A stretch of 41,768 nucleotides of DNA from an uncultured cyanobacterium (GTDB taxonomy: Bacteria > Cyanobacteriota > Cyanobacteriia > CACIAM-69d), in the NCBI GenBank assembly GCA_937883785.1, contig CALGDE010000148.1:1-41768 (forward strand), given 5' to 3'. A program made the translations under genes and the position numbers. A model generated the notes under the pieces. It made no database searches. It was not told the origin of the DNA and saw only the letters and a program-made list of their open reading frames with translations. Shown here piece by piece: positions 1 to 41,768 of this stretch (position 1 is the first letter of the stretch; the number at the start of each line of letters is the position of its first letter).

Positions 1-1
1 T

Positions 2-961
2 GCGCTGAGAGCCCAAGGGAAATTGGCGGCGGCGATCGCCAGTTATCGCCAAGCCCTATCCCTTCCAAATAACCGGGATCCAGTGACAGACTGGACAGAT
101 CACACTTACGTGCACAACGGCTTGGGCTTCACTTTTCAAAAACAAAGGAGATTTGAAGAAGCGATTGAACAATATAAAAAGGCCCTTGCCCTTGACCCCA
201 ATTACACAACTGCAAGCACCAACTTACGGGAAGCTGAACGGCAACTAGCCCTTTCCAAGACCGTGACGCCGAATTCCTGCACCCAAGACAAAGGCTGGAT
301 TCCCAACGACGATCCCTACTCCGCCGTCAACCGCTCCATCGTCTTCATCTATGCCGAAGGGCGAGACACAGGCAACGCCGCAGAAAACACATCCGACGGC
401 ACCGGCTGGGTTATCCGTCGCCAGGGAAACAAAGCCTGGATCCTAACCAACCGCCACGTCATCACCGGTCAACACGAAGACAGCTCCACCTCCCTAACTC
501 CCCTCAAGGAAATCAACGTGGACTGGTTCAGCGAGCCGCCCGCCAACCAAGTGCGCTGTCGCCAAAAAGCCCGCCTGGTGCAACAGCTCGAAGATCCCGA
601 CCTCGCTCTCCTCGAAGTAGACAACATCCCCAAAGACATCCAACCCCTAAAACTCAATTTCAACCGCCCCAACACCGATGACGACATACGCATGATCGGA
701 CACCCCACCATCGGCAACCTATGGAGCCTATCGCGAGGCTATATTGGCTCCAGCACCCCCACCCTCCAAATCAACAACAGCGACATCGCCAAAGGGAACT
801 CCGGCGGACCCATCCTGAACCAAAACAACCAGGTCATCGGCATCGTTTTCGAAATCGCCAAGCGCAACCCCGACTCCACCGGCAACTTCGCCTTTGGCTA
901 CTCCCTCAACCAAATCCAAGACACCCTCCGCCGCTGGCAAGTTATCGATACCACCCCCTAG
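2..961 (+). CDS. TPR / trypsin-like serine protease, 5' end outside window
   Basis: The reading frame is open to the window edge, so the true start lies upstream. Numbering from nt 2, residues 1-80 look like TPR repeats (GKLAAAIASYRQAL, then RRFEEAIEQYKKALALDPN). From about residue 105 there is a trypsin/HtrA-like fold. His152 in TNRHVITG, Asp200 in EDPDLALL and Ser267 in KGNSGGP form a complete catalytic triad. The stop lies 2 nt before the ATG of the next gene, so the two are probably co-transcribed. Families with this layout are stress or processing proteases. The substrate is unknown, and whether the protein is exported cannot be judged without the N-terminus. Confidence 0.85.
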   Translation, partial: ALRAQGKLAAAIASYRQALSLPNNRDPVTDWTDHTYVHNGLGFTFQKQRRFEEAIEQYKKALALDPNYTTASTNLREAERQLALSKTVTPNSCTQDKGWIPNDDPYSAVNRSIVFIYAEGRDTGNAAENTSDGTGWVIRRQGNKAWILTNRHVITGQHEDSSTSLTPLKEINVDWFSEPPANQVRCRQKARLVQQLEDPDLALLEVDNIPKDIQPLKLNFNRPNTDDDIRMIGHPTIGNLWSLSRGYIGSSTPTLQINNSDIAKGNSGGPILNQNNQVIGIVFEIAKRNPDSTGNFAFGYSLNQIQDTLRRWQVIDTTP

Positions 962-963
962 AA

Positions 964-1689
964 ATGCGTCCCACCTCTCTTTTCTATCTGCCCGTCCTAC
1001 TGCTCTCCCTAACGGTCCCGGCGGCCCTCTCTCAAGAAAACTGCCCCACCAACCCCCGCAGCTTCACCGACTATAGCCAACGGGAAGACGGCAGCTGCGA
1101 AGGCATCAAACCCCGCAGCAACGTCAACAGCGGAGCCATCCGCCTCGTTTCCCTCGCCACCAAACCCATCACCCGCTTCAGCCAAAACCTCGTCCTCCGC
1201 ATCCCCCACCGCGGCAACCAAACCCCCACCGTCACCCTCAGCTCCATCCAAGGCTACGAACGCCGTGGAATGCCCCTCATTCGTCGCGCCACCACCCACA
1301 ACGCCTCCTTCCCCACCCGAGTCCTAACCCGCTCCAACGTCACCGCCGCCGCATTGCGAGGCGTCGCCCACTACAACAACCACTACGTTCCCATCCAAAT
1401 CGGCGGCAAACATAGCCAATACGAAATCGTCCTCCACGCCAACAGCCGCACCCGCATCGACACCTTCCAAATCCGTCGCAACGGCGTCGTGCAATACCGC
1501 ACCCAAGGCGGGCGAGCATTCCGCACCGGCGAACTAAAATTTTCCTGGAACGGCAAGCGCAACGGCACCACCGCCCCCGCGGGCACTTACCAGATTTACT
1601 ACGAAGCCACCGTGGAGCGCCGTGGTCAAGGACGCCGCCCCCAAACCGACACTATTACCTTCAGCCACAATCCCCAATGGCTCGACTAA
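964..1689 (+). CDS. Secreted protein with FlgD-like Ig C-terminal motif
   Basis: A 241-residue protein starts at the ATG just after the protease stop. The frame is open further upstream, but that part lies inside the protease gene. Residues 1-23 are a signal peptide (hydrophobic FYLPVLLLSLTVPAALS, then Q). The middle is basic and rich in Arg, Thr and Asn, with no family I recognise. Around residues 192-215 the pattern FSWNGKRNGTTAPAGTYQI matches the W-(D/N)-G-x-x-x-G-x-x-x-P-A-G-x-Y signature of FlgD-type Ig-like domains, which often cap exported proteins. It overlaps the next gene by 13 nt, indicating translational coupling. Function is unknown; an extracellular or periplasmic structural role next to the protease is inference. 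Confidence 0.75.
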   Translation: MRPTSLFYLPVLLLSLTVPAALSQENCPTNPRSFTDYSQREDGSCEGIKPRSNVNSGAIRLVSLATKPITRFSQNLVLRIPHRGNQTPTVTLSSIQGYERRGMPLIRRATTHNASFPTRVLTRSNVTAAALRGVAHYNNHYVPIQIGGKHSQYEIVLHANSRTRIDTFQIRRNGVVQYRTQGGRAFRTGELKFSWNGKRNGTTAPAGTYQIYYEATVERRGQGRRPQTDTITFSHNPQWLD

Positions 1690-2819
1690 GCAAACTCCGC
1701 GCCGCCCTTCGCCCCATTAAACAAAAATTGCAAGGACGCACCGACGCCAAAATCATCTTAGTTGCCCTATTTTGCTCCGGCGGACTCTCCCTCAGCAGCC
1801 TGCTCAGCTCTCGCCACCCCTTCGAAGCCGAACTTACCGTCAGCGCCCTCAGCTTCACCTCATCACAAAAGCAACTTTTCCTCCACGAAATCCCAAATTT
1901 ACAAGAGATTACCCTGACCGGCACCCACCAAATCGCCCTAACGGGTCAGTTTGAAAGCCCCGATCTGCCGGAACTGTCCCAGCAAACCGAACTTACCATT
2001 GACCTAGGCGACCAAAGCGCCTGGACCATCATCGCCCCCGAGGACAATCCTCTTATTTTGCGCAGCCTGCACCTGGGCAACAACCGCATCATTAACCTGA
2101 CCCACAATGCCCCCACCCACCGCCTGTATTTCACCCTCCAACCCAATTCCGTTAAAACTCGAAAAACGGAACCCGCCACCCTCCAGCTACAAAATCCCGC
2201 TGCCCCCGTCCAGCTAATCCTGGAACAAGTCACCTTCCCCACCCTAAAAACCAGCAGTTCTATCCCCGACACAATCGAGCTGACCTACATCCCCAATACG
2301 CCCCTAACCGTTTCCCTGCCCCACCAAGGGGACTTTTCCGTCACCCTGACGCCCCCCAGCGATCCGAAAATGGCCTCCCTGGAAAGCCGCTACTGGATTT
2401 GGGGCGATCTCCAGGTAAAAGACGTGAACCTCACCGAAATTATTACCATCGGCAACGACCTCAACAGTACGAAAACTGCTTCTACTATCATCCAAGGCAC
2501 CGCCCGCCTCGCCGACCAAAACCTAGACCTAAAGCTGGGGCAATACCTGTTATACGAGTCCCCCGGCATCCAAAAGCTGCATGATATTCAGCTTGATCCC
2601 ACCACAAGCGAATTCACTGTGCGCCTCTCCGGTGAGACTAACCAGCTCAAGAGCGGCATTTCCCGCGATCGCCCCCTTACCACCTTGCGCTCAAACTGGC
2701 TCACCAACTTTGTATCTGAGAAAGGGGCGATCGCCATCCTCACCTTCAGCACTGGACTTTTCAGCGCCCTACTAAGCTGGGTTATCGCCAACCTAATTAC
2801 CCAGCCTGCCGAAAAATAG
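1677..2819 (+). CDS. Membrane-anchored beta-rich protein, unknown function
   Basis: A 380-residue protein starts at an ATG inside the end of the previous gene. An N-terminal hydrophobic segment (about residues 25-45, IILVALFCSGGLSLSSLL) and a C-terminal one (about 350-373, AIAILTFSTGLFSALLSWVIA) flank roughly 300 residues. That middle part is rich in Thr, Leu and Pro and looks like an extended beta structure. I recognise no domain or catalytic motif. The two anchors suggest a periplasmic or luminal middle with both ends in the membrane. The overlap with the secreted Ig-like protein and the closeness of the protease suggest one three-gene unit. The convergent transporter gene begins its 3' end 60 nt downstream. 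Confidence 0.7.
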   Translation: MARLSKLRAALRPIKQKLQGRTDAKIILVALFCSGGLSLSSLLSSRHPFEAELTVSALSFTSSQKQLFLHEIPNLQEITLTGTHQIALTGQFESPDLPELSQQTELTIDLGDQSAWTIIAPEDNPLILRSLHLGNNRIINLTHNAPTHRLYFTLQPNSVKTRKTEPATLQLQNPAAPVQLILEQVTFPTLKTSSSIPDTIELTYIPNTPLTVSLPHQGDFSVTLTPPSDPKMASLESRYWIWGDLQVKDVNLTEIITIGNDLNSTKTASTIIQGTARLADQNLDLKLGQYLLYESPGIQKLHDIQLDPTTSEFTVRLSGETNQLKSGISRDRPLTTLRSNWLTNFVSEKGAIAILTFSTGLFSALLSWVIANLITQPAEK

Positions 2820-2879
2820 CGCCGAAAAGTAGGGCGCACTGACCTTGAAAAATTGCCCGTAAGCCTAACCTCACCAAGC

Positions 2880-5153
2880 TTACTGATCCACAAGCACCTT
2901 AGAAAAATCAAACTTAGGAGCCGCCAACACAAAGAGGGTGGTGGGTAAATCGGCAGTATTTCTCTGAAACTTGCTGTAATAATCCGCATAGGCTTCTGGG
3001 GTGTCGAAATAGTCCGCCATAGGGCTCGCCAACCCCAGCATCACCAGGTCCGCCCCGGCAGAAGATTCGTGCAGCACCTCTGGAAAAGCGCGATCGCCTC
3101 CAATTAAAATCTGCGACTCCAAATCCATCCGCAACTGCCCCACCAGGGTATCCAAATTCCCCTGGGCCGCTTCTGCCGCCGCATCATTAGGCACCATCAA
3201 CTTCAATACAATTCTTGCCCGCTGCCACTTTAAATCCGTGCGCAATAAATAAGCCAGCAGCACCATCAGCCCGCCATTATTTTGCAAGCCCCCCCACCAA
3301 ATATCGATGCGTTCTCGCCGCCCAAAGGTGGGGATTTCGTCGGGGCGATCGCCCCCGTTCTCCCCATCATCTGATCCGTCCCGCGCCCCATCCCGCAAAA
3401 CAATCAGACTGCGCTCCCCCTCGTGAATTTTACGAATCAGCTCACAATATTGCGATCGCCGCTCCTGATTTTCACTACTGCCCAACACCACCGTATTCGG
3501 CACCAGCTTCCCCAACCCATAGGCCTCCACCAACTGATGCGCCCCCACAAAAGGATCCGCCGCCGTCACCACCCGCACCAGCGCCTGCACATTACGCTTA
3601 TACAAATAATCCCGTAACAGCTGTTCCACCGACGCCCGCTGTTCGTCTCCCCGCGACCCCCTAGGCAAAACACTGCAAATCGTAACAATGCCGCGATTGT
3701 GGGTTAAATCATTCGCCAATTGAATCAACGCCCAGCGCCGATTGGGAGCCCCAGACATCACCAGCAAATTCGGCCGCCAGTTCTTCGGATCATCATTGCC
3801 AATTTGATACAGCCCCGCCCGCAACAGCGCCATCCATAACCCGCGCCGCACGTCCCCCCACGCCGTTTCCAGCTCCCGCCGCTGAAGCCAAAAATATAAC
3901 CCCAGCACTAACACGGCAGCCACAACGGTGGCCACACTATCAATTAAAAACATCACTGCCAAACAGCCGACGCCCCCCAACAGGGACCAAATCCAATTCA
4001 CCCGAAAAGAGGGGCGAAAGGACGGACTTTGCAAAAACCCTTCAATAAGAGCCACCACGTTCAGCACCAAATAAGTGGTGAGGAAAAACATGGACAGCAC
4101 CGGGGCAATCAAATCCAAATCGTTTAAAGCCACCGCCCCCAGTGCCACTACCAACGTCACCCAGGTGCCAATACGGGGCTCGTCATCTGCGCCGCGCCCT
4201 TTGCCCACAAAGCGCATCCAGTTGGGCAACACCCCATCTCGCGCTAACGCCTGCAACACCCGCGGCGCCCCTAAAATACTGCCGATGGCGCTGGACAAGG
4301 TGGCTCCCCAAATCCCCATCAAAATTGCTGGGCTCCACAGGGATAGGGTTTCCATGATGCTGGTGTCGTTAATCAGGGCATCCGGGTTGGCTTTGAAGGC
4401 AAATAGTAGGGGCAAAATCATATAAATGATGTAGCCGGTGATGGTGGCCGCCAAGGTGCCTTTGGGAATGGATCGCACTGGATCCGCCAAGTCTCCCGAT
4501 AGGTTGACGCCGGCCATAATGCCTGTCACCGCCGGGAAGAACACGGCAAAGACGCCCCAAAATGGTTCGCGATCACTGGTCCATAGGGCCACTTCTACGG
4601 TGGGTAAGGTGGGACCGAAGATGAAGCACACCAGGGAAATGGCGATCGCCGCCATAATAAAATACTGAGCCCGAATGGCGAGGCTAGCGGAGGTTAGGGC
4701 CAAAATTGCCACCGCAACGGTGGTAACAAACGCCACATATTGCTGATTTAAATTGGGAAAAACCCCCACCACGCTTTCGGCAAAACCAATGGTGTAGAGA
4801 GCCACGGAAATGGCTTGGGCAAAATATAGAGGCACCCCCACCGCTCCCCCCGCTTCGATGCCTAGGGAACGGCTGATCATGTAGTACGCGCCGCCGGTGC
4901 GCACCACCCGGTCCGTGGCGATCGTGCAGATGGATAGGGATGTCAGAAAAGTGATGGCGTTGGCCAGGGTGACGATGGCCAACGATCCCAATAAACCCAC
5001 ATTACCCACTACCCAGCCGAAGCGCAGGTACATAATGACCCCGAGAATGGTCAAAATTGACGGGGTATAAACGCCGCCAAAAGTGCCTAAACCGGTGCCT
5101 TTTGTTAAAACGACTGCGTCGGAGTTGGGACCGGGAGCGGCGGGAGTTTTCAT
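2880..5153 (-). CDS. SLC12-type cation-chloride cotransporter-like permease
   Basis: The protein has 757 residues from the ATG at 5153; an in-frame TTG at 5174 would add seven. After a short N-tail the APC/SLC12 signature GTFGGVYTPSILTILGVIMY begins transmembrane helix 1, followed by FGWVVG. About twelve hydrophobic helices occupy residues 20-450. A large cytoplasmic C-terminal domain with Rossmann-like segments (LLVMSGAPNRRW, ADLVMLGLASPMADYF) follows, as in NKCC/KCC-type proteins and their bacterial relatives. It probably moves cations with chloride, or amino acids, across the cytoplasmic membrane; the substrate cannot be read from sequence. A 15-bp tandem direct repeat lies just upstream. 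Confidence 0.82.
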   Translation of the reverse strand: MKTPAAPGPNSDAVVLTKGTGLGTFGGVYTPSILTILGVIMYLRFGWVVGNVGLLGSLAIVTLANAITFLTSLSICTIATDRVVRTGGAYYMISRSLGIEAGGAVGVPLYFAQAISVALYTIGFAESVVGVFPNLNQQYVAFVTTVAVAILALTSASLAIRAQYFIMAAIAISLVCFIFGPTLPTVEVALWTSDREPFWGVFAVFFPAVTGIMAGVNLSGDLADPVRSIPKGTLAATITGYIIYMILPLLFAFKANPDALINDTSIMETLSLWSPAILMGIWGATLSSAIGSILGAPRVLQALARDGVLPNWMRFVGKGRGADDEPRIGTWVTLVVALGAVALNDLDLIAPVLSMFFLTTYLVLNVVALIEGFLQSPSFRPSFRVNWIWSLLGGVGCLAVMFLIDSVATVVAAVLVLGLYFWLQRRELETAWGDVRRGLWMALLRAGLYQIGNDDPKNWRPNLLVMSGAPNRRWALIQLANDLTHNRGIVTICSVLPRGSRGDEQRASVEQLLRDYLYKRNVQALVRVVTAADPFVGAHQLVEAYGLGKLVPNTVVLGSSENQERRSQYCELIRKIHEGERSLIVLRDGARDGSDDGENGGDRPDEIPTFGRRERIDIWWGGLQNNGGLMVLLAYLLRTDLKWQRARIVLKLMVPNDAAAEAAQGNLDTLVGQLRMDLESQILIGGDRAFPEVLHESSAGADLVMLGLASPMADYFDTPEAYADYYSKFQRNTADLPTTLFVLAAPKFDFSKVLVDQ

Positions 5154-5175
5154 AGGTTCGTTTCGGTAGATCAAT

Positions 5176-5201
5176 TACCCGCAGATCAGTAACCCGCAGA
5201 T
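5176..5201. repeat. 15-bp-period tandem repeat upstream of the SLC12-like gene
   Basis: ACCCGCAGAT occurs exactly twice, at 5177-5186 and 5192-5201. A GGTGAT pair follows at 5203-5208 and 5214-5219. The array lies 23-66 nt upstream of the transporter ATG on the minus strand, a position where a regulator could bind. No regulator is identified. Confidence 0.6.
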
Positions 5202-5259
5202 TGGTGATAACTCGGTGATTCTCTGTGTGCGCTTTTTGACGATTAGCGCCCTTTTATTC

Positions 5260-7047
5260 CTAGCGCCTTAGCTGAGCTTTTAGGGTGATTTGGCGGCGAT
5301 CGCCTCCCGCCGTCTTATTGCCCTTACCATCAAAACCCATATCACCGTGGCTAACCACCGTTATGGTTTCCAAACGGTTCAAGATGGGCTGCCCAAAGTT
5401 ATCCAGCACCGTCAGCAGTGGAAATAGGCGCCCGAGCACTGGCTTCGCCGCGGACCAATCTAGCTGAAGATAACCGTCATTGGGCTGGGGCAACTGTGCT
5501 AAATTACGCTGCACATCGGACCGCCCTAAAAATGACTGGGGATTGGGTTGTTTTTCTGTGTTAGGGACCGCAGCTAATACCGTATTTAAGGCTGCCACGG
5601 AGGTGGTCAAAATATCGTAGTTATTCACTTGGGCGCGCACCCCTTCCACTTTTGTGGTGACGGTTTTACCCTGGGCGGTCAATCGGCTCCACACCTGCGC
5701 CTCGATTGTCCCGTCTCCCTCGCCCAAGCTAACGGCTCCCACGGTCCAGCCGCGATCGCTCGCCACCTGGTCCAACCGTTGAAACGCCACCGCACTGTTA
5801 TCAGAGTGGGCAGCCACCGCCACCCAGCTACCGTCCACAAAACCAATGGCATAATCCCCCGTCAACCAAGGCAACACATCCGTTTCTAGGGTTAAATTTT
5901 CCCGCGCCGCCAATTGGTTAATTTGGGCAATAACGCTGTCCCCCAAGAGGGTCCCGGCAAATTTTCCACGCACATCCTGCCAAAGATCTGCCAGATCTTC
6001 ACCCCCAACGGCGATCGCCGCATTTCGAGGCAAATAGCCCAGCGCCGCCACCGGTTCCGCCAGTTTTGGCGCAGATAACCTTGATGCAGCTTCTGGGCGA
6101 TTGTCTCGATTCAAAAACTGGAAATTACCGGTAACACCCTGGCGATCAAATTCTACCGAGGCGATCGCCCCATCAAAGGGACTAAATGCCTTGCTAGCGG
6201 GGAGAATGCCCAGCGCCGCCGATGCTTTCGGGGACTGGAATAAGCGGGTTAACGTGGCAAAATCTGCCGTTACCACCCCCAGCCGTCGATCATTGTCCCC
6301 GGTGGCGATTCCCCGTTGATACGCCGCCAATGACGCTAAATTCTGCCCCGGCACCTGCACATTATTAATGGCTTCTCGCAGCACCTTTGGGTCCGTCGCC
6401 AACAGCACAAATTCGTCTCCCACCAGCGCCGTTGCCAGGTTGGTGCGGGGGGCTGCCTGTCCTCGCCGCCGCGATCGCCATACCCCGTCCGGCAACACGT
6501 CCATCGCCTCGCCATAGGTAATCGTCGCCCCTTTATAGCGCTCAAAAATTGGGTTCACCCCAGCCAGCGCCTGCTTTTGCCAAAATAATTCTAAAAATCC
6601 TTGGGACCGCTCCCGATCCGCCGCCCTTGCTGCCAATAAATACGCCGGCTGCCGACCGTTATCCCCATTACGATCCGCATCCAACCCCGTCACTGCGAAG
6701 GTCACTTCGTCCCCTAGCCACGGCTGAATATCCCGTTCGTAATCCAACTTGGTTTTGCTCAACAGGCGATCACGCACCTGTCGCCATTCCCGCTTCGCCG
6801 CCCCTCGCTCCGACGGTGGCACCAACACCTGCCGTAGATTTTCCAGCTGGTCCGGATTTGCCAGCAGGGATACCATGACCGGCGCAGTCCTGGGCACAAA
6901 CTGAGCGGCGATCGGCTCTTTCCCCCCCACCCCGTCCAGCAACGCCAGAGGATTGGTTTCGCAAAAACCCACCGCAAAGGGGAAAGCCGGCGAGAGCAGT
7001 GCGCCAATTGCCACAGAAAAAGCCGAGAAAAATACGCGACGACTCAT
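5260..7047 (-). CDS. DUF3352 domain-containing protein
   Basis: I place the start at the ATG at 7047 (MSRRVFFSAFSVAIGALLSP), giving 595 residues. The frame extends to 7098, but this start puts a signal-anchor right at the N-terminus. The rest is a soluble region typical of cyanobacterial DUF3352 proteins, with recurring blocks such as DIQPWLGDEVTFAV (about residue 103) and DVLPWLTGDYAIGFV (about 380). The two similar blocks suggest an internal duplication. The likely location is anchored in the membrane facing the periplasm or thylakoid lumen. The family has no established biochemical function. It is followed after about 105 bp by the transporter on the same strand. Confidence 0.8.
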   Translation of the reverse strand: MSRRVFFSAFSVAIGALLSPAFPFAVGFCETNPLALLDGVGGKEPIAAQFVPRTAPVMVSLLANPDQLENLRQVLVPPSERGAAKREWRQVRDRLLSKTKLDYERDIQPWLGDEVTFAVTGLDADRNGDNGRQPAYLLAARAADRERSQGFLELFWQKQALAGVNPIFERYKGATITYGEAMDVLPDGVWRSRRRGQAAPRTNLATALVGDEFVLLATDPKVLREAINNVQVPGQNLASLAAYQRGIATGDNDRRLGVVTADFATLTRLFQSPKASAALGILPASKAFSPFDGAIASVEFDRQGVTGNFQFLNRDNRPEAASRLSAPKLAEPVAALGYLPRNAAIAVGGEDLADLWQDVRGKFAGTLLGDSVIAQINQLAARENLTLETDVLPWLTGDYAIGFVDGSWVAVAAHSDNSAVAFQRLDQVASDRGWTVGAVSLGEGDGTIEAQVWSRLTAQGKTVTTKVEGVRAQVNNYDILTTSVAALNTVLAAVPNTEKQPNPQSFLGRSDVQRNLAQLPQPNDGYLQLDWSAAKPVLGRLFPLLTVLDNFGQPILNRLETITVVSHGDMGFDGKGNKTAGGDRRQITLKAQLRR

Positions 7048-7154
7048 AGAGACATAGTAAAGGTTCCGTCCATTATTTAACCTCATCCAATTCGTCATTG
7101 GCTTTAGGGGCTGTGGTCATTGGCATCTCCAAGTCATTGACCGCAAGGTTTCTA

Positions 7155-7236
7155 GTCCCTAATATTTTTTGTTTCGAAAGGGCATGCACTCCGCGCTGCG
7201 TAAGGCTTTTGGCAATTAGTTGATGACATGCCCTAG
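7155..7236. repeat. Imperfect hairpin element, copy 1
   Basis: A TAATATTTTTT stretch and TTTCGAAAGGGC lead into GGGCATG (7180-7186), which is complementary to CATGCCC (7227-7233). The right end reads TTGATGACATGCCCTAGC. The same layout recurs 165 bp away in copy 2. The right end, read on the minus strand, resembles the ends of the elements at 15658 and 27831. Confidence 0.6.
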
Positions 7237-7316
7237 CTACCCTTGGCTTTGGCTATTGATTAGCGGCTTTCACCCTTTCACCCTTTTAGCCTTGCAGCTC
7301 CTGACTACAAAGGTGT

Positions 7317-7401
7317 CAGCACCGAATATTTTTGGTCTCGAAAGGGCGCGTACCCCCCACAGCCTAAATTTACCGGCACTGGATTAATGACACGCCCCAG
7401 C
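7317..7401. repeat. Imperfect hairpin element, copy 2
   Basis: It aligns with copy 1 over its length: GAATATTTTTGG, CTCGAAAGGGC, then a diverged middle, then TTAATGACACGCCCCAGC. The inner arms GGGCGCGT and ACACGCCC pair with one mismatch. The conserved ends with a variable core fit a decayed miniature transposable element or a repeated RNA hairpin. Confidence 0.55.
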
Positions 7402-7576
7402 CCTCAAATACTGTTTTAAGAAATAACTGGGGCTTTTTAACCCAAGCAAATACGCCCTCTACAGCACCCAATCCGCCACTGTAGTAATACGTTGCGTCCC
7501 CACATGGCACCCCTTAATTGCTTTCTAAGGAGAACTTTTGCGGCGATGGTGATGCTGTGGCGCAGACTTTGTGACT

Positions 7577-8938
7577 CTATAGAGACTCTCCTTTGAGCTC
7601 CAGAAGCCGAAGAATCGTCTGCTCAACGATTTTGTCGGGGGTTGACGCTCCGGAAGTAATGCCCACCACAAGGGGACCAGCCGGCAGCCAATCGGTGGTG
7701 GTGGTTATCTCCCCTTCTAAAGGCTTGTGGGAAATGGTCTTCGCATCAATCAAGCACTCTGCCGAATCCACATGGAACGATACAAACCCCTTATCGATCC
7801 CAATTTCCTGCAAGTGGGTCGTATTCGACGAATTGTAGCCGCCAATAACCAGCATCAAGTTCGCCGGCTTCTCTGCTTTCACCAGTCCGTACATGGCGTC
7901 CTGACGTTCTTGGGTGGCGTCGCAAATGGTGTTGAAGCTCATAAAGTGTTCATTGAGTTTGTCGGTGCCATGCTTTTGCATCATGGTCCGCTCCACCAGC
8001 TTACCGATCTCCTCAGTTTCGCCTTTCAACATGGTGGTCTGGTTAGCAACCCCAACCCGAACCAAATCCACCTCGGGATCAAAGCCAGGGGAGTGGGCGT
8101 TCTTAAACTTTTCTAGGAATTCATGCTTGTCACCACCGTGCAGGATGTAGTCGCACACATATTGGGCTTCTTCGAGATTTAGCACCACTAGGTAAGTGTC
8201 GGCAAAAGACAAAGTGGCGATCGTCTCTTCGTGCTTGTACTTACCGTGAACGATGGACGTATGACCGTCCTTCTTATGCTTCTCGACGCTATTCCAAACC
8301 TTTGACACCCATGGACAAGTGGTATCCACAATAATTGCGCCGCGATCATTCAGCAGCTTCATTTCCTGAACGCTAGCGCCAAACGCCGGCAAAATCACCA
8401 CTTCATCGTCGCCAACTCCAGAAAAATCCTTCTGCCCATCCACAACCTGAACAAAATACACATCCATATCCCGCAGGTTCTTATTAACGGACGGATTATG
8501 AATAATTTCGTTGGTAATCCAAATGCGACGATTTGGGAACTGTTTACGGGTTTCATAAGCCATAGCCACCGCCCGCTCCACGCCCCAGCAAAAACCAAAG
8601 GCTTCTGCTAATTGGATTGTGACCGAGCCGCACTGTAGCTCGTTATTGTTGCTGCGGATTTTCTGAATTAAATCGCTGGTGTAGGATTCTGCCAAATCCT
8701 CGGCAATTTCCTCCTTACGCCCAAAGCTGCGGCGATGGTAATTATCTGACTTGCTTAACTCCCGTCGGAACGCCCGAGTGTTGAGCTTAGTTTCCGACGT
8801 TCCCTCTGCCTCAGCAGCCTTCAAATCAACAGTTGGCGGCTCAGTAGTTTTGTCAGCAGTTTTAAGACCTGCAGTGTTTGCGCTGGCCGTTGGTGAAGCG
8901 GGATTCATTACTTTAGAGTCCATAGCCGCAGCTTTCAT
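7577..8938 (-). CDS. ispH: 4-hydroxy-3-methylbut-2-enyl diphosphate reductase
   Basis: IspH catalyses the last step of the MEP pathway, converting HMBPP to IPP and DMAPP with a [4Fe-4S] cluster; in cyanobacteria ferredoxin is the likely donor. The three cluster ligands are Cys117 ([10 protein letters not shown]), Cys208 (DTTCPWV) and Cys339 ([14 protein letters not shown]). The IIHNPSVN block (His147) and the C-terminal ITSGASTPD motif are intact. The 453-residue protein belongs to the long cyanobacterial/plant type. The first ~50 residues are an Ala/Thr/Glu-rich, low-complexity extension in front of the usual start region ([19 protein letters not shown]). No alternative in-frame ATG lies at that junction, so I keep the ATG at 8938. 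Confidence 0.96.
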
Positions 8939-9060
8939 TAGCGCTTACCTGTATTACCCACTTGATATTGCTCTTGATCTTAGAACAAACTCCCGGCAAA
9001 TCAAGCTTAGCTGTAATTACCCAAATCGAAGTTCCAATAAATTCAGCCCATAAAACACAA

Positions 9061-9090
9061 CCCTGATTCAGCAACGCTGCCAAATCAGGG
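9061..9090 (-). terminator. Hairpin terminator downstream of the peroxiredoxin gene
   Basis: CCCTGATT (9061-9068) pairs with AATCAGGG (9083-9090), and CAGC/GCTG extends the stem around an AAC loop. On the minus strand it is followed by TTGTGTTTT, as expected for intrinsic termination of the gene ending at 9162. Confidence 0.65.
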
Positions 9091-9161
9091 CGAGTATTTC
9101 CGCTACGATATCCCGCTTAGGAGCGTCTTAAAGCGCTGCTGCCAGGGGAGTCTCGCAAAAA

Positions 9162-9797
9162 TTACTTGTTGGGCTGGGGGGTCATGCGCAGGTAAGGCTT
9201 GACCTCGGTGACGCCTTTGGGGAATTTCTTCTTGGCATCTTCGGTGGAAATACTGGGCACTACAACGCAGTCGTCACCATCTTTCCAGTCGGCGGGGGTA
9301 GCAACGCTGTGGTTGTCAGTTAGCTGCAAACCGTCGATGACCCGCAGGATCTCGTCGAAGTTACGACCGGTGGCGGGAGGGTAGGTCAAGGTTAGACGTA
9401 CCTTCTTGGCAGGGTCGATGACGAAAACGCTGCGAACGGTGACCTTGGCATTAGCTTCAGGATGGATCATGCCATACAGCTCAGCCACCTTGTTGTCCAC
9501 ATCCGCCAAGATGGGGTAATTCATCTTGGTGCTTTGGGTTTCTTCGATATCTTTGGTCCAGCCGTTGTGATCTTCAACGCTGTCTACGCTGAGGGCGATG
9601 GTTTTAACGCCGCGCTTTTGGAATTCGCCTTGTAGCTGGGCAACGCGACCTAGCTCAGTGGTGCACACGGGGGTGTAGTCAGCGGGGTGGGAGAAGAGAA
9701 CAACCCAGCTGTCGCCGGCCCACTCGTAAAAGTTGATGGTTCCGTCGGTAGATTCTTGGGTGAAATCGGGGGCGGCTTGACCAAGTTTTAATGACAT
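9162..9797 (-). CDS. 1-Cys peroxiredoxin (Prx6 type)
   Basis: The frame is open 66 codons further upstream, but the family start MSLKLGQAAPDF corresponds to the ATG at 9797, preceded by a GGAAGA ribosome-binding site. The protein has 211 residues. The peroxidatic cysteine is Cys45 in HPADYTPVCTTELG. The long C-terminal part with TYPPATGRNFDEILRVIDGL is typical of Prx6-class enzymes, which reduce H2O2 and alkyl hydroperoxides in the cytoplasm. A second Cys (GDDCVVVPS) sits in the C-terminal domain, where no resolving Cys is standard. It is transcribed away from the EVE gene, with 415 bp of shared upstream DNA. Confidence 0.94.
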   Translation of the reverse strand: MSLKLGQAAPDFTQESTDGTINFYEWAGDSWVVLFSHPADYTPVCTTELGRVAQLQGEFQKRGVKTIALSVDSVEDHNGWTKDIEETQSTKMNYPILADVDNKVAELYGMIHPEANAKVTVRSVFVIDPAKKVRLTLTYPPATGRNFDEILRVIDGLQLTDNHSVATPADWKDGDDCVVVPSISTEDAKKKFPKGVTEVKPYLRMTPQPNK

Positions 9798-10212
9798 ATT
9801 CTTCCGTTCGATAGTTTGTGTTTCGTTTGTCAGCGATGGTATCGCGTGAATGATTGGGAAAGCAGGGCAGGAAAAACGGTGAAAATCCGACACCCTCCAG
9901 GTTTCCGGCGCACCTAATCGTTTAGGCTCCCTTAATATTTGGGTGATTTTGCGATCGCGCCAAACATCAGCGACGCGAGGCGGGTACCACCGCAATTTAT
10001 CCGTCTGTAAATTTTGCCACGAAATTTTTTCTTTCTTTTAGGGTTTTCCGCCCCGAAACAAGACTTTATGAAAACTCAGAAAAGCTCGACAGTTCTCAAC
10101 TGATCCTATTTCAAACTACCAGTGGAGAGATTTTGCTATCTCCCCCGGAGAGGATACAATCTGCCCGTTCCCACATTGGTGTTAGTCCCGGCGAAAGTTC
10201 CGGTTGTTTCCC
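9798..10212. other. Divergent intergenic region between peroxiredoxin and EVE genes
   Basis: The 415-bp gap must hold both promoters. On the + strand a TTGCTA/TACAAT pair is visible and listed separately. Its left half is an apparently non-coding continuation of the peroxiredoxin frame. Nothing else was recognised. Confidence 0.6.
10133..10160 (+). promoter_or_regulatory. Putative promoter of the EVE gene with a palindrome in the spacer
   Basis: TTGCTA (10133-10138) and TACAAT (10155-10160) are 16 bp apart, about 50 nt before the start codon. TCTCC-CCC-GGAGA, a perfect inverted repeat at 10139-10151, sits between the two boxes, where a repressor could act. The assignment is by eye only. Confidence 0.35.
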
Positions 10213-10641
10213 ATGGCGTATTGGTTGTTGAAGAGCGAACCGAATGATTATTCTTACGACGATTTAATTCGCGATCGCCAGACCATTTGGGACGGGGTGA
10301 ATAATAATCTGGCGCTGAAATATATGCGCACCATGAAGCCGGGAGACTTGGCGCTGATTTATCACACGGGGAAAGAACGCCTTGCAGTGGGGATCGCTGA
10401 GGTGATTAGTGATCCCTATCCGGACCCAGCGCTGGATGAGGAGCGGCGCACGGTGGTGGATGTGAAGGCGGTGCGGCTCCTCCCCACTCCAGTGAGCCTA
10501 AAGGACATTAAGGCGAAAAATGCTGAGGACAATAGCTTTGACGGGTTTGACCTATTACGCATCGGTCGCCTGTCTGCGGTGCCGGTTTCTGAAGATCATT
10601 GGCAGCTTATTCTGGCAATGGCAGGCGATACGGCAGACTAG
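10213..10641 (+). CDS. EVE domain-containing protein
   Basis: The 142-residue protein starts at the ATG at 10213; a TTG three codons upstream is less likely because family members begin MAYWLLKSEP. The whole length is one EVE (PUA-like) fold, with YWLLKSEPNDYSYDDL at the start, the WDGVNNNLALKYMRTMKPGD segment and a basic IYHTGKERLAVGIAEV strand. EVE domains form an aromatic cage that reads modified bases in DNA or RNA; the exact ligand here is unknown. It stands alone, between a divergent peroxiredoxin and a convergent FHA gene. Confidence 0.9.
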   Translation: MAYWLLKSEPNDYSYDDLIRDRQTIWDGVNNNLALKYMRTMKPGDLALIYHTGKERLAVGIAEVISDPYPDPALDEERRTVVDVKAVRLLPTPVSLKDIKAKNAEDNSFDGFDLLRIGRLSAVPVSEDHWQLILAMAGDTAD

Positions 10642-10709
10642 TTATCTTTCTGGATTTTCAAAGGATCTGCAAGATTAGGCGTTTTAAAGCTTCTCTCGGG
10701 CAAGTAAAT

Positions 10710-10761
10710 TTTCTGGGACACATTTCTGGGACACATTTCTAGGACATATTTTTTAGGACAC
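10710..10761. repeat. Four 13-bp tandem repeats at the 3' end of the FHA gene
   Basis: TTTCTGGGACACA occurs exactly twice (10710-10722, 10723-10735). TTTCTAGGACATA (10736-10748) and TTTTTTAGGACAC (10749-10761) follow. The last unit contains the stop codon and final codons of the minus-strand FHA gene, so the array spreads from coding into the convergent intergenic DNA. Confidence 0.8.
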
Positions 10762-12108
10762 GATTTGGAAGATGAAAGAAATTAAATCGTGTTTGCCTAG
10801 GGTGATGCGATCGCCGTCTCGAAGCTGATAGCGGCGGTGGGAGGGCAGGGGCCAACTGTTGACATAAGTACCATTGGCGCTGCCCGTATCTTCCAAATAG
10901 TAGCTACTGCCATCCCAGTGCAAATCGGCATGGACCCGCGACACAATTTCTGCGTGGGGAAAGTCAGTGACATCGATGTCAGGGGGCACACGGCTATTAG
11001 TTTTGCCGATATGAACGACTTTTAATTCTCGAGGTAGAGGCAGGGCTGTGCTGGTTTGCAAGTGTAAAAGCTGCCCTTTCTCGTGCCTTTGCAGCACCGT
11101 TGCTGCCTCCGGTTCCTGATCAGATGACTCTTCCGCAGTGATCTCATGCGCAGTGACTTCAGGAGCTTCGCCTGGCTGAGCTGTGGAGGCATCGCCCCAG
11201 GGATCACCCAGTTCACCCGTGGCGTCGGTATCAATCGCAGGGGGTTCTGGCTCCACAGGGGGCATTCCTCCAGGCATACCCTCTAGCTTTCGATTGTCAG
11301 GAATTGCCCCTGTGCCCACAACGGCGGCGATCGCATCAAAATCTCCCAAATCCGTCACTGGGCTGGGAGCTTCCTCAAAATCATCAACGGACTCAGCATT
11401 AGTAACCGCGTCAGTAACACCAAGCTCTGGACTTTTTTCCGCCTCTTCTACGGTTTCAATGTCTTCAATTTCAAGATCTTTAGCAATATCAATATCCTCA
11501 GTCACCTCAATATCCTCAAAGGTTTCGCTGACTGCAGCGGGGGGCGGTCCTGGCGGCGCTTCCCAGGACAGCTCTAAATCATCTAGATCGTCATCATCGT
11601 CATCTTCCGCTAGCCACTGAGCCTCCGCATCACTTAAGGGTTCGGTGATGGGCGCTATGGGGTCCGTATCGACAGCCATATTATTTTCAGGCAAGTTATC
11701 GGCGGTGATCGCCTCTTCAAAATCCTCATCTACAACGGTCATTTCAAAGGACTCGTCCAATAGGGAAGTACTTTCATCTCCAGGGTTTACACTGCCGAAA
11801 CCCAGCATCATGGCATCTAATCCATCGCTGCTCGCTTCAACGGTCCCTGCGAACTCCTTATCAAGATTCTTGGTATTTCCTGAACGGTCTGACAAAACGT
11901 CAGGAGACAACGCCAGCGGATCCCCATTCAAACTTGAACCATCGTTGTTGCGCAGCTTGACACCGCACTGACCACAGAAATTCGCGTCGCTCAATACCGT
12001 TACGCCACAGCTATGACAAGTGAACTTAGTGGGCAACGGCGCAGAACACGCTTCACACTGCGCCGCTTCGTCGGGGTTTTCGTAGGAGCAGTGGGAGCAA
12101 AAGACCAT
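10753..12108 (-). CDS. Zinc-ribbon / acidic linker / FHA domain protein
   Basis: The protein has 451 residues. Residues 1-52 carry two CxxC pairs of zinc-ribbon type (CSHCSYENPDEAAQCEAC, then CHSCGVTVLSDANFCGQC). Residues 55-340 are an acidic, Pro/Ala/Glu/Asp-rich linker without predicted fold. The last ~100 residues are an FHA domain with the key blocks VVHIGKTNS, EIVSRVHADLHW and YYLEDTGSANGTYVN, which bind phosphothreonine peptides. It is therefore likely a reader for a Ser/Thr kinase; a zinc-ribbon kinase is encoded about 4 kb away. The partner is not proven. Confidence 0.88.
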   Translation of the reverse strand: MVFCSHCSYENPDEAAQCEACSAPLPTKFTCHSCGVTVLSDANFCGQCGVKLRNNDGSSLNGDPLALSPDVLSDRSGNTKNLDKEFAGTVEASSDGLDAMMLGFGSVNPGDESTSLLDESFEMTVVDEDFEEAITADNLPENNMAVDTDPIAPITEPLSDAEAQWLAEDDDDDDLDDLELSWEAPPGPPPAAVSETFEDIEVTEDIDIAKDLEIEDIETVEEAEKSPELGVTDAVTNAESVDDFEEAPSPVTDLGDFDAIAAVVGTGAIPDNRKLEGMPGGMPPVEPEPPAIDTDATGELGDPWGDASTAQPGEAPEVTAHEITAEESSDQEPEAATVLQRHEKGQLLHLQTSTALPLPRELKVVHIGKTNSRVPPDIDVTDFPHAEIVSRVHADLHWDGSSYYLEDTGSANGTYVNSWPLPSHRRYQLRDGDRITLGKHDLISFIFQIVS

Positions 12109-12467
12109 AACTTACAAACACTACAAACGCAGAACGCAAATAGTTGAAACAAGCAACAGGGAACAGTGGCCACCCTCGCAGCAAATAACGTTGCGGGTGC
12201 GGTAAGGGTTAGAAAAATTTCAGCATTAGACCTTAAGCCTACGGTAACCTACCAGCTCACCCATGACCCTAAAACATTGTTACGGTTGGCAACGGTTTAA
12301 TCAAAGGCTACTTCCCCTATTGGGGATCTCCACACAAAATTGCAAAGCAGCAGGAAAATCAGGCTGAACTCCATGCACCTTGCACTGTAACTATTGCGGC
12401 GAAAACTATCGCAGTAAAAACTATGGCGACGAGTTCCACTTCTCAACGATGGCTTGAGGCGGACGAA
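12109..12467. other. Gap between FHA and pgl genes
   Basis: This 359-bp stretch should contain the FHA promoter. No believable ORF is present; a 34-codon + strand ORF at 12263 has no ribosome-binding site. Its only structured content is a threefold 15-bp repeat next to the pgl 3' end. Confidence 0.5.
12388..12432. repeat. Three degenerate 15-bp tandem units downstream of pgl
   Basis: Units start at 12388, 12403 and 12418, each carrying (T/A)AACTAT followed by a G/C/A-rich tail (TGCGGCGA, CGCAGTAA, GGCGACGA). The array ends 35 bp from the pgl stop codon. Confidence 0.55.
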
Positions 12468-13256
12468 TTAAGTCAGTAAATCCGGTGGCAAAGTGGCGCT
12501 AGCAGACTGGTCCAATAGCCACAGCAAGTCTCCCGATGGTTGAACGGCACAGCTAGGATACTGCTGGCTTAGGGGCGATCGCGCCACGCCAAATCTCCCC
12601 TGTAAGGACACCGGCATTACCTGCTCCAAAGGCGTTTGCTTATTTTCTCCAGCCACTAAAAACACCACCCAATCAGAGCGATTCAACGCCGGTAACGTCA
12701 ACGAAATGCGAGGCTGATCCCCTTTTTGCCCAACACTAACCAGCTTCTCCGTTTCATCTAAAATCGCCGTCCCGGGAAATAACGACGCCGTGTGACCGTC
12801 ATCCCCCATCCCCAGCAACACAATGTCCCAGGTCCACCCAGCGCCCTTGGCGGAGACAAACAGAGACTCAGAGTCTTCAAAGGCATTGCGTACCGTTTCG
12901 GCGTAATCTTCTGCATCAGCGCCCACATCGTCGCTGGCGGTGGGCATGGCAAAAATCTGCGCCGCTGGGATCGGTACCTGATCCAGCCAGGCCTCCCGCG
13001 CCATTTTCTCATTGCTATCAGGATGATCCGACGGCACGTAGCGCTCGTCTCCCCAGAAGATCAATAGCCGCTTCCATGGGAGCGATCGCTTTGCCAGGGA
13101 TTGATAAAGGGGTTTTGGCGTACTTCCCCCAGACAACACGATGGAACAAAATGGCTGGCTTTCCAGCACCTTCTCAATACGCTCAACAACCAAATCGCAG
13201 GCTCGTTCGGCGATCGCCGCCTTATCTGCCACTACCTCAACCCCTCGCTTACCCAC
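12468..13256 (-). CDS. pgl: 6-phosphogluconolactonase
   Basis: The enzyme hydrolyses 6-phosphogluconolactone to 6-phosphogluconate in the oxidative pentose phosphate pathway, the main NADPH source of cyanobacteria in the dark. The DevB/Pgl signatures are complete: LSGGSTPKPLYQSL (about residue 42), IFWGDERYVPSDHPDSN (about 67) and LLGMGDDGHTASLFPGT (about 147). The length of 262 residues fits the family. The start is GTG, with a GGAG box about 10 nt upstream; no in-frame ATG exists near the expected N-terminus. It is transcribed alone, after a 657-bp gap. Confidence 0.95.
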   Translation of the reverse strand: MGKRGVEVVADKAAIAERACDLVVERIEKVLESQPFCSIVLSGGSTPKPLYQSLAKRSLPWKRLLIFWGDERYVPSDHPDSNEKMAREAWLDQVPIPAAQIFAMPTASDDVGADAEDYAETVRNAFEDSESLFVSAKGAGWTWDIVLLGMGDDGHTASLFPGTAILDETEKLVSVGQKGDQPRISLTLPALNRSDWVVFLVAGENKQTPLEQVMPVSLQGRFGVARSPLSQQYPSCAVQPSGDLLWLLDQSASATLPPDLLT

Positions 13257-13291
13257 AGATTCCGCTCCTTACGTTGCAGTACTTAATCCGG

Positions 13292-13321
13292 CGCTTGCAA
13301 TATCCACGCTTAAAATTTCCA
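13292..13321. repeat. 15-bp tandem duplication upstream of pgl
   Basis: CGCTTGCAATATCCA and CGCTTAAAATTTCCA are adjacent and agree at 12 of 15 positions. A weaker third unit (GACTTGCGAAGCTTT) follows. The array lies 36-80 nt upstream of the pgl GTG. Confidence 0.6.
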
Positions 13322-13656
13322 GACTTGCGAAGCTTTTAGTCCTTACAGACGTTTTTCTCCAGTTTTTGTGGCGAATATTGGTGGTGCAACTGTGGCGTAA
13401 TTTTCAACGGCACCAACGGTGTGCACCTGCCTAACTTTTGCTTTTCAACGTAAGGGCGATCGCTTCCGTTGCCTCAAAAACTCAGAAACCCTTAATGCCC
13501 GCTACCGACCTCTGTTACAACCTAAATCCTGACGAACGCTGCAACACGGGTTAAAACTGACATGAACAAAAAGTACCGTAGACCCACAAAAAAACGATCC
13601 AAAAACTCCATGGGATAATCGAACACTAGTTGCCACAACTCAATAAATAGCTAAGC

Positions 13657-13673
13657 TACCGTTCAGAACGGTA
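13657..13673. promoter_or_regulatory. Perfect palindrome upstream of the HpsJ-like genes
   Basis: TACCGTTC-A-GAACGGTA is a perfect 8+1+8 inverted repeat, the geometry of a dimeric repressor site. It lies about 240 bp before the first HpsJ-like ATG and about 400 bp from the pgl start. No T-run follows, so it is not a terminator. Confidence 0.4.
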
Positions 13674-13913
13674 ATTCATTTGACCGCCGAACAAAGTTTG
13701 GCTGAACAAATTTTGTAAGTAAGGGTGGTAAATCAAAATGCCTACTAAACTTTGCAAAATCCCACAAGTAAGCAGCCATCACACTGACACCATCCATGCG
13801 GCTCAATGAACTTTTGCTTACAGCAGACATTGCAGTAGGCTCAGTAAGCCAAAGTTAATAGAAGACGATAAATGCACACCTTCGCGCCACTAGACTCCGC
13901 CTATCCCTAGCCC

Positions 13914-14735
13914 ATGACCGCCACTAACCCTGAACCCAGTCTTAATAAAGACCAGCTTTTGCTGACCGCCCGCGCCATGCTGGTATGCGGCGTAGTCACC
14001 ATCATCGTTGCCTTTGTTAACTACATCGGCTTACTGATTCCCTTTGAGCCCCTTGAGCAGTCCTGGCAGCAAGTATTTGTTAGCCGCCTTGTGGACTTGG
14101 GCATTATTCCCTTCATTGGTATTGGTTTTATTTTTTGGGGATTTTGGATCGAAGAACGTAGCTTGCAAAAACGCCTGCCGCGCCGGAAATTTAAAATCGC
14201 TGCCCTTAGCCTTGCCTTTGTTTTAGGTCTTGCTTTTCTACTCCTGTCTCCTTTGCATATTGTCAACGTTTGGAGCAGAAGCCGCGAAGTACTAGCACAA
14301 ATTACAACGGAAGCCCGTAGTGCGGAAGAGCGAGTAGAAGAGCAAATTCAATCGGAAGCCTTCCAAAGTGGTGTGGAACAACGCCAGCAAGCTCTAAGCC
14401 AGCAGGTGGACCAGTTGCTGCAGGATGAGGCAGCAGTGCAGGCTTTATTGGAGGGCGACGAGCTAACGGAAGAGCAAAAGGGTTTCTTGCGCCAAGCTCA
14501 ACAGGATCCAGAGCGCCTGAAGGCGTTTATCAGTTCTCAGACGGATCGCATACCGGCAGAAATTATTGGACGAATCCGTGAGCGGCGGCAGGAGTTGGAC
14601 GCGCGAGCCAGACAGGCGGCGTTCCGTTCCGGCGTTCAAACGGGTATCAGTGGTTTAATGCTGTCCGCTGGGTACATTGCCCTAGGGGCATCGGCCTTCC
14701 GAGGGCGTCCCAAAAGCATCAAGACGAAGCGTTAA
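13914..14735 (+). CDS. HpsJ-like membrane protein, first of a tandem pair
   Basis: The 273-residue protein has four hydrophobic segments, at about residues 18-45, 56-80, 92-115 and 243-262. Between the third and fourth lies a coiled-coil-like, Glu/Gln/Arg-rich stretch (about residues 120-235) with SAEERVEEQIQ and DPERLKAFISSQ. The conserved VDLGIIPFIGIGFIFWGFWI and LLLSPLHI motifs match the cyanobacterial HpsJ family, named after a hormogonium polysaccharide secretion protein. Its neighbour downstream is a paralogue. A role in membrane organisation or polysaccharide export is a family-based guess; no other hps genes are in the window. Confidence 0.7.
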   Translation: MTATNPEPSLNKDQLLLTARAMLVCGVVTIIVAFVNYIGLLIPFEPLEQSWQQVFVSRLVDLGIIPFIGIGFIFWGFWIEERSLQKRLPRRKFKIAALSLAFVLGLAFLLLSPLHIVNVWSRSREVLAQITTEARSAEERVEEQIQSEAFQSGVEQRQQALSQQVDQLLQDEAAVQALLEGDELTEEQKGFLRQAQQDPERLKAFISSQTDRIPAEIIGRIRERRQELDARARQAAFRSGVQTGISGLMLSAGYIALGASAFRGRPKSIKTKR

Positions 14736-14869
14736 GCCAGATGTGACCGCGTTTGAAAGGCGTTTAACCTGGTGACGAGCCCACTAGAGCTAATTCGCCG
14801 TCCATCCATACCGACATCCTTTCTGAGATCAGGGTTTAAAAGCCCCTAACCATATTTTTCACAGTAACC

Positions 14870-15661
14870 ATGCGAGCATCAACAAAACGGCAGCCTGCTC
14901 CTCTAGCGTCCCGCATCCTCGTGGTGGTGGGAATTATCCTAATCGTCTCCTCCCTCCTCGACTTCTTTATTTTGGCGGTTCCCCTAGATATCCAAAACCG
15001 TCAGTGGCTACTGAGGTTTATTTCTGGGCTAGTGGATCGAGGAGTGGTGCCACTGGTGGGCATTGGATTGCTGTTTGGCGGAACGTGGATTGCCCAGCGC
15101 TCTGGCAATAGCAAGGGAAGCAGTTCGCCCTTGTTGGACCCCCGTTTTTGGGCACTAGTTCTCTCTCTGGCTTTAGGAGCGCTCTTTCTATTGCTGACGC
15201 CGCTGCACCTGAACGGTGTACGACTGCTGAGTGAAACTGAGCGAGAAAATATTGAAAGTCAGGCTGAGCAAGCTACTCAGCAAATTCCTGCCCAGGTGGA
15301 GCGCCTGAAGCAGCAGCTAAGGACATTGGCGGAGAATCCTGAGGGACTTCAGCGGGTGATTGACAGTGGCCAGGTGCCTCCAGCTCAGGCTGAGCGGCTG
15401 GAGCGGTTGAAGGCAGATCCAGGTTCGGTAGAGGCTCAAAGCCAGGAAATCGAGGCGGAGATTCGGGAGCAAATTAAGGAGCGACGGGAAGAGGCGCTGG
15501 AAGATTCTTCCACGCGTTTATTCCGATCCATGTTCACCACTGGTGCGAACAGCTTTGTGCTGGCAGTCGGGTATTTGACCATTGGCTGGTTTGGATTAAA
15601 GGGACGCGGTGCGAGTGCGCCTAAAAAATCCGCTCAACGCAAGAAAAAAAGCAAAGCTTAG
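14870..15661 (+). CDS. HpsJ-like membrane protein, second of a tandem pair
   Basis: The 263-residue protein shares the design of the upstream one: segments at about 14-38, 49-70, 84-106 and 220-245. The same landmarks recur, namely VDRGVVPLVGIGLLFGGTWI, LLLTPLHL and TGANSFVLAVGYLTIG. A long charged helix between segments 3 and 4 (about 115-215) looks like a coiled coil. The C-terminus is strongly basic (KKSAQRKKKSKA). The 134-bp spacing and similarity indicate an old tandem duplication, probably a single transcript ending at the terminator at 15853. The stop codon TAG is part of the left end of a repeat element. Confidence 0.7.
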   Translation: MRASTKRQPAPLASRILVVVGIILIVSSLLDFFILAVPLDIQNRQWLLRFISGLVDRGVVPLVGIGLLFGGTWIAQRSGNSKGSSSPLLDPRFWALVLSLALGALFLLLTPLHLNGVRLLSETERENIESQAEQATQQIPAQVERLKQQLRTLAENPEGLQRVIDSGQVPPAQAERLERLKADPGSVEAQSQEIEAEIREQIKERREEALEDSSTRLFRSMFTTGANSFVLAVGYLTIGWFGLKGRGASAPKKSAQRKKKSKA

Positions 15662-15810
15662 GGCGTGTCATCAATAATTAAGTGCCACGAGAATTAAGTG
15701 TCACGAGCCTGACATAGTTAGGAGTCAACCATGCCCATTCCAATCAGAGCATATTAGGGGCTGAAACCCCTGTGGCTACGACTGTGGGCTCTAAATGATG
15801 ACGGACCTAA
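15658..15810. mobile_element. Possible miniature inverted-repeat element
   Basis: The left end TTAGGGCGTGTCATCA (15658-15673) and right end TGATGACGGACCTAA (15796-15810) form imperfect terminal inverted repeats around about 120 bp. Inside lie a 16-bp tandem duplication and a GGGG-CTGAAA-CCCC hairpin. No transposase is encoded. Similar ends occur at 7233, 7397 and 27831. Insertion is inferred, not shown. Confidence 0.45.
15676..15707. repeat. 16-bp tandem duplication
   Basis: AATTAAGTGCCACGAG is directly followed by AATTAAGTGTCACGAG, 15 of 16 bases identical, inside the putative miniature element. Confidence 0.85.
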
Positions 15811-15852
15811 AGGCTAGCGTTTTTAATTGTGCTTGGTACAATTCGACAAAAG

Positions 15853-15913
15853 GTGGGAGAGGTTTAAAGTCTGGGATATTACCCGATATCAAGAGCCTTT
15901 CCCGCTTTTTTTT
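15853..15913 (+). terminator. Intrinsic terminator of the HpsJ-like pair
   Basis: GTGGGAGAGG (15853-15862) pairs with CCTTTCCCGC (15896-15905) along ten positions with two G-U wobbles, and T8 follows immediately. It lies between convergent genes and ends 36 bp before the kinase stop. Confidence 0.8.
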
Positions 15914-15948
15914 GAATAGGGAAACAAGCGCTACGTGGAGTTGGGGCG

Positions 15949-17832
15949 CTATGGAGTAATTTGCCAGATTCGAATTGACTTATCCCCGCTGCCGCTAGAG
16001 ATTGTGGTGCCATCGGGGGCGATCGCCACAGAATTAACCCACCAAGCATGTCCAGATAGGGTCTTCAACGCGTGACGGGTGGGCATGTACCAAAGTTTGA
16101 CGGTTTCATCTTTACTGCCGCTCACCAACAGGCGACCGTTGGCGCTGATAGCTAAGGCAAAAACTGCATCTTCATGTTCACTGAAGGTACAAACGGGTTT
16201 ATCTAGAGGCAGCCCGCGCTTGCGATCTAGGGGCCACAGTTTAATCGTGCTGTCTTCACCGCCGCTAATTAGCCACTGACCGTCAGGGCTAAATACGACG
16301 CTAGTGACACGCCCCACGTGTTGGTCAACGGTTCTAGCAAGTTCTAGGGCGGGCATCACCATCCATACTTGTACAGTGGAATCTTGGCCGCCGCTGGCTA
16401 GATAGCGACCGTCGTGGCTAAAGGCTAGGGTACAAACTTGGTGATTTGGGGTGCGCACCTGAGCGATCGCCTCCCCCGACGCCACTTCCCACACAATAAT
16501 TCGCCCGTCATCGCCACCGCTGGCTGCCCACTTACCATCGGGAGACAAGCTAATGCAGGTGACCCAGTCTTGGTGGCGTTTTTGCTCCCATTTACAGTCT
16601 CCCGTTGCCAAGTCCCATGCTCGCACGTGGCGATCGCTGCTGCCGCTAATGATGGTTTTGCTATCGGGAGTGACTGCCAGCCCATTAACGCGGCTTTTAT
16701 GCCCAGTTATGGTGGTCATCAGCTCCCCCAAGGACCAGTTCCATACGTTGATGGTTTTATCGCCGCTGCTGCTCACAAGCCAGCGCCCATCTTGGCTAAA
16801 TTGCACTGATTGCACGCGATCGCGATGTCCCGTTAGGGTTCGCATACAGAGCCAGCTTTGTCCCTCCAGTGCCATTTGGGGGCTTAGGGGAACAGCGGCG
16901 CTTTGGGGCTTGGGCTTGGGAGTGTCGCCGGATTTTAAATCGGTTAGCACTCGCTCAGCGGACTGATAACGATCCGCCACGCGATCATGCAACATTCGAT
17001 CCAGTACCAGTCCAAATTTATCGCTGACCCGAATGCCATCGCGCGCCAAAATAGTGCGCCAAATCCACGCGCCAGCCATGGGATCGTAGAGTTCCTCCGG
17101 TGGCTGCCCCGATAGTAAAAACAGGCAGGTGGCTCCCAGGCTGTACAAGTCGCTGGCGGGATAGGCTTGCCCACTGCGCAGTTGCTCCAGGGGGGCATAG
17201 CCTTCGGTACCCACCTTGGTGCCGCCACGGTTGATGACTTCGCCGGTGATGACCTTTGCGACACCGAAGTCAATTAAAAAAGGCTTTTTGCCGTTGGACG
17301 GGCGCAAAATATTGTCCGGCTTAATATCCCGGTGGATCACCTGGCGATCGTGGACAAATTGCAACACGGGCAGCAAATCCAGTAGCAACTGGCGTACCTG
17401 ATCTTCGTTCAGCAGCCCTGACTGATCAATTTCCTGACCTAGGCTCCGTCCCTCCACAAACTCTTGCACCAGATAAAGCTGCTGCTGGTCTGAAAAGTAG
17501 GCGTAAAGGGTGGGAATTTGGGAGTGTTCCCCTAGCTCATGGAGACGGTTGGCTTCCTCTTCAAAGAGGCTGACACATTTTTCCAGCCCCGCTGTGGATT
17601 GGGCTTTGGTGCTGTTTTGCTGAGGTGAAAATTGCTTGATAACGCATTTTTGATTTAAGCGATCATCGTCAACCGCCAAATAAGTGCGCCCAAATCCCCC
17701 CTGCCCAATGGGCTGGATCACCCGATAGCGATCGCGCAATTTTTCCACTATCGGCGTACCGCAGTGGCTACAAAACTTGTTTCCGTCGGGATTGACGGGG
17801 CGTTGACAGTGGGGATTTAGGCAGCAAACCAT
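15949..17832 (-). CDS. Zinc-ribbon Ser/Thr protein kinase with WD40 propeller
   Basis: The protein has 627 residues. Residues 4-24 hold a zinc ribbon (CLNPHCQ...CSHCG). The Hanks-type kinase domain spans about 36-295, with glycine loop IGQGGFGRTYLA, ATP lysine Lys66 in CVIKQF, catalytic loop HRDIKPDN (Asp169) and DFG at 188-190, all intact. A Pro/Lys linker follows, then about seven WD40 repeats from about residue 330 to the end (LTGHRDRVQSVQFSQDGRWL, VSGSKDETVKLW and so on). This is a common cyanobacterial signalling design in which the propeller probably docks substrates. No transmembrane segment is visible. The FHA protein at 10753 is a possible reader of its phosphorylation; this is inference. 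Confidence 0.95.
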   Translation of the reverse strand: MVCCLNPHCQRPVNPDGNKFCSHCGTPIVEKLRDRYRVIQPIGQGGFGRTYLAVDDDRLNQKCVIKQFSPQQNSTKAQSTAGLEKCVSLFEEEANRLHELGEHSQIPTLYAYFSDQQQLYLVQEFVEGRSLGQEIDQSGLLNEDQVRQLLLDLLPVLQFVHDRQVIHRDIKPDNILRPSNGKKPFLIDFGVAKVITGEVINRGGTKVGTEGYAPLEQLRSGQAYPASDLYSLGATCLFLLSGQPPEELYDPMAGAWIWRTILARDGIRVSDKFGLVLDRMLHDRVADRYQSAERVLTDLKSGDTPKPKPQSAAVPLSPQMALEGQSWLCMRTLTGHRDRVQSVQFSQDGRWLVSSSGDKTINVWNWSLGELMTTITGHKSRVNGLAVTPDSKTIISGSSDRHVRAWDLATGDCKWEQKRHQDWVTCISLSPDGKWAASGGDDGRIIVWEVASGEAIAQVRTPNHQVCTLAFSHDGRYLASGGQDSTVQVWMVMPALELARTVDQHVGRVTSVVFSPDGQWLISGGEDSTIKLWPLDRKRGLPLDKPVCTFSEHEDAVFALAISANGRLLVSGSKDETVKLWYMPTRHALKTLSGHAWWVNSVAIAPDGTTISSGSGDKSIRIWQITP

Positions 17833-17957
17833 TCCACGTTTATAGCGCTAGGCTCATAAGGTTCATCTTAAAGGACTCCTATGGCGGCGACCGCGAGCCA
17901 CTACATTAAGCCACGATAATCCCACGCCATCGCAGCTTGGGGGGAGTTTCTTTAAAT

Positions 17958-17985
17958 TATGACGCTAAATATATGACGCAATTGT
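17958..17985. repeat. 14-bp-period duplication between kinase and rnc
   Basis: TATGACGC recurs with a 14-bp period (17958-17965 and 17972-17979). A further CATGACGT lies at 17996. It sits just downstream of the rnc stop. Confidence 0.5.
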
Positions 17986-18002
17986 GATGCTCTGTCATGA
18001 CG

Positions 18003-18797
18003 TCAGTGGGGTTTTGATGAATTTTCCGGGGACGGCGGCGCAAGTTCTTGAGGGGGGGGGAGGGTGGCGATTGCCAGGCGGGCTGCCATTTGTTCGGCCC
18101 CTTTGCGCGTTTGCCCAGTGCCAGTGCCCAGCAGCTTTTCCCGAAACCACACCTGGGCTTCAAATCGTTCGGTGGCATTAACAGTCCCGACGCGATCGCT
18201 CACCTGATATTGGGGTAGTTCCTTAAAGTGCTCCTGGGTCCACTCCTGTAGGGCTGCCTTGTGATTTTGCCGTGTGGGATCGTTATAGATAGCAATGGCG
18301 TCGTTTTGCCAAAACGGCTCCAGCCATGGGCGAATCCACTGTAGAGACTGGGTGGTTTGATAAATAGCGCCAATCAAGGATTCGACGGCATCTGCCAGTT
18401 GGGCCTGTAGGAGACGCTTATTTTTTAAGGCTTCTCCCTTAACGGCATCGCCCACGACTAAATAATCTTCTAGGTGATAGTGGCGGGCAATCTTGCTGAG
18501 ATAGCGATCGCTCACCAAAACGTTGCGCACAGAGGTCATGTCCCCCACAGACCACCCTGGGTAATGGGTCAGCAGGTAATCTGATGCCCCCATACGCAAC
18601 ACGGCATCGCCAAAAAATTCCAGCCGCTCATAATTTCTAGAGGCGGAACTGCTGCTGTGAATCAAGGCTTCATCTAGCAATAGCCAATCAGGATTAGGTA
18701 GCGCTTCGATACACAGTGTTTCGAGCAACTGTTGTAACGCTGCTTGCCGCCGAGGGTAAATTAGCTGAGGCTCAGGCGATCGCTTCAAGGAAACCAT
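18003..18797 (-). CDS. rnc: Ribonuclease III
   Basis: RNase III cleaves double-stranded RNA in rRNA and mRNA processing. I choose the ATG at 18797 (MVSLKRSPEPQLIY), giving 264 residues; the open frame further upstream overlaps the DUF1232 gene and is not RNase-like. The signature NYERLEFFGDAVLRM (about residue 56) and the second acidic site QLADAVESLIGAIY hold the Mg2+-binding residues. A C-terminal dsRNA-binding domain (about 165-240) runs from NHKAALQEWTQEHF to RKGAEQMAARLAI. The tail is Pro/Ser-rich. A run of nine C in the coding strand (18052-18060) encodes LPPP at the start of this tail and is a possible slippage site. Confidence 0.94.
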   Translation of the reverse strand: MVSLKRSPEPQLIYPRRQAALQQLLETLCIEALPNPDWLLLDEALIHSSSSASRNYERLEFFGDAVLRMGASDYLLTHYPGWSVGDMTSVRNVLVSDRYLSKIARHYHLEDYLVVGDAVKGEALKNKRLLQAQLADAVESLIGAIYQTTQSLQWIRPWLEPFWQNDAIAIYNDPTRQNHKAALQEWTQEHFKELPQYQVSDRVGTVNATERFEAQVWFREKLLGTGTGQTRKGAEQMAARLAIATLPPPQELAPPSPENSSKPH

Positions 18798-18831
18798 AAA
18801 CGAACAGCAGGATAAAACAGGGTTAAAGATC

Positions 18832-19122
18832 CTAAGCTTTTGCGTCCACATCCACGGTGGTTGTGGCCTCTTCTGAGGTTGCGCCCTCTCCGTTACCTCG
18901 ACGCTCCTTGAGATAATCCATGCCCAGTTGAGAGAGCTCAACGATCATAAGACCCGCTAAAGCAATGTCGTCAATAAACCCCACGGGTAGTAAGAATTCA
19001 GGAATTAAATCGACTGGCGTTGCCAGATAAAGCAAGGTTGCCGCCACCAGCCACCACCGCCATTTAGGGTGACGAATAGTACGGCGATACCAGGCGTAGA
19101 GGGCGGCGGGAGAAAAGTTCAT
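18832..19122 (-). CDS. DUF1232 (YkvA-type) small membrane protein
   Basis: A 96-residue protein. The family core is WLVAATLLYLATPVDLIPEFLLPVGFIDDIALAGL (residues 24-58), with the hallmark PxDLIPEF and DDI. It probably forms a helical hairpin in the membrane. The C-terminus is acidic and Thr/Ala-rich. It lies 34 bp upstream of rnc on the same strand, so the two may be co-transcribed. No biochemical role is established for the family. Confidence 0.9.
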   Translation of the reverse strand: MNFSPAALYAWYRRTIRHPKWRWWLVAATLLYLATPVDLIPEFLLPVGFIDDIALAGLMIVELSQLGMDYLKERRGNGEGATSEEATTTVDVDAKA

Positions 19123-19138
19123 AGCAGATTTCGTATGG

Positions 19139-19168
19139 CTCTTGGATGTGTGTCTCTTGGCTACATTT
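19139..19168. repeat. 15-bp-period duplication upstream of the DUF1232 gene
   Basis: CTCTTGG recurs at 19139 and 19154, a 15-bp period, just before the DUF1232 start codon on the minus strand. The rest of each unit is diverged. Confidence 0.4.
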
Positions 19169-19286
19169 TAAGAATTGCCGCCGCCAACCTCAGCCCCAGG
19201 TAACCGACTGTAAATCGGCGGTCCTCTACCCAGTTCATCGCCCGATCAAAGGCGCTTTCACGCCTCCAATTCAGGTTCTGTCACTC

Positions 19287-21239
<1,953 letters not shown>

Positions 21240-21254
21240 TTAACGGCTAGAAAA

Positions 21255-21275
21255 CCCCGAAAAGCTTCCGAGGGG
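21255..21275 (-). promoter_or_regulatory. Hairpin with T-run in the gyrB leader
   Basis: On the minus strand CCCC and GGGG enclose TCGGAAGCTTTTC, and TTTT follows, 31 nt before the ATG. It may be a weak attenuator or merely a leader hairpin. Confidence 0.35.
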
Positions 21276-21490
21276 CAAAAATCATGTCAATTCTAACATG
21301 TCCGGGTCAGACGGGTTTCTGGTAGGGGCTAAGAGGGTGTTCAATATTTGGGTGAACCCTAGCAGTTTTGAGGGTTAATTTTTGAGTCGATTTCTTGCGC
21401 TGGTTTCTAAGGCTAAAAATGACCCAAAAATTTCCTGTTGTGGGGGCGATCGCTCATTAATTTCCTGCCCATAAACATTTCAGCCTGGGG

Positions 21491-23779
21491 TTACCAAAGG
21501 CGCTGAATTTCTTTTTCCCGATAGCCCAGGCGCTCGGCGATGGATTTCACAATAAATCGATGGAAGGCGGACGCCAGCTCTGGGGCTTCCTTTTCCATTC
21601 GTTCAAAGGCTTGACCTGACAGATAGAACAAATGGCTGGGGCGATCGCCAATAATTGATGCGGATCGGGGGGCGTTTTGATAGAGTCCCAGCTCCCCCAG
21701 AACGGTGCCGGGGGTAAATTTACGTAGGCGCTTCGCCTTGCCATGGTCCGGCTCTAGCCATACGCTAACTCGACCGGATACCAAGAAATACAACCCGTCG
21801 GGGCGATCGCCCTGGCGAAAGAGATGCTGGTTCTTGTCGATGGAGATGGTTTTGAAGTAAGGCAGGATTTGCTCGATTTGGTTTTCTCCATCGAGAATGC
21901 GGAGGAAAATGCTTGTGCCCAACATGCCGCTGGTAGAGGTGTGGTCTTCGGTGACCTCCTCGGGGGCTTCCTTAAGCAGGTGATTTTCGCAAATTTCCAG
22001 GGCGCGATCCAGGTCAGGCACAGCAATACGGTGGGGATTGCTGTCCTTTAAAATGCCACTTTTCCGCAGCTGGGCTTCGTGCCCCCGTTCCAAATGGGAA
22101 AACAAGATATCGATATCGTATTTTTTCGCCAGCTGGCATAGCTTTAAAAAGCTGACGCTGGCGGAGGAATCTAAACCCCGCACCCGATGGAAATCGAGCA
22201 CCGCAAACTTTAACGGCGGCGCGTGGGGATCGTCAATACGCCCGCGCAGGCGATCTAAAAGCTGGTGGGCGGTGCCGAAGAAGATAAAGCCGTGCAGCTC
22301 CAAAATATAAATGGAGTCGCCGCTGTGGTTTAGCCAGCGCAGTTGGGCGGGCGATCGCTCTACGTTGGACCGCAAATGTTTCCCGGAAAACTCTCGCTTG
22401 GTTACGCCAATGCGGCTGTATTTGACGGCGAATAATAGGATGGCGGCGATCGCCCCAAAAACGATGCCCGGCAGCACCCCCAAAAAGGCAATCACCGTCA
22501 AAATCAACAGCACAATGCCGTAGTCGCTAAGGGGCATCTGCCGCGCCGTTTCCCAGGTCCACTCAATGAGCAGCGTGAGCCCGAAGAACATAATCATGCC
22601 CCCCAGTACCGGCTTTGGGAATGCCGCCAGCAGAATTGAACCGAACTGGAGACCAAAGGCAAAAAACAGCGCCGTTACTAATCCGGCCACCCGTCCGCTG
22701 CCCTTAAGCTTGGACGGCAAAATAGATAGTGATGGATCCGTGTAGCAGGGGAAGCCAGCGCCAAAGCTGGCCGCCAGATTTGCAGCTCCTACCGCCTTTA
22801 GCTCCCGGTCAATTTTGATGTCGTCGCCCACCGCCAGCTCGATGCCGCTAACGGTTAGCAGCAGGTCCAGGAGGCTAAGGACCACAACGGTGCCCATCCC
22901 TTCAATGTTGTCGAACACCGCCCCCCACTGGAGAGACTGCAACTGATCCCAGGGAATGGGACGCCATAGGCTGCCGCTGGGGATGGGATCCAGAAGCCAC
23001 CCGGCTTCGTAGGCCCCCTCCATGGAGATGCCCCCAATAAGGCGAGAAGTGTGAAATAGAACGATCACCACCGCCAAGCTGCCGGGGATTACGCTCCAGT
23101 GGTCGTACTTTTTTGATAGCCAGGTGAGGACGACGGCAAAGGCGACGGCACTAAGCCAGCGGGGCAGCACATCTATTCGGAATAAGTCGGGAATGGTGCC
23201 CCACTCCAAGGGAAAATCTGCCGTTACCGCGATCGCCCCACGACACAATAGCCAGCCCGTACCGGCCAAAAAGCCTCCAATAACCGGGTAGGGCACGAAG
23301 CGCACCACGGCTCCTAGTTTTAACCACCCCAGCAAAAAACACGACATTCCCACCAGGGCCGTGGACAGGGCAATCATCACCGTTACGTGCACCAACAATT
23401 CTTCCGGCGTCGCGTCGGGCCCCAATGACACCACCAGAGCCGATTCCAAAATTGCTAACACGGCGGCGGGGGTCTCCTGAGGCACGGCGATGGCATGCCC
23501 GGAGCTAAAAATTGCCACCAAGCCACTGACCATAAGCCCGCCAAATAGGGCTAAGCCGATTCCCAACGGGGCGAATTCCCCAAGGGCTCCGGAGAAAATC
23601 AAAATTGCAAAGGACAAGGACAGGCTAATGCCAATAATGCCGGCGATCGCCCCTGCGGCAAGTCCTGGAATAAGGCGGGGGGGAGATAGTTCCTGTTGAA
23701 TGCTCTTTAGGGGAGCTTGAAATAACGTCTTGGACAACGGGGTCGCTCCGTCGATGACATTGCTAATGACATTGAGCAA
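21491..23779 (-). CDS. SulP-family anion transporter fused to STAS and cyclic-nucleotide-binding domains
   Basis: The protein has 762 residues. Residues 35-450 form the SulP/SLC26 membrane domain (LIPGLAAGAIAGIIG; GFPCYTDPSLSILPSKLKGSGRVAGL; FLGVLPGIVFGAIAAILLF). A STAS domain (about 480-595) includes YILELHGFIFFGTAHQLL and LDFHRVRGLDSSASVSFLKL. A cyclic-nucleotide-binding domain (about 625-750) has HLFRQGDRPDGLYFLVSG and the phosphate cassette GELGLYQNAPRSASI with its Glu and Arg. It probably transports sulfate, bicarbonate or another anion, gated by cAMP or cGMP. The only available start at the open end is TTG at 23779; no ATG occurs before the membrane domain. Confidence 0.9.
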   Translation of the reverse strand: MLNVISNVIDGATPLSKTLFQAPLKSIQQELSPPRLIPGLAAGAIAGIIGISLSLSFAILIFSGALGEFAPLGIGLALFGGLMVSGLVAIFSSGHAIAVPQETPAAVLAILESALVVSLGPDATPEELLVHVTVMIALSTALVGMSCFLLGWLKLGAVVRFVPYPVIGGFLAGTGWLLCRGAIAVTADFPLEWGTIPDLFRIDVLPRWLSAVAFAVVLTWLSKKYDHWSVIPGSLAVVIVLFHTSRLIGGISMEGAYEAGWLLDPIPSGSLWRPIPWDQLQSLQWGAVFDNIEGMGTVVVLSLLDLLLTVSGIELAVGDDIKIDRELKAVGAANLAASFGAGFPCYTDPSLSILPSKLKGSGRVAGLVTALFFAFGLQFGSILLAAFPKPVLGGMIMFFGLTLLIEWTWETARQMPLSDYGIVLLILTVIAFLGVLPGIVFGAIAAILLFAVKYSRIGVTKREFSGKHLRSNVERSPAQLRWLNHSGDSIYILELHGFIFFGTAHQLLDRLRGRIDDPHAPPLKFAVLDFHRVRGLDSSASVSFLKLCQLAKKYDIDILFSHLERGHEAQLRKSGILKDSNPHRIAVPDLDRALEICENHLLKEAPEEVTEDHTSTSGMLGTSIFLRILDGENQIEQILPYFKTISIDKNQHLFRQGDRPDGLYFLVSGRVSVWLEPDHGKAKRLRKFTPGTVLGELGLYQNAPRSASIIGDRPSHLFYLSGQAFERMEKEAPELASAFHRFIVKSIAERLGYREKEIQRLW

Positions 23780-23839
23780 TAGTGTATCTCGCTAGGTGAG
23801 GTCCCAAGGGAGCAAGTTGTCAGCCAGCCAGCTAAAAGA

Positions 23840-23892
23840 CCCCTAGCGCCAGCCCTTGCCTTTCCCTAAACTTCCCTTCCTGGCGCTAGGGG
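23840..23892. repeat. Perfect 13-bp inverted repeat with a pyrimidine/purine loop
   Basis: CCCCTAGCGCCAG (23840-23852) and CTGGCGCTAGGGG (23880-23892) match without error. The 27-nt loop is almost all C/T on the + strand and G/A on the minus strand, where runs of G recur (GGG, GGG, GG, GGG). The structure lies between divergent genes, so ordinary termination is an unlikely role. Confidence 0.85.
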
Positions 23893-24058
23893 GGCGGAAA
23901 AGTGATATCTAAATGCCATTTGTCTTGTTTTGTGCGCCTTCTTATGGGGCGGAAACCCCAGAGTAAGGGAATTCCCAAGAGCCTATTTTTTCCGCAGTAT
24001 CGGATCCGCTAAATATTTGGACGTTCTCCAGTTAGGGCTGATAATAATCAAGCCTTAA

Positions 24059-24097
24059 GTTGCAAACCGCAGTTGCACGCCGCAATTACACACCGCT
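24059..24097. repeat. Three 13-bp iterons directly upstream of trpC
   Basis: GTTGCAAACCGCA, GTTGCACGCCGCA and ATTACACACCGCT are adjacent. The last ends 15 nt before the trpC ATG, so the array probably lies in the leader or promoter. Confidence 0.65.
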
Positions 24098-24112
24098 TTT
24101 CGCCTCGTTTCC

Positions 24113-25006
24113 ATGACTATTAAAATTCGCCGAATTAACCCTAGCCCCGCCGTTAACGTTGAGTATCTGCAATATAAGGTGAAAACGCCGGACGCTGAGC
24201 CTCGCAATATCCTTGAAAAAATCGTGTGGGCGAAGGAAGCAGAGGTGGATCGGATGCGGGAGTCGGTGAGCTTCCTAGATTTGCGTCGCCAGGTTTTATC
24301 TGCCCCGGCACCGAAGGATTTTCTTGCTGCCCTGCGCAATCCTCCCGCCCCCAAACCGGCGTTAATTGCTGAGGTAAAAAAGGCGTCCCCTAGCAAAGGG
24401 GTGATTCGCGACGATTTTGATCCCGTGGCGATCGCCGAAACCTATGGGGCAAATGGAGCAGCGTGCTTATCGGTACTGACGGACTCAACATTTTTCCAGG
24501 GCAGCTTTGAATATTTAGCGGACATTCGCCAGGCGGTGGATGTGCCCCTACTGTGTAAGGAATTTATTTTGTATCCTTACCAGGTGTTTATGGCGCGATC
24601 GCGGGGCGCCGACGCGGTGTTGCTCATTGCCGCAATTTTGTCGGATCGAGATTTGCAATATTGCCTAAAAATTGTCGCCAGTTTGGGGATGACGGCTTTG
24701 GTGGAGGTGCACACCCTGGAGGAGCTTGATCGGGTGCTGACCTTGGATGGGGTGCAACTGGTGGGTATTAATAATCGCAATTTGGAAACCTTTGAGGTGA
24801 CCTTGGAAACCACTCGGGTGCTGATGGAGAAGCGGGGCGAAGAATTGGCATCCCGCGATATCTTGGTGGTGAGCGAGTCGGGCTTATTTACCCGCGATGA
24901 TTTAAATCAGGTGGAATCCTATGGTGCCGGTGCGGTGCTGGTGGGGGAAGCGCTGATGCGTCAAGATGATTTGGCTAATGCGGTTAAAACGTTGGTGCAA
25001 AAGTAA
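24113..25006 (+). CDS. trpC: Indole-3-glycerol-phosphate synthase
   Basis: TrpC closes the indole ring, converting CdRP to indole-3-glycerol phosphate in tryptophan synthesis. The 297-residue length fits cyanobacterial members, which carry ~35 extra N-terminal residues. TIM-barrel motifs are all present: [33 protein letters not shown] with the catalytic lysines, [49 protein letters not shown] and VVSESGLFT. No clear ribosome-binding site precedes the ATG. The DUF4112 gene follows after 18 bp and is probably on the same transcript. No other trp genes are near, as is usual in cyanobacteria. Confidence 0.97.
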
Positions 25007-25024
25007 GATTCAGGGATAAACGCC

Positions 25025-25531
25025 ATGTCATCTACTCCGCCGCGATCGCTGCCCCCTGATGCCCTACGCCGTCTGGGTCGGGTGCGATCCCTTGCCCGCT
25101 GGTTAGACCGCGCCATCACCATTCCCGGCACTAAAATCCGGCTAGGGCTTGATGCTTTGGTGGGACTACTGCCGGTGGGAGGCGACTTTATTGGGCTGGC
25201 AATGTCCATGTATCTAATGGTGGAAGCGGCACGGCTAGGTGCTCCGGCGGCGTTGTTAACAAAAATGGCGGCGAACGTGGCGGTAGATTTGGGTCTGGGC
25301 AGCGTTCCGGTAGCGGGAGATTTTGTCGATGTGCTGTGGCAGTCCAATTCCCGCAATGTGGAACTACTGGAAGAATTTTTGGTGGAGTCGGGAGAAACCC
25401 TAGAGCCCGACCCTGAGGTGCCGTGGGGGTTGTTAATTGGGCTATTGGTGTTGTTGCTGGCGGGGGCGATCGCCGTGTTGATTGTTGCCGGCTGGCTAGT
25501 GGGTGTGTTCTTTAGCGCAATTTTCAGCTAG
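25025..25531 (+). CDS. DUF4112 domain-containing membrane protein
   Basis: The 168-residue protein has the DUF4112 core IPGTKIRLGLDALVGLLPVGGD and then MAANVAVDLGLGSVPVAGDFVDVLWQSN, two related hairpins with PVGGD and PVAGD. A C-terminal transmembrane helix occupies about residues 138-165. The role is unknown. The short distance to trpC suggests co-transcription rather than a functional link. Confidence 0.9.
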   Translation: MSSTPPRSLPPDALRRLGRVRSLARWLDRAITIPGTKIRLGLDALVGLLPVGGDFIGLAMSMYLMVEAARLGAPAALLTKMAANVAVDLGLGSVPVAGDFVDVLWQSNSRNVELLEEFLVESGETLEPDPEVPWGLLIGLLVLLLAGAIAVLIVAGWLVGVFFSAIFS

Positions 25532-25653
25532 GACCGTTACGGCTGAAAATTTATGGGACTGCGCTAACAGAACTGCATTGATTAAGACTGCACCCACGGA
25601 ATTGAATATAGTCAGGGAAATACACGCGATAGAGACCGTAACGAGGTGTAACT

Positions 25654-26598
25654 ATGGCAACGGCGATCGCCCCCGATACTTCTGATATTCAGTCCTACAC
25701 TTGGCAGGGATTTCGATGCACCTACGAAAAATTCCCATCGCCTTCGGAGTCCCCGGACCAGCCGGCGCTACTGCTCATTCACCCCATCGGCGTCGGTTTG
25801 TCGCGCGGCTTTTGGACTCGATTTCTGCGGGCATGGCAACAGGAGGGCACCCCGGTCACGGTGTATAACCCGGACCTGCTGGGCTGCGGCGATGGGGATA
25901 TTCCGGATCGCCTCACCCGTCCCGAAGACTGGGCGGCACAATTGTGGCAGCTTATTGAAACGGAAATTAAGCGTCCAGTGGTGCTGGTGGTGCAGGGGGC
26001 GCTACTGCCGGTGGGGCTAGAGCTGTGGGCGATCGCCGATGCCAAAGGAAAAGGCAATACCATCCACTCCATGGTCCTTTCCGGTCCCCCCGCCTGGCGA
26101 GTCATGACCACCGTTCCCCCCACCTGGCAAAAGCGTCTGCTGTGGCACGGCTTTTTCCACTCTTTTATTGGCAACTTATTTTTCCGCTACGCCCGCACCG
26201 AGAAATTTTTGCGCAAATTCTCCGCCAAACAGCTTTTCGATAAGCCTGAAGATGTGGATCAGGAATGGCTAGAGATGATCTGCGCCGGTTCGCGGGACAT
26301 GGCGACTCGCCACGCCGTATTTTCTTTTTTGGCTCGCTACTGGCAGAAGGGCTACGGAGACGCCATGAAACAGTGCCCTATCCCCATACTGGCCATTTTT
26401 GGCGACGCTGCCTCCAGCATTAGCGACAACGGCAAGGGGGAAACTCCCGAAGATCGGGTCAAAATCTATGCTGAGGTTTTTCCCAACGGGAAGTCGCAGA
26501 AACTCCCTGGTCGCAATGTATTGCCCTATGAATCCACCACAGAATTCACCGCTGCTGTGGTGCAATTCTTACGGGATCAAGACATTGTGTCTGGCTAA
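25654..26598 (+). CDS. Alpha/beta-hydrolase-fold protein with degenerate catalytic triad
   Basis: The 314-residue protein starts at an ATG with a GAGGTG box. The fold markers are LLLIHPIGVGLSRGFWTRF (oxyanion region), VYNPDLLGCGDGD and a cap region with FHSFIGNLFFRY. Where the nucleophile elbow G-x-S-x-G is expected, the sequence reads VLVVQGALLPVGLEL, with Gly and no Ser. Near the end, where the catalytic His normally stands (G-x-G-H-x-P), it reads LPGRNVLPYES. The protein thus probably lacks ordinary hydrolase activity. It may bind a lipid or pigment ligand or act as a scaffold; this is inference. It ends before a terminator-like hairpin at 26732. Confidence 0.85.
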   Translation: MATAIAPDTSDIQSYTWQGFRCTYEKFPSPSESPDQPALLLIHPIGVGLSRGFWTRFLRAWQQEGTPVTVYNPDLLGCGDGDIPDRLTRPEDWAAQLWQLIETEIKRPVVLVVQGALLPVGLELWAIADAKGKGNTIHSMVLSGPPAWRVMTTVPPTWQKRLLWHGFFHSFIGNLFFRYARTEKFLRKFSAKQLFDKPEDVDQEWLEMICAGSRDMATRHAVFSFLARYWQKGYGDAMKQCPIPILAIFGDAASSISDNGKGETPEDRVKIYAEVFPNGKSQKLPGRNVLPYESTTEFTAAVVQFLRDQDIVSG

Positions 26599-26731
26599 CC
26601 ATTGGAATCTCATTGAAAATCCTCAAAAACTCGGTGAATCCACTTGACTGGTTTGTTTTCTTCGGTAAACGACCCAATTTAAGTCATCAAACCTAAATAT
26701 TTGCCATAAAATCTTCCTCAAAAATGTCTTG

Positions 26732-26764
26732 AAACCCTGATGAAAGTTGTCGGGTTTTTCTTTT
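26732..26764 (+). terminator. Terminator-like hairpin immediately before the sigma gene
   Basis: AAACCC (26732-26737) pairs with GGGTTT (26752-26757), followed by TTCTTTTT. It could end the hydrolase transcript or attenuate the sigma gene, whose first possible ATG is only 7 nt past the T-run. Confidence 0.6.
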
Positions 26765-26771
26765 TGGAATA

Positions 26772-27704
26772 ATGTACAATAATCAAAAGTCCAGAAACGG
26801 GAGACGTGTCATGGGACGAATTGCCTCGAGGGATCCGGTGCAGATTTATCTCAACGAAATTGGCAAAATTCCTTTATTGACTGCTCTTGAGGAGCGAGAG
26901 CTTGGGCGAAAAATTCAAACGTGGTTGGCGCTGCCCAATCCTCATGAAGCGCGATCGCCTGTTGAGTGTCAGGTAATTCGTCAGGGGCGGCGGGCAAAAT
27001 CTAAATTAATTTCGTCAAATTTGCGTCTGGTGGTGTCCATTGCGAAGCGCTACACTGACCGGGGATTGGACCTGCTTGATTTGATTCAGGAGGGCAATTT
27101 GGGTTTAGACCGTGCTGCTGACAAGTTCAATCCTGCTTTAGGCTACAAATTCAGTACCTATGCCACCTGGTGGATTCGCCAGGGAGTGGTGCGGGGACTG
27201 GCAAATCAAGGGCGCACCATTCGCTTACCGGTGCAAATGGTAGAGCGGGTGCGGAAGTTGCGCCAGGCGAGTTCTCGGCTGACGGCGAAGTTAGGGCGCA
27301 CCCCTACAGTGGAAGAGCTAGCGGAGGAGCTAGAAACCACTGCCGACGGCGTTTGGGCGTTAATGCGCCATACTCGTACTCCTCGCAGTCTCGATGCGTA
27401 CGTGGTATCGCGATCGCCCCAGGGTTCCAGTACCGAAGACCGTTTAATTGACCTGATTGCCGACCCGGGGCATTCAGCGCAAGTCTTTTGGACTGACCTG
27501 GAGCAGCGGGACCATATAGAACGATTGATGACGGTGCTATCGCCGAGGGAAAAATATGTGATTGGCCGCCGTTACGGGCTAATTGAGGGCGATCACCGGT
27601 TGGTGGCGATCGGTGAAGATATGAAGCTGACCCGGGAGCGGGTACGGCAAATTGAGCGCCGGGCTTTGGAGAAGATGCGAGCGATCGCCCAGGAAACTGC
27701 ATAG
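26772..27704 (+). CDS. Sigma-70 family RNA polymerase sigma factor (group 2-like)
   Basis: The protein has 310 residues. Region 1.2 is DPVQIYLNEIGKIPLLTALEE, region 2 contains NLRLVVSIAKRYTDRGLDLLDLIQEGNLGL and YKFSTYATWWIRQGVVRGLA, region 3 is VRKLRQASSRLTAKLGRTPTVEELAEEL, and region 4 ends LTRERVRQIERRALEKMR. It lacks region 1.1 and the large insert of primary sigma factors, so it is an alternative, group 2-like factor. ATG 26772 has only a weak GGA box. ATG 26811 (MGRIASRDPV) has GGGAG at ideal spacing and may be the real start. Which Sig subgroup it belongs to cannot be decided by reading. Confidence 0.93.
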   Translation: MYNNQKSRNGRRVMGRIASRDPVQIYLNEIGKIPLLTALEERELGRKIQTWLALPNPHEARSPVECQVIRQGRRAKSKLISSNLRLVVSIAKRYTDRGLDLLDLIQEGNLGLDRAADKFNPALGYKFSTYATWWIRQGVVRGLANQGRTIRLPVQMVERVRKLRQASSRLTAKLGRTPTVEELAEELETTADGVWALMRHTRTPRSLDAYVVSRSPQGSSTEDRLIDLIADPGHSAQVFWTDLEQRDHIERLMTVLSPREKYVIGRRYGLIEGDHRLVAIGEDMKLTRERVRQIERRALEKMRAIAQETA

Positions 27705-27737
27705 GGGCTTGCTGCCCTCTTCTTGAGAGAAGGCTGA

Positions 27738-27756
27738 GGGGGATCCTGTCCCCCTG
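27738..27756. other. GC-rich hairpin downstream of the sigma gene
   Basis: AGGGGGA and TCCCCCT form a perfect 7-bp stem with a 5-nt loop, 33 nt after the sigma stop. No T-run follows. Confidence 0.5.
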
Positions 27757-27832
27757 CGCTAACATTTGTGGCGATTGCTCAAAATTCAGAGGACCTTCCC
27801 AATCCCCACTTGATAAAGGTGCTGTGCTTTTA

Positions 27833-27875
27833 AGGCGTGTCATCGAGGTTCAAATGATGACAGCCTCTAGTTTTT
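27833..27875. terminator. Hairpin between sigma and alr, related to the GTCATC repeat family
   Basis: AGGCGTGTCATC (27833-27844) pairs with GATGACAGCCT (27856-27866) with one bulged base. CTAG and TTTTT (27871-27875) follow on the + strand. It may terminate both convergent genes. Its arms resemble the ends of the elements at 7155-7401 and 15658. Confidence 0.55.
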
Positions 27876-27894
27876 GCGTTGCTTCCGTGGGGCT

Positions 27895-29154
27895 TTAGGG
27901 CGTCATAGGAAATGTGATGCGAGGTAAGCGATTTCTGAAGCCGCTGAGTATTTCCCAGGAAATGGTGCCCAGTTGATCAGCCCAGTCCTGTGCAGAAATT
28001 GCTAACTTTCTCGAATATTGGCTGGTACCTAGTAGGGTCACCATATTTCCTGGCTTCAGGCGTGGAGCCTCCGTTACATCTAGCAGCAACTGGTCCATCG
28101 TGATGGCGCCAATTTGGGGGATTAGCTGATCATTGAACATGACCGACAGTTGACCGGACAATCGACGGGGGACGCCGTCGGCATAGCCAATGCTGACGGT
28201 AGCTACCTGGGTGGGGCGCTGGGCAACAAAGCGATGACCGTAGCTAACCCCTTCGCCAGGGTTAATGGTTCGAATTTGGGCAACGCGAGCATGAACACTG
28301 AGCACTGGTTTTAGGTCTAGGCGATCGCCCAGAAACTCTGCCGGACAGAGTCCATAGAGGGCCAGACCAGGGCGCACCCAGTCGTAGTGAAAATTTCGGT
28401 TGCTAAGGATGGCGGCGGAGTTGGCCATATGGAGAGGCGGCAGGGGACGACCCAGGGATTCAATTTGGGCGATCGCCTGATCAAAGCGCCGATGCTGCCG
28501 ATTTGCCCACAGGGGGTCGGGTTCATCAGCGGTGGCAAAGTGGGAATAAATACTGGCCAGTTCCAAGCTGGGATGGGCGTACACCTGTTGCACCAGCGAT
28601 CTCGCATCTTGCCAGGACACTCCCAGCCGCGACATCCCGGTGTCGATATTGATGTGCACTTTTAAGGGGCGATCGCTAGCCCTCGCCGCCCCTGCCAACC
28701 GCTCCACCTGCTCCAAAGTGCACAGGGTTAGCTCCAGGTTGTGGTCCACGGCAATTTGCATTTGCACCAGGTTTTGCAGGAGCCCCAGCACCAAAATTGG
28801 CGCATCAATATTTGCCTGGCGCAGTTCAATGCCCTCCTCCAGGGTTGCCACCGCTAGGCGGGTGGCTCCCGCGCTTAATACGGTGTTTGCCGCGGCGATC
28901 GCCCCATGTCCGTAGGCATCCGCTTTGACCACCGCCATAATTTCCACCCGCGGCCCCACCCATCGTTGAAGGACCTGCACATTATGAGCCAGGGCATTAA
29001 GGTCGATAGTGACCCATGCCCGCTCCCGTTCTAGCCCCAGCAATCTATCGGTAGGACTAGAATTGACATTAGGTTTTCTCATAGGATCGGGTTTAGACGC
29101 CCGATTCTCGGCGGGTACCGCTAAAATACCTTGGGGCGTGTTCTCTGATGGCAT
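27895..29154 (-). CDS. alr: Alanine racemase
   Basis: Alr makes D-alanine for peptidoglycan and uses PLP. The PLP lysine is Lys77 in AVVKADAYGHG and the second catalytic base is Tyr305 in GEGVSYGHRF. HINIDTGMSRLGV and MANSAAILS are also typical. The protein has 419 residues, about 45 more than the common length, because of an N-terminal Pro/Asn/Ser-rich stretch before AWVTIDLNALAHN. An internal ATG at 29082 would shorten it by 24 residues and is possible. It is divergent from ndhB. Confidence 0.96.
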   Translation of the reverse strand: MPSENTPQGILAVPAENRASKPDPMRKPNVNSSPTDRLLGLERERAWVTIDLNALAHNVQVLQRWVGPRVEIMAVVKADAYGHGAIAAANTVLSAGATRLAVATLEEGIELRQANIDAPILVLGLLQNLVQMQIAVDHNLELTLCTLEQVERLAGAARASDRPLKVHINIDTGMSRLGVSWQDARSLVQQVYAHPSLELASIYSHFATADEPDPLWANRQHRRFDQAIAQIESLGRPLPPLHMANSAAILSNRNFHYDWVRPGLALYGLCPAEFLGDRLDLKPVLSVHARVAQIRTINPGEGVSYGHRFVAQRPTQVATVSIGYADGVPRRLSGQLSVMFNDQLIPQIGAITMDQLLLDVTEAPRLKPGNMVTLLGTSQYSRKLAISAQDWADQLGTISWEILSGFRNRLPRITFPMTP

Positions 29155-29173
29155 AGTTCTGTGGCGCTTTTAT

Positions 29174-29188
29174 GAGTGAGGTTCACTC
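29174..29188. promoter_or_regulatory. Palindrome between alr and ndhB
   Basis: GAGTGA-GGT-TCACTC is a perfect 6+3+6 inverted repeat, centred about 27 bp before the alr ATG and 70 bp before the ndhB ATG. Such placement fits a shared operator, but no regulator is identified. Confidence 0.35.
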
Positions 29189-29251
29189 GTTTAGGCTGGA
29201 TCAGGGCAGTGCGAAGGAGACTGCAGACCTCGGCAACGATCGGAGAGACTT

Positions 29252-30838
29252 ATGGAATTTTCAAACGTTGCATCTCAGCTCAATGCCTGGGTGATTATGC
29301 CGGAAGGGGTAGTCATCCTGACACTGCTGTCGGTGCTGCTAATTGACTTAATTGTGGGACGCACCTCGGTGCGCTGGACCCCCTACGTGGCGATCGCAGG
29401 ATTAACCGCATCCCTGGGAGCCCTATGGCTACAGTGGGACCCGGCGGATCCGATCGCATTTCTAGGCGGATTTAGTGGCGACACCCTGAGTACTCTCTTC
29501 CGAGGCATTATTGCCCTGTCCTCAATTGTCACCATCCTAATGTCTATTACCTATGTGGAACGGACAGGGACGGCATTGGGGGAATTTTTAATCATTTTGC
29601 TTACGGCCACCGTTGGTGGCATGTTTCTGTCGGGCGCGAACGAGCTGGTGATGATCTTCGTGGCGCTGGAAACCTTGAGTATTTCGTCTTATTTGCTGAC
29701 GGGATATATGAAGCGGGATCCACGCTCCAACGAGGCGGCGCTGAAATACTTGCTAATTGGTGCCTCCAGTTCGGCGATTTGGCTTTATGGGGCGTCCTTG
29801 TTGTACGGACTGTCCGGTGGTGAAACGCGACTGACGGCGATCGCTGCCAATCTCGCTGAAAATGCCGACGTGCCTCCCCTAGGTTTGATCGTTGCCCTAG
29901 TGTTTGTGGTTGCCGGTATTGCCTTTAAGATTTCTGCCGTTCCCTTCCACCAGTGGACTCCCGATGTATACGAAGGATCGCCCACCCCTGTGGTGGCTTT
30001 CCTGTCCGTAGGGTCTAAAGCCGCCGGATTTGCCCTTGCAGTGCGTCTTTTGGCTGCTGCCTTCCCGCTGGTCTCTGAGCAATGGCACTTTGTGTTCACG
30101 GCCCTAGCTATCTTGAGTATGGTGCTGGGTAACGTGGTGGCGCTGGCGCAAACCAGCATGAAGCGGATGTTGGCTTATTCCTCCATTGGCCAGGCGGGAT
30201 TTGTTCTAATTGGGCTGCTGTCCAACTCCGTAGATGGCTACGCCAGTATGCTGTTCTACTTGCTGATTTATCTGTTTATGAACCTGGGTGGATTCACCTG
30301 CGTCATTCTGTTCTCCCTGCGTACCGGCACCGACGAAATTAGCGAGTATTCGGGGCTATACCAAAAAGATCCGCTTCTGACCCTAGCCTTTAGTATTTGC
30401 CTGCTGTCCTTGGGAGGGATTCCGCCACTGGCTGGCTTCTTCGGCAAAATTTACCTGTTCTGGGTCGGCTGGCAAGCAGGCTTGTATCCCTTGGTATTGG
30501 TGGGCTTAATCACCAGCGTTATCTCCATCTATTACTACATCCGCGTGGTGAAAATGATGGTGGTGAAAGAGCCTCAAGAAATGTCGGTTGCCATCAAAAA
30601 CTATCCCAAAATTCAGTGGACTTTGCCGGGAATGCGTCCTTTACAGGTGGGTTTGGTGTTGACGATGGTGGCAACTACCTTGTCGGGGATTTTGGCGAAT
30701 CCGTTGTTTACGCTGGCTAATAACGCCGTGGTCAAAACGGAAATGCTTCAGGCAACCCTTAAGTCTCCTGAGGCAACGGAAACAGCTCGGGCGATCGCTC
30801 CTCCCGTAGCAACCACTCCCCCCGATCCTCAAGGTTAG
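29252..30838 (+). CDS. ndhB: NAD(P)H-quinone oxidoreductase subunit 2
   Basis: NdhB is a proton-pumping membrane subunit of the thylakoid NDH-1 complex, used in cyclic electron flow, respiration and CO2 uptake. The 528-residue protein has about 14 hydrophobic helices. Hallmarks are [65 protein letters not shown] (with the functional Lys) and [16 protein letters not shown]. The C-terminus has a Thr/Pro/Ala-rich tail beyond the last helix. GGAGAG precedes the ATG by a few bases. It is a single-gene unit with a strong terminator. Confidence 0.98.
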
Positions 30839-30883
30839 TCCTTAAGGCTAGTTCTAGAAACCATCAACGGTTCCGTTAATCTT

Positions 30884-30920
30884 GCGTCCCCAGCTTGCTT
30901 ATGTTGGCTGGGGGCGCTTT
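30884..30920 (+). terminator. Terminator of ndhB
   Basis: GCGTCCCCAGC (30884-30894) pairs with GCTGGGGGCGC (30907-30917) over 11 positions with one wobble, followed by TTTGCTTT. It sits between convergent genes. Confidence 0.75.
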
Positions 30921-30935
30921 GCTTTGGTGACGGCA

Positions 30936-33275
30936 TCAAAAAACTTGGATTGGCTTGAGCTGTAGCGTCGTGAATCTAAACGCTAAGGGGCGATCACCGG
31001 CGGCTGGGCTGGAGGATTGTCCGACCGCAGTTTCGGCGAATTTAAATTCGATTTTGGACTCTCCGGCGGGAGCAGTGAAGTCTACGGCGTACTCCAGGGG
31101 TTGATCGGGAAGGGCGGGATATTTAATTATTTGTGGTGTTTGACCATTTTGGATCGTGAGCATAATGGCTTGATTGGGGATCCCAGTAACGCCGCCAAAG
31201 GTCAAGCGCATCCGCTGCGATCGCTCCAAGGTCAAGGTTAGTGTTGTGGTGTTGCCGATCGCCCAACGCCATCGCCCTGTTTGCCGTTCCCGAACCCGGC
31301 TGAGCCCTTGGGTATCCAGACCACGGGCGATCGCCACATCCATCAAATCCACGCCGTCGGGATGTCCCAATTCTGGGTCATCAAAAGGCGGATCGAACGC
31401 TAGCAACTCTTTGGTTAGTTCTGGGGTTTGGGTATTGGGAATAAAAGCGAGGGTGCCCATTTTGGGAAGGGTGGCGATTGCGATGGGATCGCCGAAACGC
31501 CGGGTAAATTCCTGGTAGCACGGGTCAGGGAGGCGATCGCGGTGGAGTTGAATCCCGGCAAAATCTTGGCTGCGATAGAGTCGCTCGAAGAAGTCCCACT
31601 CTCCTGGTTTGAAGCAGCGGCGCTCTCCGGTGGCGCGGTAAATATCGGGATGGTTCGGTTGCATCAAGCGGTGCAATCCCATTTGCAAATATGGCTCGAT
31701 TTGGCTGGGGTGCAAGCGTCCGAAATATTGCCCCATTACCTTTTTGCCGTGAAAGCGGCTAAGCCAGGGAATCGCTGGGTCAGTGCTGGCGTAGGGGCAG
31801 AGTCCGTTGATGCCGCCGATGCCGTTGCCGCCGATTGCGCAGAGGGGCCAATCCAAAATTGCTTCCCCTGACCTGTCGCGAATTGTGGAGAAATAGTTTT
31901 GAGTTTGGGCGGGGATTAGGGGGAGGCGATCGCCCAGCTTAAGCCCGTATGCCGTTGTCAGTTCGAGTCCACCAATAATCAGCAAAGCCGCTGCCAAGAT
32001 TCTACGTTTTGGCCAGCGTTGGTATTGAATTCCCAGGACAAATAGGGACGCAAAAATTGGCAACAGTAGCGTTATCCGACCGCCCACTCGGTTGAACCTG
32101 GACCAGGGAAATAGCTTTAGGGTAGGAAAATCCTGGGGATGATAGGCGAGCACTAGCGCCAGCATGATGACGAATGGTAGATAAACGCGCCAGTTACGGC
32201 GAGATTGCCAGAAACCGGTTGCGGCGATCGCCAACACAAACCACCCTACGACGCCGTCCCAAGGATCTTCGATGGCGGCGGGGAAAATTTCCGGCAGTGT
32301 TGTTGGATTTAGATTGGGCAATATTGGTAATAGCAACCGTAGGGGATTGGAGAACCAAACGCGCCCATACACTTCGGAAAAGTCGAACGCCGTTGCTGTG
32401 GTGTAAATCTGCAAAACTAGCGGCAAGTACAGCCACAGTCCCCAGGCGATCGCGCCGATTGAAAATAAAGCTAGGCGATCGCTATAAATATGGCTGAAAA
32501 TATTGCTTTTCTGTCGAGTTACTGTCACTAAATCACGAAAATCTCTGCGTCCTTTTCGCCCATTTCTCCTTTTAAACCTTCGCCAAATTAATAAGGCAAA
32601 AACATATCCCTGGCATACCGTTAGAGACATTAATCCATAGCCCGCCACATACCCCAAATCCTGCCCTAGCACCAACAATACCAACGCCACCCGCCACAAA
32701 ATCCAACCGACACTAACCCGCTCACCCCGCACCACTCGCCCGACAATGACAAAGTCAGTGACGATGCTGAGCAGAGTCCAGTGAAAGACTGAAATATTGA
32801 CGTGGTACGGGAATTTACGGATTAGCCCGTAAAAATTAAACAGCGTAGCAATGGTGGCCGCTCCCAGCGATCGCCCAGGACCAAAATCTCGCCAGAGCAG
32901 CGCTGCTGTTCCGGTCAACCCAACTGCCACCGAACCCAGAAAATACAACTTCACCCACGGTCCTGCTCCCAACCCTTCCCAAAGCCAGCCGCATAGAAGA
33001 TCTCGCTCCATCCCCCAGGCTTGGAAAACGCTGGTGGTGCCCTGAGGATAAAACACCGCATTGTTAATCAAATCCAACTGGGGAACTGGCAAAATTCCGC
33101 CTAGCCAGTCCCAGCGTAGATATTGAGAAAAATAAAAGCCGGTGTAATCCCATACGTCAGTGTCATCGCCCGCCAGCAACGGCAACGACAAATCTCCCAC
33201 CGTGACCCAGGCAAAAATGGCAAACCAGACGGCGATCGCCCCCGTCAAAATCAATAGTCGCCGTCGTCCTGCCAT
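30936..33275 (-). CDS. Large polytopic membrane protein, GT-C-like, unknown function
   Basis: The 779-residue protein has a basic start and a first helix at about 7-27, then an acidic loop GDDTDVWDYTGFYFSQYL (about 36-53). About ten more hydrophobic segments run up to residue ~440. This order (helix, acidic first loop, many helices, then a soluble domain) resembles GT-C glycosyltransferases, but I see no decisive family motif. The soluble part (about 450-779) ends in a beta-rich section with LTLTLERSQRMRLTFGG and FTAPAGESKIEFKF, like a carbohydrate-binding or jelly-roll domain. It could build or modify an envelope polysaccharide; this is inference only. Confidence 0.75.
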   Translation of the reverse strand: MAGRRRLLILTGAIAVWFAIFAWVTVGDLSLPLLAGDDTDVWDYTGFYFSQYLRWDWLGGILPVPQLDLINNAVFYPQGTTSVFQAWGMERDLLCGWLWEGLGAGPWVKLYFLGSVAVGLTGTAALLWRDFGPGRSLGAATIATLFNFYGLIRKFPYHVNISVFHWTLLSIVTDFVIVGRVVRGERVSVGWILWRVALVLLVLGQDLGYVAGYGLMSLTVCQGYVFALLIWRRFKRRNGRKGRRDFRDLVTVTRQKSNIFSHIYSDRLALFSIGAIAWGLWLYLPLVLQIYTTATAFDFSEVYGRVWFSNPLRLLLPILPNLNPTTLPEIFPAAIEDPWDGVVGWFVLAIAATGFWQSRRNWRVYLPFVIMLALVLAYHPQDFPTLKLFPWSRFNRVGGRITLLLPIFASLFVLGIQYQRWPKRRILAAALLIIGGLELTTAYGLKLGDRLPLIPAQTQNYFSTIRDRSGEAILDWPLCAIGGNGIGGINGLCPYASTDPAIPWLSRFHGKKVMGQYFGRLHPSQIEPYLQMGLHRLMQPNHPDIYRATGERRCFKPGEWDFFERLYRSQDFAGIQLHRDRLPDPCYQEFTRRFGDPIAIATLPKMGTLAFIPNTQTPELTKELLAFDPPFDDPELGHPDGVDLMDVAIARGLDTQGLSRVRERQTGRWRWAIGNTTTLTLTLERSQRMRLTFGGVTGIPNQAIMLTIQNGQTPQIIKYPALPDQPLEYAVDFTAPAGESKIEFKFAETAVGQSSSPAAGDRPLAFRFTTLQLKPIQVF

Positions 33276-33330
33276 CCTTGAAATCTCAATTTTTCAGTAC
33301 TCAAGCAAAATACTGGGGCACAATTAATGA

Positions 33331-33358
33331 GCGTGCCATTATACGCGTGCCATTAATA
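33331..33358. repeat. 14-bp tandem repeat upstream of the Uma2 gene
   Basis: GCGTGCCATTATAC and GCGTGCCATTAATA are adjacent and share their first 11 bases. TGCATGC follows as a partial third unit. The array lies 22-50 nt before the Uma2 ATG. Confidence 0.75.
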
Positions 33359-33380
33359 TGCATGCTCTTTGGAGTTAACC

Positions 33381-34019
33381 ATGCTGACGGTTGTTTCGCC
33401 TGAAAAACTTTATCTCTCTCCAGGAACGGTAGTGCGATCGCCCGCCACTTGGCAGGACTATCAAACCCTATGTGACCAACGGGGCGACAATTCCATCCCT
33501 CGCCTAAAATACCGTGCTGGAGAAATTTTGCTGATGTCCCCGCTTCCTCAACATGGCAGAGATTCAAGTTTGATTGCGGACATTATTAAGGTGCTACTCG
33601 ATTCAAAAGATTGCGAGTATGACTCTTTTACTTCAGTGACAATGCAGTTACCAGAGGAAAGCGGAATTGAGCCAGATTACTGTTTTTATATCAATAATTG
33701 GGAAGCAGTTTCTGGAAAAAAATATATCGATTGGGCAAATGATCCGCCGCCAGATTTAGTCTTGGAAGTGGATGTTATAAACTACTCCAACGTGGAAGAT
33801 TATTTGCCCTATAAAGTTCCAGAAGTCTGGCTATTTCGCCGTGATGAAACTCTAATTTATCGGCTTTTTGATGATAAGTATAAGCTGCAATCTCATAGTC
33901 AATATTTTGAGAATTTCAACGTAGCTAAGATTATCGATCAAGGTTTAGATATTGCCTACAGTCGAAACACTAGTGCGGCAATTCGGGATTTGAAGAAGCG
34001 TCTTGCTGGTGATGACTAA
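33381..34019 (+). CDS. Uma2-family (DUF820) putative endonuclease
   Basis: The 212-residue protein starts at the ATG at 33381, six nt after GGAG; a TTG four codons earlier is less likely. The Uma2 layout is clear: ATWQDYQTLCDQ, GEILLMSPLPQHG, IEPDYCFYI, PPDLVLEVDVIN (acidic residues of the PD-(D/E)xK-like core) and KVPEVWLFRRDE. Such proteins are abundant in cyanobacteria, with no settled role. The gene is more AT-rich than its left neighbours, consistent with horizontal movement. It is followed after 20 bp by the HAD gene. Confidence 0.9.
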   Translation: MLTVVSPEKLYLSPGTVVRSPATWQDYQTLCDQRGDNSIPRLKYRAGEILLMSPLPQHGRDSSLIADIIKVLLDSKDCEYDSFTSVTMQLPEESGIEPDYCFYINNWEAVSGKKYIDWANDPPPDLVLEVDVINYSNVEDYLPYKVPEVWLFRRDETLIYRLFDDKYKLQSHSQYFENFNVAKIIDQGLDIAYSRNTSAAIRDLKKRLAGDD

Positions 34020-34039
34020 TAGTTTTTACGGGTGTATTA

Positions 34040-34705
34040 ATGGTGAATTCGCTGATAAATTTGGCTGGTTTTGATGCGCTGATTTTTGATTTGGGGGGCG
34101 TGATTATTAATCTGGATTATCAACGCACCATTAATGACTTAAGTGCCCACTGTGGTTTTGATGTGGCAAGTCTTTACACTCAGCAAGCGAAAACGGATTT
34201 ATTTAACAAGTTTGAGGCGGGTTTGATTGAGGCGGTGGAGTTTCGGGCGGGGCTGCGATCGCTCCTAAAACTATCAGAAACTCAACTGAGCGATCGCGAT
34301 TTAGACACAGCTTGGAATGCGTTAATTTTGGATGTTCCTGTTGCTCGCCTAGAGTTTTTGAAATCGCTTCAAAAAACGCCGACGCCTACGTTTTTGCTAT
34401 CAAATAATAATGCGATTCATAAGGGGCGATGTGATGAGCTTTTGCGAGAAACAACGGGGGATGCGGGGGCACGTTGGGATGACTATTTCGTAAAAGCTTA
34501 TTTCTCCCATGAGATGGGCGATCGCAAACCTAATGCCAGCATCTTCCAGCGGGTAATTGATGAGCAACAGCTTGATCCTGAGCGCACTTTATTTTTGGAA
34601 GATACGCCGAAAAATATTGCGGGGGCGCGATCGCTGGGCTTGAAAACGTTGCAGATTACGGCTGCTGTAGAAATTGCGCATTTGCCCTATGTGGGTCTGG
34701 TTTAG
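34040..34705 (+). CDS. HAD-superfamily hydrolase (YihX-like)
   Basis: The 221-residue protein has the four HAD motifs: ALIFDLGGVIINLD (nucleophile Asp17), FLLSNNN (motif II), the Lys in MGDRKPN (motif III) and LFLEDTPKNIAGA (motif IV). The helical cap lies between motifs I and II. DLGG instead of DxDG at the nucleophile is common in the YihX branch, which includes sugar-phosphate phosphatases. The substrate is unknown. It lies between the Uma2 and GIY-YIG genes and is probably co-transcribed with them. Confidence 0.9.
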   Translation: MVNSLINLAGFDALIFDLGGVIINLDYQRTINDLSAHCGFDVASLYTQQAKTDLFNKFEAGLIEAVEFRAGLRSLLKLSETQLSDRDLDTAWNALILDVPVARLEFLKSLQKTPTPTFLLSNNNAIHKGRCDELLRETTGDAGARWDDYFVKAYFSHEMGDRKPNASIFQRVIDEQQLDPERTLFLEDTPKNIAGARSLGLKTLQITAAVEIAHLPYVGLV

Positions 34706-34744
34706 CTACGGGTGGAGAGGTTGCGTTTTTTGGGTGGGGTGACG

Positions 34745-35035
34745 ATGGCGTATGTGTATATTTTGCGGTGTGGTGATGGGTCGTTGTATACAGGGGCGAC
34801 GGTGGATGTGATGCGGCGGCTAGGGCAGCATCAGGCGGGGCGGGGGGCGAAATATACGCGATCGCGGTTGCCGGTGGAGTTGGTGTTTGCGGAGTTTTGT
34901 GGGGATTGGTCGGCGGCGCTACGGCGGGAGCGGGAGATTAAGGGGTGGAAGCGGCGGCAAAAGTTGGCGTTGATTCAGGGGGATTGGGAGGCGGTGTTAC
35001 GGGCAGCGGAGGATCAAAATAAACCCCGAAGTTAA
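34745..35035 (+). CDS. GIY-YIG domain protein
   Basis: The 96-residue protein starts at the ATG at 34745, after a G-rich GGGTGGGG stretch; a GTG at 34712 is an alternative. The first half is a GIY-YIG nuclease domain of the UPF0213 kind: AYVYILRCGDGSLYTGATVD, RRLGQHQAGRGAKYTR and ALRREREIKGWKR with the catalytic Glu. The role may be DNA repair or unknown. The stop overlaps by 2 nt the stop of a small ORF on the other strand. Confidence 0.92.
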   Translation: MAYVYILRCGDGSLYTGATVDVMRRLGQHQAGRGAKYTRSRLPVELVFAEFCGDWSAALRREREIKGWKRRQKLALIQGDWEAVLRAAEDQNKPRS

Positions 35036-35163
35036 GGATCCGTATCGCTGATAAATTCTTTTTCGATGCGCTCTAGGTCTTTCTTTGCGCGCAGTTCAGT
35101 GTGGATTTTGTGGGCGATCGCGTAGTGGGTGCTGAGCACGGTCAGAATCATCACGATGCCCAT
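35032..35163 (-). CDS. 43-residue small membrane protein
   Basis: This short ORF begins MGIVMILTVLSTHYAIAHKI and continues with a charged helix (ELRAKKDLERIEKEF). One hydrophobic segment plus an amphipathic tail is typical of small cyanobacterial membrane proteins. Its stop shares bases with that of the convergent GIY-YIG gene. A 9-bp hairpin lies 10 nt upstream, and no good ribosome-binding site is seen. Expression is likely but not proven. Confidence 0.5.
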   Translation of the reverse strand: MGIVMILTVLSTHYAIAHKIHTELRAKKDLERIEKEFISDTDP

Positions 35164-35172
35164 ACACTTTTA

Positions 35173-35203
35173 GCCAGGAGGCATTTCGGGAACACCTCCT
35201 GGC
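35173..35203. terminator. Perfect 9-bp hairpin between the small protein and the lipoprotein
   Basis: GCCAGGAGG (35173-35181) and CCTCCTGGC (35195-35203) match exactly with a 13-nt loop. TTCTCAGTTTTT follows on the + strand and TAAAAG on the minus strand. It could end the lipoprotein transcript. Confidence 0.6.
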
Positions 35204-35274
35204 TTCTCAGTTTTTGGGATTCGCAGAAAATCTACAGCTCCAGCCCGATGCTGAAGGCAGACTTCTGGCGCGAC

Positions 35275-35931
35275 CTATCGCTCAAGCAGCTCAATCTCAA
35301 ACTCAAGATCGCTACCAATGCTCGAAAGCTGGGCAATCTTGCCGAGATCCGTGTTTGACCAGATCACACTGGTGTCAGTAGCTGAACCCTCATTATGATC
35401 ACCGTATTTCTTGGAGAATTCTGCAATCAATTCTTCAAAGGAATATTTGGTCTTGAGTTCAGTCTCAAATAGCAACTTCAGGGTGTGTAGGGTGCGCGGC
35501 TTGCCTTCCAACTCCAGGAAAAAGAGCTTGTATCCCTTCAAGCCGGGGATATCGCTCACCTCCACCGTACTAAAACCGAATTGGTCGATCGCCTTCGCTC
35601 CGGGCAGAACCCCCTCTGCCTCGTCTAAGCTCATTCCCTTTTTCAGCCCCACATCTGCCACAACTTTGGGAATCCATCCTTTGGTGTCGCTGCAACCCAG
35701 AATGGAACAGATTTCTGACGATTCAGCCACCTCAGCAGCGGGTTCCTCTCCATCCTTGGATTCCGCAGCCGCAGGAGCACTAGTTTCACTTACCTCACTT
35801 GAGTCTCCCGCCCCAGCCTTGGGATCGTCGGCGGGTTCCCCACAGCCCGTCAACACTGCGACTGGAAGGACAATTGCCATGAAAAACTTGAGGCTGTTGC
35901 GCCGAAGAGTTGATACTGCAGTGATTGCCAT
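35275..35931 (-). CDS. Putative lipoprotein, unknown function
   Basis: The 218-residue protein begins with a basic stretch and a lipobox LTGC (Cys30), so it should be lipid-anchored. Residues 31-72 are a Ala/Glu/Ser/Asp-rich linker. The folded domain (about 75-218) has a Cys pair (ICSILGC) and segments such as GLKKGMSLDEAEGVLPGAKAI, which look like a small alpha/beta domain related to lipoprotein families that recognise metals or peptidoglycan. I recognise no family. GGAAAG precedes the ATG. Confidence 0.78.
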   Translation of the reverse strand: MAITAVSTLRRNSLKFFMAIVLPVAVLTGCGEPADDPKAGAGDSSEVSETSAPAAAESKDGEEPAAEVAESSEICSILGCSDTKGWIPKVVADVGLKKGMSLDEAEGVLPGAKAIDQFGFSTVEVSDIPGLKGYKLFFLELEGKPRTLHTLKLLFETELKTKYSFEELIAEFSKKYGDHNEGSATDTSVIWSNTDLGKIAQLSSIGSDLEFEIELLER

Positions 35932-36135
35932 AGGATTCTTTCCAATATAATTTCATTTCGACCGTTATCTTGCCTGCAATAGGTACTGAGTGCAATGGGC
36001 AAAGGATCCAGGTAATTGTGAAATGGCGCTGCTAATTTAACTATGATCACTAGCTCAATCAACTGGTTGAAACAGCCTCAGAATACTCAAAGCTGCATAT
36101 AAAACTGCATTTATGCTGAAAGGGAAGAGCTTTTT

Positions 36136-37356
36136 GTGTGCCCTATGTCCCCAACTTTTGACGTTGTTTTAGTAGGAGCCACTGGGTTTGTGGGGCAAAT
36201 TGTTTGTGCCTATTTGCTGGACCATGCCCAAGTGGAAACCTTTTCCTGGGCGATCACCGGACGTTCTGTGGAAAAACTGAATCGTGTGCAAAGTCGCCTG
36301 GGAGAAAACCCGCCACCAGTCCTTATGGTAGACGTGACGGACGAGCAACAGGTGCGGGAACTGTGTGGGCAAACCAAGGTAGTGATTACGACGGTGGGAC
36401 CCTATGCGCTGTATGGCGAAACCCTGGTGAAAGTGTGTGCGGAAACGGGCACGGATTATTGCGATTTGACCGGGGAGGTGCAGTGGGTGCGGCGAATGCT
36501 GGATAAGTATGAGGCGATCGCCCAGCAGTCGGGGGCAAGAATTGTCCATTGTTGCGGCTTCGATTCAATCCCGTCGGACCTGGGCGTTTTTTATTTGCAG
36601 CAGCAGGCGAAGGCGCAATTCGGCGACTATTGCGATCGCGTAAAAATGCGATTGAAAGATGCCAGCGGAGGATTTTCGGGAGGCACCGCCGCAAGCCTCG
36701 TCAATATTGTGAAGGAAGCCGCCGCCGATTCTGCCCTGCGAGAAGCCCTACAAAATCCTCACATCTTGTGCGAAAACGGGACGAAAGAATTCGCCCATCC
36801 CCCGACGCTTATCCCGGTACAAATCGATAATGCGTTCGAAGAATGGGTGACGCCGTTTGTAATGGCGGGCGTTAATACTCCGGTGGTGCTGCGCTCCAAT
36901 AGCCTAGCGGATTGGGCATACGGCAACACGTTCCAGTACGACGAAGGAATGTTGGCGGGAACCAACGCGCCCGGTTTCCTCCAAGCCTACGGTTTAAAAT
37001 TTGCCCTCGATATATTCGGCATTGCAGCGGTGATCGCCCCCAGCCTACTGGAAAAAATCATCCCAGCCCCCGGCGAAGGTCCCAGCGAAGAATCCCAGGA
37101 AAACGGCTTTTACGACCTACGGTTTTGGGGAGAAACGGCGGCGGGCAAAACGATTACTGTGAAAGTTACGGGAGATCGCGATCCCGGCTATGGATCCACC
37201 GCCAAAATCCTGGCGCAAGCGGGCTTATGTTTGGCAAATAACGAAGAGAAAACTGGCGGCTTTTGGACTCCTGCCACCGCTTTTGGCACAATCCTAATCT
37301 CCCGTCTAACCCAATACGCAGGGCTTACGTTTGAAGTGTTGGAGTCGTCAAAATAG
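36136..37356 (+). CDS. Saccharopine-dehydrogenase-like / trans-acting enoyl reductase family protein
   Basis: The protein has 406 residues from the GTG at 36136, which has GGGAAGAG at good spacing; the ATG at 36145 gives 403. The N-terminal Rossmann fold is FDVVLVGATGFVGQIVCAYLL. TDYCDLTGEVQWVRRML and HCCGFDSIPSDLGVFYL are typical of this family, as is the SGGTAASLVNIV segment. Relatives act as reductases in lipid or polyketide synthesis in mycobacteria; the role in cyanobacteria is unknown. Its last 9 nt overlap the convergent photolyase gene. Confidence 0.88.
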   Translation: MCPMSPTFDVVLVGATGFVGQIVCAYLLDHAQVETFSWAITGRSVEKLNRVQSRLGENPPPVLMVDVTDEQQVRELCGQTKVVITTVGPYALYGETLVKVCAETGTDYCDLTGEVQWVRRMLDKYEAIAQQSGARIVHCCGFDSIPSDLGVFYLQQQAKAQFGDYCDRVKMRLKDASGGFSGGTAASLVNIVKEAAADSALREALQNPHILCENGTKEFAHPPTLIPVQIDNAFEEWVTPFVMAGVNTPVVLRSNSLADWAYGNTFQYDEGMLAGTNAPGFLQAYGLKFALDIFGIAAVIAPSLLEKIIPAPGEGPSEESQENGFYDLRFWGETAAGKTITVKVTGDRDPGYGSTAKILAQAGLCLANNEEKTGGFWTPATAFGTILISRLTQYAGLTFEVLESSK

Positions 37357-38922
37357 TTCCAATTGTTGATGTCGCGATCGCTCATATTCCTGTTGTTTGA
37401 ACTTCATATACCGCTCAATTACGCCCTTCACCTTTTGCGCCGCTTCAAACTCTTCCCCCTGCTCCGCTTTCAATCGCTGTCGCACAATCGCCCGCAATTC
37501 TGAAATTACTTTCCCATTAACTTTTCGCGTCTGTTTCCAGTCAATTATTTCATCAGGATAAGAACTTCTGTCCAAATATCGCTTCTGTTCAATTTCCGGC
37601 AAACTATAGCCCCGCAATTCCGGCACCCAATGGCGAATAAACTGTAAATTCGGGTCGCGATCTACCAAGTTTTTACTAGGATTGTAAATTCGAAAACTAT
37701 TGGAAAAAGGGTTGGTAATTCCCGCCTGCATTTGCCACTGCCAATGGTTAATCGCAATATCTCCATCCACCAAACAATCCATAAAATGCTCAGCGCCATG
37801 GTGCCAAGAAACGCCACAGTTAATCGTTAAAAACGTCACGCACATTGCCCGCGTCCGAAAGTTCATCCAGCCCATCGTCTTAAGCTGGCGCATACTGGCA
37901 TCAATAATTGGAAATCCCGTTTCCCCTTCTTTCCAAGCCTCGAATAATTCTGCCTTTTCCCCCTCCAACGGCTCCGACGAATACCAGTCGTCGTACTCGC
38001 GATAATAATTTTTCTCCCCAATATCAGGGCGGTAATATAAACGCTGAGTGAAAGAATCGTGCCATCGTAGGCGATCGCAATAGCTCTTTATGGAAAAATC
38101 AGCCTTCACTGCCCGAGGATGATCCTCATCCTCCAACTGTCTCAATCGTCGCTGCATTTCCTGATAAATAATCCGAGTGGAAATTGTGCCAAAAGTTAGA
38201 TGGGGAGATAAATGGGACGTGGATCCTTTTTGCGCTAACCAGGGCTGAGAAAGTCGCCAGTGGTATCCCCAGAAACGGCGATCGGCAAATGATCGCAACG
38301 TTTCATGGGCAGCAGTTTCGCCCCCACGAAAATCAATTCGCCGCAAATTCCAGAATCGCTTGTACTTATTAAAGAGTGTCGGAAAATCCACAATTGGCAG
38401 ATCTGAACTTTCCCAGCTGAGCTGCGCTGTTTTGATGCGTTTTGGCGCTGGAGCGATCGCCCCTTTTAAGTAACTCTTATGATCCTTTAGCCAAGTTTCC
38501 CAATTTATCTTTGGCTGCTGAATATAGTGGTTAGTGCCAATAAATAAATCTACATTTTGATCTTTGCAAAACTGTTTGATTTGGCGATCGCGATTAATAC
38601 CGTAGCGAACTTGTACGTCACGATTGAACAGCAATCTTAACTCATTATCTTTCTGGCTAAAGTAGTCAACTAATCGCTGAATAATATCAACGGAATTACC
38701 TTCAAGAAGATAAAGCTGGCTGCCTCGAACCCGTAAATTTCGATCTAAATCCAATAGCGATTGAAATAAGAAATTAATACGAACCGGCGTTAGCTGAGTA
38801 TTTTGATAAAACCATGGATCCACAACAAAAAAGGGCACGACCTGATCACCACAGTTAGCCGCCGCTGCCACACATTCGTTGTCCAGTAGGCGCAAATCCC
38901 GCCGAAACCACAGTAACTGCAT
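37348..38922 (-). CDS. Cryptochrome/photolyase-family flavoprotein
   Basis: The 524-residue protein has an N-terminal antenna domain (MQLLWFRRDLRLLDNE to about residue 130) and a C-terminal FAD domain (about 200-480). The FAD domain carries WRLSQPWLAQKGSTSHLSPHL, EGETGFPIIDASMRQL, WMNFRTRAMCVTFLT and NHWQWQMQAGITNP. The usual end of the FAD site is FRIYNPSKNLVDRDPNLQFI. The QMQAG and YNPxKN wording differs from class I CPD photolyases and from cry-DASH, pointing to another bacterial branch. It may repair UV lesions or sense blue light; which cannot be told. Confidence 0.92.
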   Translation of the reverse strand: MQLLWFRRDLRLLDNECVAAAANCGDQVVPFFVVDPWFYQNTQLTPVRINFLFQSLLDLDRNLRVRGSQLYLLEGNSVDIIQRLVDYFSQKDNELRLLFNRDVQVRYGINRDRQIKQFCKDQNVDLFIGTNHYIQQPKINWETWLKDHKSYLKGAIAPAPKRIKTAQLSWESSDLPIVDFPTLFNKYKRFWNLRRIDFRGGETAAHETLRSFADRRFWGYHWRLSQPWLAQKGSTSHLSPHLTFGTISTRIIYQEMQRRLRQLEDEDHPRAVKADFSIKSYCDRLRWHDSFTQRLYYRPDIGEKNYYREYDDWYSSEPLEGEKAELFEAWKEGETGFPIIDASMRQLKTMGWMNFRTRAMCVTFLTINCGVSWHHGAEHFMDCLVDGDIAINHWQWQMQAGITNPFSNSFRIYNPSKNLVDRDPNLQFIRHWVPELRGYSLPEIEQKRYLDRSSYPDEIIDWKQTRKVNGKVISELRAIVRQRLKAEQGEEFEAAQKVKGVIERYMKFKQQEYERSRHQQLELF

Positions 38923-39075
38923 AATCCGCAGATTTCACGCTCGAAGCTCTTTCTTGTTCTTCTGTATTCTAGATTTTTTCGACACAATTAGGGTGCCGCC
39001 TGTTTTTGACAGCAGCGCTGTAACTATAGGAGTCATCTACATTGGCTAGCTTAAAATTCGCCACGTCAACACAGT

Positions 39076-39101
39076 AAAAAAGTGGTCGGACAGCCAACCA
39101 C
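39076..39101 (-). terminator. Terminator of the CsbD-like gene
   Basis: On the minus strand GTGGTTGG-CTGT-CCGACCAC forms an 8-bp stem with one wobble, directly followed by T6. It lies 54 nt past the stop codon. Confidence 0.8.
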
Positions 39102-39154
39102 CATATATTGAAAAAGCCACAATCAAAGTATTTTCCGGACTCTTTCACTATAAA

Positions 39155-39562
39155 TTAATCGAAGAAGTTCTTGATAGAGTCAATGGCAGAACCAGCCTCT
39201 TCTTGCACTTCACCGCGCACTTCTTCGGTAGCTCGCTGAGTGCGACCAATATCTTCTTTCGCCCGCCCAATTACCTGGTTTGTACCACCTTCAATCTCAC
39301 TACTAATGTTGCCAATTGCCCGCTGAGTGGTACCAATATCCTTCTGGGCTTTCCCCTCAATACGCTTACTTGTTCCAGCCGCAATATTGTCAGCAACCGC
39401 CGCTGCTTTATCAGAGATACTAGAACTGTTTGTGCCTGCGATCGCCACATTTTCCGTCACGTTACACCAGGACATCACTGACAGCAAAATCCCCAACACT
39501 AAGGCTGCTCCTAATCGACGAATAGACTTAAATAAGTTGGAAATAAAATTAACTAAATTCAT
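39155..39562 (-). CDS. Exported or membrane-anchored CsbD-like repeat protein
   Basis: I choose the ATG at 39562 (MNLVNFISNLFKSIRR), giving 135 residues; the frame is open to 39586. A transmembrane or signal segment LGAALVLGILLSVMSWC occupies about residues 17-33. The remainder is hydrophilic and contains two related helical units, KAQKDIGTTQRAIGNI and RAKEDIGRTQRATEEV, resembling CsbD/YjbJ-type stress proteins. The role is unknown. It has its own terminator and is probably monocistronic. Confidence 0.7.
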   Translation of the reverse strand: MNLVNFISNLFKSIRRLGAALVLGILLSVMSWCNVTENVAIAGTNSSSISDKAAAVADNIAAGTSKRIEGKAQKDIGTTQRAIGNISSEIEGGTNQVIGRAKEDIGRTQRATEEVRGEVQEEAGSAIDSIKNFFD

Positions 39563-39714
39563 AAATAGGTTCCCTCTTCTGCTCATTTCACCATAAGAAT
39601 ACGGAAGTGCGGCAATGCAAACATGGCGCTAAAGTTTGAGACAATCCCTTCAAAAGATAGATATTACTCTAATAACTATTTGGATAGCACATACTAGAAA
39701 ATCAGAATTTCTCT

Positions 39715-41700
39715 TTATCCAAGACGTTGTCTTTTACCCCCCAGCTTCTGCGCAGCAGGTTCTTTTCGGACTGGCTGCCCAACAATTTTCTTGTTTCGGA
39801 ATCCATTAAATTCACTGCGCACAATCTTTCCCGAGTCCCAAGTTGTGTACCAATATACGAGCTGAGAAACACTCAAATAGCTATCAACAAAGCTTCCATT
39901 AGATCCGTTGTGGGTGTGATTACTCTCAACACTTACTTCTGCCAGATTATTGAGTCCAATCACCTCTTTTCCCTCTTGAATCCAACGACGAGTCCAAAAG
40001 TACAACAGGGCTCTTTGGAACCACTTAATAATTAGGCTGGCGTTGGGATTTTTAAGGTTATCTAACAACCAAGGAATTCGATCACCCCAAGAGAGAGATT
40101 TGGCAGGACTTCTGCTAATCCAATGAGTGGAATAATGGACATTATTTCTATGCCAATGGCGTTCTCGCTCAGGAAAGAAAGACTTGAAGATGGTATGTAA
40201 AAACGCCGTAGCAGTATCTGAATTAGATATTGCGCTTGCCGTTAGTTGAATTAAACTCTTGGGATGTTTTTGGTGATCGCTTTCGTAGGTCAACTGCAAA
40301 GCCGCACTAAAATGAATATCTCCTGTCAAAATCACAATACGATCGCGATTTCTAAATAAACTAGCTAGAAATTCAGCCCGTGTTTCCTCTTCTAAATTCC
40401 ACGAGTCTCCTACGTCAGCGTCAAACACACGCCCGAGGCGCTGGGAAAAACGCTGTGCGGTTCTCAATAACTCAAGGCTAAAAACATTCGTTGGTGCAAT
40501 CACAAAGGTCAAAAAGTTGTCGGGGCGATCGCTATTTTTGGGATCTAACATTGCCCCAAGCTGCTCTTCAAACGCGGAGGGACTTAACAACTGTGGAATT
40601 GCGTTACTGTCCCCCGCAGGATACCCTCGCTGGGTGCGGGTATCTAAGGCAATGACTTCATAGTTAGTCGTCTCTATTCGATAATGCCACTGAAGACAAG
40701 GAGAAGCATGGTACAAACAAAAGCAGTTGCCATCTCGTATAAACTTAGGCTGTTCAGATGAGTCAATGAACGGCAATCCTAACAGCTCATAAATATTTTT
40801 TGTGGCTTTGTGATTTGCTCCCCCTGACTGACTCCAGCGCTCTGTTTGAGTTATTAATTCTTCTCCTATTGTTCCCTTAGAAAACTGGTTTGGCGTGTTG
40901 CCCCATCCCTGAAATAGGGCGTAGGTAAGGAGAGCATTTCGCACCACCTGACGCCCTAGAAGCTTGCCGTAAACGCGATCGCACCAGGTTTTGTTTAAAT
41001 TCCAATCGTTGCTAACATCATGGTCATCAAAAATCATATAGGTGGCAATATTAGCTAAAGCCCGACGCACATACGGTTGGGACGCTTTAAACTGATGTAA
41101 ATTATTTACCTCTGCCGTCCACTTACGAGCTTCCTTTCCCTTTAGCCCCCGCTCAGAAGCAGTGGGAAAATCAATATCCCAACAACATTGGGACCAAGAG
41201 AGTAGATAAATAACGCAATATTCTTGAAAGCGAAAAAGGTGACTTTTGGACTTCTCCGGCGAGTTTTTTAAGGATGCGGTAAAGCCAGCTAAATCTCTGG
41301 CTAGTCGGGTGCGATCCTTGGGAAATTTATCTCCTTTTTGACGGATCAAAGGGTCAATGTCTAATGCATCAGTCCAGTCAAACAGACGATCGCAATTAAC
41401 CTGAATTCCCCACAGCAACGGCTGCGATAAATCATCACCGTAAATTTGATCTCCCGTCATAAAAAGCTGGTGGGGACGATCATCGGGGCGGTGCGCTGTT
41501 TCGGCGATCGCCAGGTCCAAAATTGGTAGTGCGTCCAGGTCGCGATCGCCAATTTGCCGACAGGAACCATGAAACAAACGCAGCTGATTAATATCCTTTG
41601 GTGGCAAGGAAAATGTAGGGTAACCGTGGGAAAAATAACTTACAGTGACCTCTGGAAAAGAATCAGAATTGAGAGCTTCTCTTAGGGATTTTTCTTGCAA
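39715..41700 (-). CDS. PhoD-like metallophosphatase, apparently lacking its N-terminal domain
   Basis: The frame encodes 661 residues from a TTG at 41700; TAG stops it at 41722. Metal-binding motifs of the PhoD family are visible: LFHGSCRQIG, FMTGDQIYGDD, MIFDDHDVSNDWN, VIALDTRTQRG and VILTGDIHFSAALQL. Relatives normally carry an additional ~100-200 residue N-terminal Ig/fibronectin-like domain before a SLRE...YPxFSLPPxDINQLRxFHGSC segment; here the ORF begins at that segment. No ATG is available, and the DNA upstream (41701-41768) is AT-rich with stops in all frames. It may be a 5'-truncated pseudogene or a shortened enzyme. Confidence 0.75.
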   Translation of the reverse strand: MQEKSLREALNSDSFPEVTVSYFSHGYPTFSLPPKDINQLRLFHGSCRQIGDRDLDALPILDLAIAETAHRPDDRPHQLFMTGDQIYGDDLSQPLLWGIQVNCDRLFDWTDALDIDPLIRQKGDKFPKDRTRLARDLAGFTASLKNSPEKSKSHLFRFQEYCVIYLLSWSQCCWDIDFPTASERGLKGKEARKWTAEVNNLHQFKASQPYVRRALANIATYMIFDDHDVSNDWNLNKTWCDRVYGKLLGRQVVRNALLTYALFQGWGNTPNQFSKGTIGEELITQTERWSQSGGANHKATKNIYELLGLPFIDSSEQPKFIRDGNCFCLYHASPCLQWHYRIETTNYEVIALDTRTQRGYPAGDSNAIPQLLSPSAFEEQLGAMLDPKNSDRPDNFLTFVIAPTNVFSLELLRTAQRFSQRLGRVFDADVGDSWNLEEETRAEFLASLFRNRDRIVILTGDIHFSAALQLTYESDHQKHPKSLIQLTASAISNSDTATAFLHTIFKSFFPERERHWHRNNVHYSTHWISRSPAKSLSWGDRIPWLLDNLKNPNASLIIKWFQRALLYFWTRRWIQEGKEVIGLNNLAEVSVESNHTHNGSNGSFVDSYLSVSQLVYWYTTWDSGKIVRSEFNGFRNKKIVGQPVRKEPAAQKLGGKRQRLG

Positions 41701-41768
41701 CGACGGCTCGTCGCTTAAGAGCTAATTTATAAAGTAAATCTTAATTAGCTAACCTGCGCATCATCAAG

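Follow-up and report, generated by a model that had tools for sequence, protein, structure and literature searches.

A conserved cyanobacterial alpha/beta-hydrolase-fold protein without a catalytic triad

We analyzed a contig of 41,768 nucleotides from an uncultured cyanobacterium (contig C148 of genome G000; hereafter, the window) and identified a gene for a 314-aa protein that keeps the alpha/beta-hydrolase fold and has lost the complete catalytic triad, with Gly115, Ala253, and Val289 in the columns of the nucleophile, the acid, and the histidine, respectively (Table 1). There is good evidence that the whole family has lost the canonical mode of catalysis. We favor a maintained pseudo-hydrolase, whose old pocket and cap would be preserved for non-covalent binding, and put the probability of this reading at roughly 50%. 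A general annotation would make this protein an alpha/beta hydrolase with a substrate to cut, which the sequence argues against.

Table 1. Features of the pseudo-hydrolase gene (positions in the window; residue numbers in parentheses)
Feature	Position	Strand	Basis
CDS, alpha/beta-hydrolase-fold protein without catalytic triad	25654..26598	+	ORF, Pfam, orthologues
GAGG, possible ribosome-binding site, 7 bases 5' of ATG	25643..25646	+	sequence reading; inference
HPIGVGLS (43-50), loop after beta3, where hydrolases have the oxyanion-hole HG motif	25780..25803	+	alignment
DLLGCG (74-79), C78 invariant	25873..25890	+	alignment
Nucleophile elbow VVQGALLP (112-119), Gly115 in nucleophile column, Gln114 preceding	25987..26010	+	alignments
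Cap region (145-240), with the highest conservation in the family; W164, Y179, W205, R219 invariant	26086..26373	+	alignment
Former acid loop GDAASSIS (250-257), acid column Ala253	26401..26424	+	alignments
Former histidine site GRNVLPYE (286-293), His column Val289	26509..26532	+	alignments

The gene, its orthologues and selection

The reading frame is intact from its ATG to the stop codon, and the reverse strand carries stops all along. The product matched Abhydrolase_6 in Pfam (3e-10), as did all 55 aligned orthologues, which confirms the fold assignment made earlier from the sequence alone. With the 314-aa protein (P0001), no NCBIfam model reached its cut-off or came near it, and the 55 orthologues gave weak matches, e.g., to bchO (5/55; best 1.8e-4). 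An Rfam search of the window returned no match.

Orthologues (match at 1e-20) were found in 133 of 388 genomes of the cyanobacterial class, i.e., in about one third, with one gene each (in two pieces in G284), and in all six genomes of the window's taxonomic family, where only a fragment at the edge of a contig represents the gene in G004. Scored with a profile built on 55 orthologues (A1), orthologues had values no worse than 5.6e-49 and the top-scoring other hydrolases 3.7e-26. This clean gap is occupied only by a relic in genome G353 (4.7e-35; see below) and the second pieces of broken orthologues. Within a phylum sample of 194 genomes, 51 matched at 1e-30, including the G353 relic, and among the matches listed, all belong to the cyanobacterial class. 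A scan of genome contigs with the single protein as query yielded two loci only, one fragment and one frameshifted, and three scans of viral contigs revealed no relatives. The family alignment comprises one sequence per genome from the 133 orthologues; denominators range from 128 to 133 because seven rows are partial owing to assembly or frame breaks (L008, L164, L166, L167, L169, L172, and L173). The orthologue of marine Synechococcus AG-673-F03 (L002:4995-5692) has a frame break right at the elbow, where the frames join at base 5123; this is either a single-cell assembly error or real. Narrow word matching in open-licence PMC literature retrieved no publication about a cyanobacterial hydrolase-fold family that lacks the triad, and the family is apparently an undescribed member of the known class of non-catalytic hydrolase-fold proteins.

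For 36 disjoint orthologue pairs (dS < 2), the median dN/dS was 0.119 and the maximum 0.296, i.e., purifying selection, which argues for a maintained non-hydrolytic family and not for a decaying enzyme. The alternative that the gene is a decaying pseudogene or that the reading arose by chance, for which the decayed relic in the single reduced genome G353 could speak, is refuted by the intact frame, the spread of the orthologues, and the low dN/dS.

Invariant polar and aromatic residues include D74, C78, Q114, W164, Y179, W205, R219, N288, and E293. In the loop of residues 43-50, H43 is present in 126 of 128 orthologues, and G46, V47, G48, and L49 in 128 each. C78 occurs in 130/130 orthologues, whereas relatives carry Trp (14/14) or Phe (11/12) there. 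Mean conservation amounts to 0.576 in the cap versus 0.524 and 0.533 in the core parts. The cap also scores highest in the related family B described below (0.731 versus 0.694 and 0.657) and does not in a canonical hydrolase set (A2; 0.605 versus 0.661 and 0.621), which is a weak control for the comparison of cap and core because it mixes subfamilies.

Triad columns and the Ser117 variants

The sequence-only reading had described an elbow without nucleophile Ser and a C-terminal site without catalytic His, and both motifs read as it had given them. Its count of two replaced triad positions was correct for the nucleophile and the histidine; in fact three are lost, as the acid column holds Ala in 126, Ser in three, and Thr in two of 131 orthologues. 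At the elbow, Q114 and G115 are each found in 131/131, A116 in 126/131, and P119 in 125/131. Column 289 holds Val in 127, Leu in three, and Ile in one of 131 sequences, within a G-[RK]-N-V context in which N288, P291, and E293 are each conserved in 131/131. The combined states of the 129 complete orthologues are G-A-V (121), G-S-V (3), G-T-V (2), G-A-L (2), and G-A-I (1), four rows being incomplete. In all 129 proteins, the nucleophile column lacks Ser, Asp, Cys, and Thr, the acid column lacks Asp and Glu, and the histidine column lacks His. An alternative acid after beta6 was not found either, residues 141-151 containing no conserved Asp or Glu (D144 in 10/132 orthologues). The nucleophile, the acid (after beta7 or beta6), and the C-terminal histidine of catalytic alpha/beta hydrolases are hence all missing. 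Conservation of a Ser-less elbow among orthologues had been proposed as the sign of a non-hydrolytic family; the invariant Gln-Gly pair, together with purifying selection, supports such a family.

The register of the elbow was consistent between methods. When 17 related cyanobacterial proteins were aligned with 16 members of the family in MAFFT, the Ser column of the relatives coincided with G115 in four of four modes, this column holding Ser in 16 of the 17 relatives and Ala in L191, and two hhalign profile-profile alignments, against A2 and against family B, gave the same register. In HMMER alignments to solved structures, G115 lies opposite the Asp of AQDWG in 3a2l and opposite Ser in 8cln and 8ynv; of the other two of the five structure alignments examined, 8clp agrees with 8cln and 4ns4 has a gap at the nucleophile. 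A nucleophile column at A116 or L117, as motif spacing would have it, was rejected, since MAFFT and both profile-profile alignments point to G115.

Position 117 is Leu in 103 orthologues, including the window protein, Ser in 23, Val in two, and Thr, Cys, and Ala in one each (n = 131), and a QGASxP-type Ser117 also occurs in the Synechococcus orthologue L002. Some members could thus be active hydrolases with Ser117 as nucleophile, which others, like the window protein, would have lost. We rejected this hidden nucleophile and regard it as very improbable: the Ser column of the relatives is 115, and the Ser117 members have neither acid nor His in their triad columns. In addition, a small residue at 117 is always paired with Ile120 (26/26, versus 1/105 for Leu or Val at 117), which indicates packing and not catalysis. 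The residue-117 trait changed at least eight times on the tree, and all five well-supported independent pairs agree with the 117/120 covariation in almost every pairing (sign test p = 0.0625, where n = 5 cannot reach 0.05).

Relatives, fold and possible role

The best non-orthologous matches belong mostly to a second degenerate cyanobacterial alpha/beta-hydrolase family, which we labelled B (alignment A5: L180-L192 and L014) and which is the nearest relative found. Family B shares the fold (profile match Prob 99.6) and has acid and histidine replaced by the same kinds of residues (acid column A12 T1 S1; histidine column V11 I2 F1; n = 14); however, it retains Ser in the nucleophile column (13/14) and has Trp in place of Cys in the DLxGxG loop (14/14). 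With Gly115, with Cys78 where family B reads DLxGWG, and on a separate tree branch, the window protein falls outside family B. The canonical cyanobacterial hydrolases of A2 resemble it in fold and length (Prob 99.8), but have Ser, Asp, and His where it has Gly, Ala, and Val; the motifs GNS[LI]G and GHCPHDE and the acid Asp are present in 11 of the 12 A2 rows, the twelfth being L014. Family B was detected in 71 of 116 genomes, often in two copies, some weaker matches possibly belonging to other families, and its occurrence is not associated with that of the triad-less family (30/43 versus 41/73 genomes; Fisher p = 0.17). A tree of 31 of the 133 orthologues, eight of the 14 family B sequences, eight of the 11 canonical ones, and L193 was built; a single branch (100/99) separated the triad-less family from all other sequences, and the same held for family B (99/99). 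The relation between the two and the root are unsure owing to long branches, so that the tree permits no conclusion on a single shared loss of acid and histidine. Separately, L193 (G024) combines the elbow ASSLG, in which Ser is kept, with WGRDN in the acid region (Asn) and GRSFPHLE (Phe for His), and perhaps represents a third degenerate family.

A structure model was built from a three-row alignment (A4) and is weak (mean pLDDT 57.9; pTM 0.62; cap pLDDT < 50). It predicts a strand at 109-114 and helix C at 115-130, with a pLDDT of 72 for the block 111-120. With its low confidence, the model is a weak test for a Ser or Asp nucleophile in the elbow; the alignments place Gly in the nucleophile column. 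Foldseek and VIA-align searches returned alpha/beta hydrolases throughout, with 3bdi as best match (Z 18.0) and the cofactor-free dioxygenase 2wm2 (Z 17.1), NDRG2 (Z 16.8), and NDRG3 (Z 16.6) among the others. Such closely spaced scores for a predicted model indicate the hydrolase fold only and not a function. Sequence profile and core fold, with the elbow between beta5 and helix C, place the protein in the alpha/beta-hydrolase superfamily.

Two non-catalytic proteins of this fold served for comparison. The plant gibberellin receptor GID1 is described as a non-catalytic hydrolase fold with a lid over its cavity and without the active-site histidine (PMC3531792). The likeness to GID1 consists in the non-catalytic fold and the lost His; GID1 retains gibberellin-contacting Ser and Asp, both lost here, groups with hormone-sensitive lipases, and is a plant protein. 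For NDRG3, PMC7022630 reports that every catalytic triad residue is replaced by non-reactive ones and that the function is non-enzymatic. The animal NDRG family shares the full triad replacement and the fold, whereas its pocket is described as blocked by helices and it is a human protein; the match is one of fold, and no NDRG family is among the Pfam hits of the window protein and the 55 orthologues.

By analogy with these proteins, the most likely role is the binding of a ligand or a partner in a GID1- or NDRG-like manner. The sequence-only reading had suggested a pseudo-enzyme acting as ligand sensor or scaffold; its non-hydrolytic part is supported, and the sensor or scaffold part is plausible by the same analogy. 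We propose that nucleophile, acid, and histidine disappeared from an ancestral enzyme of this fold and that the cap now covers a small molecule, probably hydrophobic, in a pocket that would be lined by the 43-50 loop, Cys78, Gln114-Gly115, and Asn288. The liganded cap may then dock to a partner, in the manner of GID1-type receptors, in which lid closure and partner binding depend on the ligand. Triad loss throughout the family, purifying selection, invariant motifs, and strong conservation of the cap are results of this analysis; an open pocket lined by the motifs, the ligand, the partner, and the signalling are inferred. These results speak for a maintained pseudo-hydrolase, as do the single branch of the family on the tree, the packing covariation of residues 117 and 120, and the hydrolase fold of the model. 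Binding under the cap is our first choice because the former active-site motifs and the cap are conserved together; against it stands that no ligand, partner, or conserved neighbor was found. A pocket is not seen in the model, given its low confidence.

We would rank a molecule under the cap first, a pure scaffold second, and unusual catalysis third. Cap conservation suits a protein-protein scaffold just as well, and an NDRG-like protein that acts purely as a scaffold or in a chaperone-like way, with a closed pocket and the conserved cap and loops as a protein-protein interface, is a tentative second possibility. The NDRG-like triad loss, the NDRG structures among the structural matches, and the cap as best conserved region fit this explanation. 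However, the Z differences are too small to favor NDRG, the fold does not reveal function, and an outer interface alone would not require motifs of the former active site (Q-G, GRN-LPYE, and HPIGVGLS) to be kept almost without exception. Rather unlikely is a non-hydrolytic enzyme, i.e., an isomerase, lyase, or dioxygenase-like protein, that would use His43, Cys78, Gln114, Arg287, and Asn288. All five are polar and show little or no variation (counts for H43, C78, Q114, and N288 above), and cofactor-free dioxygenases have the same fold. However, the dioxygenase entries listed include H251A variants titled catalytically inactive, so dioxygenase chemistry appears to need the His that is absent here, and no operon context points to a pathway.

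Genomic neighborhood and a decayed copy

Neighbors in the 3 kb flanks of 40 orthologues (out of 133) and in the window, i.e., at 41 loci, were clustered, and no conserved neighbor emerged. The largest non-self clusters covered eight and six loci, both apparently being frames that overlap the pseudo-hydrolase gene itself or run on its opposite strand, and the next covered five. Six neighbor genes, five from the window and one from G347, had no match at 69 loci with flanks of mostly 1.5 to 3 kb, where a control protein was recovered in 69/69. A link to trp genes, considered for the adjacent trpC in the window and a nearby trpD in G347, was dropped on this result. Between trpC and the pseudo-hydrolase gene, and on the same strand, lies a gene for a DUF4112 protein (25025-25531, +), a pairing that is not conserved across the 69 loci.

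The G353 relic (L177:4052-4513) is the sole decayed copy found. It covers residues 147-296 with in-frame stops and stands in the expected place after an intact trpD-like gene, which we take to be trpD. In the same genus (g147), the gene is intact in G347, and G383 has nothing at 1e-10. Intact Photo_RC genes are absent from G353 and G383, and G347 has six. Diatom endosymbionts are described as having lost nearly all photosynthesis genes (PMC11131595), and G353 and G383 would fit such endosymbionts. Loss of the gene alongside photosystem II is compatible with a link to photosynthesis and is weak evidence, because both genomes are reduced throughout. As a more speculative and improbable extension, the family could be an ancient undescribed hydrolase-fold receptor of oxygenic phototrophs (the cyanobacterial class) that senses an endogenous photosynthesis-linked metabolite, e.g., a lipid, isoprenoid, or pigment product; the Ser-bearing family B would then represent an intermediate on the way to the same loss. 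If so, the receptor would be a bacterial parallel to the plant hormone receptors of this fold. As a tightly constrained, single-copy, and operon-free family, the pseudo-hydrolases are good candidates for a cyanobacterial sensor or assembly factor that works without catalysis. Together with family B, they form a series (triad present; acid and histidine lost; all lost) that makes a path from enzyme to binding protein testable.

Two other loci of the window caught our interest. Two adjoining genes (13914-14735 and 14870-15661, +) encode membrane-like proteins without Pfam match that are apparently paralogues, judging from their similar start and layout. Furthermore, the sulfate-permease-like transporter encoded at 21491-23779 (-) combines a STAS domain and a C-terminal cyclic-nucleotide-binding domain in a single protein.
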